From Bacillota bacterium (lineage in GTDB: Bacteria > Bacillota > Clostridia > Peptostreptococcales > Anaerovoracaceae), in assembly GCA_017442785.1 (NCBI GenBank), contig JAFRZB010000012.1:1-53157 (forward strand): 53,157 bases of DNA, written 5' to 3'. Of the stretch, positions 1-53,157 are shown in pieces. Position numbers and translations under genes: made by a program. The notes under the pieces were generated by a model. That model did not search any database. It saw only the letters and a list, made by a program, of their open reading frames with translations, and was not told the origin of the DNA. How positions within the stretch are numbered: the first letter of the stretch is position 1; every line of letters begins with the position of its first letter.

Positions 1-141
1 ACGTTATTACAACGAGAAACGCGGCAAGGCATCTCTTGGGTACATGAGCCCAATTGAATACCGAAAAAAGATGCTTGCTGCATAGAAAAACTCCGGCGAT
101 TTCTCGCCGGAGCAAAAGTCTAACTTTTGGGGGTCACCTCA
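1..141 (+). mobile_element. Right end of an IS3-family insertion sequence (partial)
   Basis: The window opens inside an insertion sequence: the last codons of a transposase, then a perfect 9-bp stem-loop (91-99 with 104-112, CTCCGGCGA/TCGCCGGAG), then a terminal sequence at about 118-141 whose reverse complement begins TGAGGTGACC and ends AAAAGTTAGAC. That is the usual look of IS3/IS150-group termini. A second small hairpin (113-119 with 123-129) lies at the inner edge of the terminal repeat. The element ends about 30 bp downstream of the glyA stop. The left end is outside the window, so target duplication cannot be checked. Confidence 0.75.
2..85 (+). CDS. IS3-family transposase OrfB, C-terminal fragment
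   Basis: The frame starting at base 2 gives 27 residues ending in TAG at 83-85, including YYNEKRGKASLGYMSP and then IEYRKK. The pattern Y(Y/H)N..R....L...SP.(E/Q)YR is the conserved tail of the DDE integrase domain of IS3-family OrfB proteins. Only the end of the protein is visible because the window starts inside the gene. The catalytic D, D and E residues lie upstream and cannot be judged, so it is unknown whether this copy is active. Confidence 0.8.
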   Translation, partial: RYYNEKRGKASLGYMSPIEYRKKMLAA

Positions 142-170
142 AGCGGGCTCTCTTTTATATTGTCCTTTGC

Positions 171-1424
171 TTACAGCCCCTGGTAGAGCGGGAATTTGGT
201 GCAGAGCTCGTCCACGGTGGAGAGTATCTCGCCGCGGCTTATGTCGAAGTCGAATATCGCCTTCAGGATGAGGTCTCCCACGATCTTCATCTCCTCTTCT
301 CCGAAGCCTCTGGTGGTGACCGCCGGAGTGCCTACGCGTATGCCTGAGGTCTCGTGGGGCGGGCGGGTGTCTCCGGGGATGGAGTTTTTGTTTACAGTGA
401 TGTGCACTCTGTCGAGCCTGTCTTCGAGCTCTTTTCCGCTCATTCCGAGGGCTCTGAGGTCGAGGAGCATCAGGTGGTTGTCCGTTCCTCCGGTAACGAG
501 CTTTATCCCGCCGGCAGTGAGGGTCTCGGCAAGAGTCTTCGCGTTCTTGACTATCTGAGCCTGGTAGGTCTTGAACTCGGGGCGCAGAGCCTCGCCCATC
601 GCGACGGCCTTAGCGGCTATTATGTGCATCAGCGGACCGCCCTGGGTCCCGGGGAACATGGCGCTGTTGATCTTCTTTGCTATCTCCTCGTTGTTGGTGA
701 GGATGATGCCTCCTCTGGGACCGCGCATGGTCTTGTGGGTAGTCGTGGTGACTACGTCCGCGTAGGGCAGCGGGTTCGGGTGCTCACCGGCTGCTACAAG
801 GCCTGCTATGTGAGCCATGTCTACCATCAGGTATGCACCGACTTCGTGCGCTATCTCGCCGAAGGTCTTGAAGTCTATGATCCTCGGGTAGGCGGAGGCG
901 CCCGCGATAATCATCTTGGGCTTGTATTCATGGGCCTTCTTCCTGACTTCGTCGAAGTCTATGAGGCCGGTCTCAGGGTCTACACCGTAGAATACAGTAT
1001 TGTAGAGCTTTCCGGAAAAGCTTGCCTTGCTGCCGTGAGTGAGGTGGCCGCCTGTGGAGAGGTCCATGCCCATGACAGTGTCTCCGGGCTTGCAAAGAGC
1101 AAGATATACGCAGAAGTTCGCCTGGGATCCGCTGTGCGCCTGTACGTTGGCGAATTTTGCGTTGAATATCTCCTTGGCGCGCTCAATGCAGATCTGCTCG
1201 GCTATGTCCACGAATTCGCAGCCGCCGTAGTAGCGGTGTCCGGGATAACCTTCCGCGTATTTGTTGGTGAGCACGCTGCCCATGGTGGCCATTACCTCGG
1301 GGCTTACGAGGTTCTCGGAGGCAATGAGCTCCAGGTTGTTCTGCTGCCTTCTGAGCTCAAGGGAGAGGACGCGCGCTATCTTCGGGTCCTTTTGTTCTAC
1401 GATGCTTATGTTTTCGTTTATCAT
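171..1424 (-). CDS. glyA: Serine hydroxymethyltransferase
   Basis: PLP enzyme that interconverts serine plus tetrahydrofolate with glycine plus 5,10-methylene-tetrahydrofolate, the main source of one-carbon units; cytosolic. The 417 residues match the full family length. Visible landmarks are HSGSQAN near residues 97-103, VDMAHIAG with D202 and H205, and the Schiff-base lysine K231 in [14 protein letters not shown]. The ATG is preceded by GAAAGG with a 6-nt spacer. It is divergent from the membrane protein gene at 1588, with a 163-bp intergenic region. I could not define a convincing glyA promoter there; a TATGAT-like box exists but its -35 spacing is poor. Only about 30 bp separate the stop codon from the insertion sequence, and I see no terminator in them. 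Confidence 0.97.
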
Positions 1425-1549
1425 GTCGTGCCTTTCTGTCCGCTGCAGGCGGAGCCGGAAGCTGTTTGTAACAGGTCATTTATGCTATTTTATCATAAAA
1501 AGGGCTCCTAAAGAACAAGGTTTTTCGTTAAAGTGTTCACTTGTGTTCC

Positions 1550-1578
1550 TTGACCTTTTCCGCCCCGGATATTAAAAT
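1550..1578 (+). promoter_or_regulatory. Sigma-A promoter for the 1588 gene, nearly leaderless
   Basis: TTGACC (1550-1555), a 17-bp spacer and TAAAAT (1573-1578). The expected transcription start is about 1585, only 2-3 nt before the ATG at 1588, and there is no Shine-Dalgarno sequence, so the mRNA is predicted to be almost leaderless. A short inverted repeat GATATT-N8-AATATC (1568-1587) straddles the -10 box, although the AT-rich context makes chance likely. Confidence 0.6.
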
Positions 1579-1587
1579 ATAAATATC

Positions 1588-3012
1588 ATGGATAAGATAA
1601 CTACCTATTCTGCCCGAAGGGGCAACATCTTCGTATGGATGTCCGTGCTTTTCATGGCCGCGTCCATAGTCTGCCGCATCATCTGGCTCACGCAGACAGG
1701 TGAGAGAGGCTTCTGGTTCGTGCTCTTCAGCGCGGTCTTCCCGTTTCTCGGGGCTTTCTTAACAGCCCTCAGACTTCCGATCAGAGGTGAAAAGTATTTT
1801 TACGTGACGGTAAGGCCTGTACTGCTGATATGCATAGGCTATCTCTACAGGATAGCCGTAAGCGGCCTTTTCAGGGCTCCCGGAACGTTATTCTTCGGGA
1901 TATGCTGCCTGGTGATAGTTCTGGCGCAGTGGTTCCTGTATTACTTTACCTTCACCGGAAAGATAGCCACAAGGATACCGGTCCTCCTGGTGTTTGCGCT
2001 GCCGCTCATCGTTACGATCTTCGACATTCCGGAGATGTACGTCGGAAAGCCGATATACCTCTGCGAGGCGTTGATGGTCTTCGGGATCATATGCGCGGTG
2101 CTTGCCGCACAGAAGCTTCCGAAGTATAAGGAAGGCGACGCTTACAGATTCCGCTACGGAGACCGCATGGACGGAAGGCTCGTGAGGGGAGGCATACCGC
2201 TGGACAAGGTGGCGCCTTACATAATGGTCAACCGCAACGGCGCCAGCAATTTCGTGCAGGAATGCGTGGAAACATCCGCCATGGACGAATACATCCACAA
2301 GAAGAGGCGCGAGGGCCTGAATCATTTCGGGATCACACACGTATTCATAGCAGCCTATGTAAGGGCCTGCGCGGAGATGCCCGGTCTCATGCGTTTCCTG
2401 TCCGGTCAGAAGGCCTACCAGCGCATGGTTATAATACTTAAGATGGCCGTAAAGAAGGAGCTTAAGCTCAACAGCCCGGAGACCATCATATCCGTGGAGC
2501 TTGATCCGCACGACAACGCGGACGACGTCTACAGGAAGTTCAACGAGCAGGTGGAGCTTGCCAACGGATCCGCGGATCTGGACAGCAGCTTCGACAGCCT
2601 GGCCAAGCTCCTCAACTTCATACCCGGCGTGGTATTGAAGTTCGCCATCTGGCTGCTCAGAACGCTGGATTATTTCGGGCTCCTTCCGCCGGAGCTTCTG
2701 GCGCTGTCCCCGTTCCACGGGTCTGCGTTCATAACCTCCATGGGATCTCTGGGAATACCGCCCATCTATCACCATCTCTACGACTTCGGAAACATACCGG
2801 TGTTCCTGGCCTTCGGCGCCAAGCGCACGGTCTATGAGCCGAACTCCGCCGGAGAGATACTGAAGAAAAAGTACGTGGATTTTACTGCCGTGACTGACGA
2901 GAGGATAGTGGACGGACAGTATTACGCATCCGCGTTCAAGAAGATACGTTCCTGCCTGCTGCATCCCGAGCAGCTGGATGAGCATCCCGAAGTCAAGGAG
3001 GATATCTACTGA
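1588..3012 (+). CDS. Membrane protein with C-terminal E2-acyltransferase (CAT-like) fold, catalytic His replaced
   Basis: 474 residues. The first 175 form about six hydrophobic segments (roughly 17-36, 43-62, 74-95, 100-120, 128-146, 156-174). The remainder resembles the catalytic domain of 2-oxoacid dehydrogenase E2 acyltransferases and chloramphenicol acetyltransferase: FITSMGSLG near 381-389 and a terminal TDERIVDGQYYA motif. In active E2 enzymes this last motif is DHRxxDG, with His as the general base; here it is D437-E438-R439-I-V-D-G, so the catalytic His is Glu. There is no lipoyl or subunit-binding domain, and no dehydrogenase genes are nearby. It is followed with a 1-base overlap by purine nucleoside phosphorylase, so the two are probably cotranscribed. 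The role is unknown: a membrane-tethered acyltransferase with altered chemistry, or a non-catalytic relative. Confidence 0.7.
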   Translation: MDKITTYSARRGNIFVWMSVLFMAASIVCRIIWLTQTGERGFWFVLFSAVFPFLGAFLTALRLPIRGEKYFYVTVRPVLLICIGYLYRIAVSGLFRAPGTLFFGICCLVIVLAQWFLYYFTFTGKIATRIPVLLVFALPLIVTIFDIPEMYVGKPIYLCEALMVFGIICAVLAAQKLPKYKEGDAYRFRYGDRMDGRLVRGGIPLDKVAPYIMVNRNGASNFVQECVETSAMDEYIHKKRREGLNHFGITHVFIAAYVRACAEMPGLMRFLSGQKAYQRMVIILKMAVKKELKLNSPETIISVELDPHDNADDVYRKFNEQVELANGSADLDSSFDSLAKLLNFIPGVVLKFAIWLLRTLDYFGLLPPELLALSPFHGSAFITSMGSLGIPPIYHHLYDFGNIPVFLAFGAKRTVYEPNSAGEILKKKYVDFTAVTDERIVDGQYYASAFKKIRSCLLHPEQLDEHPEVKEDIY

Positions 3013-3836
3013 TGAACTACGACAGAACTTATTTTGAAGTGTCCGCGGACTATCTTAGGACGCGGCTCGGAGGCTTTGAGCCTGAGATAGGCATAATACT
3101 CGGCACCGGTCTCGGAGGAGTAGCGGAGCAGATCGACGATCCGATAGTCATAGATTACAAGGACGTTCCGAACTTCCTTACCTCCACCGCTCCGTTCCAT
3201 GCCGGAAAATTCATCTTCGGGACCATAAACGGCAAGAACGTCATGTGCATGTCCGGACGTTTCCACGTCTACGAAGGCTACGAGTATCAGCAGCTGGTGG
3301 CGCCGGTGCGCGTCATGAAGCTCATGGGCGTGAAAAAGCTGATACTCACCAACGCTGCCGGAGCGGTAAACAAGAGCTACCGTCCCGGGGACCTGATGAT
3401 CATCAGGGATCACATCAAGCTCACAGGCGTGAGCCCTCTGTTCGGACCGAACGATGAGTCCTTCGGACCAAGATTCTTCGATGTCTCCGACATGTACAGC
3501 AGGGACATGCGGGCAATAGCGTTAAAGCGCGCCAAAAAGACGGACCTCAGAGTGCACGAGGGAGTGTATTTCTTCTTTACCGGACCTCAGTTCGAGACTC
3601 CGGCAGAGATCAGAGCCGCCTCCGTGCTCGGGGCGGATGCAGTCGGCATGTCCACCGTTACCGAGGCGCTGACCGCGGCGCACTGCGGCATCCCGGTGCT
3701 CGGCATGTGCATGATAACCAACATGGCAGCAGGCATATCCGATGTGCCTATCTCTTCGGAAGACGCAACAGAGATCGCCCGCAGGAGCGGCGCGCAGCTC
3801 AGTGATCTTATATCCGACATAATAGGGAGTCTGTAA
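3012..3836 (+). CDS. punA: Purine nucleoside phosphorylase (trimeric class)
   Basis: Phosphorolysis of inosine or guanosine (and deoxy forms) to the free base and (deoxy)ribose 1-phosphate; cytosolic purine salvage. At 274 residues it fits the trimeric class rather than the roughly 235-residue hexameric DeoD. Motifs: GTGLGG (31-36, phosphate loop), GRFHVYEG (82-89), TNAAGAVN (113-120), GPQFETPAE (191-199, base-site Glu), VGMSTVTEA (211-219) and ITNMAAGI with N237. The ATG overlaps the upstream stop (TGATG) and the stop overlaps the next gene's ATG, so translation of this three-gene salvage operon is probably coupled. Confidence 0.95.
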   Translation: MNYDRTYFEVSADYLRTRLGGFEPEIGIILGTGLGGVAEQIDDPIVIDYKDVPNFLTSTAPFHAGKFIFGTINGKNVMCMSGRFHVYEGYEYQQLVAPVRVMKLMGVKKLILTNAAGAVNKSYRPGDLMIIRDHIKLTGVSPLFGPNDESFGPRFFDVSDMYSRDMRAIALKRAKKTDLRVHEGVYFFFTGPQFETPAEIRAASVLGADAVGMSTVTEALTAAHCGIPVLGMCMITNMAAGISDVPISSEDATEIARRSGAQLSDLISDIIGSL

Positions 3837-5218
3837 TGAGCATTCTATTCACCAACGCCTCCGTACTCATAAGGGAGGACGACTGCTATAACGTTCTGCA
3901 GGGCGCCTGCCTGGGCGTTAAGGGAGATACCATAAGCTACATCGGCTTTGATATCCCGGACGGCGGGTACGATACCATAAAGGACATGAGCGGCAAGCTT
4001 CTCATGCCTGGCCTTGTGAACGCCCACGGGCATTCGGCCATGACTCTCGTAAGAGGAGCGGGGTCCGGACTTCCTCTGGACCGCTGGCTCAACGAGGCCA
4101 TATTCCCCATAGAAGCCAAGATGACGCCGTCCGACATAAGGGCGGGCGTCAAATGGGCCTGCGTCGAGATGATAGCGGGCGGCACCACCCAGGTGGCAGA
4201 CATGTACGACTATCCTTTTGCCGCCGCAGAGGTCTTTGCCGACGCGGGGATAAAGGCTAATCTCTGCAGGGTGGGTCTTTGCTTCGATCCGGAGCTGGAG
4301 CCCGGAGACTGGCCCCGGACTGCGGAGTGCATCAATTTCATAAACGTGATGCAGGGCAGCGCAGATATCAATCCCGAAGCTATAAGGGAGCTTCCGGATA
4401 CTGCCGGGACCATGGAGCTGCCTCAGAACATCAGCGAAGCAGTCTCCTCCGGAAGGATAAAGGCGGATTTCTGCCTGCATTCGGAATACCTTACAACCAG
4501 AAAGTTCGTCAAGGCCATAAGCGAGGCGAATTCCGTGATGCACAGGCCCGTGCACATACACGTCTCCGAGACCGAAAAGGAGCACAGGGAGTGCATAGAG
4601 CGCTGCGGCAAGACTCCGATAGAGTACTTTGAGGAGATGGGTATCCTGGACGAGCCTGTCTACGCTGCGCACTGCGTATGGGTCTGCGACAATGACCTTC
4701 GGATAATGGCCGAAAAAGGCGCCACCATAGTCCACAACCCCACCAGCAACCTCAAGCTCGGAAGCGGTGTGGCGAGGATAGAAGACGCGCTGAAGGCCGG
4801 TGTAAACGTTGCTCTGGGCACGGACGGCGCGGCGAGCAACAACAACCTCAACATGTTCGAGGAGATGCACATAGCGGCGCTTATCGCAAAGGGCGTAAGC
4901 AGGGATCCCGTAGTCCTTACGGACGCTCAGATACTCGACATGGCCACCGTCAACGGCGCCAGAGCGCTTGGAAGACCGGACACCGGCATACTTGCGGAAG
5001 GGTACAAGGCGGATATCATAGCCATAGACATGAACTCTCCCCACATGAAGCCTGCCTCGGATCCGGTGGCTCTGCTGGTATACAGCGCGCAGGCTTCGGA
5101 CGTCTGCATGACCATGGCGGACGGGCGCGTGCTCTACGAGGACGGCAGGTTCTTTACGATAGACAGAGACAGGGCTGAAAGAGATCTTATGGAGGCGGTC
5201 GAAAGGCTGTTCGGTTAG
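3836..5218 (+). CDS. mtaD: 5'-methylthioadenosine/S-adenosylhomocysteine deaminase (amidohydrolase)
   Basis: 460-residue amidohydrolase of the MTA/SAH deaminase and chlorohydrolase group, expected to deaminate S-adenosylhomocysteine, methylthioadenosine or adenosine to the inosine analogue. The metal-site pattern is complete: H64-G-H66 in VNAHGHS, H242 in HIHVSE followed by E245, H279 in AAHC and D330 in GTDGAASNNNLNMFEEM. The first motif is NAHGHS rather than the more common NTHTH. It directly follows purine nucleoside phosphorylase with a 1-base overlap, so the inosine-type product could be cleaved by its neighbour. The exact substrate among MTA, SAH and adenosine cannot be read from sequence. 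Confidence 0.9.
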   Translation: MSILFTNASVLIREDDCYNVLQGACLGVKGDTISYIGFDIPDGGYDTIKDMSGKLLMPGLVNAHGHSAMTLVRGAGSGLPLDRWLNEAIFPIEAKMTPSDIRAGVKWACVEMIAGGTTQVADMYDYPFAAAEVFADAGIKANLCRVGLCFDPELEPGDWPRTAECINFINVMQGSADINPEAIRELPDTAGTMELPQNISEAVSSGRIKADFCLHSEYLTTRKFVKAISEANSVMHRPVHIHVSETEKEHRECIERCGKTPIEYFEEMGILDEPVYAAHCVWVCDNDLRIMAEKGATIVHNPTSNLKLGSGVARIEDALKAGVNVALGTDGAASNNNLNMFEEMHIAALIAKGVSRDPVVLTDAQILDMATVNGARALGRPDTGILAEGYKADIIAIDMNSPHMKPASDPVALLVYSAQASDVCMTMADGRVLYEDGRFFTIDRDRAERDLMEAVERLFG

Positions 5219-5242
5219 ATCGGCACAGACTTTAGCAAGAAG

Positions 5243-5279
5243 CGGCACACACATCGCTGTGTGCCGTTTACTTTTTTTT
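5243..5279 (+). terminator. Rho-independent terminator after mtaD
   Basis: Perfect 9-bp stem CGGCACACA (5243-5251) and TGTGTGCCG (5258-5266), 6-nt loop, followed by an eight-T run at 5272-5279. It closes the E2-like/punA/mtaD operon. The Tad-like cluster begins only 23 bp further on. Confidence 0.9.
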
Positions 5280-5301
5280 GCGCTTTTTATATCATCTCCC
5301 C

Positions 5302-5886
5302 ATGAAAGTGCTGAACAGGATAAAAACGGATACGCAGTGGCGCACTTATCTGGGCGTGGGGCTTATGGTACTGAGCGTACTGGCGATGCTTCTGTGGGAG
5401 ACCACGTTCAGAAACAGGGTCGCCTTCAGGAGCGTCCTGGTCTGCGCCGGGGACATTGCCGAGGGCGCGATACTGAAGCCGGAGGATCTAAAGACCGCGG
5501 CGGTCACGCCTCAGTCGCTTATAGAAGGGGCGCTGCAGGAGGAGGACGCGGAGCTCGTTATCGGGCTTGCGGCGCGTTTTCCCGTCAAAAAGAACCAGCA
5601 GATAACGGAAGACATGTTCCAGAGCGGTGCGGAGGTCAGGCTGTCGAGCTTCGTCATCCCCGAGGTCTGGATATGGTCCGAGAGCGCGCTGGACAGGGAA
5701 GGCGATGTAATCGGGCTGCACATGGTGGACAGCGGAGACCTTCTGGGATGCTACAGGATAAGCATGGCACCGGAGAGCGGGAGAGATCTTGAGATACTCT
5801 GCTCTCTGGAGGATTTCATGAACATCAGGGCGGCTGTCCTTGCGGCAGGTCCTCCGTGTCTGCTGGTAGTAGGAGAGAGCAGGTGA
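5302..5886 (+). CDS. SAF-domain pilus assembly protein (CpaB/RcpC-like)
   Basis: 194 residues: short cytoplasmic N-terminus, one membrane segment (about 15-32), then a SAF-type module from about residue 43 with the CAGDIAEGAILKPEDL pattern (periodic G-x-x-I/L turns) and KKNQQITEDMF near 100. SAF domains occur in CpaB/RcpC proteins of Tad/Flp systems, where they sit outside the membrane and help pilus biogenesis. A longer frame opens at a TTG at 5278, but that falls in the terminator T-run, so I chose ATG 5302. No good Shine-Dalgarno is visible; a TATATC at 5288-5293 hints at a promoter with a very short leader. It is the first gene of the cluster and ends 4 nt before the TadZ-like gene. Confidence 0.65.
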   Translation: MKVLNRIKTDTQWRTYLGVGLMVLSVLAMLLWETTFRNRVAFRSVLVCAGDIAEGAILKPEDLKTAAVTPQSLIEGALQEEDAELVIGLAARFPVKKNQQITEDMFQSGAEVRLSSFVIPEVWIWSESALDREGDVIGLHMVDSGDLLGCYRISMAPESGRDLEILCSLEDFMNIRAAVLAAGPPCLLVVGESR

Positions 5887-5890
5887 GAGA

Positions 5891-6640
5891 ATGGGCAGGA
5901 TAATAACATTTCACGGGGCGGACCACAGATGCGGCTGCTCAATGCTTGCGCAGTGTGCGGCAGAGAAGGCCGCGGGGCAGCGTCCGGACTGCAGCGTGCT
6001 CCTTGTGCATGCGGAGCAGTCCGCGGGGCCTATGTATTCGCCCGGGACAGGGGAGTCTATGGAGCGCCTGAGGCCTTTCCTTTCCGAAAGGCTCATGAAC
6101 ATAAAGGAGATAATACAGAGGTCCTTCTACAAGGATAATCTTTACATCATAGCGGGCACGGATCTGCCCGGAAGCTCGGAGTCCTTCCATCCGGACATGT
6201 CGGAGTGGTTCATGAAGAGCGCTGCGCAGAGCTTCGACCTGGTCATCTGCGACAGCGGAGCCAACATAGAGCATGGTCTTGCGCTCGGAGCGCTCTTTGC
6301 CTCAGACTGCATATACATGGTGCTGGACCAGAGCGAGAGCGCCTTCAGGCGCTATGAGTGGCTGAGTCCGCTCTACGACAAGCTGGCTCTGAACATCAGG
6401 GGCTTTGTGCTTAACAGGTTTTCAAAGGACTCTCCGTTCAGCAGGGCTTACGCCGCAAAAAGGCTCGGCGCGGACCGGCACAGGGTGTTTACGGTCAGCG
6501 CCTCTTCCTACGGAGATCTTGCCGAGATAGACGAGAGGAGCCTGCTGGGTTACAGGGACGACAGGTTCTCGGAGGACATGGGAACGCTTGCGGCAGATGT
6601 CATGCGGGAGGCCGGCCTGGATCCGGAGCTTAATGGATAG
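5891..6640 (+). CDS. TadZ/CpaE-like MinD-family protein with degenerate P-loop
   Basis: 249 residues with the order of a MinD/ParA-superfamily protein: N-terminal beta strand and loop (FHGADHRCGCS, 7-17), LLVHAEQ near 37-43, DLVICDSG (116-123) in the Walker-B-like position, and LDQSES and LNRF later. Active MinD proteins carry KGGxGKT. Here both signature lysines are absent and Cys and His occupy the loop, so ATP hydrolysis is doubtful. Atypical P-loops are known in TadZ proteins, which localise Tad pilus machines, and the position just before the CpaF ATPase supports that assignment. The last 8 bases overlap the CpaF start. Confidence 0.7.
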   Translation: MGRIITFHGADHRCGCSMLAQCAAEKAAGQRPDCSVLLVHAEQSAGPMYSPGTGESMERLRPFLSERLMNIKEIIQRSFYKDNLYIIAGTDLPGSSESFHPDMSEWFMKSAAQSFDLVICDSGANIEHGLALGALFASDCIYMVLDQSESAFRRYEWLSPLYDKLALNIRGFVLNRFSKDSPFSRAYAAKRLGADRHRVFTVSASSYGDLAEIDERSLLGYRDDRFSEDMGTLAADVMREAGLDPELNG

Positions 6641-8000
6641 GTTCAGCTTCAGGGATTATCTGAGCTCCCCGGAAAAGCGCAGGGAAACTGTGCAGCAGGG
6701 CGGTGGTTACGACAGCTTTTCCGCCCTGTGCGCGGACATAAAGGCGGACATACTCGGAAGGTGGAGCTCTCCGGACGGGGAGAGCGGGGCGGCCGATATA
6801 CAGAAGAGAGCCATCATAGGCTACGAAAAGGAGAAGGCGTATTTCATGGAGCTGATACTCGAGGCCGCAGGCAGGCTGGGGGCTCTCGGGACGGCACACC
6901 CTCCCTGGTATCCGGACCTTGCGGAGGCGGTATACCAGGAGAACTGGGGCTTCGCGGGGCTTTCGGAGTGGTTCGGGCCGGAGTATGCGCAGAGCAGCTC
7001 CGCAAAGATAATAGCGGACCGCATCTACTTCATGAAGGACGGCCGCATGAGGCTGATGCCTCAGCGTATGGAGAGGGAGCGCTTCGACCAGCTGGTAAGG
7101 GCCGTGCTCCTGCTTACGCCGTCCGAGCGCATGGACAGGAGCTACTACGAGCTCTATCTTCTGGACGGCACACGCGTTACTGTCTATACGGAGCCTCTTG
7201 CCAAGGGCGGGCAGCCGTGCATGGTGCTGAGAAGATATATAATCCCGAGGCTCACCCTTTCCGAGCAGGCTAAGAGGGGGACCATTCCCGAGGCGGCGAT
7301 ACCGCTCTTCGAGGTTATGGTAAGGATAGGCTTCAACGTGGTGTTTCTCGGAGCGGTGCGTACCGCCAAGACTACCTTCCTTGCCACATGGCAGGCACTG
7401 GAGGATCCTTCGCTGGAAGGCGTAGTCGTTGAGACTGATCCTGAGATACCCATGCACAGGATACTTCCCGGAGCTCCGGTGATGCAGCTGATTGCGGACG
7501 GTCAGAGGCTGTCCGGCATCACCAAGAACCTCCTGAGGAGCGACGCGGATTATTTCATACTTGCAGAGGCAAGGGACGGCACCGCGCTGGACACAGCAGT
7601 AAGGCTTGCATCCAAAGGGACCAAGAGGATGAAGATGACCTTCCATTCCAGGCGGCCGGACAGGTTCCCGTACGAGGCCGCCTCGGAGATAGTCAAGAGC
7701 TGCGGCGGAGACTTTGAAAGGGCAGCTGAGGCTGCCGCATCCAGCTTCGACTACATATTCCACTTCGTCCAGCCGTCGGACAGGAGCAGAAAGAGGCTGG
7801 ACGGGATATACCAGATGGAGCTCAGCGGGGACGGGAAGATCCGCATAGAGCCGGTCTGCAGCTACGACAGGGCAGAGGAGCGCTGGGTGTTCAGGAACAT
7901 TATAGGGCAGACTCAGGAGCGCTTCGCGGCGGAGCGTCCGGAGGATCTTGCGGAGATGAGGAGACTACTTTCGGAGCTGTCGAAGGATAAACAGAAGTAA
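6633..8000 (+). CDS. cpaF: CpaF/TadA-family secretion ATPase
   Basis: 455 residues, the motor ATPase expected to power assembly of a Tad-like pilus; cytosolic, membrane-associated hexamer in the family. Walker A is GAVRTAKTT (240-248): the P-loop Lys and Thr are present but the usual GxGKT glycine is Ala. The Walker B/Asp-box region is DYFILAEARDGTALD (306-320), followed by TFHS (336-339), matching the TLHAN position of CpaF proteins. The ATG at 6633 has GGAG 4 nt upstream and overlaps the preceding gene by 8 bp, consistent with coupled translation; an earlier in-frame start would push deeper into that gene. The N-terminal 200 residues are divergent. Confidence 0.82.
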   Translation: MDRFSFRDYLSSPEKRRETVQQGGGYDSFSALCADIKADILGRWSSPDGESGAADIQKRAIIGYEKEKAYFMELILEAAGRLGALGTAHPPWYPDLAEAVYQENWGFAGLSEWFGPEYAQSSSAKIIADRIYFMKDGRMRLMPQRMERERFDQLVRAVLLLTPSERMDRSYYELYLLDGTRVTVYTEPLAKGGQPCMVLRRYIIPRLTLSEQAKRGTIPEAAIPLFEVMVRIGFNVVFLGAVRTAKTTFLATWQALEDPSLEGVVVETDPEIPMHRILPGAPVMQLIADGQRLSGITKNLLRSDADYFILAEARDGTALDTAVRLASKGTKRMKMTFHSRRPDRFPYEAASEIVKSCGGDFERAAEAAASSFDYIFHFVQPSDRSRKRLDGIYQMELSGDGKIRIEPVCSYDRAEERWVFRNIIGQTQERFAAERPEDLAEMRRLLSELSKDKQK

Positions 8001-8015
8001 AGGCAGGTGAGCGCG

Positions 8016-8891
8016 GTGGCAGTCATCACTGCTGAGGCCATGATCATCATGCTGTTCGCAGCAGGGGCATGGCTTATATGGAAAAGGGCGGCATCCGCGG
8101 TGCTTAGGCGGGTGAGGCTGAGGCGGAAGCTTGTAAGGAAGGGCGTGCGGACATCTTCGCGGCGCTCCGCGATGCTTCCGCTGTGCATGCTGCTGTTCGC
8201 CGCGGTATTCTTAAGCGCGTTCAGGTACTGCAGCCTGCTTCAGTCCGGTCTCATAGCCTTCCTGGCTGCGGCCATCCCGATCCTTGCCTTCGCGGCGGCG
8301 CAGGAACGTGCCAAAAGGCTTGCAGGAACTGAGGGTCTGAGCCTTGTCTCGGAGCTTTTGAGGCAGTACAGGGCCGGGAGCCGCAACATCTACGATGCCA
8401 TGGAAGGCTGCCTGGAGTCCGGCGCGGACTTAAGAGCCTCAAGAAAGCAGCTCTCGCTTCTTCTGATAAGGCTGAGAGAGGCCGGGAGCAGGGACGCGGT
8501 GTCTGCTGCCTGCGCGAGGTTCTCCACTTCAATAGGAACATCGTGGGCGGCGATGCTCTCATCCTGCTTGGAGACTGCCGTGCTTAAGGGCGTTGATATA
8601 TCCGAAGGTCTCTCGGACATAGCCGAACAGCTGAAGGAGTCTCGGAAGCTGCTTGAGGAAAGGAAGCGCATGAACAGCGAGGCGGTAAGGATGTCGGTAT
8701 TTCTGGTCCCCGCGCTGTACGGAGGGACCATGCTAATATGTTCAGGCTTTCTTGGCATGGAGGTAAGGGACATACTCAGGAATCAGTTCTCCAGCGCGGC
8801 GGGAATAACGCTGTTCCTTATATCGGTATTCCTGTTCCTTTTCAACGTGGTGGTGCTGCAGGCTGTAGAAAGCAGCGGAAGGGATCTTTGA
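8016..8891 (+). CDS. TadB-like integral membrane protein (type II secretion F family)
   Basis: About 291 residues with two N-terminal hydrophobic segments, a further pair near 50-95, a cytoplasmic helical domain (SLVSELLRQYRAG, then GLSDIAEQLKES) and two C-terminal hydrophobic segments. This is the layout of TadB, an inner platform protein of Tad pili in the T2SF family. I chose GTG 8016 because AGGTGA (8005-8010) lies 5 nt upstream. GTG 8007 is the alternative and adds three residues. It is 15 bp after cpaF and 1 bp before the TadC-like gene. Confidence 0.7.
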   Translation: MAVITAEAMIIMLFAAGAWLIWKRAASAVLRRVRLRRKLVRKGVRTSSRRSAMLPLCMLLFAAVFLSAFRYCSLLQSGLIAFLAAAIPILAFAAAQERAKRLAGTEGLSLVSELLRQYRAGSRNIYDAMEGCLESGADLRASRKQLSLLLIRLREAGSRDAVSAACARFSTSIGTSWAAMLSSCLETAVLKGVDISEGLSDIAEQLKESRKLLEERKRMNSEAVRMSVFLVPALYGGTMLICSGFLGMEVRDILRNQFSSAAGITLFLISVFLFLFNVVVLQAVESSGRDL

Positions 8892-8892
8892 G

Positions 8893-9531
8893 ATGGGTGT
8901 CACAGTGCTGCTTCTGATGCTTTTCTGGGCAGGTGCGGCTGCAGCCGGAGCCTCGGGAAGTGCAAAACCGGGAAGGCTCACGGCATACACGCTTGCCGCG
9001 GCAAGGACCGTGTCGGCTCTCAGGCCGTCGCTTCTGATAGGCCGGCTCAGGTCCGAGACCGATAAGGACAGGATGCTCTCCGAGCTCTCGTCTGCGCTCG
9101 CGTACATAAGGAACATGGCGGTCTTGGGCAGGTCTTCGGACATTAGCGCGGAGGATCTGCTTGCCGAGCTGGAGTCAGTGACTAAGCTTCTTCGGCCGGC
9201 TTTCGGGATAATGAGAGAGCTGCTGCAGACAGGTGAAAAGAAGAAGGCAGGGACTATACTCTATACGGCGACGGGCGAGAACTGCGCCAAAGACATAGGA
9301 GTATTCCTCGCCGCCTGGGAGGACGTCCGCCCCGGAGACCTTGCGGAGACGATAGACATCTACAGGAGCGCGCTTACGGGAGCAAGGTATACCAGGCTCA
9401 GAAGAAGGGACGAGATAATATCCGACATAGTCTACATACCGGTGGTGATCAACTGCGCCGCGGTGCTATTAAACTTCCTTTACATAGCGTATTTTCTGGA
9501 ACAGAAGGAGCTGCTCTCGCTGTTCTTTTAA
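8893..9531 (+). CDS. TadC-like membrane protein (short, divergent)
   Basis: 212 residues with an N-terminal hydrophobic segment (about 2-20), a helical soluble part (SELSSALAYIRNMA; LLAELESVTKLL) and a C-terminal hydrophobic segment (YIPVVINCAAVLLNFLYIAY). The place after a TadB-like protein and the platform-like layout suggest the second platform protein, TadC. It is shorter than typical TadC and has no strong motif, so the call rests mainly on context. Confidence 0.5.
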   Translation: MGVTVLLLMLFWAGAAAAGASGSAKPGRLTAYTLAAARTVSALRPSLLIGRLRSETDKDRMLSELSSALAYIRNMAVLGRSSDISAEDLLAELESVTKLLRPAFGIMRELLQTGEKKKAGTILYTATGENCAKDIGVFLAAWEDVRPGDLAETIDIYRSALTGARYTRLRRRDEIISDIVYIPVVINCAAVLLNFLYIAYFLEQKELLSLFF

Positions 9532-9540
9532 GGAGGCAAC

Positions 9541-9729
9541 ATGAAACAACTTATTGTGCTTATAGCCATGATAATCCTCGGGATAGCCATCGGCGTACTC
9601 ATCATGGGTTTTTCGTCGACGGCAGAGAGGATAAAGAACAAGACTGATGAAAAGATAATCAACAGCGTGGACGGATGGCTTACATCCCTGAGCATAGAGG
9701 AGATCATCGTCCGGGAGGCTTCGGCATGA
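9541..9729 (+). CDS. Small pilin-like membrane protein 1
   Basis: 62 residues. It starts MKQLIVLIAMIILG, one long hydrophobic helix from residue 3 to about 24, then a charged C-terminal tail. AAGGAGG lies just upstream of the ATG. It is the first of three consecutive genes sharing an MKQ(L/F)IVLxA start, so they are tandem paralogues. No class-III prepilin cleavage motif (G then x4 then E before the helix) is visible, so if it is the pilus subunit it would be inserted without that processing. It overlaps the next gene by 4 bp (ATGA). Confidence 0.7.
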   Translation: MKQLIVLIAMIILGIAIGVLIMGFSSTAERIKNKTDEKIINSVDGWLTSLSIEEIIVREASA

Positions 9730-9887
9730 AACAGCTAATAGTGCTCGCGGCAATGATAATGCTCGGAGCGTTCCTGTTCGGGCTTATCGCGGGGAAGGAG
9801 AACAGCGTATATTCCACGGTGCGCGGCGTCTTCGAAAAGCAGACGGAGCAGCGGATGCTCACGGATGATCCGTACAGGCGGCCGTGA
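9726..9887 (+). CDS. Small pilin-like membrane protein 2
   Basis: 53 residues beginning MKQLIVLAAMIMLG with a hydrophobic helix (3-22) and a polar tail ending DDPYRRP. The ATG at 9726 overlaps the upstream stop as ATGA; an in-frame extension upstream would break the paralogous MKQLIVL start, so I rejected it. It is closely related at the N-terminus to the genes before and after. Function inferred only from the Tad-like context. Confidence 0.65.
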   Translation: MKQLIVLAAMIMLGAFLFGLIAGKENSVYSTVRGVFEKQTEQRMLTDDPYRRP

Positions 9888-10303
9888 AGCAGTTCATAGT
9901 CCTTGCGGCGGTGCTGCCGCTGCTGCTGGTCTTTGTGGTGTGGTTTTCGGAAGAGCAGTCCTTCGGTCTTAAGACCGCTGCTGTAGACGATGCCGTCTAT
10001 ACCGCAAGAGAGATGGCAAAGCAGGACGGCTGCTTCAGCCCGCGCGTAATAAACTGGCTCAAGAAGGAGCTCTGCAGAAAGATAAAAGGGCTTAAGGCTG
10101 AGGACATAGTCATAGACCCTCAGACCGATATGGGAACGGTGTACAGGGCGGGGACAGGACGCGGAGACGGTCTTATCTATTACCGCATATGCGTTCAGAT
10201 CGATCCTCCCCGGGCGGGTCTTGCTCTGCTCGGCGCCGGGAAGAACGAAAAGAAGAGCTGGTACGTGGTCGAGGGCTTTACGCCCAGCGAGAAGCTGCCT
10301 TGA
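9884..10303 (+). CDS. Small pilin-like/TadE-like protein 3
   Basis: 139 residues, GTG start at 9884 overlapping the previous stop (GTGA). It begins MKQFIVLAAVLPLLLVFVVW, a single membrane helix with the same opening as its two neighbours, followed by a mixed alpha/beta extracellular-type domain of about 115 residues with two cysteines in its first half (DGCFSP, ELCRK). In Tad systems this position is usually held by TadE/TadF pseudopilins. Overlaps the next gene by 4 bp. Confidence 0.65.
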   Translation: MKQFIVLAAVLPLLLVFVVWFSEEQSFGLKTAAVDDAVYTAREMAKQDGCFSPRVINWLKKELCRKIKGLKAEDIVIDPQTDMGTVYRAGTGRGDGLIYYRICVQIDPPRAGLALLGAGKNEKKSWYVVEGFTPSEKLP

Positions 10304-10716
10304 AGGTCTTCATGGTTTTTCTTGCGCTCGTGCTGGTATTTTCCGCGGCGCTTGTCTTCTCTTCGGACATTTCGGAATACGTAAGGCTGCAGAAGAGGCT
10401 CAAGGTGCTGGCCGAGGACTGCGCGGAGGCCGCAGCTCTTTGCGTGGATAAAAAAGCCTCGGAGGCTTCGGGCGCTCTTGTTATAGACCTTGCAAGGGGA
10501 AGGGCCGCCGCGGAGGAGCTCTGCAGAAAGACTGTCAGCTCCGGCGCGTTTGGAAAGGATGCCCGAATAAGCGTAAAAATAAGCCCCTACGGCAGCTGCG
10601 GCGTAAGGGCTGAGCTTGTATTTTCGGGAAGAGACCTTTTCAGGCTGGCGTTTCTGCGCCTTGATTCTTTTTCGCGGAGCGCCGCCTATGAATGGATACC
10701 GCAGCAGGCACGGTGA
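10300..10716 (+). CDS. Small TadE-like protein 4
   Basis: 138 residues from TTG 10300 (TTGA overlap with the preceding stop): MKVFMVFLALVLVF, one membrane helix, then LQKRLKVLAEDCAEAAAL, a heptad-like helix typical of TadE/TadF pseudopilins, and a beta-rich end. The TTG start keeps the MK-x-F opening and the NTGA overlap seen in the two previous genes. ATG 10312 with AAGG 5 nt upstream is a credible alternative, 4 residues shorter. Its last 77 bp overlap the 3' end of the opposite-strand gene. Confidence 0.6.
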   Translation: MKVFMVFLALVLVFSAALVFSSDISEYVRLQKRLKVLAEDCAEAAALCVDKKASEASGALVIDLARGRAAAEELCRKTVSSGAFGKDARISVKISPYGSCGVRAELVFSGRDLFRLAFLRLDSFSRSAAYEWIPQQAR

Positions 10717-11329
10717 CGATTATCACAAGTACGAGGCCGAGGGCAAAGGTGATGGCCTGAGTCCACTTCTGAAAGTCCGACCCTATCAGAGGAGCGGCCT
10801 TGTTTATCAGGAAGATCACTGCTACGCCCAGAAGCACGTAAAGGAAGTTCCTGGGCCTGAGTATCTCTTTGAGCGGGATGTCCGGGAACATGGCCTTGGC
10901 GCCTATCGTTACTATCGCCATTATCACGACTGCCATGAGCACCCAGTTGAGCACTGCGCCCAGTACGGGTGAGAGCACTGCCGAAAAGGCTGCGCCGGCG
11001 GTCCTGGATACCAGAGCTCCTAGCGCATAGAGCGGCACGACAACTGCGGCTCTTACCCCAGCGGGCAGAGCCATTATCTTCTGCGCCAGCCGCTGCTTTA
11101 AGGTGAGCCTCTTTTCCTCTTCCTCCGCGATCTTTTCAACAACCGGAGGAGCTTCTGCCTTCTTAAGATCCACCACCTCCACTATGGGGGTGGGTTCTTT
11201 TATGTCCGACATCATTATGTCCGACGCGGAATCAAAGGTGCTGCTCACCGTAACGCCCGTAAAAAGGGATATGGCTGTGGCCGCCGCAATAATTTTTCCT
11301 TTTAAAGTCTTGCCTTTTTTGATCTCCAT
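10640..11329 (-). CDS. Membrane protein of unknown function
   Basis: 229 residues. An N-terminal hydrophobic segment (IIAAATAISLFTGVTVSS) could be a signal or anchor. Then comes an acidic/proline stretch (EPTPIVEVV, EAPPVVEKIAEEEEKR), a basic helix (LTLKQRLAQKIM) and four or more hydrophobic segments in the C-terminal half, ending with a basic tail (IHRRRSAKK). I do not recognise a family. ATG 11329 is chosen because the predicted -10 (TATTAT) ends 6 nt upstream, making the transcript effectively leaderless; an in-frame ATG at 11347 lies upstream of that -10. The 3' end overlaps the Tad-like cluster's last gene convergently. Confidence 0.6.
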   Translation of the reverse strand: MEIKKGKTLKGKIIAAATAISLFTGVTVSSTFDSASDIMMSDIKEPTPIVEVVDLKKAEAPPVVEKIAEEEEKRLTLKQRLAQKIMALPAGVRAAVVVPLYALGALVSRTAGAAFSAVLSPVLGAVLNWVLMAVVIMAIVTIGAKAMFPDIPLKEILRPRNFLYVLLGVAVIFLINKAAPLIGSDFQKWTQAITFALGLVLVIIVTVPAAVSIHRRRSAKKNQGAETPA

Positions 11330-11335
11330 GCCTGA

Positions 11336-11364
11336 ATAATACCACATACCGCTTTTTCTTGCAA
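11336..11364 (-). promoter_or_regulatory. Promoter for the minus-strand membrane protein (leaderless)
   Basis: Reading the minus strand: TTGCAA (11364-11359), 17-bp spacer, TATTAT (11341-11336). The expected start is at or next to the A of the ATG at 11329. TTGCAA is its own reverse complement and is also the -35 of the thrS promoter on the other strand. Confidence 0.55.
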
Positions 11365-11387
11365 ATGAAGTATTTGTGGAGTATAAT
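11359..11387 (+). promoter_or_regulatory. thrS promoter
   Basis: TTGCAA (11359-11364), 17-bp spacer, perfect TATAAT (11382-11387). The predicted start near 11394 gives a leader of about 35 nt, too short for a T-box riboswitch. The -35 hexamer is shared with the divergent promoter on the minus strand. Confidence 0.75.
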
Positions 11388-11393
11388 ACTCCA
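11377..11393. repeat. Perfect 17-bp palindrome over the thrS -10 box (candidate operator)
   Basis: TGGAGTATAATACTCCA: 8-bp arms around a single central base, centred on the thrS -10 hexamer. A repressor bound here would block RNA polymerase. No regulator is identified. Confidence 0.5.
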
Positions 11394-11430
11394 AATGTAT
11401 TTTAGCCTTGACGTATAAGGAGGAATAATG

Positions 11431-13188
11431 ATGTCAGAGGAAAACAAGTACACCTTTGAGAACGAGGAGTATCGCCAGACGTATTGGCATACCTGCTCGC
11501 ACATAATGGCGCAGGCAGTAAAGAGGCTTTGGCCGGAAGTAAAACTGGCCATAGGTCCGTCCATCGCGGAAGGATGGTATTACGACATGCTGGCGCCCTT
11601 CGCCTTCACTCCGGAGCACATGGAGCAGATAGAGGCGGAGATGAAGAAGATATGCAAGGAAGGGCTTAAGATAGAACGTTTCGAGCTCCCAAGAGACGAA
11701 GCTATCGCCTTCATGAAGGAAAAGGAAGAGCCTTTCAAAGTAGAGCTCATAAACGACCTGCCCGAGGGCGAGGCCATCTCGTTCTACAGACAGGGCGAAT
11801 TCACCGATCTTTGCGCGGGCCCGCATCTGGACAGCACCAGCCGCGTAAAGCACAACGCCTTCAAGCTGCTCACATGCAACGCCGCGTACTGGAGAGGCGA
11901 TTCCAACAGGGAGACCCTTCAGCGTATATACGGAATAGCCTTCCAGAAAAAGGAAGAGCTGGAGCAGTATCTGGAGCGCATAGAAGAAGCCAAGAAGAGG
12001 GACCACAGAAAGCTCGGAAGAGAGCTCGGTCTGTTCGCATTCCGCGACGAGGCCCCCGGCTTCCCGTTCTACCTGCCCAAGGGCATGGTCCTTCAGAACA
12101 CGCTCATCGACTACTGGAGGCAGATGCACAAGAAATACGACTACCTGGAGATCTCCACGCCTCAGATCATGAAGCGCACGCTCTGGGAGACATCCGGCCA
12201 CTGGGACCACTACAAGGACAACATGTACACCACGGTGATCGAGGACGAGGACTACGCCATAAAGCCCATGAACTGCCCCGGTTCCATACTGGTATACGCC
12301 CTTGAGCCGCACAGCTACAGGGATCTTCCGCTGCGCTACGGCGAGCTGGGAAGGGTGCACAGACATGAGCTGTCCGGAGCTCTTCACGGAATGTTCCGCG
12401 TAAGGTGCTTCACTCAGGACGACGCCCACATACTGCTTGCCAAGGATCAGATCCAGGGCGAGGTGGTACGCATCACCAAGCTCATAGACGAAGTCTACAA
12501 CGTGTTCGGACTTCCGTATAAGATAGTTCTCTCAACGATGCCGGAGGACCACATAGGCACCCGCGGCGACTGGGAGAAGGCGGAGGCCGCCCTTGCGGAC
12601 GCCATCACGTCCATAGGCAAGACCTACGAGATAAACCCCGGAGACGGTGCGTTCTACGGCCCCAAGCTGGACTTCCACGTAACGGACTGCCTCGGAAGGG
12701 TATGGCAGTGCGGCACCATCCAGCTGGACTATCAGCTGCCCGGAAGGTTCGATCTTGAGTACACCGATTCCAACTCCGAGAAGCAGACTCCGGTAATGAT
12801 ACACCGCGTCGTCTACGGTTCCATAGAGCGCTTCATAGGCGTAATAACGGAGCACTTTGCGGGAGCGTTCCCCACATGGCTGTCCCCGGTGCAGGTAAAG
12901 ATACTGCCTGTTACTGACAGGGCATACGGGTACGCGGACGGCATCAAGGAGAAGCTCGAGGCCCTCGGCTACCGTGTGGAAGTGGACAAGCGAAACGAGA
13001 AGACCGGCCGCAAGATACGCGACGCCCAGGTGGAGAAGGTCCCGTACATGATAGTGGTAGGCGATCGCGACATGGAGGCCGGCACGCTGGCGCCAAGGCA
13101 CCGCTCGGAAGGCGATCTCGGCACCATGAGCTTCGACGATTTCCTTGCGCTCCTTAAGGACGATGTCGACAACAAGAAGATCAAGTAA
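11431..13188 (+). CDS. thrS: Threonyl-tRNA synthetase lacking the TGS domain
   Basis: Class II aminoacyl-tRNA synthetase charging tRNA-Thr; cytosolic. 585 residues against about 640 in standard ThrRS: the N-terminal TGS domain is absent and the protein starts almost directly at the editing domain (HTCSH, H20 and H24; later DLCAGPHLDST). The catalytic core has the zinc-ligand MNCPGS segment, motif 2 (FRVRCFTQDDAH) and motif 3 region (YGSIERFIG), then the anticodon-binding domain (VQVKILPVTDRA). AAGGAGG (11417-11423) is 7 nt from ATG 11431; ATG 11428, one codon earlier, is too close. No T-box precedes it and no clear terminator follows. Confidence 0.96.
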   Translation: MSEENKYTFENEEYRQTYWHTCSHIMAQAVKRLWPEVKLAIGPSIAEGWYYDMLAPFAFTPEHMEQIEAEMKKICKEGLKIERFELPRDEAIAFMKEKEEPFKVELINDLPEGEAISFYRQGEFTDLCAGPHLDSTSRVKHNAFKLLTCNAAYWRGDSNRETLQRIYGIAFQKKEELEQYLERIEEAKKRDHRKLGRELGLFAFRDEAPGFPFYLPKGMVLQNTLIDYWRQMHKKYDYLEISTPQIMKRTLWETSGHWDHYKDNMYTTVIEDEDYAIKPMNCPGSILVYALEPHSYRDLPLRYGELGRVHRHELSGALHGMFRVRCFTQDDAHILLAKDQIQGEVVRITKLIDEVYNVFGLPYKIVLSTMPEDHIGTRGDWEKAEAALADAITSIGKTYEINPGDGAFYGPKLDFHVTDCLGRVWQCGTIQLDYQLPGRFDLEYTDSNSEKQTPVMIHRVVYGSIERFIGVITEHFAGAFPTWLSPVQVKILPVTDRAYGYADGIKEKLEALGYRVEVDKRNEKTGRKIRDAQVEKVPYMIVVGDRDMEAGTLAPRHRSEGDLGTMSFDDFLALLKDDVDNKKIK

Positions 13189-13201
13189 AACAACAAGTTT
13201 C

Positions 13202-13230
13202 TTGCTTTTACCCCACAAATCCTTTATAAT
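13202..13230 (+). promoter_or_regulatory. Promoter of the polysaccharide locus
   Basis: TTGCTT (13202-13207), 17-bp spacer, perfect TATAAT (13225-13230), 58 bp before the first start codon at 13289. It is the only strong promoter I find before the long run of tightly spaced genes that follows. Confidence 0.7.
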
Positions 13231-13253
13231 TTAAAAAGAGATACTGTGGGGTA
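13209..13253. repeat. 9-bp inverted repeat flanking the -10 box (candidate operator)
   Basis: TACCCCACA at 13209-13217 and its exact reverse complement TGTGGGGTA at 13245-13253, 27 bp apart. One arm lies just after the -35 and the other about 15 bp past the -10. The spacing (36 bp between equivalent points) is too wide for an ordinary terminator stem and suits a two-site operator. Confidence 0.45.
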
Positions 13254-13288
13254 TTTCACGTTTTGGTTTTTTGAAGGAGATACATATT

Positions 13289-14719
13289 TTGGACCCTAAA
13301 GACAACAGCCGGAAGGTCGAATTATATGTGAGCCACCAGCACGAGGACGAAGGCGAGATCAATCTCGTAAACGTCTTCTACAACATGGCCGCAAAGAAGA
13401 AGATCTTCCTCAGAGTACTGGCTATCCTGCTGATAGCCGGGCTTATAATACCCATGTTCATGGCGGAGGTCTCAAGGAAGAGCCCGGACGCGCAGTCCGT
13501 GGTAAAGCTCATCTACAGGAACCCGTCGAAGCTCAGCTTCCCGTCTACCGTGCTTTCGGAGGCGATAGACAGCACCAAGCTGAGCACGTCCGTTCCGGTC
13601 TCCCAGGTTGAGGCCAACATAAAGATAGAGCAGCTGCTTACCGAAAGCGTCAGGCAGAGGCTTGAAGTCCTTCAGGAGCAGGTAAAGGCGAGCGGAACTC
13701 AGGTCGCCCAGGCTGCGAATATACAACTGGCATACATGAACAGTTATGTCGTCACCCTCAAGAATGGCTTCGGGAGTGAAGACTCGTCCAGAAAGACATA
13801 CCTGAGCTCGACGGAGATAGCGGATCTTCTGAACAACATGGTCAAGGCCTACAACGGATATCTCTACGAGACCAAGGCCAACTACGACCTTCCGGAGGGA
13901 GATCTCTCGGAGGCTGTAACGGGAGACCTGGATTATCTGGAGAGCCTCGACATCATAAGCTCCGTAATGGAGACCTTCAAGAAGTACTGCGACGAGAAGT
14001 CGAAGGCGTATCCAAACTACACCAGCGCCGCCAACGGCCTAACCTTCAAGGACCTGAGCGACATGATAACGTCCATAAACGACGTGGACATCAGTTATCT
14101 GAGCGCGGCTCTTGTAAGCGGAGGGATATCCAAAAACCCGACGGATCTTCTGAACAGGCTCAACTACTCTCTGCGCAACGCCAGGCTGGATCTGTCCAAG
14201 GTGGAGGGCAACATAGCGTCCAACCAGAAGATAATAGACGAATACAAGAACGAGAACATATCCGTTACAGGTTCAGACAAGCAGGAGGGCCAGACCGCTA
14301 AGGTCAATACGGAATACTACAACCAGCTGGTCCTCAGCCAGGTGGATCTGTACGCACAGCAGTCCGCTCTCTATCAGGAGATAGCGGATCTTGAGAACCG
14401 CGTCGTGGCGTTCGGCGCAGAGGTATCTCCGGAGACTCTGGCCAAGGCGGACGCGGAGTTCAAAAAGGTCTATGAAGACGCATCCGAGGTCCACGACATA
14501 GTTCTGGAATACTGCAAGGAATTCCTGGACAGCGACACGGTAGTGAACAACTTCGTCACTAATACGGCCGCGCAGACCCAGAGCACGAGCTTCTTCAGTG
14601 CGGTCAACATAAAGAAGGCCGTCATCGGAGGCGTGGCGGGTGCCGTCATAGCGTGCTGCCTGTGGTTTGCTGCGGGCTTTACCGAAGAGATGAAGAAGGG
14701 AGGAAGGAAAGATGCTTAA
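13289..14719 (+). CDS. Wzz-like polysaccharide co-polymerase 1
   Basis: 476 residues with two membrane segments (about 39-58 and 446-463) enclosing a long alpha-helical, coiled-coil-rich extracellular region: the layout of chain-length determinant (Wzz/CapA-type) proteins. No C-terminal tyrosine kinase domain. Start: AAGGAGA (13274-13280) sits 8 nt before TTG 13289; an earlier in-frame TTG at 13271 overlaps that ribosome site. First gene of the polysaccharide locus; overlaps the second Wzz-like gene by 8 bp. Sequence similarity to Wzz is structural in feel rather than motif-based, so the family call is moderately secure. Confidence 0.65.
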   Translation: MDPKDNSRKVELYVSHQHEDEGEINLVNVFYNMAAKKKIFLRVLAILLIAGLIIPMFMAEVSRKSPDAQSVVKLIYRNPSKLSFPSTVLSEAIDSTKLSTSVPVSQVEANIKIEQLLTESVRQRLEVLQEQVKASGTQVAQAANIQLAYMNSYVVTLKNGFGSEDSSRKTYLSSTEIADLLNNMVKAYNGYLYETKANYDLPEGDLSEAVTGDLDYLESLDIISSVMETFKKYCDEKSKAYPNYTSAANGLTFKDLSDMITSINDVDISYLSAALVSGGISKNPTDLLNRLNYSLRNARLDLSKVEGNIASNQKIIDEYKNENISVTGSDKQEGQTAKVNTEYYNQLVLSQVDLYAQQSALYQEIADLENRVVAFGAEVSPETLAKADAEFKKVYEDASEVHDIVLEYCKEFLDSDTVVNNFVTNTAAQTQSTSFFSAVNIKKAVIGGVAGAVIACCLWFAAGFTEEMKKGGRKDA

Positions 14720-16082
14720 AAAGATCGGCAGATGGAACATCCTCATTATAGCCATAATACTCGGGCTCATCGTCTCCCTGGTAAGGTTCTTGATAGTATC
14801 CCCCTCCAAGGAATACGCCAGCGCAGGCTTTATGCTCCTTTACAGCGGAGCAGAGGAAGGCCGCGCTCCCAACGGGCAGCCCTATTCCGTGGACGTTATC
14901 CGCGGCGAGGACTTCCTTGAGGGAGTCATAGAAAAGGCAGGACTTAAGGACAGGCTCAGCACGCAGGAGCTGGCTGAGAACATGGCGGTTCGCGGAAGCT
15001 ACCCCAGGGACATAATCCAGCAGATAAAGAGCTGGGACTCCCTGCTGACGTCGGATCCAACGCGTGTGGTAAGGCTCAACGATTACTATCCAACGAACTT
15101 CTCGGTGAGCATATACAATGAATTCAAGAACAAGCTCAGCAAGGCTCAGCTTACCGGCCTGCTCAATACCCTCATAGAGGAGTACAAGCTGCATTATCAG
15201 AAGATATACGGCGCAGGCGTGGACTGGAGCAGCATAGACAGTGTATTCAGCCCGGATGACAGGGACTATATGCAGGCCGTGGATCTTCTTACCACCAAGG
15301 CCAAGATGGTGGATGAGCACTCCCAGGCCCTGTACGAAGAGAAGCAGGCGTTCGCCTACGAGGGTACTACTTTTGCCGCGCTCTCAACAAGGGCCCAGGC
15401 CATAATCTCCAGCGACCTTCAGAGCCTCTCAGCAAACATCACGCTTAATGCTCTCTCAAGAGACGCGGACGCTCTCAGACAGAAATATGTACATGAGGTG
15501 GAGACTCTTACCATCAAGCAGCTGGCGCTTGCAAGGAACCTGGAAAAGGTTGAGGCGCTGATAGCCGGCTACGAGATGGACGCCACGATATACCTCGGAT
15601 CCGGGGACAACATCATCACCGTTGCCGGTAATTCCAAGGAGACTTACGAGGCTCTGGTACAGTCCAAGTCCGAGCTCTCAGCTGAGATAACCGAGACACA
15701 GATCAGCATCAGAGACCTTAACAGCAAGATAGAAGATCTGGACGCCCAGACAGAAGGCGGATCGTATAACGAGGCTGCCATTACCGCGTCCATCAAGGCC
15801 GCTGAGAAGAAGATAAACGACCTCATAGCGGACTTCGACGAGCTTGCTAAGGCCTACAACGAGGAATACGCCAGCACCTCCACCATAAGGAGCACGTCCG
15901 CGGTATTCCGCGGCAACTCGATCGCTTCCACGTCTTTCATAAAGACCGTGATAATGAGCGAGGCGCCTCTCTGCGCGCTGGCGCTGATAGTGATCTTCCT
16001 GACAGGGCTTATAGCCGAGATAAAGAAGTCCGGCAGGAAGTCAAAAAAGATCCGCGCAGCAGCCGGAACGGAGGAAGCCTGA
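14712..16082 (+). CDS. Wzz-like polysaccharide co-polymerase 2
   Basis: 456 residues, membrane segments near 10-28 and 418-437 with a helical extracellular domain between (repeated heptad-like stretches such as LEKVEALIAGYEMDA). Same layout as the preceding protein but not an obvious duplicate. Pairs of such proteins may form a mixed chain-length-control complex. The C-terminus is short and basic (KKSGRKSKKIRAA) with no kinase. The stop overlaps the galE start by one base. Confidence 0.65.
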   Translation: MLKKIGRWNILIIAIILGLIVSLVRFLIVSPSKEYASAGFMLLYSGAEEGRAPNGQPYSVDVIRGEDFLEGVIEKAGLKDRLSTQELAENMAVRGSYPRDIIQQIKSWDSLLTSDPTRVVRLNDYYPTNFSVSIYNEFKNKLSKAQLTGLLNTLIEEYKLHYQKIYGAGVDWSSIDSVFSPDDRDYMQAVDLLTTKAKMVDEHSQALYEEKQAFAYEGTTFAALSTRAQAIISSDLQSLSANITLNALSRDADALRQKYVHEVETLTIKQLALARNLEKVEALIAGYEMDATIYLGSGDNIITVAGNSKETYEALVQSKSELSAEITETQISIRDLNSKIEDLDAQTEGGSYNEAAITASIKAAEKKINDLIADFDELAKAYNEEYASTSTIRSTSAVFRGNSIASTSFIKTVIMSEAPLCALALIVIFLTGLIAEIKKSGRKSKKIRAAAGTEEA

Positions 16083-17098
16083 TGACCATACTTGCCACCG
16101 GCGGAGCAGGTTACATCGGTTCCCATGCCTGCGTATCGCTTCTTGAGAGCGGATACGATGTAGTGGCAGTTGACGACCTTTCCAACTCCTCTGCGGAAGC
16201 GCTCAGGAGGGTGGAGAAGATAACAGGCAGGGAGCTTAAGTTCTACGAGGCAGACGTCTGCGACAGAGCGGCTCTTGAGAAGATATTCAGAGAGCAGAAG
16301 ATCGACGGAGTCATCCATTTCGCCGGCATGAAAGCCGTAGGAGAGTCCGTCCAAAAGCCTTTGGAGTACTACAGGAACAACCTGGACGCCACGATCACAA
16401 TACTGGAAGTTATGAGACAGTTCGGCTGCAAAGCGATAGTCTTCAGCTCTTCCGCCACGGTATACGGATCCGAGAACGAGTATCCTTACAGGGAGGATAT
16501 GCCCAAGGGAACTTGTTCCAACCCTTACGGCTGGACTAAGTCCATGTCGGAGCAGATACTCTGTGACGCCGCGAAGGCGGATTCTGAGCTGTCTGTGGTG
16601 CTGCTTAGGTACTTCAACCCCATAGGCGCTCACGAGTCCGGGCTCATAGGGGAAGACCCCAAGGGCATACCGAACAACCTAATGCCCTACATCACCCAGG
16701 TGGCTGTCGGAAAGCGTAAGGAGCTGACGGTTTTCGGAGGAGATTACGATACGCCGGACGGCACCTGCAGGCGGGATTATATACACGTAATGGACCTTGC
16801 GGAAGGCCATGTAAAGGCGATAAAGTACGCGATGGAACATGCCGGGGCAGAAGTATTCAACCTCGGAACAGGCGTTCCGTACAGCGTACTCGAGATAATA
16901 AAGGCATTCGAGGATGCAAGCGGGATAAAGATCCCCTACAGGATAGGGGCCAGGAGAGAAGGAGACCTTCCTGAGTTCTGGGCGGATGCCTCCAAAGCCG
17001 GGAACATCCTCGGCTGGCATACCAGGCGCAGCCTTGCGGACATGTGCCGCGACAGCTGGAACTGGCAGAAGAACAATCCGAAAGGATATGAGGAATAG
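16082..17098 (+). CDS. galE: UDP-glucose 4-epimerase
   Basis: 338-residue extended short-chain dehydrogenase interconverting UDP-Glc and UDP-Gal (possibly the N-acetyl forms). NAD site GGAGYIG (7-13), DDLSNSS (31-37), catalytic SSSATVYG (122-129) and Y149-x3-K153 in NPYGWTKS. It supplies a sugar nucleotide to the polysaccharide genes with which it is contiguous (1-base overlap upstream, directly abutting downstream). Confidence 0.95.
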   Translation: MTILATGGAGYIGSHACVSLLESGYDVVAVDDLSNSSAEALRRVEKITGRELKFYEADVCDRAALEKIFREQKIDGVIHFAGMKAVGESVQKPLEYYRNNLDATITILEVMRQFGCKAIVFSSSATVYGSENEYPYREDMPKGTCSNPYGWTKSMSEQILCDAAKADSELSVVLLRYFNPIGAHESGLIGEDPKGIPNNLMPYITQVAVGKRKELTVFGGDYDTPDGTCRRDYIHVMDLAEGHVKAIKYAMEHAGAEVFNLGTGVPYSVLEIIKAFEDASGIKIPYRIGARREGDLPEFWADASKAGNILGWHTRRSLADMCRDSWNWQKNNPKGYEE

Positions 17099-19078
17099 AT
17101 GATGAAATCTCAAGGTGAGTTCCATCAGAAAAAGACGATAAGGTGGGCTTTGGTGCTGTACGATCTGTTGATCTACATCGCCACCGCCGTTTTGCTGTTC
17201 GTGATATATAAAGGCTCCAACTACATGACGGTCCAGAGCAAGGTCATACAGCTTGGTCTGGCATACGTCTTCATAATGGCGTTTAGAGCCATCTTCCACA
17301 TATACGGTCTGGTATGGAGATATGGGGGCATACAGTCTTACATAAAGCTGATGCTCTCCGATTTTTGCGCATTTCTGGCGTTTACGGCACTAAGGCTCAC
17401 TCCGATGCAGCGGATGACTGCAGTCACCTCTATCTCTTTGTTTACGATAGAACTGCTCCTGTGCCTCGGCATGAGGATGATGTACCGCTACACCTACAAG
17501 TTCGGAAACCAGGATACCACCAGAGGCAGGATCCTCAGGTTCTTCTACAGGGTGTTCAGCGGAGACAATCTCAGCGCGGACGTTGGTGCTGGGACCAACA
17601 AGATAAACATCGCCATAATCGGTGCCGGGCGCGTAGGTACCACGCTGGCATCGGAGCTTATGAGCAATCCGGCTTCGGCGTATCTTCCGCGCTGCTACGT
17701 TGACATCAACTCCGAGAAGATAGGCAAGGAGATATTCGGAGTGCCGGTAATCTCCGAGGATTCCGCTACCGTAGAGGTGCTTTCCAGGTACGAGATACAG
17801 GAAGTGGTAATGGCGGTAACGTCGCCGTCACCGGAGCAGAAGAAGGCCATATACGAGCGCTATAAGGGCATGGGCTACAAGGTGAAGGTCTATGACTATC
17901 CCACCATGCGTACTGCCGGAAGCAAGAAGTCCCTGAGAGAGTTCGACATAGATGAGCTCCTGTTTCGCCGCGAGATAGACGTTAAGGATGAGAAGACTTC
18001 TGCCTACTTTAAGGGCAAGACCATACTCGTTACCGGAGGAGGCGGATCTATAGGGTCCGAGCTGTGCAGGCAGATAGCCCGCATGGATCCCAGGCAGCTC
18101 GTTGTCCTGGATGTCTACGAGAACGGCGCATACGATCTTCAGCAGGAGCTCAGACTGGAGCACGGTAACACACTTAACCTCAAAGTAGAGATACTCTCCA
18201 TCTGCAACAGACCTGCGCTGGAAAGAGTCTTTGAGTATTATAAGCCGCAGATAGTCATTAACGCTGCCGCTCACAAGCACGTGCCGCTCATGGAGCACAA
18301 CGTCATAGAGGCTGTGGAGAACAATGTCTTCGGGACTCTCAACTGCGTTGAGCTTGCAGAGAAGTACGGCGCGGAGCGTTTCATGATGGTAAGCACAGAT
18401 AAGGCCGTTAACCCGACCAATGTCATGGGTGCAACAAAGCGCATGTGCGAGATGATAGTCCAGGCGCACAGCCAGAGCGGCAGCAGAACGAGCTTCTCCG
18501 CCACAAGGTTCGGAAACGTGCTCGGCTCTGCGGGCTCCGTTATACCGCTCTTTAAGAAGCAGATCCAGAGCGGCGGGCCCATAACGATAACCGACAAGCG
18601 CATAATACGCTACTTCATGACCATCCCCGAGGCCTCAAGCCTTGTGCTGCAGTCCGGCGTGATGGCAAAGAACGGAGAACTGTTCGTCCTTGACATGGGC
18701 CAGCCGGTAAAGATTCTGGATCTTGCAGAGAACCTTATACGCCTCTCAGGCCTGGAGCCCTACAAGGATATTGACATTATCGAGACCGGCCTGCGCCCGG
18801 GAGAAAAGCTCTATGAGGAGCTCCTTGTGCGTGACGAAGGTCTGGACAAGACAGAAAATGAACTCATTTTCATAGAGCGCGACACCCCGCTCTCCATGAG
18901 CGATCTGGGATTAAGGCTCGGACTGCTCAAGACCGCGGTGAGCACCGGAAGCGATGCTTCCGTAAAGGATGCCCTCAAGTCCGTGGTCCCGACCTACAGG
19001 TCTCCGGAAGAGGTGAACGCCTACGCACAGAACGCGGACGAGTTCAGAAATACGAGGATGTTTAAAACAGTACAGTAG
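17099..19078 (+). CDS. Membrane-bound UDP-GlcNAc 4,6-dehydratase (EpsC/CapD/PglF type)
   Basis: 659 residues: four N-terminal membrane helices (to about 125), a first Rossmann-like domain (IIGAGRVG, 173-180) and the catalytic short-chain dehydrogenase domain (VTGGGGSIGS, 311-320; STDKAVNPTNVMGATKR, 432-448, containing the Thr-Asp-Lys that replaces the usual Ser-Tyr-Lys of the family). It should convert UDP-GlcNAc to UDP-4-keto-6-deoxy-GlcNAc at the membrane. The aminotransferase at 19880 could aminate this product at C4, giving a bacillosamine-type precursor for the sugar-phosphate transferase between them. Confidence 0.92.
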   Translation: MMKSQGEFHQKKTIRWALVLYDLLIYIATAVLLFVIYKGSNYMTVQSKVIQLGLAYVFIMAFRAIFHIYGLVWRYGGIQSYIKLMLSDFCAFLAFTALRLTPMQRMTAVTSISLFTIELLLCLGMRMMYRYTYKFGNQDTTRGRILRFFYRVFSGDNLSADVGAGTNKINIAIIGAGRVGTTLASELMSNPASAYLPRCYVDINSEKIGKEIFGVPVISEDSATVEVLSRYEIQEVVMAVTSPSPEQKKAIYERYKGMGYKVKVYDYPTMRTAGSKKSLREFDIDELLFRREIDVKDEKTSAYFKGKTILVTGGGGSIGSELCRQIARMDPRQLVVLDVYENGAYDLQQELRLEHGNTLNLKVEILSICNRPALERVFEYYKPQIVINAAAHKHVPLMEHNVIEAVENNVFGTLNCVELAEKYGAERFMMVSTDKAVNPTNVMGATKRMCEMIVQAHSQSGSRTSFSATRFGNVLGSAGSVIPLFKKQIQSGGPITITDKRIIRYFMTIPEASSLVLQSGVMAKNGELFVLDMGQPVKILDLAENLIRLSGLEPYKDIDIIETGLRPGEKLYEELLVRDEGLDKTENELIFIERDTPLSMSDLGLRLGLLKTAVSTGSDASVKDALKSVVPTYRSPEEVNAYAQNADEFRNTRMFKTVQ

Positions 19079-19890
19079 TGTCAAAAAGCAAATTTGAAAA
19101 ACTGAATGCAGGCCTTAAGATAGGAGCTGCGGCACTGTTCCTTACGACTGCCGCAGTTTTTCTCGAAAGGCTGTCTGAGGCTATTAAAGAACCTGAGAGC
19201 ATAGACGACGGCAACCCTTACATTGACTCATGTCAGGTAAACGGTGAATGGGCAAGCGCAGATGCATTGATGCAGACGGAGGATGCTCCCACACTGTACG
19301 AGCGTTTCGGGAAAAGGGCGCTGGACAAGGTACTGTCCTTCTTCGGACTCATAGCCTGCGCGCCGCTCTTCGGCCTGATAGCCGTGGCTATAGAGATAGA
19401 CGATCCCGGACCGGTGCTCTTTAAGCAGAAACGCGTGGGAAAAGACAAGCGCTTCTTTGAGATCCACAAGTTCAGATCCATGAAGACGAGCGCTCCGAAG
19501 GATGTTCCCATAGAGGAGTTCGAGAACCAGGAGGAGTATATCACCCGCGTAGGCAGATTCCTCAGGAGGACTTACCTGGACGAGCTGCCGCAGCTGTGGG
19601 ACGTCTTCCGCGGCAGGATGAGCCTCGTGGGGCCGCGTCCGGTAATATGGAACACGACAGAGCTTATCCGCGAAAGGGATAAGTACGGAGCCAACAGCGT
19701 AATGCCGGGAATAACAGGCCTTGCGCAGATAAACGGCGGAATAGAGCTCGATAGTATCGAAAAGGCAGAATGGGACGGCAGGTATGTAAAAAGCCTGCGA
19801 GAAGGCAATTTAGAGGGCTTCCTGACGGATCTTAGCTGCATAGCGGAGACAGCGGGAGTAACTACAGAAGAAACAAACGATGAATGCTAA
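19078..19890 (+). CDS. Undecaprenyl-phosphate sugar-phosphate transferase 1 (initiating PGT)
   Basis: 270 residues, GTG start at 19078 overlapping the upstream TAG by one base. An unusual N-terminal extension of about 80 residues with one hydrophobic segment precedes the standard PglC-like domain: KRALDKVLSFFG re-entrant helix, FKQKRVGKDKRFFEIHKFRSM, YLDELPQLWDV with the catalytic Asp-Glu pair, SLVGPRPV and PGITGLAQINGG. It transfers a sugar 1-phosphate from UDP-sugar to undecaprenyl phosphate, starting the repeat unit. The preceding dehydratase and following aminotransferase suggest a diamino-trideoxy sugar. A second such enzyme lies at 21817. Confidence 0.9.
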   Translation: MSKSKFEKLNAGLKIGAAALFLTTAAVFLERLSEAIKEPESIDDGNPYIDSCQVNGEWASADALMQTEDAPTLYERFGKRALDKVLSFFGLIACAPLFGLIAVAIEIDDPGPVLFKQKRVGKDKRFFEIHKFRSMKTSAPKDVPIEEFENQEEYITRVGRFLRRTYLDELPQLWDVFRGRMSLVGPRPVIWNTTELIRERDKYGANSVMPGITGLAQINGGIELDSIEKAEWDGRYVKSLREGNLEGFLTDLSCIAETAGVTTEETNDEC

Positions 19891-21196
19891 TGACTTTTTA
19901 AAAGATCCGAGGTTTAAGGGAATAGAGCCTTTCGAGAAAAAAGTATGGCTCGCTTCTCCGACCATGCACGGCGAGGAGCAGAAGTGGGTGGACGAAGCCA
20001 TCCGCACAAACTGGGTCTCAACGGTAGGCGAAAACATAAACGAAGTCGAAAGACAGATAGCAGAGTACGTAGGCTGCAGTTATGCAGTAGGGCTCTCCTG
20101 CGGCACGTCTGCTCTGCATCTCGCCACAAAGCTGGCTGGGGAGAAGCTCTACGGACAGGCAAGGCCGGAACGCGGCACACTGCAGGGACACAAGGTCTTC
20201 TGCTCGGACGTCACGTTCGACGCCAGCATCAATCCGGTGGCCTACGAGGATGGTGAGGCCGTATTCATCGATACCGAGTACGACACCTGGAACATGAGCC
20301 CCGAGGCTCTTGAGAAGGCCTTTGAACTGTATCCGGATGTCAGACTGATAGTCACCGCCCACCTTTACGGTACTCCCGGGAAGATGGAGGAGATAAAGAA
20401 GATAGCCGACGCACACGGCGCCCTCATCGTTGAGGACGCAGCTGAGAGCCTCGGCGCAAAGTACAGGCTCGGCGGAAAGTGGGTAGAGACAGGTACTCTC
20501 GGTCAGTACAACTGCATATCCTTCAACGGAAACAAGATAATAACCGGAAGCGCCGGAGGAATGTTCCTCACAGACTCCAAAGAGGATGCGGACAAGGTCC
20601 GCAAATGGTCCACGCAGAGCCGCGAGGCAGCTCCCTGGTACCAGCACGAGGAGATAGGCTACAACTACCGCATGAGCAACATCATCGCGGGAGTGATAAG
20701 GGGCCAGATCCCTTATCTGGAGGAGCACATTGCGCAGAAGAGAGCCATCTGGGAGCGCTACGAGGCAGGTCTTAAGGATCTTCCGGTAAAGATGAATCCA
20801 TGGGACAGGGAGAAGAGCAGCCCCAATTTCTGGCTCTCCTGCATGATCATAGACGAGGACGCCATGGCGCCCATGGTCCGAGGAGAGCAGGACTATCTGT
20901 ACAGGAGTCAGAGCGGCAAGAGTTCCCCTCAGGAGATTCTGGATGCCATCGCAGCAATAAACGCGGAAGGCCGCCCAATCTGGAAACCCATGCACATGCA
21001 GCCTATCTACAGGTCCAACGCCTTCGTTACCACCGAAGGCAGCGGACGCGGCCGCAGCAACGCCTACATCGCCGGAAGCGGGATAGACGTTGGCGCCGAC
21101 ATATTCAGAAGAGGCCTGTGCCTGCCGAGCGATAATAAAATGACGGCGGAGCAGCAGGATAGAGTGATTGAAATAATTTGTAATTGTTTTCGATAA
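19880..21196 (+). CDS. DegT/DnrJ/EryC1-family sugar aminotransferase
   Basis: 438 residues, PLP-dependent. Landmarks: SCGTSALH (73-80), the DAAESLGA segment (186-193) and the Schiff-base lysine K219 in SFNGNKIITGSAGG. Likely aminates a UDP-4-keto-6-deoxy-HexNAc made by the dehydratase at 17099, as PglE does. Starts 11 bp inside the preceding gene. It is the last gene with the GC-rich codon use of the upstream part of the locus; composition shifts sharply right after its stop. Confidence 0.9.
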   Translation: MNANDFLKDPRFKGIEPFEKKVWLASPTMHGEEQKWVDEAIRTNWVSTVGENINEVERQIAEYVGCSYAVGLSCGTSALHLATKLAGEKLYGQARPERGTLQGHKVFCSDVTFDASINPVAYEDGEAVFIDTEYDTWNMSPEALEKAFELYPDVRLIVTAHLYGTPGKMEEIKKIADAHGALIVEDAAESLGAKYRLGGKWVETGTLGQYNCISFNGNKIITGSAGGMFLTDSKEDADKVRKWSTQSREAAPWYQHEEIGYNYRMSNIIAGVIRGQIPYLEEHIAQKRAIWERYEAGLKDLPVKMNPWDREKSSPNFWLSCMIIDEDAMAPMVRGEQDYLYRSQSGKSSPQEILDAIAAINAEGRPIWKPMHMQPIYRSNAFVTTEGSGRGRSNAYIAGSGIDVGADIFRRGLCLPSDNKMTAEQQDRVIEIICNCFR

Positions 21197-21212
21197 CGCA
21201 GCCTATTAAGAA

Positions 21213-21797
21213 ATGAATAAACAGACAATAACGAGGATTTGGCATTCTTTCAGGCTTTTCACTATCATGAATAGTGGAAAGCGGGCAGATTATTTACGTA
21301 ATCATAAAGTTTTTCATCATATTGGGGTAAATTGTACTATAGTTGAGCGAAAGGTGCCATTGTATTCTAAACTAATTTCATTGGGCGATAATGTTCACTT
21401 AGCATCAAAAGTACTGTTGGTAACACACGATGCCATTCACCTCTGTTTAAACAACATAGAAAAAAGATCCGGCTCAGATGACAGGTTTCAAGAAAAGATA
21501 GGATGTATCGAGATTGGAAATGATGTTTTTATCGGATCAAACTCAACTGTTCTATCAGATGTAAGAATCGGTTCGAGAGTTATTGTTGGTGCAGGATCAT
21601 TAGTTAATAAAGATATACCAGATAATTCTGTAGTAGTTGGTGTTCCGGCACGCGTTATAGGGACGTTTGATGATTTCGTTACCAAAAGAAGATTTCAGCA
21701 GTTATCTGCATACAATTTCAAATCAGGAGGGCAAAGTATCTCAGAGGAATTAGAAAGGTTGTGTTGGGATAACATGGAAAACAGAGGCCAATTGTAG
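21213..21797 (+). CDS. Left-handed beta-helix (hexapeptide) acetyltransferase
   Basis: 194 residues. The C-terminal half has the hexapeptide repeat pattern (IEIGNDVFIGSNSTVL, VRIGSRVIVGAGSLV, IPDNSVVVGVPARVIG) with the active-site His probably in VLLVTHDAIHL near residue 70-77. The PARVIG ending is that of maltose/serine O-acetyltransferase relatives. Probably acetylates a hydroxyl or amino group on a repeat-unit sugar; it lacks the N-terminal domain of PglD. First gene of the AT-rich block. No strong ribosome site. Confidence 0.85.
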   Translation: MNKQTITRIWHSFRLFTIMNSGKRADYLRNHKVFHHIGVNCTIVERKVPLYSKLISLGDNVHLASKVLLVTHDAIHLCLNNIEKRSGSDDRFQEKIGCIEIGNDVFIGSNSTVLSDVRIGSRVIVGAGSLVNKDIPDNSVVVGVPARVIGTFDDFVTKRRFQQLSAYNFKSGGQSISEELERLCWDNMENRGQL

Positions 21798-21816
21798 TTT
21801 AGGGGAAATCGGTAAA

Positions 21817-22446
21817 GTGTATAAAAAGTGTATAAAAAGAGCTTTAGATATTGTAATCTCCTTCTTTGCGCTGATCATTCTGTCCCCGGTATTCCTGATA
21901 GTATCGATCAAGGTGCGTAAAAAGCTTGGATCTCCAGTTTTTTTCACACAGGATAGACCTGGATTGATTGATTCCAAAACTGGAAAGGAAAAGATATTTA
22001 AACTGTATAAGTTTAGATCGATGACTAATGAGACCGATGAGAACGGTGAATTGTTGCCAAAAGAACAAAGGCTTACTCATTTTGGGAAAAAGCTCAGAGC
22101 TACTTCGTTAGATGAACTTCCGGAATTGGTCAACATCCTGAAGGGCGATATGAGTATTGTTGGTCCCAGGCCGTTATTAGTCAAGTATTTACCTTTATAC
22201 AGCGAAGAACAAAGGAGACGTCATTTAGTTCGTCCGGGTCTTACTGGCCTTGCACAGGTAAACGGTAGAAATGAACTTAGCTGGGATGAAAAGTTCGAGT
22301 TGGATCTGAAGTACGTGGATAACATTAGTTTTTCTATGGATCTGTCCATTTTTTTTAAAACAGTAATGACAGTAATAAAACATGAAGGAATTGGTAAAGG
22401 GGATGCTGATGTAATAGCAGAGTTTAAAGGTGATGGTAATGAGTGA
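21817..22446 (+). CDS. Undecaprenyl-phosphate sugar-phosphate transferase 2 (PglC-like)
   Basis: 209 residues, GTG start with AGGGGA 10 nt upstream. Short membrane helix (ALDIVISFFALIILSPVFLI), then TQDRPGL, KLYKFRSM, SLDELPELVNILKGDMSIVGPRP and RPGLTGLAQVNGR: a compact PglC-type initiating transferase with all family motifs. It duplicates the role of the GC-rich gene at 19078 but lacks that protein's N-terminal extension and is not close in codon use. Either it starts a second glycan or it displaced the first enzyme's role when the AT-rich cassette arrived. Confidence 0.9.
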   Translation: MYKKCIKRALDIVISFFALIILSPVFLIVSIKVRKKLGSPVFFTQDRPGLIDSKTGKEKIFKLYKFRSMTNETDENGELLPKEQRLTHFGKKLRATSLDELPELVNILKGDMSIVGPRPLLVKYLPLYSEEQRRRHLVRPGLTGLAQVNGRNELSWDEKFELDLKYVDNISFSMDLSIFFKTVMTVIKHEGIGKGDADVIAEFKGDGNE

Positions 22447-23467
22447 TTCTGTTCCTTTTTTTTCTATCGTTATCCCTGTATACAACAGCGAGAAGTATCT
22501 GAATGAGTGTTTACGGTCTGTTATATCACAAACATGTGATGATTACGAATTGATATTAGTTGATGATGCTTCAAAAGACAGTAGCGGATCAATATGTGAT
22601 GAATGGGCTGCAAAATACCCCGGAAAGATAATAGCTCTGCATCAGGACAATACGGGCGTTTATATAGCAAAACGAAACGGGATCAAGGCTTCGTCGGGTA
22701 AATACATATACGTCATCGATAATGACGATCTTATCACATCAGATCGTGCGCTTGAAACAATAAAGAATGAGATCCTCGAGCATAACGCGGATCTTGTCAT
22801 CTTTAATGCCACCGATGATATCAAAACTGGACACTTATTATGCACCATTCCCTTTGAAGACCGACAGCTGTTTTGTAATGAGCAACTCAGCGTTTTATAT
22901 GACGAATTCCTTGGAACAAAGAACCTCCATCACATATGGATGATGGTCTTTAAGCGCGAGCTGTTTGACTGGGATTATAACTATTCAGAGAGTTTTAGGA
23001 TGCTCAGGGACGGGCCATCATTGATACTTCCTATCGTATCATATGCAAGTAGGGTATTGTATCTTAAAGATACATTCTATTATTGGAGGGTACAAAACCA
23101 GAACAGCGCAAGCAAGCATTACGATGTGATCGGTTTTTATAGAAGTATACGTCATCTGCATAAGAGAGTGATCGAGTACGCAAAAGAATGGAAGTATAAG
23201 TCCAGTAATACGGATTCTCTTGTAAAAAGTAGTTATGTGGTTGATATATGCATCGCAGCAGTTAAAGTTCGCAGTATAGATCCTAATGCCGGAATGAGCC
23301 GCAATGAGTTCCTTAAGATGCTTTCGGATGATGACATGTTTAGGACAGATTATACAACGGACCATTTAGAACCGTATAGAAGAATCATAGCAAATGCGCT
23401 ATTCTATAAGCGGTATTGGGTCATTAATATGGTCTCTTCATTAGTTGGGATAATAAAAGGAAGATAG
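22439..23467 (+). CDS. Family 2 glycosyltransferase
   Basis: 342 residues, inverting GT-A enzyme: SIVIPVYNSEKYLNECLRS at the N-terminus, LVDDASKDSS and DNDD (the metal-binding DxD) before residue 110. ATG 22439 is chosen because AAAGGTGA ends 5 nt upstream; it overlaps the preceding gene by 8 bp. Adds a sugar to the lipid-linked repeat unit; donor and acceptor cannot be read from sequence. It could be the rhamnosyltransferase that the rfb genes require. Confidence 0.9.
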   Translation: MSDSVPFFSIVIPVYNSEKYLNECLRSVISQTCDDYELILVDDASKDSSGSICDEWAAKYPGKIIALHQDNTGVYIAKRNGIKASSGKYIYVIDNDDLITSDRALETIKNEILEHNADLVIFNATDDIKTGHLLCTIPFEDRQLFCNEQLSVLYDEFLGTKNLHHIWMMVFKRELFDWDYNYSESFRMLRDGPSLILPIVSYASRVLYLKDTFYYWRVQNQNSASKHYDVIGFYRSIRHLHKRVIEYAKEWKYKSSNTDSLVKSSYVVDICIAAVKVRSIDPNAGMSRNEFLKMLSDDDMFRTDYTTDHLEPYRRIIANALFYKRYWVINMVSSLVGIIKGR

Positions 23468-23485
23468 AACGGAGATGATTAGATA

Positions 23486-24430
23486 ATGCGGTTGTTGTTT
23501 ACAAGCGTTGGTAGAAGAGTAGAATTAATGCAAGCTTTTAAAAAATCTGCTATCGAAAGCGGAATCGAGTTAGAGCTGTTCGGAGCTGACACATCTATGA
23601 CTGCTCCGGCTTTGTATTTCTGCGATCATAGAGTACAGGTGCCAAGGATCAAAGATGCTGACTATATTCCATTCCTTGTTGATTATTGTGATGCGCACCA
23701 AATTGATGCTCTGATACCTACAATCGACACAGATCTATTAGTTCTTTCGGAAAGCAAAAACCTTTTCAAGAAGACGAGAGTATTAATAAGTGATCCCGAT
23801 AAGATCATGATTTGCCGAGACAAAATGAAGACGGGCCAATTCTTCAAGAGTCTTGGGATACAATGCCCAATCCCGGTCGATGACTATCTTTCTTACAACC
23901 ATGGCTATCCTGCATTTATTAAACCGAAGGATGGTAGTTCAAGCATTAACGCATATAAAGTTTATGACCAGAACGAACTCGAATCCTATGCAAAAATGGT
24001 CCCAGATTATATTATTCAGCCTTTTATTGACGGTATCGAGTATACCGTTGATGCATTCTGTGGGTTTGACGGAGCCCCCATTTTCATCACGCCGAGGATC
24101 AGACTGGCTGTTAGGTCTGGCGAGGTCCTGAAAACACAGATCTGTCAGGACGATATGATTATTTCTGAAATGCAAAAGATTATTTCGGTGTTTAAACCAT
24201 GTGGTCCTATTACAGTTCAGCTGATCAGGGATTCAAAAAGCGGGGAAGATTATTTTATTGAAATCAATCCGCGTTTTGGGGGAGGTGCACCGCTTAGCAT
24301 AAAGGCTGGTGCTAATAGTTGCGCAGCTCTGCTAAGACTGCTAAATGGAGAAATGGTAGGTTATCAGTATAAGGCTGCAGAAGACGGCGCTGTTTTCAGC
24401 AGGTTCGATCAAAGTATAAAAGTGGGATAA
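23486..24430 (+). CDS. ATP-grasp enzyme of the polysaccharide locus
   Basis: 314 residues with the ATP-grasp order: N-terminal preATP-grasp fold (LFTSVGRRVELMQAF), ATP-binding GYPAFIKPKDGSSS near 150, and the magnesium site FIEINPRFGGGAP near 257-269. Resembles CarB-like/PylC-like ligases. These form a bond between a carboxylate and an amine or other nucleophile through an acyl-phosphate. In a glycan cluster it may amidate a uronic acid or attach an amino acid to an amino sugar, but this is an inference. Preceded by GGAG; 8 bp before the next gene. Confidence 0.8.
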   Translation: MRLLFTSVGRRVELMQAFKKSAIESGIELELFGADTSMTAPALYFCDHRVQVPRIKDADYIPFLVDYCDAHQIDALIPTIDTDLLVLSESKNLFKKTRVLISDPDKIMICRDKMKTGQFFKSLGIQCPIPVDDYLSYNHGYPAFIKPKDGSSSINAYKVYDQNELESYAKMVPDYIIQPFIDGIEYTVDAFCGFDGAPIFITPRIRLAVRSGEVLKTQICQDDMIISEMQKIISVFKPCGPITVQLIRDSKSGEDYFIEINPRFGGGAPLSIKAGANSCAALLRLLNGEMVGYQYKAAEDGAVFSRFDQSIKVG

Positions 24431-24437
24431 TGTTCCA

Positions 24438-25610
24438 ATGAAGGGCTTAAATGTTTTATACATTGTCGGTGGTGAAGGGCATCGTTATGGATCTGAGACG
24501 ATAGCGATTGAATTGCTTTCAGCTGCGCAGGCAAACGGAATCAGGTACACTGTGATATGTGCAAATAAAGGCGCCGTATCAGAAGAGTGTGAAAGATTAG
24601 GAGTAAAGTATTTTGTTGCCCCTTTTAAGTTCTACGTATATAAGAAACCGCGTAGTTTTATCTTGAATTGCATTAAGAAAGCTGTTTGGAGAGTCAGGGC
24701 TGATTTTCTTACAGCGAGAGCAGTCAGGTTTATTGAGAACAATGTGGATATTGGCATTATAGATATAATCCATACTAATTTAAGCAGGGATCTTTTGGGC
24801 GGATTATTATCTAGAAAGTACGGTATTCCCCATGTCTGGCATATTCAGGAATTGTTCAGAGCGCATTATCAGCTCACTTTTTTACGCAGCGATCAGATCA
24901 ATTGGATGTCTGATCATGCTGATAAGTTTGTTGCGATCTCTAATACGGTCGCAAAAGATTGGATCAGCGAGGGGTTGCCAACTGATAAAGTATGTGTAAT
25001 TAAAAACGGTATTGAGCTGTCATGTGTTTCCCAGAAAAAACAGTTTGATCCTTCAGCTGCTCTTAAGCTTGTTATGGTTGGACACCTTGTTCCCGCAAAG
25101 GGGCAGGAACAAGTTATAAGATGCCTTTCAAGACTTCCTGATGAGATTCAGAAAAATATCACATTAGATTGCATAGGTGATGGAGAAACTGCTTATAAAG
25201 ATCACCTTCGCAGATATGCTTCTGAATGCGGTGTGAATATGCGTCTGTGTGGCTATCGAAGCGATATTTGCAATATTTTAAAAGATTATGATATAGGAAT
25301 CAATTATTCAGCCGGCGAGGGTTTTGGTCTTACGACTGTTGAGTATATGGCCGCAGGGTTATGTCCTATAGTAGCAAATACTGGTGCAAATACTGAATTG
25401 GTCGATGACAAAGAGAATGGATTCGTATTTGATTTTTCAAGTGAAGACAGCTTTGATTCGTTAATCACGTATCTGTATAACAACAGAGATGTATTATCAT
25501 CGGTGGCAAATAATGCTACAAAAAAAGCCTTTAGCGAGTTTGACGTTGATAGAATGTGTAGACAGGTGTTCAAACTATATGATCAACTTGCATGTATGGA
25601 CAGGAAATGA
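24438..25610 (+). CDS. Family 4 glycosyltransferase
   Basis: 390 residues, retaining GT-B enzyme. N-terminal glycine-rich acceptor loop (GGEGHRYGSETIAIELL), C-terminal donor domain with LVMVGHLVPAKGQEQVI, GYRSDICNILKDYDI and SAGEGFGLTTVEYMAAGL (the E-x7-E type motif). Adds a hexose-type sugar from a nucleotide donor at the cytoplasmic face. AT-rich, unremarkable length. Confidence 0.9.
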   Translation: MKGLNVLYIVGGEGHRYGSETIAIELLSAAQANGIRYTVICANKGAVSEECERLGVKYFVAPFKFYVYKKPRSFILNCIKKAVWRVRADFLTARAVRFIENNVDIGIIDIIHTNLSRDLLGGLLSRKYGIPHVWHIQELFRAHYQLTFLRSDQINWMSDHADKFVAISNTVAKDWISEGLPTDKVCVIKNGIELSCVSQKKQFDPSAALKLVMVGHLVPAKGQEQVIRCLSRLPDEIQKNITLDCIGDGETAYKDHLRRYASECGVNMRLCGYRSDICNILKDYDIGINYSAGEGFGLTTVEYMAAGLCPIVANTGANTELVDDKENGFVFDFSSEDSFDSLITYLYNNRDVLSSVANNATKKAFSEFDVDRMCRQVFKLYDQLACMDRK

Positions 25611-25615
25611 TTATT

Positions 25616-26425
25616 ATGAAGCAGATCGATTCCTCTGAGTTAAAGAAAATACAAATATGTTTACTGGATAGTTTTGATGGATTCTGTAGAAGAAACGGTA
25701 TTCATTACTGGCTCGATTATGGAACACTTCTCGGGGCTGTCAGGCATAAGGGTTTTATTCCCTGGGACGATGATGTGGATATTTCTATGCTTCGGGAAGA
25801 TTACGAGAAAGCGGCCTCCTTGTATAATGTCCAGTCAGACGGAAGATTTGTATTTCAAACACAATCTAATACGAAAGATTCCTGCTATCCCTTTGGGAAG
25901 CTTATTGATTCTAATACTGTTTTATATGAGTATGGTGAGACAGGTATCGAGACCGGAGTATACATTGATGTTTTTGTGTATGATAACGCTCCGGATGACA
26001 AGGAGAAGTCGGATAGAGTTTTTAGAAAAAGAGATCTCCTTGGGAGGATAAGGCGTCTTCAGTTGCCAATGAGAAAGGGTATGACTGGAAAAAAAAAGAT
26101 GGCCTATAAAATAGGGTCGACTATTATGCATCTTTTCCCTCGCGGGCTTATTAACAGGGCGCTGGACAAAAACGCAAGACGGTATGAACATGTTTCGACC
26201 AAATTTGTCAGCCCATTTGTTGATCCTTATGACCCTACATATTTCAAAGTTGAAAAAACAGTATTTCAGGACCTGGTGGAAATCGAATTTGAAGGAAAAC
26301 TGTATTTTGCCCCACGGAACTATGATTACTGGTTGGGGATACTGTACGGTAATTATATGGAATTGCCACCGGTTGAAAATAGAGTAAACCATCATATTTT
26401 TGAGGCATTTTATAAAGAGTCCTGA
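25616..26425 (+). CDS. LicD-family phosphotransferase 1
   Basis: 269 residues, LicD/fukutin-type nucleotidyltransferase-fold protein. Signature near the N-terminus: HYWLDYGTLLGAVRHKGFIPWDDDVDIS, the G-T-L-L-G-A-x-R-H and D-D-D-x-D elements that hold the metal and CDP donor. Family members transfer phosphocholine (or a related phospho-headgroup) from a CDP-activated donor to a glycan. ATG 25616 has AGGA 10 nt upstream and matches the start of the second LicD; in-frame ATGs at 25592 and 25607 have worse spacing. It pairs with the LicC-like enzymes at 35975 and 40478. Confidence 0.92.
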   Translation: MKQIDSSELKKIQICLLDSFDGFCRRNGIHYWLDYGTLLGAVRHKGFIPWDDDVDISMLREDYEKAASLYNVQSDGRFVFQTQSNTKDSCYPFGKLIDSNTVLYEYGETGIETGVYIDVFVYDNAPDDKEKSDRVFRKRDLLGRIRRLQLPMRKGMTGKKKMAYKIGSTIMHLFPRGLINRALDKNARRYEHVSTKFVSPFVDPYDPTYFKVEKTVFQDLVEIEFEGKLYFAPRNYDYWLGILYGNYMELPPVENRVNHHIFEAFYKES

Positions 26426-26468
26426 GCATTATGGACTGGGATATTTATTATTGTGGAAAGAAATAGAA

Positions 26469-27665
26469 ATGCAAGGTGAAATCAGCCTAAATTATTATAG
26501 GCCAATGTCAGTATTTGGCTCATTATATCATTTTTGCATAGCACTTATTCCAGTGTTGTACATTTTCAAATTCCCCGTATTGAATATTAGCTTGGGTACC
26601 GTAGTCATCCTTGCTGTTGTTCCATACTCAATAATGTATATCCTTAAAGGAATAAATAAGAACTATCATATACACAGTTATGTGTTCTTACTGTTTTATG
26701 TGTATTTGATTTTACGTTCAGATGGCAACACTACCAGAATAGTGTTGTGTATTTCAACTTTTCTCATCCTTTGGGGACAGATGAAGGGTGCTACAGACAA
26801 TGCAAGAATAAGAAACATAATTGAAGTTTTTGCATTGATCAATGTTGCGTTGTTAGTTATACAAGTGGTGAGTTATTACGGTGTTCATATTCACATACAG
26901 TATCTTCCTCGAGTACTAGTATACGAAGAGTATCAGGAATCATATGTTTTTCGTGAACTTTCGGGGCTGTACAGGCCGAGCGCGTTATTTCTCGAGCCTT
27001 CACATTTCTCGCAATATTGTATTTTCGCATTGATATCGGCTTTGTTTCCGGCTAGCGGGCCAGTGAGAATGAAAAGAGCAATTGCAATCGGAACAGGGTG
27101 TATATTGACCACTTCAGGAATGGGAATCGCTCTTACATTTGGCGTGTTTGCCTGGTATGTTTTTTTAAATAAACAAAGGATCAATAAGAAGCTCCTCATA
27201 ATAATAGGATGCATTCCAGTATTGTTGGTCGCACTTCTTGTTTTGTCAAGGACTGCCTTTTTCCAGACAGCAATTCAAAGAGTGTTTTCCAATGTCGATG
27301 GATATAATGCAGTTTCTGGACGGATCCATAATTGGGATGATGCAATAGGGACTATGCATGGCAGTTTATTGTGGTTTGGATATGGTGATAACTATAATTA
27401 TAAGCTTTATTTGACAGGATTAGCCGATATGATCTATAAATATGGAATCCTTAGTATTGTTTTAGAGGGCTCATGTTTTCTGTATTTAATGATCAAGAAA
27501 AAAAATAGCTATATTTGGTGCTGTTGTGTGGTATTCATAATACTGTTTTGTGTAGCACATATAACGAATTTTGTTGCTCAGGTATTCTATTTTGGGATAC
27601 TTATTGCTGATGCATCAGTTGAGAAGACAAAATATGAAGGCGTTATAAGTGGCCAGGTCTTTTGA
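26469..27665 (+). CDS. O-antigen/polysaccharide polymerase (Wzy-like)
   Basis: 398 residues, ten or more hydrophobic segments and a larger loop. The segment LYRPSALFLEPSHFSQY near the middle is of the R-x-G/S-l-f-x-E-P type seen in Wzy and O-antigen ligase proteins. Expected to polymerise flipped repeat units at the outer membrane face. ATG 26469 has GGAAAG 8 nt upstream; the frame is open back to about 26400 but that part overlaps LicD1. Wzy proteins are poorly conserved, so topology and context carry the call. Confidence 0.75.
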   Translation: MQGEISLNYYRPMSVFGSLYHFCIALIPVLYIFKFPVLNISLGTVVILAVVPYSIMYILKGINKNYHIHSYVFLLFYVYLILRSDGNTTRIVLCISTFLILWGQMKGATDNARIRNIIEVFALINVALLVIQVVSYYGVHIHIQYLPRVLVYEEYQESYVFRELSGLYRPSALFLEPSHFSQYCIFALISALFPASGPVRMKRAIAIGTGCILTTSGMGIALTFGVFAWYVFLNKQRINKKLLIIIGCIPVLLVALLVLSRTAFFQTAIQRVFSNVDGYNAVSGRIHNWDDAIGTMHGSLLWFGYGDNYNYKLYLTGLADMIYKYGILSIVLEGSCFLYLMIKKKNSYIWCCCVVFIILFCVAHITNFVAQVFYFGILIADASVEKTKYEGVISGQVF

Positions 27666-27733
27666 CCAAATTGAAAGCGGATAAAACTCATTCGTCTATT
27701 AAGAGTTTGAATGAAGTTGTGGAAAGATAGTAG

Positions 27734-27761
27734 AATCGGCGCCATAATAATCTCGCCGATT
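27734..27761 (+). other. Stem-loop between wzy and licD2
   Basis: AATCGGCG (27734-27741) and CGCCGATT (27754-27761), an 8-bp perfect stem with a 12-nt loop in the 131-bp gap. No T-run follows, so it is not a classical terminator; it may be an mRNA processing or stabilising hairpin, or chance. Confidence 0.35.
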
Positions 27762-27796
27762 TGGAAGAATTAAAAAGCCAGTGAAAGGCCTTGAAC

Positions 27797-28621
27797 ATGA
27801 TCGAATTAACGCAAGCGCAGTGTATCGAAATAAGAAAAAGCGTTCTGTATGAGTTTCATAAAAAGTGTGAGTCGCTGGGCGTAAAGTACGCTTTGGGGTA
27901 TGGAACGCTTCTTGGGGCAGTAAGGCACGGTGGTATGATTCCGTGGGATGATGATATTGATGTAATTGTTCCGAGGGAAGACTTTGAGAAATTGTGCAAC
28001 ATCTACAGCAAGAATGACTGTAAAGACCGCTATCAATTCGTAACACATCGCAATCACCCCGAGATCAAAACAAAGATCGGATACTTCATCGATTTTAATA
28101 CAATAACGGAGACTGCGAACACAACAAAGGAATACCATGGTGTTCATATCGATGTTTACCCGGTCGATGTGTTGCCCAATGATAGCTTTTCTCAAAAGCT
28201 TTTGTTCATCAGGCGAAGGTTTCTTCAGACTTTGATTCGTGCAAAGGATATACATCCTGAAGTTATGCATGGAACTCAAAAACTGATAAGGCAGATAGTT
28301 CTCTTACTATGTGCTCCGTTTAATTATGATAAGGCATTGGATAAACTGCATCTGGTTGCAAAAGCCTGGTCAACAGTTCCAGAAGAAGAGAAAAAGACAG
28401 CATGTGTGCTTGTTGAAACAGGAACACCGATTTGTTTCCCATATAATATAACCAAGGAGTATGCATTATACAATTATGATGGTCATGCATACTGGGGTTT
28501 TAAAGATTATGACAGTATTCTTAGGGCTTGGTATGGAGACTATATGACTCCGCCTCCGGACTCAGAACGGGTCAGGCCTGAGCATAGATTTGTCCATTTC
28601 TATTACAAGGATGAGATATGA
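27797..28621 (+). CDS. LicD-family phosphotransferase 2
   Basis: 274 residues with the same signature as the first LicD: LGYGTLLGAVRHGGMIPWDDD followed by IDVI, then a metal-fold core and a terminal YGDYMTPPPDSER patch. The two proteins align along most of their length but are clearly divergent, so they probably modify different positions or use different headgroups. ATG 27797 has GAAAGG 8 nt upstream. The stop overlaps the flippase start by 4 bp (ATGA). Confidence 0.92.
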   Translation: MIELTQAQCIEIRKSVLYEFHKKCESLGVKYALGYGTLLGAVRHGGMIPWDDDIDVIVPREDFEKLCNIYSKNDCKDRYQFVTHRNHPEIKTKIGYFIDFNTITETANTTKEYHGVHIDVYPVDVLPNDSFSQKLLFIRRRFLQTLIRAKDIHPEVMHGTQKLIRQIVLLLCAPFNYDKALDKLHLVAKAWSTVPEEEKKTACVLVETGTPICFPYNITKEYALYNYDGHAYWGFKDYDSILRAWYGDYMTPPPDSERVRPEHRFVHFYYKDEI

Positions 28622-30144
28622 TAAAAAGCCAATCGCGTATAACAGGTGTTATTATTTCATATATCTCTACAGCGATTAGAGCATTATCCAAATTGCTGAT
28701 AACACCCATTTATATTCGAATCCTTGGTTTGGATGACTATGGGTTTTACCAGTATATCTTTTCAATTGCAAGCTACGTAATGATTCTTGATTTCGGTATC
28801 TCATCGGTGATCAATTCATTTTCAATAAAATGTCGGGAAAAAGGAGACAACGACGGTGTTGAAAATGTAATGTTTTACACATTGGTGTTTTCTTGTGTGG
28901 CTGCGCTTGTAATTGTAGTATTCGGTATAGCTATCTTTGCCGGCGCGCCAATCATTTTTGGTGATACAATAAATGGACGGGTCGGTCTTACGAGAAAGCT
29001 ACTCGTTTTAATGATCTCCGAGTTGATAATGCTTATGTTTCAGCATTATTTCGAAGGAGTAATATTAGCTGCAGAAAAATACATTACCTTGAGAGGGATC
29101 GATCTTATACAGATTCTCTTCCGTTGTATCATCACTATATTGCTGCTTTACAGTAACATCGGTGTAATGTCGATCGCCATAGGGGACTTTTTAGGTGTTG
29201 GTATCTGCCTCGGATTTGAGGTGTTTTATTGTTTCAATAAGATAGACCTCAAGATCAAGTATCACTACAAAGACCGGGAACTGCTAAGGGGTATAGCAAA
29301 GCTTGCGATCGCGCTCTGTTTGCAGTCGATTATTTCATTCTTAAACTCCTCAATAGACAAATATGTTTTAGGTAGGTATCTTGGAACGGTTGCAGTAACG
29401 ATATATTCAGTTGCTCTAACGTTTTCCATATTTTTTGATGAAATCTCAACTGCAATACAGCGATTATATTTGCCTCAAGTTATAAAACTTGTTGCATCTG
29501 GCGCAGACGGAAAAACACTTACGGACTTCGTGATCGTTCCTGGACGATATCAGATGGTGCTGTGTGGTGGTGCTCTTGGCGGTTTTATTGTTCTTGGTCG
29601 GCAATTCATAGAACTGTGGACCGGAAAAGAAACGTTGGATGCGTGGGTCATTGCGCTGTTTTTAATGGTTCCCTCAGTATTACCTTTAATACAGAATGTA
29701 TGTTTATCAATTCTTACAGCATTAAACAAACGAATGTTTCGCAGCTGTGTTTTGGGAAGTATGGCAATAGCCAATCTTTTCGTAACGATCTTTCTGGTAA
29801 AGAAGATCGGGCTGATGGGCGCCCCAATAGGTACTTGTATCTCGTTGATCCTTGGCAATAATATTGCGATGAACTTATACTATAAAAAGGTCATTGGAAT
29901 AGATGTTATAAGGTTGTTCAAGTGTGTTCTTAAGGGTATTCTTCCGTGTGCAGTAGTTGCCACAGTCGTTACTTACCCATTAACATTGGTAAAGGCACAT
30001 GGCCTTATATGGTTTGCTGCAGATGGCATTGTCTTTTGCATTGTTTACTTCGTTTTGTTATGGTTCTTTGGCTTTAACAGTGTTGAGAAGAACAAAATAC
30101 AAGAGCGTGTTCTCTTATTGCTTCGCAAGATGGGTGGTAAGTAG
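28618..30144 (+). CDS. Polysaccharide flippase (Wzx-like, MATE/MVF fold)
   Basis: 508 residues, about fourteen hydrophobic segments. N-terminal pattern SYISTAIRALSKLLITPIYIRILGLDDYGFYQ is typical of oligosaccharide flippases (polysaccharide biosynthesis protein family), with the mid-protein segment SIDKYVLGRYLGTVAVTIYS. It moves the undecaprenyl-linked repeat unit across the membrane. Translationally coupled to licD2 by an ATGA overlap, which suits a flippase that handles decorated units. Confidence 0.9.
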   Translation: MIKSQSRITGVIISYISTAIRALSKLLITPIYIRILGLDDYGFYQYIFSIASYVMILDFGISSVINSFSIKCREKGDNDGVENVMFYTLVFSCVAALVIVVFGIAIFAGAPIIFGDTINGRVGLTRKLLVLMISELIMLMFQHYFEGVILAAEKYITLRGIDLIQILFRCIITILLLYSNIGVMSIAIGDFLGVGICLGFEVFYCFNKIDLKIKYHYKDRELLRGIAKLAIALCLQSIISFLNSSIDKYVLGRYLGTVAVTIYSVALTFSIFFDEISTAIQRLYLPQVIKLVASGADGKTLTDFVIVPGRYQMVLCGGALGGFIVLGRQFIELWTGKETLDAWVIALFLMVPSVLPLIQNVCLSILTALNKRMFRSCVLGSMAIANLFVTIFLVKKIGLMGAPIGTCISLILGNNIAMNLYYKKVIGIDVIRLFKCVLKGILPCAVVATVVTYPLTLVKAHGLIWFAADGIVFCIVYFVLLWFFGFNSVEKNKIQERVLLLLRKMGGK

Positions 30145-30152
30145 AGATCTGT

Positions 30153-31331
30153 ATGGATAATAAAGTAGTTGATAATGACAACCTGCATTGCAGAAAGATT
30201 TGTTATCGATGTCTCGTTTTTTGTTTAGTTCTCGTGTTAGCTTGTTTGTCGATCTCGGGTTGCGGGCAGTCAAGTTCAACTGGATTAACGAGTGAACAAA
30301 CAAGGACACTGGAGTTTTTCACAGAAGGACAAGAGGGGTTATTAGATCGGATAAACAAAATATACAGTTGTTCCGACTACACGTTCGTGTTTTTTTCAGA
30401 TCTACATAATGGATGGCGAAATCTGATAAAGATGCTCGATACTGCAAACACGTTAAGGGTAAATGCAGTGATCAATGCAGGTGATACAGTATTAAAATAC
30501 ATAAATGATAGTGAAACTGATTTCTCATGGTATACATCTATGATCGGAGAGTCAAAAGTTGATGTATTGACTGCCGTGGGAAATCATGATGTATGGGAAA
30601 ATGGTTATTGGATAAAAGCAGAACCCAATTTAACATATAGAGAGATCATCAAGCCTGTTATCAAAAATGTTGACTGGATCATTCAGCCTGATGGTGCTGA
30701 AGAAAACGGGCTCTGCTATTATTATAAGGATTATGGTCATATTCGCGTAATAGTATTAAATGCAATGGCAGGGGATCCTTCCGTTGCTTTTTGGGATGAT
30801 AATGAAGCCAATTGGCTGAAAGCAGTTTTGTCGGAGTCCTTAAAAGAAAAAAAACATGTTATTTGTGTAAACCATGCCCCGTTTAATAAGGAAATATCGA
30901 TAAGAAATCAAGATTATAACTGGAACTCTATTGAGGATTATAGACTGCTTGTTGATTATGATAATATTTGTACGGAAAACGAGGCATTATCAATAGTGCA
31001 AGAGTACATTAACAATGGTGGCGTTTTCATTTGCTGGTTATGTGGTCATACTCATGTAGATGAAGTACTGCAAGCCAGTGGTTATCCTGGGCAGTTAATG
31101 CTTGGAATTGCCAGTGCAAGGTATTCATTTCATTCAGATGGACTTGTTTCAGAAGATAAAAATGATCCATCCTTCTATTGTTTTGATTACTTGGGAATTA
31201 ATGAAGAAGATGGTATGCTGTATCGTACAAGATTTGGATGGAATATTGATTCATCGTTAAAGGTAAGGGATTTCTTTGCTTATGATTACATCAATGATAT
31301 TATCTTTGATTCGAATAAAAGAATAGAATAG
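30153..31331 (+). CDS. Surface lipoprotein metallophosphoesterase
   Basis: 392 residues. Signal peptide with lipobox SISGC (C37), so the enzyme is exported and lipid-anchored. The calcineurin-type two-metal site is complete: D83-L-H85 (FFSDLHNG), G110-D111 (NAGDTV), GNHD (143-146), VNHAPF and CGHTHVD. It therefore should hydrolyse phosphomonoesters or diesters outside the cell. Within this locus plausible roles are trimming phospho-substituents from the glycan or freeing headgroups from extracellular phosphodiesters; both are inference. Strongly AT-rich. Confidence 0.88.
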
Positions 31332-31368
31332 TGTTAATCAGTACAATACTTTAAGAAAGGATAATTAT

Positions 31369-32262
31369 TTGAATATGAAAGGAATTATCTTGGCCGGTGG
31401 CGCCGGAACACGTTTGTACCCACTTACGATGGTGACAAGCAAACAGCTTTTGCCGGTATATGACAAACCGATGATATATTATCCTCTGTCGGTGCTTATG
31501 CTGGCTGGAATAAAGGACATACTTATTATCAGCACCCCAGAAGACACACCTCGTTTTAAGGCGCTCTTGGGTGACGGTAAACAGTTTGGAGTTGATCTAA
31601 GCTATAAGGTCCAGCCGTCACCTGACGGACTTGCCCAAGCATTCATCCTCGGAGAAGAATTCATTGGCGAAGACGCATGCGCTATGGTTCTGGGGGATAA
31701 CATATTCTATGGAAATGGGTTTAAAAAGATCCTTCGTGCAGCTGTTGAAGATGCCGAAACCAATAAGCGCGCAACGGTGTTTGGGTACTATGTCAATGAC
31801 CCCGAACGTTTCGGTGTAGTCGCATTTGATGAAAAAGGCAAGGCGACCAGTATTGAGGAAAAGCCTAAGGTCCCAAAGTCTAACTATGCTGTTACAGGCC
31901 TGTATTTCTACCCTGCAGGAGTTTCTGCAAGGGCTAATCAGGTGAAACCGTCTGCCCGAGGGGAGCTGGAGATCACCACGCTGAATGAGATGTACCTGAA
32001 GGACGAGTTGCTTGATGTTCAGCTTCTTGGCAGAGGATTCGCATGGCTGGACACCGGAACAATGGACAGCCTGGTAGATGCGGCAGAGTTCGTTCGTATG
32101 ATATCCCAGAGGCAGGGCATAACCATTTCTGCTCCCGAGGAGATAGCGTATATCAATCAGTGGATAGATAAAGAAAAACTACTGGAATCCGCTTCAAGGT
32201 ATGGAAAGAGCCCTTACGGCGCGCATCTTAAAGCCGTAGCGGAAGGCAAAGTTAAGTATTAA
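31369..32262 (+). CDS. rfbA: Glucose-1-phosphate thymidylyltransferase
   Basis: 297 residues. First step to dTDP-L-rhamnose: dTTP + Glc-1-P to dTDP-glucose. Motifs: [14 protein letters not shown] (nucleotide loop), [25 protein letters not shown] (metal Asp), SIEEKP and WLDTGT. AGAAAGG lies 8 nt before TTG 31369 and 14 nt before ATG 31375, which favours the TTG. Begins a four-gene rhamnose block of intermediate GC content. Confidence 0.97.
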
Positions 32263-32278
32263 TATGAGGTTTGGGAAA

Positions 32279-33343
32279 ATGAAGAAGTATTTGATTACTG
32301 GCTGCGCAGGATTCATCGGTTCCAATTTCGTTTACTACATGCTTAAGAAGTATGATGACATACTTCTTGTTAATCTGGACAAGCTTACTTATGCAGGTAA
32401 TCTGGAAAACCTTAAGGGTGTTGAGGGCGATCCCCGCCACATTTTCGTTCAGGGAGATATCTGCGACAAAAAACTCGTAACAGAACTGTTCGAAAAATAC
32501 GATTTCGACTATGTCATCAACTTTGCGGCTGAGAGCCATGTTGATCGCTCTATTGCAAATCCGGAGATATTTGTTCAGTCCAACGTGATGGGAACTGTAA
32601 ACCTGCTTCAGCGCGCTAAGGAAGCCTGGTATAATGCAGAGAACAAGACCTGGAAAGACGGAAAGAAGTATCTGCAGGTAAGTACAGACGAGGTCTATGG
32701 TGCGCTCGGACCGGAAGGCTACTTTATGGAGACTACTCCCATTAACCCGCATAGTCCTTACAGTTCTTCCAAGGCTTCCGCAGATCACTTTGTTAAGGCG
32801 TTCTTTGACACCTATGGTATGCCTGTCAATATTACACGATGCAGCAACAACTATGGTCCTTACCAGTTCCCTGAGAAACTGATACCTCTTATGATCAACA
32901 ACGTAAAGCATCATAAGCAGCTTCCGGTCTACGGGGATGGCATGCAGATACGTGATTGGCTCTATGTGGAAGACCACTGCAAGGCTATCGACATGGTCTG
33001 CAACGGCGGTAAAATAGGTGAAGTTTATAATGTGGGCGGTCATAATGAACGTCCGAACATCTTTATTGTAAAGACTATTATAGAGCAGCTGCATGACAGA
33101 TTGAACGATGAAGGAATTTCTGAGGCGCTGATCAAGCACGTGGAAGACCGTCTTGGACACGATCGTCGTTATGGTATCGATCCAACCAAGATCAAGGAAG
33201 ACCTTGGTTGGTATCCGGAGACCCCGTTTGAAATCGGCATCGTTAAAACTATAGACTGGTATCTGGAAAATGAAGAATGGATGGACCGCGTGACGAGTGG
33301 TGCCTATCAAAGCTATTATGAAGAAATGTATAAAAACAGATAG
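32279..33343 (+). CDS. rfbB: dTDP-glucose 4,6-dehydratase
   Basis: 354 residues, extended short-chain dehydrogenase making dTDP-4-keto-6-deoxyglucose. TGCAGFIGSNF NAD loop, AAESHVDRSI, STDEVYG (with the dehydratase Asp-Glu) and YSSSKASADH (Tyr-x3-Lys). ATG 32279 is preceded by GAGG 9 nt upstream; ATG 32264 would add five residues without a ribosome site. Confidence 0.97.
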   Translation: MKKYLITGCAGFIGSNFVYYMLKKYDDILLVNLDKLTYAGNLENLKGVEGDPRHIFVQGDICDKKLVTELFEKYDFDYVINFAAESHVDRSIANPEIFVQSNVMGTVNLLQRAKEAWYNAENKTWKDGKKYLQVSTDEVYGALGPEGYFMETTPINPHSPYSSSKASADHFVKAFFDTYGMPVNITRCSNNYGPYQFPEKLIPLMINNVKHHKQLPVYGDGMQIRDWLYVEDHCKAIDMVCNGGKIGEVYNVGGHNERPNIFIVKTIIEQLHDRLNDEGISEALIKHVEDRLGHDRRYGIDPTKIKEDLGWYPETPFEIGIVKTIDWYLENEEWMDRVTSGAYQSYYEEMYKNR

Positions 33344-33353
33344 AGGTCAAAAA

Positions 33354-34268
33354 ATGAGAGTATTTGTAACAGGTGTCTGCGGACAGCTTGGCCATGATGT
33401 GGTCAATGAACTTGCGAAAAGAGGACACGAAGGCGTCGGAACTGATATCCAGCCTGTTTATTCCGGTGTTCAGGACGGAAGTGCGGTAACGACTGCCCGT
33501 TATATTCAGTTGGATATTACTGATAGATCCTCCGTACAGAAGGTAATAGCTGAAATACATCCGGATGCTGTCATCCATTGTGCTGCGTGGACGAACGTTG
33601 ATGGGGCGGAAGCTCCGGAAAATCACGAAAAGGTCCATATGATCAATGCGGTTGGGACTCAGAATATTGCCGATGCCACAAAGGCAGTTGATGCCAAGAT
33701 GATGTATATCAGCACGGATTACGTGTTTGATGGTCAGGGAGAGCGTCCATGGGAACCAGATGACAAATGCTATTCGCCTCTTAACGTTTACGGACAGAGT
33801 AAACTTGACGGAGAGCTTGCGGTAAGCAGGACCCTCGATAAGTTCTTTATAGTACGTATTGCATGGGTGTTCGGTCTTAACGGTAAGAACTTCATTAAGA
33901 CCATGATCAACGTAGGCAAGACACATGATACGGTCCGTGTTGTAAACGATCAGATAGGTACACCTACTTATACTATAGACCTGGCCAGGCTTCTTGTTGA
34001 TATGGTCGAGACAGATAAGTACGGGTACTATCACGCAACTAATGAGGGCGGATATATTTCCTGGTACGATTTCTGCTGTGAATTCTATAAACAGTACGGA
34101 CTAAAAACTAAGGTCGTTCCTGTTACAACAGAGGAATACGGACTGAGCGTTGCGGCACGTCCATTCAACAGCAGGCTAGAAAAGTCCAAACTTGTTAAGA
34201 ATGGATTTACCCCGCTGCCTTCATGGCAGGACGCCGTAAGTCGCTATCTTAAGGAGGCACAGCTGTAA
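33354..34268 (+). CDS. rfbD: dTDP-4-dehydrorhamnose reductase
   Basis: 304 residues, last step of dTDP-L-rhamnose synthesis. VTGVCGQLGHDV cofactor loop, STDYVFDG and YGQSKLDGE (Tyr-x3-Lys). ATG 33354 has AGAGG 7 nt upstream; an in-frame GTG at 33297 would overlap rfbB by 47 bp and is unlikely. The stop overlaps the rfbC start by one base. The order rfbA-B-D-C has the reductase before the epimerase. Confidence 0.96.
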   Translation: MRVFVTGVCGQLGHDVVNELAKRGHEGVGTDIQPVYSGVQDGSAVTTARYIQLDITDRSSVQKVIAEIHPDAVIHCAAWTNVDGAEAPENHEKVHMINAVGTQNIADATKAVDAKMMYISTDYVFDGQGERPWEPDDKCYSPLNVYGQSKLDGELAVSRTLDKFFIVRIAWVFGLNGKNFIKTMINVGKTHDTVRVVNDQIGTPTYTIDLARLLVDMVETDKYGYYHATNEGGYISWYDFCCEFYKQYGLKTKVVPVTTEEYGLSVAARPFNSRLEKSKLVKNGFTPLPSWQDAVSRYLKEAQL

Positions 34269-34879
34269 TGGGTCAAATAACGGTTGAGAAGGATCTTGAT
34301 GGGATAGAAGGACTTTGCCTGATAACACCAGCTGTCCATGGTGACAGCCGAGGGTACTTTATGGAGACATACTCCGCCAGGGATATGGCTGAGGCAGGCC
34401 TAGATATAGTATTCGTTCAGGACAATCAGAGTATGAGTACCAAGGGCGTGCTCAGAGGGCTGCATTTCCAGAAGCAGTATCCGCAGACGAAGCTTGTACG
34501 AGTAATTAAAGGTGAAGTATTTGATGTGGCGGTTGATCTTAGAATCGGTTCCAAGACCTACGGGAAGTGGCACGGCGAACTGCTGACTGAGGAAAACAAG
34601 AAGCAGTTCTTTATCCCACGCGGCTTTGCGCATGGCTTCCTTGTTCTCTCCGATACAGCAGAATTTTGCTATAAGTGTGATGATTTCTATCATCCAAATG
34701 ACGAGGGCGGACTTGCGTGGAACGATCCGGATATAGGTATCTTATGGCCTTGTCTTGAAGGGGAATACCATGGTACTGCAAATGCAGCTGGATATACAGT
34801 AGACAGTGTTCCGCTGAATATGTCTGAGAAAGACCAGAAGTGGCTTAGAATCAAACACTTGGTCTTAAGTCATGAGTAG
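34268..34879 (+). CDS. rfbC: dTDP-4-dehydrorhamnose 3,5-epimerase
   Basis: 203 residues, cupin-fold epimerase. Motifs: DSRGYFMETYS, FVQDNQSMSTKGVLRGLHFQ (catalytic His in RGLHFQ), VDLRIGSKTYGKW, IPRGFAHGF and the tyrosine/base region near EFCYKCDDFYHP. Completes the rhamnose pathway with its neighbours. Confidence 0.97.
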   Translation: MGQITVEKDLDGIEGLCLITPAVHGDSRGYFMETYSARDMAEAGLDIVFVQDNQSMSTKGVLRGLHFQKQYPQTKLVRVIKGEVFDVAVDLRIGSKTYGKWHGELLTEENKKQFFIPRGFAHGFLVLSDTAEFCYKCDDFYHPNDEGGLAWNDPDIGILWPCLEGEYHGTANAAGYTVDSVPLNMSEKDQKWLRIKHLVLSHE

Positions 34880-35780
34880 TATTAAAAACGTTGTTACTCA
34901 AATTCTGATAGCTATTATTATAATGATTGCCTTGTTTTTTTGTCTTTTTCGGACGACGGGTCATACGAAGGTGTATGAAAGGGTCATTATAATTGGTGTT
35001 GACGGTGCAGGCAGTTTCTTTAAAGATGTTGAGGCTGAGTGCTTTAACAGTATCTTTGAATCAAATAACATAACGTATACCATGAAGACGGAGATCCCTA
35101 CGATAAGTGCCCAGTGCTGGGGGTCGATGATCTATGGTGTGCCACATGATGTTCACGGCTTGACTAATGCTATTGTCGAAAAAGAAGAGTTTCACAGCAG
35201 CCAGCTAAACAGCATCTTCAAGGTCGCTTGCTCAAGATACCCTGAGGCTTCAATAGCTTCGATCGTAGGTTGGTCACCGATCAATTATGGGATCATAGAC
35301 TGCAAAGACGAAATGTATCTGTATCCGGATATTCCTGGGGACCACTTTATGGATTGCCATGAAGTGTTAAAAAACGTTATCGACTATTTACAGATCAATG
35401 ATCCCAAACTCATGTTTGTTCATTTTGATGATGTTGATCATGCCGGGCATGCATTCGGATGGGGCAGTGAGGAGTATAAGTCTGCCTTATTAGAAGTGGA
35501 TCAGTGCATCGGAACGATCTGGGATACCCTAAAGAATAAAGGTTTGATAGAGAACTCTTTGTTTGTTCTCATAGCTGATCACGGTGGAACCGGTAAAACA
35601 CATGGTGGTGACACTGAAGAAGAAGTAAATGTGGTTTTTGCTGTATCAGGCGAAGGGTTAAACGATAAGGACTCTATCGGAGAAATGACCATAGAAGATG
35701 TTTATGCGGTAGTTCTTAATGCGTTAGGCATTGACAATGACCGGCAAGTCGGGACTATTCCTGCAGGACTTTTTCAATAG
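34872..35780 (+). CDS. Membrane-anchored alkaline-phosphatase-superfamily phosphodiesterase
   Basis: 302 residues: a single N-terminal membrane helix (about 8-27) and an extracellular catalytic domain. Superfamily metal-site elements: IIIGVDGAG (D44), the nucleophile segment EIPTISAQCWGSMI (74-87), HFDDVDHAGHAFG and IADHGGTGKTHGG. This resembles type-I phosphodiesterase/nucleotide pyrophosphatase proteins. It is the second surface phosphohydrolase of the locus and overlaps rfbC by 8 bp. Possible substrates are phosphodiester-linked glycan substituents or glycerophosphodiesters (inference). Confidence 0.82.
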   Translation: MSSIKNVVTQILIAIIIMIALFFCLFRTTGHTKVYERVIIIGVDGAGSFFKDVEAECFNSIFESNNITYTMKTEIPTISAQCWGSMIYGVPHDVHGLTNAIVEKEEFHSSQLNSIFKVACSRYPEASIASIVGWSPINYGIIDCKDEMYLYPDIPGDHFMDCHEVLKNVIDYLQINDPKLMFVHFDDVDHAGHAFGWGSEEYKSALLEVDQCIGTIWDTLKNKGLIENSLFVLIADHGGTGKTHGGDTEEEVNVVFAVSGEGLNDKDSIGEMTIEDVYAVVLNALGIDNDRQVGTIPAGLFQ

Positions 35781-35835
35781 TTCGTGTGCCATTTTGTATT
35801 CTGATCAAGATCTAATAATACATTAAACAGAAGTA

Positions 35836-35864
35836 TTGATTATAATGTGTTTTTATACTATAAT
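35836..35864 (+). promoter_or_regulatory. Promoter of the first cytidylyltransferase gene
   Basis: TTGATT (35836-35841), 17-bp spacer, perfect TATAAT (35859-35864), giving a leader of about 100 nt. The 194-bp gap before the gene holds no terminator for the preceding locus that I can see. The leader contains GCTGTTTTGAAC (35892-35903), repeated in inverse orientation before the ABC transporter genes. Confidence 0.75.
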
Positions 35865-35891
35865 CATGTTCACTTTGTGAAGGATACTTTT

Positions 35892-35903
35892 GCTGTTTTG
35901 AAC
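35892..35903 (+). promoter_or_regulatory. Candidate operator half, shared 12-mer
   Basis: GCTGTTTTGAAC. Its exact reverse complement occurs at 38599-38610, also between a promoter and a cytidylyltransferase-containing transcription unit. Candidate binding site for the winged-helix domains encoded by both units. Confidence 0.35.
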
Positions 35904-35974
35904 TTTGCTCGAGGCGTGGTCCGTAATGGCAGAATAAACCGGCTAACAAAGAATCTAAAAATGTTGGAGGCATT

Positions 35975-36871
35975 ATGGAACTGAACAGAAAACAGTTCGA
36001 CGTCTTGGAGGCATTAGTCTCTTCAAAAGAGAATCTGACTCAGAGACAGCTTGAAGAGATCACCGGCCACAGTCTTGGTACGATAAACCGTATCATAAAA
36101 GAATTAACTGAAACTGGTTTTGTCGAGGATGGTAAGATCACAAATTCCGGGATCAACGCGCTCGAGCCTTACCGCGCAAAGAGGGCGATCTTTATCGCTG
36201 CGGGATTTGGGACAAGACTCGTCCCTATCACTTTCAACACACCTAAGCCGCTCGTCAGAGTCCATGGCGTCAGGATAATCGACAGGCTGATAGATGCATG
36301 TCTGGAAGCCGGGATCAATGAGATATTCATCGTAAGAGGGTATCTCGGCGAATTGTTCGATCAGCTGCTTTATAAGTATCCAATGGTCAAATTTCTGGAG
36401 AATCCTGTTTATAACGAGGCGAATAACATCTCCAGCTCACTGGTCGCCCGCTACATGCTCTCAAATGCTTACGTGTTTGAGGCAGATCTTTTGATCTCCA
36501 ATCCAAAGATAATCCGCAAATACCACTATACCTCTGACTTCCTTGCGATCAAGAAGGAAAGAAGTGATGACTGGTGCTTCAGGGTAAAGGACGGTATCAT
36601 CCAGGAAGAAAAGGTCGGCGGCGAGGGCGATGACATCTGGCAGATGGTTGGTATCAGCTACTGGAACGAGACTGATGGCCATAAGCTCTCACAGGACATC
36701 CAGGATGTATACGCTTCTCCGGGCGGAAAAGAACGTTACTGGGAACAGGTCCCCCTTGTTTACCGCAAGGAACACTACTCAGTCGAGGTCCGTGAATGCC
36801 ATGACGAGGATATCGTTGAGATAGATACCTTTAAAGAGCTTAAGGCGATCGATAAGACTTACGATGTGTAG
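35975..36871 (+). CDS. licC: Winged-helix/LicC-like CTP:phosphocholine (or related) cytidylyltransferase
   Basis: 298 residues in two parts. Residues 1-65 form a winged helix-turn-helix (RKQFDVLEALVSSKENLT; ITGHSLGTINRIIKELTE; wing FVEDGKITNSG). From 66 on is a LicC-type nucleotidyltransferase: AAGFGTRL (75-82), TPKPLVRVHG (89-98), NNISSS (150-155), metal Asp D171 in FEADLLI, DDWCF (198-202), GISYW (226-230) and a terminal IVEIDTFKEL with D284. Classical LicC is only the second part. The product would be CDP-choline or a related CMP-headgroup, the donor for the LicD proteins. GGAGG precedes the ATG. The role of the DNA-binding-type domain is unknown; self-regulation or allosteric use is possible. 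Confidence 0.85.
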   Translation: MELNRKQFDVLEALVSSKENLTQRQLEEITGHSLGTINRIIKELTETGFVEDGKITNSGINALEPYRAKRAIFIAAGFGTRLVPITFNTPKPLVRVHGVRIIDRLIDACLEAGINEIFIVRGYLGELFDQLLYKYPMVKFLENPVYNEANNISSSLVARYMLSNAYVFEADLLISNPKIIRKYHYTSDFLAIKKERSDDWCFRVKDGIIQEEKVGGEGDDIWQMVGISYWNETDGHKLSQDIQDVYASPGGKERYWEQVPLVYRKEHYSVEVRECHDEDIVEIDTFKELKAIDKTYDV

Positions 36872-36901
36872 AGACCATACGGGTCCTTGGAAAGGCAAGT
36901 A

Positions 36902-38377
36902 ATGACTGATAAGACACAACAACATAATGACGGTGATCTTAAGCGATCGCTTTCACCCATGCACGTATGGGCAATTGCTTTCGGGTGCGTGATCGGCTGG
37001 GGCTCGTTCATTAACCCAGGCAAAAAGTTCCTGAGCAACTCCGGTGTTGCAGGTACTGCGATAGCCATGGTATTGGGCGCGGTCGTCATGATCATAATCG
37101 CCTTCAGCTATGCGTATATGGTACCTAAGTATCCAAAGGCCGGCGGTGAGTTCACATTTACTAAAAACTGCTTCGGTAAGAACATGGCTTTCGTCTGTGG
37201 CTGGTTCCTGGTGGTTGCCTATCTAACCAACGTGCCGATGAACTCTACAGCCATCGGACTGATAGTTGACGGTCTGGACGGGAATGCCAATATACTCAAA
37301 TTCGGGTTCCATTACAATATAGCCGGTTTTGATATATATATGGGAGAGATGCTGCTTGCTGCGGCGATCCTGATACTGTTTGGATATCTGAATATAATCG
37401 GTGTGCAGAAGGCTGCGATAGTGCAGACGATCCTGAGCTCAATGCTGGTAATATGTGTGTTTACGTTGTTCGTGTCGGCGCTCATCAGTTCCAAAGCGAC
37501 CGGTATCAATATGGAACCCATCTGGGGCTTTGATAAGAGCGCCGCGATGGAAGCAGGCGTGAACACCTCCGGTATCGGGGAATTCGCGCATAAGGGCACC
37601 GCAGGGATAATCAGCGCTATATTAGCTACTTTTGCGATCGCACCGTGGGCATACGTCGGATTTGACGCTATTCCGCAGGCCGCTGAAGAGTTTAACTTCA
37701 GCTTCAGAAAAGTGTCCTTCATAATGATCATAGCCATCGTATTCGGATGCTTTGTATATGTCAGCAACAACACAGTCGCCGCAGCTGCATTGACGAATTG
37801 GCCGGACAGGGTAATGAACGGCGAGTGGGTAGTCCTTGTAGCGGCAGAGGAGCTCCTCGGAGGCTTTGGGAAGGTACTGGTAGGGCTTGGTGTATCGTGT
37901 GCTGTTCTTTCCGGTATAATGGGCTTCTATCTGGCATCGAGTCGCCTGATGTATTCGATGAGCAGAGAAGGTTATCTACCGGAAATGTTCGGACGAGTCG
38001 ACAAAAAGTACGGAACTCCGAAGAATGCAATGATATTCTGCATTATCGTTAGTCTCTCCGGGCCGATCCTTGGGCGTGAAGCTCTGGGATGGTTCGTTGA
38101 CATGAGCGCGATAGGTGCGAGCATTGGTTATTTCTTTACATCTGCGGCGACCCTGGTGACTCTGAAGAAAGACGGTGACGGCACGAGATTCCTCAAGACT
38201 ATGGCTACGGTCGGTGTCTTGTTCAGTTTGATCTTCATGATCCTTCAGCTGGTTCCGATTCCGGGATTAAACGGTGTGCATTTCGGCAAGGAAAGCTATA
38301 TCATGCTCGTGATATGGATCGCGATAGGATTCGTATTCTACATGAAGCAGAGGAGGTTCTTCTCTGAAAAGGAATAG
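36902..38377 (+). CDS. APC-superfamily amine/amino-acid permease
   Basis: 491 residues, about twelve membrane helices. The N-terminal helix 1 motif VIGWGSFINPGKKFLSNSG and the AYMVPKYPKAGGEFTF segment are typical of the APC superfamily; WAYVGFDAIPQAAEEF lies in the middle. GGAAAGG is 6 nt before ATG 36902. Cotranscribed with the licC-like gene 30 bp upstream, so the substrate is probably the headgroup or its precursor (choline, ethanolamine or an amino acid); specificity cannot be read from sequence. Confidence 0.85.
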   Translation: MTDKTQQHNDGDLKRSLSPMHVWAIAFGCVIGWGSFINPGKKFLSNSGVAGTAIAMVLGAVVMIIIAFSYAYMVPKYPKAGGEFTFTKNCFGKNMAFVCGWFLVVAYLTNVPMNSTAIGLIVDGLDGNANILKFGFHYNIAGFDIYMGEMLLAAAILILFGYLNIIGVQKAAIVQTILSSMLVICVFTLFVSALISSKATGINMEPIWGFDKSAAMEAGVNTSGIGEFAHKGTAGIISAILATFAIAPWAYVGFDAIPQAAEEFNFSFRKVSFIMIIAIVFGCFVYVSNNTVAAAALTNWPDRVMNGEWVVLVAAEELLGGFGKVLVGLGVSCAVLSGIMGFYLASSRLMYSMSREGYLPEMFGRVDKKYGTPKNAMIFCIIVSLSGPILGREALGWFVDMSAIGASIGYFFTSAATLVTLKKDGDGTRFLKTMATVGVLFSLIFMILQLVPIPGLNGVHFGKESYIMLVIWIAIGFVFYMKQRRFFSEKE

Positions 38378-38416
38378 CAAAAATCCCTGATCGTAAACTA
38401 ATCAGAACCATTATTT

Positions 38417-38449
38417 CAGGCCCTCATGCTGGTAAGGGCCTGTTTTTTT
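38417..38449 (+). terminator. Rho-independent terminator after the APC permease
   Basis: CAGGCCCT (38417-38424) and AGGGCCTG (38435-38442), 8-bp perfect stem, 10-nt loop, then seven Ts. Separates the two cytidylyltransferase transcription units. Confidence 0.9.
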
Positions 38450-38492
38450 GTTCAAAAAAAATGGAATACTAATAAAATCGAACTGACAGCTA

Positions 38493-38521
38493 TTGACTAA
38501 TGCGCTTCATTTGTATATAAT
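38493..38521 (+). promoter_or_regulatory. Strong promoter of the ABC importer/fusion operon
   Basis: TTGACT (38493-38498), 17-bp spacer, perfect TATAAT (38516-38521). The leader is about 130 nt and rich in repeats (next entry). The rest of the 279-bp gap holds the upstream terminator and AT-rich sequence. Confidence 0.8.
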
Positions 38522-38522
38522 C

Positions 38523-38610
38523 TCGTTCATAATGAAAACATTTTGTATGAGTATTTGAACGAATTATGCTGGCATTAAACGAGTTTTGCTGCATTTTTGT
38601 TCAAAACAGC
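38523..38610. repeat. Repeat-rich leader (candidate regulatory region)
   Basis: TCGTTCA (38523-38529) pairs with TGAACGA (38556-38562) as an inverted repeat. Two near-identical direct repeats, AACGAATTATGCTGGCATT (38558-38576) and AACGAGTTTTGCTGCATT (38578-38595), follow with a 20-bp period. GTTCAAAACAGC (38599-38610) ends the region and is the reverse complement of a 12-mer before the licC-like gene. Two-turn spacing suits a DNA-binding dimer or oligomer. Confidence 0.4.
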
Positions 38611-38656
38611 TTACATGCCAAATTGGAATAAGACATTGATAATGCGGGAGAAGATC

Positions 38657-39694
38657 ATGAGAAAGAAAACATACCTATTTGCACTTGTGCTGCTTTGCTG
38701 CCTCTTTGTTGTAATGACTGGATGCGGAGCAAATGGAAACAACTCTGAAGGACACTCAGGAAAAGGCGACAGAGTGGTCATCTACACTGCAGCAGAAGAT
38801 GAACGTATTGCATACATACAGGAAGAACTGGATAAAAAATTCCCGGACACAGAGATAGTTATACAGTCTCTAGGTACCGGGCAGCTGCTTTCCAAGCTTC
38901 AGGCAGAAGGTAAGTCCGGTGATTGTGACATATTCTATGACCTTGAAGTAGTTAATGCTGAGATCATCTTAAACGCTTCTCCGGACCTTTTTGTAGATCT
39001 GAAAGACTATGATTTCTCCATCTATGACGCTTCTGTTACCGGTTATACCTCTAACCATCATAAGTATGCAGTAAATGGTAAGACAGCAGGGGCGTTCCTT
39101 GTTAATACGAAAATGCTCAAGGATAAGGGACTGTCAGTTCCTAAGACATATGAAGATATGCTGAAGCCTGAGTATAAAGGGCTAATCTCCATGCCTAGTC
39201 CAAAGTCTTCCGGTACAGGCTACAGCTATTACAACGGCATGATCACCGTGCTCGGAGATGAAGCCGGAATGAGATACTTTGAAGAGCTCAATCTGAATAT
39301 CAAAGAGTACACCACTTCCGGTTCTGCACCCGCAAAGGCCGCTGTCCGAGGAGATGTGGCTATCGCTTATGGACTGCTCTGGCAGTGTGTTAATTACGCA
39401 AATGATAATGATGGCCTGGAAGTAATCGTTCCTGATAAAGGGCTCGCTTTCGACCTGTTTACCATGGGGATGATCTCCGGACACGAGACAAAGGGCAGTG
39501 TTAAGGAAGTGTTCACCTATCTCTTCAATGATCTCAATAAGCCTCAGTGCGCAAAGTTTAATCCGGACAAGATATACAAGGACATGCCCGCAGCTGAGAT
39601 AAAGAACTATCCCACAGGTTACAGTGAGATCTCAATGAAGGGACTGTTTGATTTCCAGTACAAGCAGGAGCTTCTGGATAAGTGGTCGTATTAG
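38657..39694 (+). CDS. ABC importer substrate-binding lipoprotein
   Basis: 345 residues with a lipoprotein signal (VVMTGC, C23) and an extracellular binding-protein fold of the iron/polyamine/2-aminoethylphosphonate group: VVIYTAAEDERI at the start, GDCDIFYDLEV, GAFLVNTKML, VPKTYEDMLKPEYKG and GRGD-like later turns. GGGAG is 6 nt before ATG 38657; the frame is open further upstream but without a ribosome site. Binding proteins of this group recognise small anions or amines; a phosphonate or phospho-amine ligand would fit the operon. Confidence 0.88.
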   Translation: MRKKTYLFALVLLCCLFVVMTGCGANGNNSEGHSGKGDRVVIYTAAEDERIAYIQEELDKKFPDTEIVIQSLGTGQLLSKLQAEGKSGDCDIFYDLEVVNAEIILNASPDLFVDLKDYDFSIYDASVTGYTSNHHKYAVNGKTAGAFLVNTKMLKDKGLSVPKTYEDMLKPEYKGLISMPSPKSSGTGYSYYNGMITVLGDEAGMRYFEELNLNIKEYTTSGSAPAKAAVRGDVAIAYGLLWQCVNYANDNDGLEVIVPDKGLAFDLFTMGMISGHETKGSVKEVFTYLFNDLNKPQCAKFNPDKIYKDMPAAEIKNYPTGYSEISMKGLFDFQYKQELLDKWSY

Positions 39695-39713
39695 TTTCGC
39701 GTGGAGGATCGAA

Positions 39714-40481
39714 ATGGCGGATACCATCATCCAGGCTATAAACATCAGTAAAAAGTTCAGATCCAAGACAGTCCTGGAAGATATCTCGTTTTCCGTAAAC
39801 AGGGGAGAATTCCTTTCGCTGCTCGGGCCTTCCGGCTGTGGAAAGACGACTATTCTAAGAATGCTCATCGGGATCGAGCAGCCTACCAGCGGAAGAATAC
39901 TAAAGGACGGCATCGACATTACTCATGCTGCGCCGAAGGACCGGAACATAGGGATAGTATTTCAAAACTATTCGCTGTTTCCTAACATGGATGTTTATCA
40001 TAACATTGCATACGCGCTCCAGGCAAAGCACATTGACAAAGATGACATAGACCGCAAGGTCAAAGAGATGGTCTCAACTGTTGGACTCGAGGATCATATC
40101 TTTAAGAAGCCCAAACAGCTTTCCGGAGGTCAACAGCAGCGTGTTGCGATAGCCCGTACCCTTGTTCTGAATCCTGATATCATCCTGTTCGACGAACCCA
40201 TGAGCGCACTGGATGCAGAGATCAAACTTATCCTCAGGCAGCTTCTGAAGGATATACAAAGGAAGCTTGGGATCACCATGGTCTACGTTACACATGATCA
40301 GGAGGAGGCCTTTGCCCTGTCTGACCGCATAATGGTGCTGAATGATCTTAAGATCGCTCAGATGGATACGCCTTATGATCTTTATCATAACCCCGCAGAT
40401 CCTTTCATAAAAAGATTCGTGGTGGATCACCTGGATCTTAAAGTCAGGAGCATTGAGGACAGCATAGGAGAGAACATATGA
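39714..40481 (+). CDS. ABC importer ATPase (PotA/FbpC-like)
   Basis: 255 residues. Walker A GPSGCGKTT (38-46), Q-loop VFQNYSLFP, signature LSGGQQQRVAIAR, Walker B IILFDEPMSALD, switch His in VTHDQEEA. It lacks the C-terminal regulatory TOBE domain of longer PotA/FbpC proteins. GGAGG is 6 nt before ATG 39714; its stop overlaps the permease start by 4 bp (ATGA). Confidence 0.95.
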   Translation: MADTIIQAINISKKFRSKTVLEDISFSVNRGEFLSLLGPSGCGKTTILRMLIGIEQPTSGRILKDGIDITHAAPKDRNIGIVFQNYSLFPNMDVYHNIAYALQAKHIDKDDIDRKVKEMVSTVGLEDHIFKKPKQLSGGQQQRVAIARTLVLNPDIILFDEPMSALDAEIKLILRQLLKDIQRKLGITMVYVTHDQEEAFALSDRIMVLNDLKIAQMDTPYDLYHNPADPFIKRFVVDHLDLKVRSIEDSIGENI

Positions 40482-43057
40482 AGTCCTGGATCATGCGTTT
40501 GGGTAAGACTGTCAGGCACGAGTATCTGCGCCTGATAGCTGTCATTTGCATTCTGGCGTTTGCTCTCCTTCCGCTGCTCACTCTGGCGTTCCATGTAAAT
40601 GGAAATGACTGGCAGTTCATTCTTAAAGACAGCAGCTTTAAGGATGCCATAAAGAATTCTCTGGTCTATACGACTGCAGCAGCGCTGCTTACGACGTTTT
40701 TGGCACTGGTTGCCGCTTATCTGCTGAACACTTCCGGACTTCGGAAAAAGAAACTGTTTGTGATCGCTTTGTCTTTGGGAATGCTTGTACCGACCATCTC
40801 CGTCGGACTTGGCCTTCGCATCCTGTTTGGAACAAACGGATTCTTAGACCTGCTCTTTGGATTGGAGATAGAAGTTCGGGGGTATGCAGGTCTTATCATT
40901 GGCTCTGTCATGACATCTTTCCCGGCGACTTTCCTTATCTTGTACGATGCGCTTCAGTATGAGGATAAGGGCCCTTACGACGCCGCAGATATCATGGGAA
41001 TAAAAAGGATAAGTACCTTCTTCAGGCTGACGGTCCCTTATCTGCGAATAGCTCTGATCTCTGCCTTTTTTGCATGTTTTACTCTCATATTCTCTGATTA
41101 CGGTATGCCTATGGAGATCGCAGGGAAGGTGAAGACTCTTCCTATGTACCTGTATGATCAGTTCATGAGCAGTTTTCAATATGGTAGGGGAAGTATCGCA
41201 GGTTTTGTCCTTCTGATCCCCGCTGTGATCTCTTTTCTCTTTGACCTTGTGTTTAAGGATCAGAGCGTCGGGGAAAAACAGAAGAAATTGATAGGCGTAG
41301 AAAAAAGCTTCGACCATGTTTCGGCAGTGATCATCGTGGTGCTTTGCGTCATTCTGTTCCTCCCGCAGCTGGCATTTATCAGTCTGTCTTTTACTAAGTC
41401 GTTTCCGAACGATCTGTCATTCACGTTCAGCCATATTGCAAACATTTTTTCCAACACCCATGGTGTAGGGCTGACACAGTATATTCTGAACTCACTTAAA
41501 CTTGCTCTTCTCACGGCAATTGCAGGTACCGCATTCGCTTACCTGCTGGGATATTTAAGTGTCCGAAAGACAGGGCGAATGGGCAAGGTGATAGATCTGC
41601 TGTCTCTGGCTACTATAGCTATTCCCGGTCTTGTCCTTGGAATTGGTTATATCTTTCTTTTCAAAGGTACGAACGGGGCGTTTTATGGTACCATACTTAT
41701 CCTTGTAGTAGTAAACGTCTTTCATTTTCTGGGCTCTCCGTATCTGCTGGCTAAAAACTGCCTCAACAAGATCAACAGCGAATATGAGGTCATAGGTGAG
41801 ACACTTGGAATAAGTAAAGGCAGGATAATCAGGAACGTTCTGATTCCATCTTCTGTCACATCTTTGGTGGAGATGTTCTCGTACTTTTTTCTCAACAGCA
41901 TGATAACTATCTCTGCTGTTGCATTTCTGTGTTCGTACGATGATCAGCCTCTCTCGATACTGATCACCACTTATGAAAAGAACAGTAATTACGAGATGCA
42001 GAGCGTCATCTCGCTTATCATACTGTTCCTTAATGTAATAGCAAGAGTAGTGTTTACCGGAATCAACACGGTCATTAACAGAAAAAGCAACATGGAAGTG
42101 GAAGGCTGGATCGTTCTTGACCGTTATGAGTTCGATCTTCTGACCTATTTAGAAAAGAATGGAAAGGGTGTATACAGCCAGAGAAGGCTTGCAGATGATC
42201 TTACAATCACTCTTTCAAACGCCGACAAGCTCGTAAAAGACCTCGCAGAGCGTGATTATATCAACCAACTCGCAGATGGTAGCATGGAGATCAGCGAAAA
42301 AGGTCTCAAGGCGTTGGAGCCTTACAGGGTGCGCAAGGCGATCATTCTTGCTGCAGGGTTCGGACAGCGGCTCGCTCCAGTAACGCTGGACACACCGAAA
42401 CCGTTGGTAAAGGTCAATGGTGTCAGGATCCTCGACACCTTGCTCGATGCTCTTTATGCAAAGGGCATCACTAATATTATTATAGTCAGAGGATATAAGA
42501 AAGAGCAGTTCGATCAACTGCTTGAGAAGTATCCGACCCTTCGTTTTATAGACAATCCGGAGTTTAATCTTGCCAATAATATAAGCTCTGCAGTGCATGC
42601 AATAGAACAGATAGACCGCTGCTATATCTGCGAAGCGGACCTTTACATTACCAATCAGGATGTAATTAATAAATATGAATACAGGACTAATTATCTAGGG
42701 GCAAAAGTAGCTGAGACTGACGACTGGTGTTTCAAAAAGAAAAACGGTATTTTATCAGATTATCAGCTTGGCGGGACGGACTGCTATCAGGCATTCGGCA
42801 TATCGTTTTGGGACGGCGAGGACGCCGAAAAGCTCAAGACTGATCTTCGTAAGGTATACAGTATGAGGGGAGGAAAGGAGAATCTCTGGGAGATGGTCCC
42901 ATTGAAGATCATGAGCAAAAACTACAGACTTGAGATCAGAAAATGTCACAAATCCGATATCATCGAGATCGACAACTTTATCGAACTGATAGCGGCAGAT
43001 CCAAGCTATGCAAGATATCCCGGGTATGAAGCATACAGCGGGGCATCGGCCAAATAA
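40478..43057 (+). CDS. Fusion: two-domain ABC permease + winged helix + LicC-like cytidylyltransferase
   Basis: 859 residues in one uninterrupted frame. About 1-538 is a double-length FbpB/PhnU-V-type permease, roughly twelve helices with two EAA loops (DAADIMGIKR near 168-177; YEVIGETLGISKG near 437-449). Residues 539-615 form a winged helix (FDLLTYLEKNGKG; RRLADDLTITLSNADKLVKDL), and 616-859 a complete nucleotidyltransferase: AAGFGQRL (625-632), TPKPLVKVNG (639-648), NNISS, metal Asp D721 in EADLYI, DDWCF, GISFW and IEIDNF with D832. The C-terminal part is collinear with the separate protein at 35975. An internal ATG at 42092 marks the ancestral start, but no ribosome site precedes it, so I read this as a true fusion. 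Import and CTP-activation of one substrate would be physically linked at the cytoplasmic face. Confidence 0.88.
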   Translation: MKSWIMRLGKTVRHEYLRLIAVICILAFALLPLLTLAFHVNGNDWQFILKDSSFKDAIKNSLVYTTAAALLTTFLALVAAYLLNTSGLRKKKLFVIALSLGMLVPTISVGLGLRILFGTNGFLDLLFGLEIEVRGYAGLIIGSVMTSFPATFLILYDALQYEDKGPYDAADIMGIKRISTFFRLTVPYLRIALISAFFACFTLIFSDYGMPMEIAGKVKTLPMYLYDQFMSSFQYGRGSIAGFVLLIPAVISFLFDLVFKDQSVGEKQKKLIGVEKSFDHVSAVIIVVLCVILFLPQLAFISLSFTKSFPNDLSFTFSHIANIFSNTHGVGLTQYILNSLKLALLTAIAGTAFAYLLGYLSVRKTGRMGKVIDLLSLATIAIPGLVLGIGYIFLFKGTNGAFYGTILILVVVNVFHFLGSPYLLAKNCLNKINSEYEVIGETLGISKGRIIRNVLIPSSVTSLVEMFSYFFLNSMITISAVAFLCSYDDQPLSILITTYEKNSNYEMQSVISLIILFLNVIARVVFTGINTVINRKSNMEVEGWIVLDRYEFDLLTYLEKNGKGVYSQRRLADDLTITLSNADKLVKDLAERDYINQLADGSMEISEKGLKALEPYRVRKAIILAAGFGQRLAPVTLDTPKPLVKVNGVRILDTLLDALYAKGITNIIIVRGYKKEQFDQLLEKYPTLRFIDNPEFNLANNISSAVHAIEQIDRCYICEADLYITNQDVINKYEYRTNYLGAKVAETDDWCFKKKNGILSDYQLGGTDCYQAFGISFWDGEDAEKLKTDLRKVYSMRGGKENLWEMVPLKIMSKNYRLEIRKCHKSDIIEIDNFIELIAADPSYARYPGYEAYSGASAK

Positions 43058-43065
43058 AATAAAGG

Positions 43066-43094
43066 GAAGGCCGGTCAGCCCGGCCTTCTTTTTT
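43066..43094 (+). terminator. Rho-independent terminator after the fusion gene
   Basis: GAAGGCCGG (43066-43074) and CCGGCCTTC (43080-43088), 9-bp perfect stem, 5-nt loop, then six Ts. Ends the importer operon 9 bp after its stop codon. Confidence 0.92.
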
Positions 43095-43095
43095 C

Positions 43096-43124
43096 TTGCC
43101 TTAGTCTGCACGTTATTCTATAAT
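43096..43124 (+). promoter_or_regulatory. Promoter of the licB-like/LCP genes
   Basis: TTGCCT (43096-43101), 17-bp spacer, perfect TATAAT (43119-43124), immediately after the terminator. Leader of about 26 nt with AAAGGGG 7 nt before the ATG. Confidence 0.75.
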
Positions 43125-43156
43125 ATCCTCAGAATTATATCCAAAGGGGTCTCGAA

Positions 43157-44092
43157 ATGTTTTCCGGTATAATCGCAGGCATCACCTGGTCTATAGAGAC
43201 GATAGTCCTCGGCATTGCCCTTAATATGAGTCCGTTCGTCAGCACGCCGCAGGCTGTGGTGCTGGCGCCTTTTGCAAGTACTTTTCTGCACGATGCCTTC
43301 TCGGCCATCTGGGCCTGCATCTACAACGGGGCGCGCGGCAATCTGCCTGCTCTGGTAAGGGCTATAAAGACCAGGAGCGGCAAGTTCGTGGCTTTGGCTG
43401 CCGTCATAGGCGGGCCGGTCGGGATGACAGGTTATGTGCTGTCCGTTGCCAACATGGGAGCGTCCATAGGGGCTGTCGCGAGTGCGGTGTTCCCCGCGAT
43501 AGGTGCCGTGCTGGCGTACTTCTTCCTTAAGGAGAAGATGTCCTGGTACCGCTGGGTGTTCCTTATCCTCAGCCTTCTCGGAGTGTACGGGCTCTCGTAC
43601 TCCCCGGAGATAAACATCAGCAACTTCTGGCTCGGCTTTGCGGGCACACTGATGTGCGCGTTCGGCTGGGGCATAGAGGCCGTCATTGTGGCCAAGAGTG
43701 TCCAGGACGCAGCCGTTACGGATGAGCTGGCGCTTCAGATAAGGCAGACCACATCTGCGCTGGTCTACGGAATAATAGTGCTTCCGTTTATGAAGGGCTG
43801 GGGATTTACTGTTTCGCTCTTTAACGGCACAGGCTGGCTGATCCCCGTGATAGCCATTGCGGCGCTGTTCGCCACGGCGTCCTACCTGTTCTACTACAGG
43901 GCTATCTCCCAGATAGGGGCGTCCAAGTCTATGGCGCTCAACATCACGTATTCGGCTTGGGCCGTCATTTTCTCGGTGATCTTCCTTAAGAACACAGGGC
44001 TTTTGAACCCGATAACTATCATCTGCACCATCGTAGTCCTTGTATTCGGCATCCTTGCCGGAGCGGACTACAAGGATCTGTTTAAGAAATGA
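43157..44092 (+). CDS. licB: LicB-like choline/amine permease (DMT superfamily)
   Basis: 311 residues, ten predicted helices in two EamA-type repeats. It resembles LicB choline transporters of phosphocholine-decorating bacteria, notably in the helix 3-4 region GGPVGMTGYVLSV and ASAVFPAIGAVLAYFFLKEK, and in the second-half CAFGWGIEAVIVAKS. LicB normally supplies choline for LicA phosphorylation before LicC; no LicA is visible here. Codon use is of the GC-rich native type, unlike the adjacent importer operon. The stop overlaps the next start by 4 bp. Confidence 0.75.
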   Translation: MFSGIIAGITWSIETIVLGIALNMSPFVSTPQAVVLAPFASTFLHDAFSAIWACIYNGARGNLPALVRAIKTRSGKFVALAAVIGGPVGMTGYVLSVANMGASIGAVASAVFPAIGAVLAYFFLKEKMSWYRWVFLILSLLGVYGLSYSPEINISNFWLGFAGTLMCAFGWGIEAVIVAKSVQDAAVTDELALQIRQTTSALVYGIIVLPFMKGWGFTVSLFNGTGWLIPVIAIAALFATASYLFYYRAISQIGASKSMALNITYSAWAVIFSVIFLKNTGLLNPITIICTIVVLVFGILAGADYKDLFKK

Positions 44093-45135
44093 GAAAGAAG
44101 TCTCTTTTAGCAAAGATATTGATAGTCGTCCTCGCCCTGGCGGTCGTTGCCGGTGTCGTGGTCTTGTTGTACGGTTCTCACATCCTCGGAAAGATAGAGC
44201 GCATAGATCCTGACAACGAGCATCAGATGACACAGGAAGAGGTCGCTCAGTATATGGAGCAGGAAAAAAAGGAAGAAGAGAATGTCTCAACATCGGATCT
44301 TATTAAGATACCGGAAAGAGATGTGGCTGAAGAAAAAGAACCGGATCTTAACAATAAGAATATCAAGCTTGTCACAGATAAGAACGTCACCAATATACTG
44401 CTTATAGGGGTCGATGCCAGGAACCAGTCCTTCTCCGGAAGGTCGGATACCATGATGGTCTGCAGCATAAACAGCAAGACCAACACCATTACGCTGCTGT
44501 CCCTGATGAGGGACCTCTACGTGGAGATAGAGGGCTACGGCAACAACAAGCTCAACGCCTCCTATGCATTCGGCGGGACAAGGCTCCTGAACAAGACGAT
44601 AGAGAAGAACCTGGGCATACGCATAGACCACAACGTTATCATCAACTTCAGCGGTTTCATAAGCGCTATGGCACAGGTGGGAGATCTGGATCTTTCTCTC
44701 TCTAAGGATGAGGTGAATTACCTCGTGGGGCTGCATCCGGACTGGGAGCTTGTAGAGGGTACTAATACGCTCAATTCCACCCAGCTCCTTGAGTATGTGC
44801 GCGGCCGCCATCTTAACGGAAGTGACTGGGGACGCACCGAGCGTCAGAGAAAGGTGATAATGGCGGTATATAAAAGGTACCGCAGCCAGGGCGTGGGTGC
44901 CATGCTTGACCTCATAGACCGTGTTACGCCCTATGTAAAGACGGATATGAGCAACGGAGAGATAGTGAGCGCCGCTACGGGAGTCGTCTCCTCCGGCATG
45001 AACATCGGAAAGACCGTTGCGGTCCCGACGGGAAACATGTATAACGCCATGTACGTAAAGGGCAGGGCGGTGCTGGTTCCTGACATGGCGGCAGTAAGCA
45101 AGGCAGTTCACCATTATCTGTACGATGTAGACTGA
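44089..45135 (+). CDS. LytR-CpsA-Psr (LCP) family glycopolymer ligase 1
   Basis: 348 residues: short cytoplasmic tail, one membrane helix (about 9-26), an acidic linker, then the extracellular LCP domain (NILLIGVDARN; RSDTMMVCSINSK; LLSLMRDLYV; KLNASYAFGG; YVRGRHLNGSDWGRTERQRKVI). LCP enzymes move undecaprenyl-linked glycopolymers onto peptidoglycan. Coupled by a 4-bp overlap to the LicB-like permease, tying glycan decoration to wall attachment. Confidence 0.93.
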   Translation: MRKKSLLAKILIVVLALAVVAGVVVLLYGSHILGKIERIDPDNEHQMTQEEVAQYMEQEKKEEENVSTSDLIKIPERDVAEEKEPDLNNKNIKLVTDKNVTNILLIGVDARNQSFSGRSDTMMVCSINSKTNTITLLSLMRDLYVEIEGYGNNKLNASYAFGGTRLLNKTIEKNLGIRIDHNVIINFSGFISAMAQVGDLDLSLSKDEVNYLVGLHPDWELVEGTNTLNSTQLLEYVRGRHLNGSDWGRTERQRKVIMAVYKRYRSQGVGAMLDLIDRVTPYVKTDMSNGEIVSAATGVVSSGMNIGKTVAVPTGNMYNAMYVKGRAVLVPDMAAVSKAVHHYLYDVD

Positions 45136-45163
45136 ATTTCATCGACTTTTCACAGTTTTTTTA

Positions 45164-45192
45164 TAGACATCACTGAATAATGCGTGTATAAT
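45164..45192 (+). promoter_or_regulatory. Promoter of the second LCP gene
   Basis: TAGACA (45164-45169), 17-bp spacer, perfect TATAAT (45187-45192), leader of about 37 nt. Confidence 0.7.
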
Positions 45193-45235
45193 AGCCCATA
45201 CTCTTTAAATGGGGAGAGTCTGGGAGGTTTTTATT

Positions 45236-46258
45236 TTGGAAAAGAAAAAGATGCCGCTTGCGGCTAAGATATGCATAGGGATCGTCGCGGTGCTCGTGAT
45301 AGGCGGCCTCGGCGCCTGGATGTTCATCAACGGCAAGCTTAACCTCATAAACAGGATCATTGACACCGGCCGCATAAACGCAAGCGAAGAGACCTTCGAG
45401 GCCGGAGAGAACAACGGCGGAGAGGTGATAGACGAAAAGGACGTGGACCTCAATGAGGACGACGTTAAGACCTTTACCGCGGCGGACGTTAAGAACATAC
45501 TGCTGATAGGGAATGACGGACGTACAGCCACTGAAAAGGGCACCAGATCCGACACCATGATGATCTGCAGCATCAATACCAAGACCAAGGAGATCAAGCT
45601 TACATCTCTTCTCAGGGACACCTACGTTGCCATACCGGGCTTCAGCAAGAACAGGCTCAATGCGGCGCACGCGTTCGGCGGAGTTTCCCTGCTGGATGAG
45701 ACCATAGAGAAGAACTTCGGTATACACATAGACGGAAACTTTGCCGTTAACTTCGAGAGCTTCGTTGAGGCTCTTACCGAGGTCGGCGAGGTGGAGGTGG
45801 AGCTGAGCCAGTCCGAGGCCAACGCCATCAACCGCGAGGGCGGTTTCCACGTAAAGGCCGGAAAGGTATCCCTTAAGCCGGAAGAAGCCCTTATGTATGT
45901 AAGGATACGCCACACCGGAGGGGGAGACTGGGAGCGCACCGAGCGCCAGAGAAAGTTCATAATGGCAGCCTTCAATAAGGTCAAGTCGCTGTCTCTTTCT
46001 GACATGATGTCCCTTGCCAACAAGGTGCTTCCATGCCTTGCCACGGACCTGTCGAACGGAACGATACTCAGTTACATTACCGAAGTCGGCACCGGTGGAT
46101 ACAAATTGGGCGAAACATTAAGGATCCCTGTTGACGGCGCCTGGAAGTATGCCATGATAAATGAATACATGGCTGTCGTCCTTCCCGATCTTCAGAAGAA
46201 CGCCTCCGCTTTGCAGGAATTTATCTACGGGCAGTCTGCAGAGACAGCACAGAACTAA
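45236..46258 (+). CDS. LytR-CpsA-Psr (LCP) family glycopolymer ligase 2
   Basis: 340 residues with one membrane helix (about 12-30) and a full LCP domain (NILLIGNDGRTA; RSDTMMICSINTK; LTSLLRDTYVAI; RLNAAHAFGG; YVRIRHTGGGDWERTERQRKFI). GGGAGG lies 8 nt before TTG 45236; an in-frame ATG at 45209 lies upstream of this ribosome site and is rejected. A clear paralogue of the gene before it but with its own promoter, suggesting separate regulation or substrate. Confidence 0.92.
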   Translation: MEKKKMPLAAKICIGIVAVLVIGGLGAWMFINGKLNLINRIIDTGRINASEETFEAGENNGGEVIDEKDVDLNEDDVKTFTAADVKNILLIGNDGRTATEKGTRSDTMMICSINTKTKEIKLTSLLRDTYVAIPGFSKNRLNAAHAFGGVSLLDETIEKNFGIHIDGNFAVNFESFVEALTEVGEVEVELSQSEANAINREGGFHVKAGKVSLKPEEALMYVRIRHTGGGDWERTERQRKFIMAAFNKVKSLSLSDMMSLANKVLPCLATDLSNGTILSYITEVGTGGYKLGETLRIPVDGAWKYAMINEYMAVVLPDLQKNASALQEFIYGQSAETAQN

Positions 46259-46279
46259 GGCATCATTTGGTCTTCCGCC

Positions 46280-46309
46280 TTCACAAATCCACAAAGAATT
46301 CACAAATCC
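46280..46309. repeat. 11-bp direct repeat just upstream of the hrcA -35
   Basis: TTCACAAATCC at 46280-46290 and again at 46299-46309, period 19 bp, ending 4 bp before the -35 box. Possible second regulatory input to the heat-shock operon. The core CACAAATCC also occurs at 13214-13222 within the polysaccharide promoter. Confidence 0.35.
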
Positions 46310-46313
46310 CCTG

Positions 46314-46342
46314 TTGACATTATGCCGGCAGGGGATTATATT
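46314..46342 (+). promoter_or_regulatory. hrcA operon promoter
   Basis: Perfect TTGACA (46314-46319), 17-bp spacer, TATATT (46337-46342). Transcription would start near 46349, placing the CIRCE element at the very start of the transcript. Confidence 0.85.
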
Positions 46343-46353
46343 ATACGTAGCTG

Positions 46354-46380
46354 TTAGCACTCCAAGTGTTCGAGTGCTAA
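46354..46380. promoter_or_regulatory. CIRCE operator
   Basis: Perfect CIRCE inverted repeat: TTAGCACTC (46354-46362), 9-bp spacer, GAGTGCTAA (46372-46380). Bound by HrcA; derepresses the chaperone operon on heat or unfolded-protein stress when GroEL is titrated. Confidence 0.98.
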
Positions 46381-46393
46381 CAAAGGAGCGGAA

Positions 46394-47476
46394 ATGGATC
46401 TTAGCGAAAGAAAACTGAAGATACTGCAGGCTATCGTTTCGGACTTCATCACCACCTCCGAGCCTGTAGGCAGCAGGACGCTCTCCAAGCGTCCGGACAT
46501 AGACCTGAGCCCGGCTACCATACGCAATGAGATGTCGGACCTGGAGGAGATGGGATACCTTACGCATCCGCACACGTCGGCCGGCAGGGTGCCCTCCGAC
46601 AAGGCCTACCGTCTGTATGTGGACCAGCTGATGAAGGGCAGCGATCTTCCCGCAGAGAACAAGCAGGAGATATCCCAAAGACTCCACAAGGACGCGGACG
46701 AGCTGGATCAGACCGTAGAGCACGCTGCTCAGCTCCTGTCGGAGATGACCAACCTGGTGAGCTTCGCGATAACCCCCAACCGCAGTGAGAGCAAGATAAA
46801 CTACATCAACTTCCTGCCCGTTGACGAGGGCACGGTAGTGCTGATGATAGTCTGCGAGGACGGAAAGGTCACCAACTCCGCCATCAGGATGAACAGCCCC
46901 TACACCGAGGAGAACCTGACTCTGATGAGCAAGGTCATGACCCACAACTTCAAGGGCAGGGCGGTAAGCTCGGTGCTTACGGACAACATAACGTCCATGT
47001 TCGAGAGCGACATGCAGGCGCTTTCGAGCCTTGCGGGAAGCGTCGTGCCGAGCTTCATGAAGACCCTTGAGAAGATGCTCAATGTAGACCTCTACATGGA
47101 CGGCTACAGCAACATCTTCAGGCTCCCGGAGTACAGCGACATAGCAAAGGCGCAGAACTTCCTGGAGACTGTCACCAACAAGGAGCAGTTCACCAACGTG
47201 CTGGTGAACAGGGAGAATGGCCTGGCGATAACCATCGGAGACGAGAACTCCGAGGATCTTAAGGACTTCGCCCTCATAACCGCGGACTACAAGGTCAACG
47301 GCAAGCTGGTGGGAAGGCTTGGAGTCATAGGCCCCAAGCGCATGAAATACGGAGAGGTCACCTCGGTGATCAAATACATAACAGACAACCTCAGCCAGAC
47401 CTTTGAGATGGAGGCCCCGGCGGAGGCGGGAGAGGCAAAGGCCCTCCCGGAGGAGGCATCGGATAATGACAAGTGA
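46394..47476 (+). CDS. hrcA: Heat-inducible transcription repressor HrcA
   Basis: 360 residues. N-terminal winged helix (RKLKILQAIVSDFITT; SEPVGSRTLSK; SPATIRNEMSDLEEMGYL; HTSAGRVPSDKAYR) with the family's most conserved features, then a GAF-like and dimerisation region (YKVNGKLVGRLGVIGPKRM). Binds the CIRCE element 14 bp upstream, so it represses itself and the following chaperone genes. AAGGAG precedes the ATG. The C-terminus is a low-complexity Ala/Glu tail, and the last 11 bp overlap grpE. Confidence 0.97.
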   Translation: MDLSERKLKILQAIVSDFITTSEPVGSRTLSKRPDIDLSPATIRNEMSDLEEMGYLTHPHTSAGRVPSDKAYRLYVDQLMKGSDLPAENKQEISQRLHKDADELDQTVEHAAQLLSEMTNLVSFAITPNRSESKINYINFLPVDEGTVVLMIVCEDGKVTNSAIRMNSPYTEENLTLMSKVMTHNFKGRAVSSVLTDNITSMFESDMQALSSLAGSVVPSFMKTLEKMLNVDLYMDGYSNIFRLPEYSDIAKAQNFLETVTNKEQFTNVLVNRENGLAITIGDENSEDLKDFALITADYKVNGKLVGRLGVIGPKRMKYGEVTSVIKYITDNLSQTFEMEAPAEAGEAKALPEEASDNDK

Positions 47477-48011
47477 AGATATAAAGGAAAAGGAAGAACA
47501 GACTGCGGAGCAGGAAGTTCCCGAGGCTGAGGCGCCGGAGGAAGAACCCGCTGAGGAAGCGGCTGAGGCTCCTTCGGAAGAAAAGCCGGAAAAGACCGCG
47601 GAGGAGGTCGAGTCCGAAAGGTACTCAAGGCTCTTTGCGGAATTCCAGAACTACAAGCGCCGCACGGAAAAGGAGAAGGCGGACCTCTACGCTTACGCGG
47701 GAGAGAAGTTCGCGGTGGACCTTCTGGAGGTGATCGATAACTTCGAGAGGGCCATGGAGGCAAAGCCGGAGGGTGACAAGTTCGCCGAAGGGCTGGATCT
47801 GATCCTTGCCCAGATAAAGGGCGTAATGGAAAAGAACCACGTGGAGGAGATAAAGTCCCTGGGAGAGCCTTTCGATCCGGCATTCCACAACGCGGTGATG
47901 ACGGAGGAGGCCGAAGGGACTGAGGCCGGAATAGTCACCAGGGTGTTCCAGAAGGGGTACACTCTCAACAAAAAAGTGATAAGACCTGCAATGGTTGCAG
48001 TAAGCAAATAA
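47466..48011 (+). CDS. grpE: Nucleotide exchange factor GrpE
   Basis: 181 residues. An acidic, Glu-rich N-terminus (about 1-45), a long helix (RYSRLFAEFQNYKRRTEKEK) and the beta domain (FDPAFHNAVMTEE; GIVTRVFQKGYTLNKKVIRPAMVAVS). Releases ADP from DnaK. ATG 47466 sits 9 nt after GGAGGAGG and overlaps the hrcA stop; the frame is open upstream inside hrcA but that part is low-complexity shadow. Confidence 0.96.
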   Translation: MTSEDIKEKEEQTAEQEVPEAEAPEEEPAEEAAEAPSEEKPEKTAEEVESERYSRLFAEFQNYKRRTEKEKADLYAYAGEKFAVDLLEVIDNFERAMEAKPEGDKFAEGLDLILAQIKGVMEKNHVEEIKSLGEPFDPAFHNAVMTEEAEGTEAGIVTRVFQKGYTLNKKVIRPAMVAVSK

Positions 48012-48042
48012 ATAAAGTAAATAAATACTCAGGAGGCATAAA

Positions 48043-50013
48043 ATGGGTAAAGTAATAGGAATAGATCTCGGTACCACCAACAGCTGCGTAGCAGTGCTCG
48101 AAGGCGGCGAACCGGTAGTGATCGCAAACGCTGAAGGCAACAGGACCACACCGTCCGTTGTCGGATTTACAAAGGGCGGGGAGCGCCTTGTAGGCGAGAC
48201 CGCAAAGCGTCAGGCAATAACCAATCCTGACAGAACTATAGCTTCCATAAAGAGGCACATGGGAAGCTCATACACCGTCTCCATAGACGGAAAGACCTAC
48301 ACACCGCAGGACATCTCCGCTATGATCCTGGCAAAGCTCAAGGCGGATGCCGAGAGCTATCTGGGACAGCCCGTCACGGAAGCCGTAATAACCGTTCCTG
48401 CATACTTCTCCGACAGCCAGAAGCAGGCTACAAAGGACGCAGGAAAGATCGCCGGACTGGATGTAAAGAGAATAGTCAATGAGCCTACTGCGGCAGCGCT
48501 GGCTTACGGTCTTGATAAGGATACCAGCTCCCACAAGGTACTGGTATACGACCTCGGCGGCGGCACCTTCGATGTGTCCATACTGCAGCTGGGCGACGGC
48601 GTGTTTGAAGTACTGTCCACCAACGGCGACACCAAGCTGGGCGGCGACGACTTCGATAACGTCATCATGAACTGGATGGCGGACGAGTTCGCCAAGGAGA
48701 ACGGCGTTGACTTAAGAGGCGACCGCATGGCAATGCAGAGGCTTAAGGAAGCTGCCGAAAAGGCTAAGAAGGAGCTCTCCTCCAGCCAGTCCACCAACAT
48801 CAACCTGCCGTTCATAACAGTGAACCAGGCAGGCCCGCTGCACCTGAACATGGACCTTACAAGGGCAAAGTTCGATCAGCTGACCGAGCACCTCGTACAG
48901 AGGACCATAGGCCCGATGCAGAAGGCGATGGCAGATGCAGGCGTATCCAACGCTGACATCAGCAAGGTAATACTCGTCGGCGGTTCCACACGTATCCCTG
49001 CTGTCCAGGAGGCTGTAAAGCGCGTCACCGGCAAGGAGCCCTTCAAGGGCATCAACCCGGATGAGTGCGTTGCGGTAGGCGCTGCCATCCAGGCAGGCGT
49101 GCTCACCGGAGAGGTGAACGACATTCTGCTTCTGGATGTAACTCCGCTGTCTCTGTCCATAGAGACTCTCGGCGGAGTCGCTACCAAGCTCATCGAAAGG
49201 AATACCACCATTCCTACCAAGAAGAGCCAGATCTTCTCCACTGCGGCAGATAACCAGACCGCTGTAGACATCCACGTAATGCAGGGCGAACGCCAGATGG
49301 CAGCCGACAACATCACGCTCGGACGCTTCCAGCTGACCGGTATCCCGCCGGCCAGAAGGGGAGTTCCGCAGATCGAGGTAACATTCGACATCGACGCCAA
49401 CGGCATCGTGAACGTATCCGCAAAGGATCTGGGAACGGGCAAGAGCCAGAACATAACCATCACGTCTTCCAACAAGCTCTCCGAGGAGGAGATCAACCGC
49501 AAGGTAAAGGAAGCAGAGCAGTACGCCGAGCAGGATAAGGCCAAGAAGGAATCCACCGAGGCCAAGAACGAGGCTGAGACCCTCATCTACGAGACAGACA
49601 AGAACCTCAAGGATCTTGAGGGCAAGCTCTCTGAGGACGAGAAGAACAAGATCATGAACGCAAGGAACGATCTTGAAAAGGCCATGAACGCCGGCACCAC
49701 GGAGGGGATCAAGGCTAAGATAGAGGCTCTTACAGAGCAGTATCATACCATCAGTGCAAAGCTCTACGAGCAGGCTGCCGGACAGGCAGGCCAGGGCGGA
49801 GCAGGCGGCGCGGGCTTTAACCCCGGAGCAGGCTTCGGCGGCCAGGGCGGCGCGGGCTTCAACCCGGGCGCAGGCTTCGGCGGCCAGGGCGGAGCAGGCT
49901 TCAACCCCGGCAACATGGGCGGCGGCTTTAACCAGAACGCCGGCGGACAGAATACCCAAAAGGGAGATAACGTCGTAGATGCTGACTTTGAGGTAGTCGA
50001 CGACGATAAGTAA
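48043..50013 (+). CDS. dnaK: Chaperone DnaK (Hsp70)
   Basis: 656 residues. ATPase domain ([57 protein letters not shown]), substrate domain ([28 protein letters not shown]) and helical lid, cytosolic. AGGAGG precedes the ATG. The C-terminal tail is odd: a glycine/phenylalanine-rich block with 14-residue tandem repeats replaces the short linker usual in DnaK, before the expected end [13 protein letters not shown]. Confidence 0.98.
49804..49911 (+). repeat. 42-bp in-frame tandem repeat in the dnaK tail
   Basis: Units 49804-49845 and 49846-49887 plus a partial third (49888-49911) encode [14 protein letters not shown]. Copies differ only at a few third positions, which points to recent duplication by slippage; copy number may vary between strains. 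Confidence 0.85.
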
Positions 50014-50015
50014 AA

Positions 50016-51200
50016 ATGGCAGATAAAAGAGATTACTATGAAGTCCTGGGCCTCCAAAAGGGGGCCTCGGACGAGGAGATCAAAAGGGCATTCCGCAAGA
50101 TGGCCATGAAGTACCATCCGGACCGCAACCAGGGGGACAAGGATGCCGAGGAGAAGTTCAAGGAGGTCAATGAGGCTTACTCCGTGCTTTCCGACGCGGA
50201 TAAAAAGGCCAAGTACGACCGCTTCGGCTTCGCCGGTGTAGATCCCAACGCGGGCTTCGGAGGTGACGGATCCGGCTTCGGAGGGTTCGGCGGCTTCGGC
50301 GGCGCGGGCGGCTTCGGCGGGTTCGAGGACATCTTCAACATGTTCACGGGCGGCGGCTTCGGCGGCGGCTACGGCGGCAGCTACAACGGACCCAGGGAAG
50401 GCGCGGACATCCAGCAGCGCATGACCATCACCTTTGACGAGGCGGTGTTCGGCGCAAAGAAGAAGATACGCCTTACCAAGAACGTCCAGTGCTCCGACTG
50501 CCACGGCACGGGAGCCAAGAACGGCACCTCCAAACACACCTGTCCGACCTGCGGAGGCAGGGGCCAGGTGGAATCCGTCCAGCAGACTATACTCGGATCG
50601 ATGCGCTCGGTAAGGACCTGCTCTACCTGCAACGGTACCGGAGAGGTGATAGACACTCCGTGCCCGACCTGCGGAGGCAGCGGCATCCTCAGGAAGACCG
50701 TGGAGCTTAACGTTGACATCCCCGCCGGCATAGGCGGAGGAAACGGAAGCCCGGTAATAACCTTAAGGGGCCAGGGCGAGCCCGGAACCAACGGAGGGCC
50801 CGCCGGAGATCTCTACATAGTCCTGAATATCAAGCCGCACGATGTGTTCAGGCGCCAGGGGGATGACCTCTACATGACGCTTCCGATAAACTTCACTCAG
50901 GCCGCTTTGGGCGACGAGGTGACCATACAGGGTCTTAAGGAGTCCATAAGCTGCAGGATACCTGCAGGGACCCAGCCCAGTACGACTCTGAGGCTGCGCG
51001 GCAAGGGCGTAAAGAACGTCCGCACCGGAAAGCCCGGAGACATCTTCGTGGAGGTGAAGCTCGTCGTCCCGACCAACCTTACGGACGGCCAGAAGGACCT
51101 CATAAGAGCCTTCGGAGACGCTCCCGTAGTGGAGCAGCCCTCCAAGGGAGGCAAAAAGAAGAGCGACTGGACCCAGAAGGTAAAGGATTTCTTTGACTGA
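50016..51200 (+). CDS. dnaJ: Chaperone DnaJ (Hsp40)
   Basis: 394 residues. J domain with H34-P35-D36, a long Gly/Phe-rich stretch (about 75-125, FGGFGG type repeats), four CxxCxGxG zinc motifs ([32 protein letters not shown]) and the C-terminal substrate domains. Stimulates DnaK ATPase and delivers clients. It begins 2 bp after the dnaK stop and its stop overlaps the next ATG by one base. Confidence 0.98.
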
Positions 51201-52954
51201 TGAAGGTATCGTTCTATACACTTGGATGCAAAGTAAACCAGTATGAGACAGAGGCCGTGGCGCAGGAATTTCTGCGCCATGGCTATTTGCTTGCGGAGGA
51301 GGATGAGCCCGCTGACGTCTGCGTGGTGAACACCTGCAGCGTAACGAGGGAGGCCGACAGGAAATCCCGTCAGTACGTGCGCCGCATGAGGAAGAACAAC
51401 CCGGATGCCGTGGTGGTGATGATGGGCTGCTATCCCCAGACCGGGCCGCTGGAGACGGACGGTATTGCCGAGGCGGACATCATTATAGGTACGGAGGACA
51501 AGATATCCGCTCCCGAGCTCGTGGAGCGCTTCCTTAAGGAGCGCAGGAGGATAAACAGGGTGCTTGAGAGCGGCGAAAGGATAGGACGCTCCGGCTGCAT
51601 GCCTCTTCAGGACGAGTACCGGGAGATGGGAGAGGTAAAGAGCATGCTCGGGAGCCGCAGGGCTCTCATAAAGATAGAGGACGGCTGCGACCGCTTCTGC
51701 TCCTACTGCATCATCCCGCACGCACGCGGGGCGGTAAGGTCCAGGAGCCCTCAGAGCATCAAAAACGAGGCGTTAGAGCTCATAAACAGCGGCTGCCGTG
51801 AAATTGTACTGGCGGGCATCAATACGGCTCTGTACGGGACTGAAAAGGGCTTTAAAAACGATCTGGACTGGCCTTCCGAGGTAAAGGAAAGCGTCCGCGG
51901 CATAGAGATAGTGGTAAAGCTGCTTAATGACATCCCCGGAGACTTCAGGATAAGGCTCAATTCCCTTGAGCCCACCGCCGTGGACAGCAACTACCTTACG
52001 GGGCTCTTAAAGTACGAAAAGCTTGCGCATCATGTGCACCTTTCCGCGCAGAGCGGCTCCGACAGGGTGATAGCGTCCATGAACAGGCATTACAGCCGCG
52101 CGGATTACCTGGATATGGTAAGGATACTCAAGGACCTCGATCCTCTGTACGGGATAACCACGGATATAATAGCGGGCTTTCCCGGAGAAACGGAAGAGGA
52201 CTTTGAGGACTCGCTGAGGCTGGTCAGGGAGGCCGGCTTTCTGCATGTCCACGCCTTCCCGTATTCAGACAGGCCGGGTACTCCGGCTTCCGCCATGGAA
52301 AAGGTGCCTGCCGGAATAAAGAAGGAAAGGGCGGCAAGGCTGGCAGAGGAGGCAGAGGAGGCATCGCTGGCCTTCAGGAAGAGCCTTATAGGCACGGTCC
52401 AAAGAGTGCTCCCTGAAGAGCCCGTAAGGCGCAGTGCAGAGGCCGATCTCTGGCGCGGGCATTCGTCCAACTACGCGGAGGTGTATTTCGAGGCTCCCGC
52501 GGGGGAGGACATGACAGAAGGCTTCGTTGATGTTATAATACAGGAGATATATGAGGACGGCGTTTCCGGGAGGATCTGCGGATCTGACGGAGGCGCGGAA
52601 AAGGAGGTCAATATGGCAGACTGCATATTCTGCAGGATAGCGAGCGGCGACATACCTTCCAACAAGGCTTACGAGGACGACAAGATCCTCGCCTTCCATG
52701 ACCTGGATCCGCAGGCTCCGGTGCACGTGCTTGTCATACCCAAGAAGCACATAGGCTCTCTTTCCGAGGCTGAGGAAGGTGACGCGGAGCTCCTTGCGCA
52801 CATAATGCTGAAGGTAAAGGACATAGCCGCGCAGCTGGGGCTCGAAAACGGCTACAGGGTGGTGATCAACACCGGAGAGGACGGAGGACAGACCGTGCAC
52901 CATCTGCACGTGCACATCCTCGGAAAGCGCCCCATGGCCTGGCCCCCGGGCTGA
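51200..52954 (+). CDS. mtaB: MtaB methylthiotransferase fused in frame to a HIT-family protein
   Basis: 584 residues without an internal stop. Residues 1-471 are a tRNA (N6-threonylcarbamoyladenosine-37) C2-methylthiotransferase: N-terminal cluster cysteines C10 (TLGCKVNQYE), C46 (VNTCSV) and C77 (MMGCYPQ), radical-SAM C163-x3-C167-x2-C170 (DGCDRFCSYC), then a TRAM-like end. Residues 472-584 are a complete HinT-type HIT protein (DCIFCRIASGDIPS; triad HHLHVHI). A strong ribosome site and ATG survive exactly at the junction. In related genomes the two are usually separate genes, so this looks like loss of the mtaB stop. Confidence 0.85.
   Translation: MKVSFYTLGCKVNQYETEAVAQEFLRHGYLLAEEDEPADVCVVNTCSVTREADRKSRQYVRRMRKNNPDAVVVMMGCYPQTGPLETDGIAEADIIIGTEDKISAPELVERFLKERRRINRVLESGERIGRSGCMPLQDEYREMGEVKSMLGSRRALIKIEDGCDRFCSYCIIPHARGAVRSRSPQSIKNEALELINSGCREIVLAGINTALYGTEKGFKNDLDWPSEVKESVRGIEIVVKLLNDIPGDFRIRLNSLEPTAVDSNYLTGLLKYEKLAHHVHLSAQSGSDRVIASMNRHYSRADYLDMVRILKDLDPLYGITTDIIAGFPGETEEDFEDSLRLVREAGFLHVHAFPYSDRPGTPASAMEKVPAGIKKERAARLAEEAEEASLAFRKSLIGTVQRVLPEEPVRRSAEADLWRGHSSNYAEVYFEAPAGEDMTEGFVDVIIQEIYEDGVSGRICGSDGGAEKEVNMADCIFCRIASGDIPSNKAYEDDKILAFHDLDPQAPVHVLVIPKKHIGSLSEAEEGDAELLAHIMLKVKDIAAQLGLENGYRVVINTGEDGGQTVHHLHVHILGKRPMAWPPG
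52601..52615 (+). promoter_or_regulatory. Internal ribosome binding site and ATG for the HIT domain
   Basis: AAGGAGGT (52601-52608) followed 4 nt later by ATG 52613, inside the mtaB-HIT frame. It can direct separate synthesis of the HIT domain while readthrough yields the fusion. Confidence 0.65.
52613..52954 (+). CDS. HIT-family (HinT-like) protein, possible independent product
   Basis: 113 residues beginning MADCIFCRIASGDIPSNKAY and ending PMAWPPG, the full length of a stand-alone HinT: nucleotide phosphoramidate hydrolase with the His triad HHLHVHI and zinc-type CxxC (CIFC). It lies in the same frame as mtaB with no stop between. It is listed separately because a strong ribosome site is positioned for it. 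Confidence 0.6.
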   Translation: MADCIFCRIASGDIPSNKAYEDDKILAFHDLDPQAPVHVLVIPKKHIGSLSEAEEGDAELLAHIMLKVKDIAAQLGLENGYRVVINTGEDGGQTVHHLHVHILGKRPMAWPPG

Positions 52955-53061
52955 TAGATCTGGGACATAGCTGCATACTGAGCAGGTTACCGAACCATTG
53001 CAAAAGCGTCTCTTTTGGTGAAGTGGTAAAACAAAAGTAGACACTTCGAAAAAGCGGCCTT

Positions 53062-53096
53062 AAAGCAGACATTCGAAAGAGTGTCTGCTTTTTCTT
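53062..53096 (+). terminator. Terminator-like hairpin in the IS leader
   Basis: AAAGCAGACA (53062-53071) and TGTCTGCTTT (53082-53091), 10-bp perfect stem with a T-rich tail, just upstream of the transposase start. Insertion sequences often use such hairpins to shield transposase from outside transcription. Confidence 0.6.
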
Positions 53097-53125
53097 TGCT
53101 AGAATGGATTTAGGAGGATAATGAC

Positions 53126-53157
53126 ATGGGAAGACCGAAAGGCGGACACAACAGGAC
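53126..53157 (+). CDS. Probable IS3-family OrfA, N-terminal fragment
   Basis: Ten complete codons, MGRPKGGHNR, cut by the window end. AGGAGG (53112-53117) is 8 nt upstream of ATG 53126. The GRPKGG start and the flanking terminal repeat suggest the helix-turn-helix OrfA of an IS3-like element; too little is visible to be certain. Confidence 0.45.
   Translation, partial: MGRPKGGHNR

Follow-up and report, generated by a model that had tools for sequence, protein, structure and literature searches.

2-Aminoethylphosphonate (AEP) is a phosphonate carrying a free amine. In the Lic pathway, which involves choline and a kinase step, the choline transporter LicB, the kinase LicA, LicC and LicD are separate proteins, and no ABC importer is known to take part. 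AepX and AepS, the substrate-binding proteins (SBPs) of AEP transporters that were studied by mutants, carry a pfam13343 domain (PMC8316502, in the text available in part). For the PntC enzymes, Glu104 of Tde PntC sits by the AEP amine, and the fusions described include PntC-AEPT and PEP mutase-nucleotidyltransferase (from an excerpt of PMC6697681). No description of a permease-cytidylyltransferase architecture was found in the literature searched. Here, we describe such a fusion gene, which by its sequence and gene neighbourhood probably encodes the membrane subunit of an AEP ABC importer with a C-terminal CTP:AEP cytidylyltransferase, serving surface decoration.

A permease and a cytidylyltransferase in one reading frame

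The window, which is the whole 53,157-nt stretch of DNA analysed, carries at 40478–43057 on the forward strand (the strand of all features given below) a single frame that translates into 859 residues without a stop and joins an AEP-type ABC permease, a winged-helix segment and a LicC/PntC-type cytidylyltransferase, in agreement with the original prediction of one uninterrupted frame. The permease part (residues 1–538; 40478–42091) has 12 hydrophobic segments in a simple hydropathy scan and aligns over its full length, up to residue 538, with three stand-alone permeases. Its two-domain build with two EAA loops, likewise predicted, was borne out by two PF00528 matches (best stretch 352–536) and, from reading the sequence and alignment, by a first EAA-type cytoplasmic loop at residues 167–189 (40976–41044) and a second at residues 436–457 (41783–41848).

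The linker and winged-helix segment (residues 539–611; 42092–42310) was delimited by alignment to fused relatives and to the paralogue encoded from position 35975, with which residues 536–845 share 46% identity, confirming the expected match of the C-terminal part. For the winged helix itself the prediction held in part: no Pfam match was found in the window's fusion protein, and MarR_2 was matched by 15 of 26 aligned fused proteins and by the paralogue. The cytidylyltransferase part (residues 612–845; 42311–43012; PF00483 at 620–736) includes E719, D721, W804, E805 and E830. Of the two metal-site Asp residues that had been proposed, D721 corresponds to Asp107 of Spn LicC, and E830 is the equivalent of the metal ligand Glu216, whereas the Asp105 position is occupied by a Glu (E719), which bears on the substrate.

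The catalytic residues are retained in all copies that reach them. This retention speaks against a doubtful yet serious alternative, namely that the fusion sets only stoichiometry or location without any hand-over, or that the added domain is mainly regulatory, as a membrane-tethered substrate-sensing winged helix. Such a role would fit the persistence of the winged helix, for which the winged-helix/enzyme identity ratio is 0.69 in 27 fused proteins versus 0.60 in 49 free ones, and it would also fit the subclade L113–L121, which retains the former start as an in-frame ATG, with an SD-like sequence in seven of nine, so that a free enzyme may possibly arise there as well. Decay of the winged helix in the fusion, also considered, is unsupported by these ratios. 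Within the window's own subclade (17 genes), an ATG at about residues 531–549 occurs in the window's gene only and has no SD-like sequence, and an internal start that yields free enzyme therefore appears unlikely; four of the 17 genes (L101, L107, L111 and L122) have a GTG or TTG with an SD-like sequence close to the junction.

Importer genes and their closest family models

Directly upstream of the fusion gene lie genes for an SBP (38597–39694) and an ABC ATPase (39714–40481), and the stop codon TGA of the latter shares bases with the start codon ATG of the former (ATGA), the fusion gene being the former. The best NCBIfam model is an AEP one for all three importer parts: TIGR03261 phnS2 for the SBP (E 1.4e-48), TIGR03265 PhnT2 for the ATPase and TIGR03262 PhnU2 for the permease part (E 2.6e-90). 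All three score below the equivalog cut-offs (165.7 bits against 393, 325.1 against 458 and 303.6 against 593, respectively); the permease of L092, which stands beside PhnW and PhnX, is likewise under the cut-off with 348 bits. Among six more distant permease loci, PhnW and PhnX over the cut-off adjoin the permease in L092, L093, L094 and L096, PhnX alone is over the cut-off beside it in L095, and neither was recognized by eye in L097. The best Pfam match of the window's SBP is pfam13343. Of its nearest solved relatives, two carry iron-binder names and one is a pyridoxal-phosphate binder, none being named as an AEP binder, so that another organophosphate is possible. By eye, the SBP N-terminus is lipoprotein-like, and a later ATG near 38657 may be the start.

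A promoter-like TTGACT-17-TATAAT sequence lies 5′ of the importer genes (38493–38521), and nine such sites occur in the region against 8.1 expected by chance. Directly 3′ of the fusion gene, a stem resembling a terminator, GAAGGCCGG/CCGGCCTTC, with six T after it, was read from the sequence (43066–43094); the element scan listed this stem on the opposite strand only. Repeats around the locus amounted to short two-copy or imperfect matches.

The paralogue, LicC_A (35975–36871), is a free winged-helix PntC-type cytidylyltransferase sharing 78% identity with an enzyme whose gene stands next to AEP-synthesis genes. In the enzyme-domain tree it groups with the enzymes of L085, L087 and L091, each of which has an AEP aminotransferase and a phosphonopyruvate decarboxylase over the cut-off beside it, with PEP mutase over the cut-off in L085 and L087. 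An APC-family permease (36887–38377) comes next after LicC_A; the same order recurs in L088 and L101, and in L108 the permease lies one gene further away. A type I phosphodiesterase (PF01663; 34872–35780), with an N-terminal membrane segment by eye, precedes LicC_A, and in L108 a 48% identical phosphodiesterase adjoins LicC_A. Two LicD-family transferases (25592–26425 and 27791–28621) are candidates for the acceptor step.

Substrate of the fused enzyme

In the alignment, Glu104 of Tde PntC shares a column with Asp105 of Spn LicC. Glu occupies this column in the window protein and 29/29 fused relatives, in 50/50 free enzymes of L126–L177 and in the three enzymes from AEP-synthesis loci (3/3), and Ser or Val was found in all seven proteins of the LicC-choline-kinase kind (kinase domain detected in six, L132 being cut by a contig end). 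Thus, the window protein and its 29 fused relatives have Glu in place of the Asp or smaller residue of LicC, and the fused enzyme shares with PntC this Glu, the nucleotidyltransferase family and the metal residues. The Asp192 column of Spn LicC, which had been proposed for AEP selectivity, was dropped as a substrate marker, since it is non-discriminating: Glu stands there in 7/7 of the choline-kinase kind and Asp in 46/50 unfused importer-linked enzymes. At the Tde PntC Glu196 position, a column located via Spn LicC Asp192 only, the window protein has Glu, the same as the choline-kinase kind.

The main rival substrate to AEP is phosphoethanolamine. An importer-activator for this compound, or for another primary-amine phosphate ester, which would give CDP-ethanolamine for surface decoration, is unlikely but has several points in its favour: a single atom distinguishes phosphoethanolamine from AEP, the same Glu would face it, and one of the nearest solved SBPs binds a phosphorylated compound, pyridoxal phosphate. 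Moreover, enzymes closely related to the fused one are encoded next to LicC-choline/ethanolamine-kinase proteins or form part of them in L084, L086 and L121, a hint of phosphoethanolamine or a similar substrate. However, the importer parts best match AEP models, related permeases adjoin PhnW/PhnX, and the free enzymes nearest to the paralogue cluster with those of AEP-synthesis loci.

Import and activation of phosphocholine, which would shorten the Lic pathway by the choline kinase step, seems improbable. Spn LicC is the nearest solved enzyme by sequence (1JYK, E 1.7e-24, versus 2e-9 for Tde PntC), and no kinase-family match was found by Pfam among the scanned cassette proteins; against this, every fused enzyme has Glu at the Asp105 position, where choline types have Ser, Val or Asp, and the choline types form a separate group in the enzyme-domain tree, with weak support (73). 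The substrate had been left undecided in the original prediction, and the importer models, the Glu and the PhnW/PhnX neighbours together favour AEP over phosphocholine.

Distribution and origin of the fusion

Relatives were collected in a single scan of GTDB species genomes, and the counts of loci given here refer to the best 80 of 168 relatives. The same fusion, in frame and open, is present in 28/28 loci whose permease is 50–82% identical to that of the window, and a second fusion was found in Beduini massiliensis (L137, an isolate record). The remaining 51 loci have an unfused permease, and in 48 of them the next gene downstream is a LicC/PntC gene. L137 was placed among unfused enzymes in the enzyme-domain tree, a quick tree of 114 rows from which enzyme parts of <220 residues were excluded. 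In a reduced set of 60 of those rows, from which the choline-kinase kind and Spn LicC were left out, the AU test rejected a single fusion origin for the enzyme domain (p 0.0038); one origin is compatible with the permease tree. Judged from the enzyme-domain tree, the fusion would have arisen at least twice, and this recurrence, with the adjacency in the unfused loci, lends partial support to the predicted joining of an importer to its activating enzyme.

That two genes were merged by the loss of a stop codon through an assembly or sequencing error is a negligible prospect: the window's genome is a MAG, 80% complete, and no second fusion appeared among the best candidates per genome in 149 relatives, 393 genomes of the order and 391 of the class (the window's included), but the same open fusion lies on 28 further contigs and a second one in the L137 isolate record, which rules out artefact or chance as its source.

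The fusion carriers are a family of mostly uncultured gut bacteria. Among the 28 fused loci, 13 have titles with either a gut site in a ruminant (four) or an isolate name of the RUG series (nine), which denotes rumen genomes. Plasmid records matched in 136 cases, none covering 80% of the query in one place.

Carrier genomes and the proposed salvage route

Fifty carrier genomes, including those of 20 of the 51 unfused loci, were surveyed for phosphonate genes and LicD. PEP mutase was matched in nine and gave no match in 41, phosphonatase was over the cut-off in one, and LicD was present in 31 and missing in 19. No PEP mutase match was found in the window's genome (80% complete), so that the fused enzyme was not seen together with AEP-synthesis genes there. 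Five fused-clade genomes have PEP mutase; in three of these PEP-mutase neighbourhoods (L180, L182 and L183) no AEP aminotransferase was matched, and these bacteria may therefore make other phosphonates. LicD occurs in 21/28 fused-clade genomes versus 18/148 relatives (the window's excluded from both; Fisher p 4e-11), an enrichment that is only a hint because the compared sets differ in kinship. The scarcity of PEP mutase and phosphonatase and the presence of LicD in 31 of the 50 genomes suggest that AEP would be scavenged, converted at the membrane into CMP-AEP and put on a surface glycan.

In the proposed AEP route, the SBP would bind AEP outside the cell, and two ATPase copies would power its passage through the two-domain permease. 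The enzyme, tethered at the cytoplasmic C-terminus of the permease, would use CTP to convert the arriving AEP into CMP-AEP, trapping the substrate inside the cell, and tethering might confer a kinetic benefit. A LicD-type transferase would then attach it to the cell-surface polysaccharide that this gene cluster produces. With AEP salvaged from the surroundings, PEP mutase would be dispensable. The broader proposal, which we regard as evenly poised, is that one recurrent polypeptide unites ATP-driven uptake with metabolic trapping, akin in logic to group translocation, and that gut and rumen bacteria use salvage from AEP through CMP-AEP to surface glycan in place of making phosphonates de novo.

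If true, the fusion would offer a defined example of a single protein that both imports a substrate and activates it, and phosphonate-decorated surfaces would be predicted in bacteria unable to make phosphonates, which genome surveys based on PEP mutase would overlook. The route could also bear on doubts over AEP as a marker of rumen protozoa, since 13 of the 28 fused loci have ruminant-gut or RUG titles and ciliates supply AEP. That marker has been questioned because bacteria and feed contain AEP too (PMC4659874, available in part).

Comparison with known systems

The importer resembles the AEP importers PhnSTUV, AepXVW and AepSTU in its ATPase, permease and best family models, and it shares the pfam13343-kind SBP with AepX and AepS (PMC8316502, as far as its available text describes them). 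These known importers feed degradation, whereas here the permease bears an activating enzyme and phosphonatase is over the cut-off in 1/50 carriers. The enzyme is like PntC in its nucleotidyltransferase kind, the Glu at the Tde Glu104 position and the metal residues; however, the PntC fusions known from the available portion of PMC6697681 join biosynthetic enzymes, while this one sits at the C-terminus of a transporter, in a group of carriers of which 41/50 gave no PEP mutase match. As in the Lic pathway, the compound in the proposed fusion route would be taken up, activated with CTP and transferred by LicD to a glycan of the cell surface (in part from the excerpt of PMC6697681). The permease-SBP fusions of L092, L093 and L094 have the same permease kind and an extra C-terminal domain, and stand beside PhnW and PhnX, but their extra domain is a substrate-binding protein and that of the window's fusion is an enzyme.

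Permease and cytidylyltransferase in a single reading frame

The gene at 40478–43057 (+) translates without an internal stop into 859 residues, as the original prediction had stated, and the joining of a permease to a nucleotidyltransferase in this frame was borne out both by Pfam, with two matches to the permease family and nucleotidyltransferase families matched over residues 620–736, and by alignment, in which the end of the permease part (residue 538) coincides with that of stand-alone homologues. Residues 536–845 are 46% identical to LicC_A, the free PntC-type cytidylyltransferase encoded at 35975. The permease part has 12 hydrophobic segments and, given the two that lie C-terminal to the second EAA-type loop and the known build of such permeases, the C-terminus of the fusion would be cytoplasmic. 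The ATPase and fusion genes share an ATGA overlap and a terminator-like stem lies 3′ of the fusion gene, while a promoter-like site precedes the SBP gene, such sites being no commoner than chance in the region.

Among the 17 genes of the window's subclade (L098–L112, L122 and the window), an in-frame ATG at about residues 531–549 was found only in the window, where it has no SD-like sequence. Near the permease/enzyme border, L101, L107, L111 and L122 contain GTG or TTG codons that are accompanied by one. In the fused loci L113–L121, an ATG is retained at 542–546, with an SD-like sequence in 7/9. This distribution suggests that free enzyme may be co-produced besides the fusion in L113–L121, and that this is improbable for the majority of the window's relatives.

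Distribution and origin of the fusion

The window's assembly spans 1.73 Mb in 50 contigs and is 80% complete. No further fusion was seen among the best candidates scored per genome in 149 relatives, nor among the best candidates per genome, with matches listed at E 1e-55 or better, in 393 genomes of the order and 391 of the class (each set including the window's genome). Scanning GTDB species genomes with a four-permease alignment gave 168 relatives, 80 of which were the matches listed; among these, permease and LicC-like enzyme occupy one open frame in 28/28 loci with permeases 50–82% identical (L098–L125, four of them, L098, L114, L120 and L122, truncated at contig ends). A second fusion, of 830 residues, was found in Beduini massiliensis GM1 (L137); its permease is more distant (39%) and its enzyme is of the LicC_A type (58%). 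In the other 51 loci among the matches listed, the permease is a separate gene, directly followed by a LicC-type gene in 48/51; L169 and L176 lack one, and the contig of L173 stops 114 bases past it.

In the permease tree (90 rows), the window and the 28 fused loci form one clade (support 100) and the position of L137 is unsure; on this tree a single origin of the fusion is possible. In the enzyme tree (114 rows, quick method), 28 fused rows cluster with three unfused kin (97) and L137 falls among unfused enzymes, which forces two changes; with the set cut down to 60 rows, a single origin was rejected (p-AU 0.0038). Titles of the listed records name Lachnospiraceae, Oscillospiraceae or Ruminococcaceae, Erysipelotrichaceae, Spirochaetales, Mollicutes and one Prevotella. 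Transfer between these groups is likely, and misbinning of short contigs is a possible cause of this spread, because the taxon names are mostly MAG labels. Among the matches listed, 4/28 fused-locus titles name a goat or roe deer gut site and 9/28 carry RUG isolate names, a label of rumen genomes.

Substrate of the importer and the fused enzyme

The best NCBIfam matches of the SBP, ATPase and permease were phnS2, PhnT2 and PhnU2 of the 2-aminoethylphosphonate (AEP) set, all below cut-off; the one distant-locus permease tested (L092) likewise fell below the PhnU2 cut-off. Of six distant permease loci inspected, PhnW and PhnX over cut-off adjoin the permease in L092, L093, L094 and L096, PhnX in L095, and neither in L097 (by eye). 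AEP-type permeases with a C-terminally fused substrate-binding protein (885–886 aa) were also observed at L092:4500–7157, L093:5340–8000 and L094:4663–7320 (−). LicC_A groups in the enzyme tree with the enzymes of L085 (78% identical), L087 and L091, and in all three loci AEP aminotransferase and phosphonopyruvate decarboxylase genes over cut-off adjoin the enzyme; PEP mutase was over cut-off in L085 (Pfam) and L087 (NCBIfam), and lies about 12 kb from the locus in the L091 genome.

Rice et al. (2019; PMC6697681) report that Glu104 and Glu196 of Tde-PntC, which correspond to Asp105 and Asp192 of Spn-LicC, lie close to the amine of AEP. At the Asp105/Glu104 position, for which LicC_A was aligned directly with Tde Glu104, Glu was found in both window proteins, 29/29 fused relatives, 50/50 free enzymes in L126–L177, 16/16 free enzymes within fused loci and 3/3 enzymes from AEP-synthesis loci, and Ser or Val in 7/7 proteins of the LicC-choline-kinase kind (kinase domain detected in 6/7). 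The Asp192/Glu196 position does not separate the kinds: Glu also occurs in 7/7 of the choline-kinase kind and Asp in 46/50 of L126–L177. Taken together, the importer-model matches, the AEP-gene neighbours and Glu at the Asp105/Glu104 position favour AEP over phosphocholine as the probable substrate; phosphoethanolamine is possible.

Two further proteins were observed. The genome's third paralogue (L178:6854–7726), with Ser at the Asp105/Glu104 position, adjoins a glycerophosphotransferase-type gene (PF04464) and one for an 875-aa YidC-domain protein (PF02096). L121:10460–13147 (−) encodes an 895-aa protein that combines LicC-type and APH-type kinase domains with a second domain of PntC type, which is close to that fused in the window, and has an amidohydrolase-like neighbour (by eye) as in the compared locus L084.

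Pathway context and comparison with known systems

In the window, the cassette forms the end of a polysaccharide cluster that includes two LicD genes, a Wzy-like gene, a flippase-type gene and an LCP gene, and this gene order suggests a route that would run from phosphodiesterase through SBP and importer-enzyme to LicD. In 50 carrier genomes (the window's, 28 fused, L137 and 20 unfused), PEP mutase matched in 9 (fused clade 5/29, L137 0/1, unfused 4/20; positive controls 3/3) and phosphonatase exceeded cut-off in one, all gene absences being weakened by incomplete MAGs. LicD was found in 22/29 of the fused clade, L137 (1/1) and 8/20 unfused carriers, and in 18/148 relatives of the window's genome, a group whose kinship differs from that of the carriers. 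Long frames with PEP mutase and a nucleotidyltransferase-like part were noted at L180:5709–7715 and L182:6068–9094, in genomes that also carry the importer fusion; since no AEP aminotransferase match adjoins them, these mutases perhaps serve another phosphonate. Two distant loci have similar genes resembling ornithine cyclodeaminase (by eye) close to the importer (L101:1092–2057 and L121:9541–10437).

A free LicC_A-type enzyme (at least 70% identical) is present in the fetched stretch of 10/28 fused loci among the matches listed (L099, L100, L101, L104, L106, L108, L110, L111, L112 and L114). An APC permease gene directly follows the free enzyme in the window (36887–38377), L101 and the compared locus L088 (86% identical to the window's), and in L108 follows it with a phosphodiesterase gene between; this permease might provide another way of taking up the same substrate. 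With the ABC loci, an importer beside a PntC-type enzyme therefore recurs in three forms, namely the APC pair, the ABC operon and the ABC fusion. The accessible open-licence literature yielded no description of an importer fused to a nucleotidyltransferase, in agreement with the original prediction, or of AEP salvage to CMP-AEP; the architecture and the salvage route appear undescribed, and the constituent parts belong to known families.
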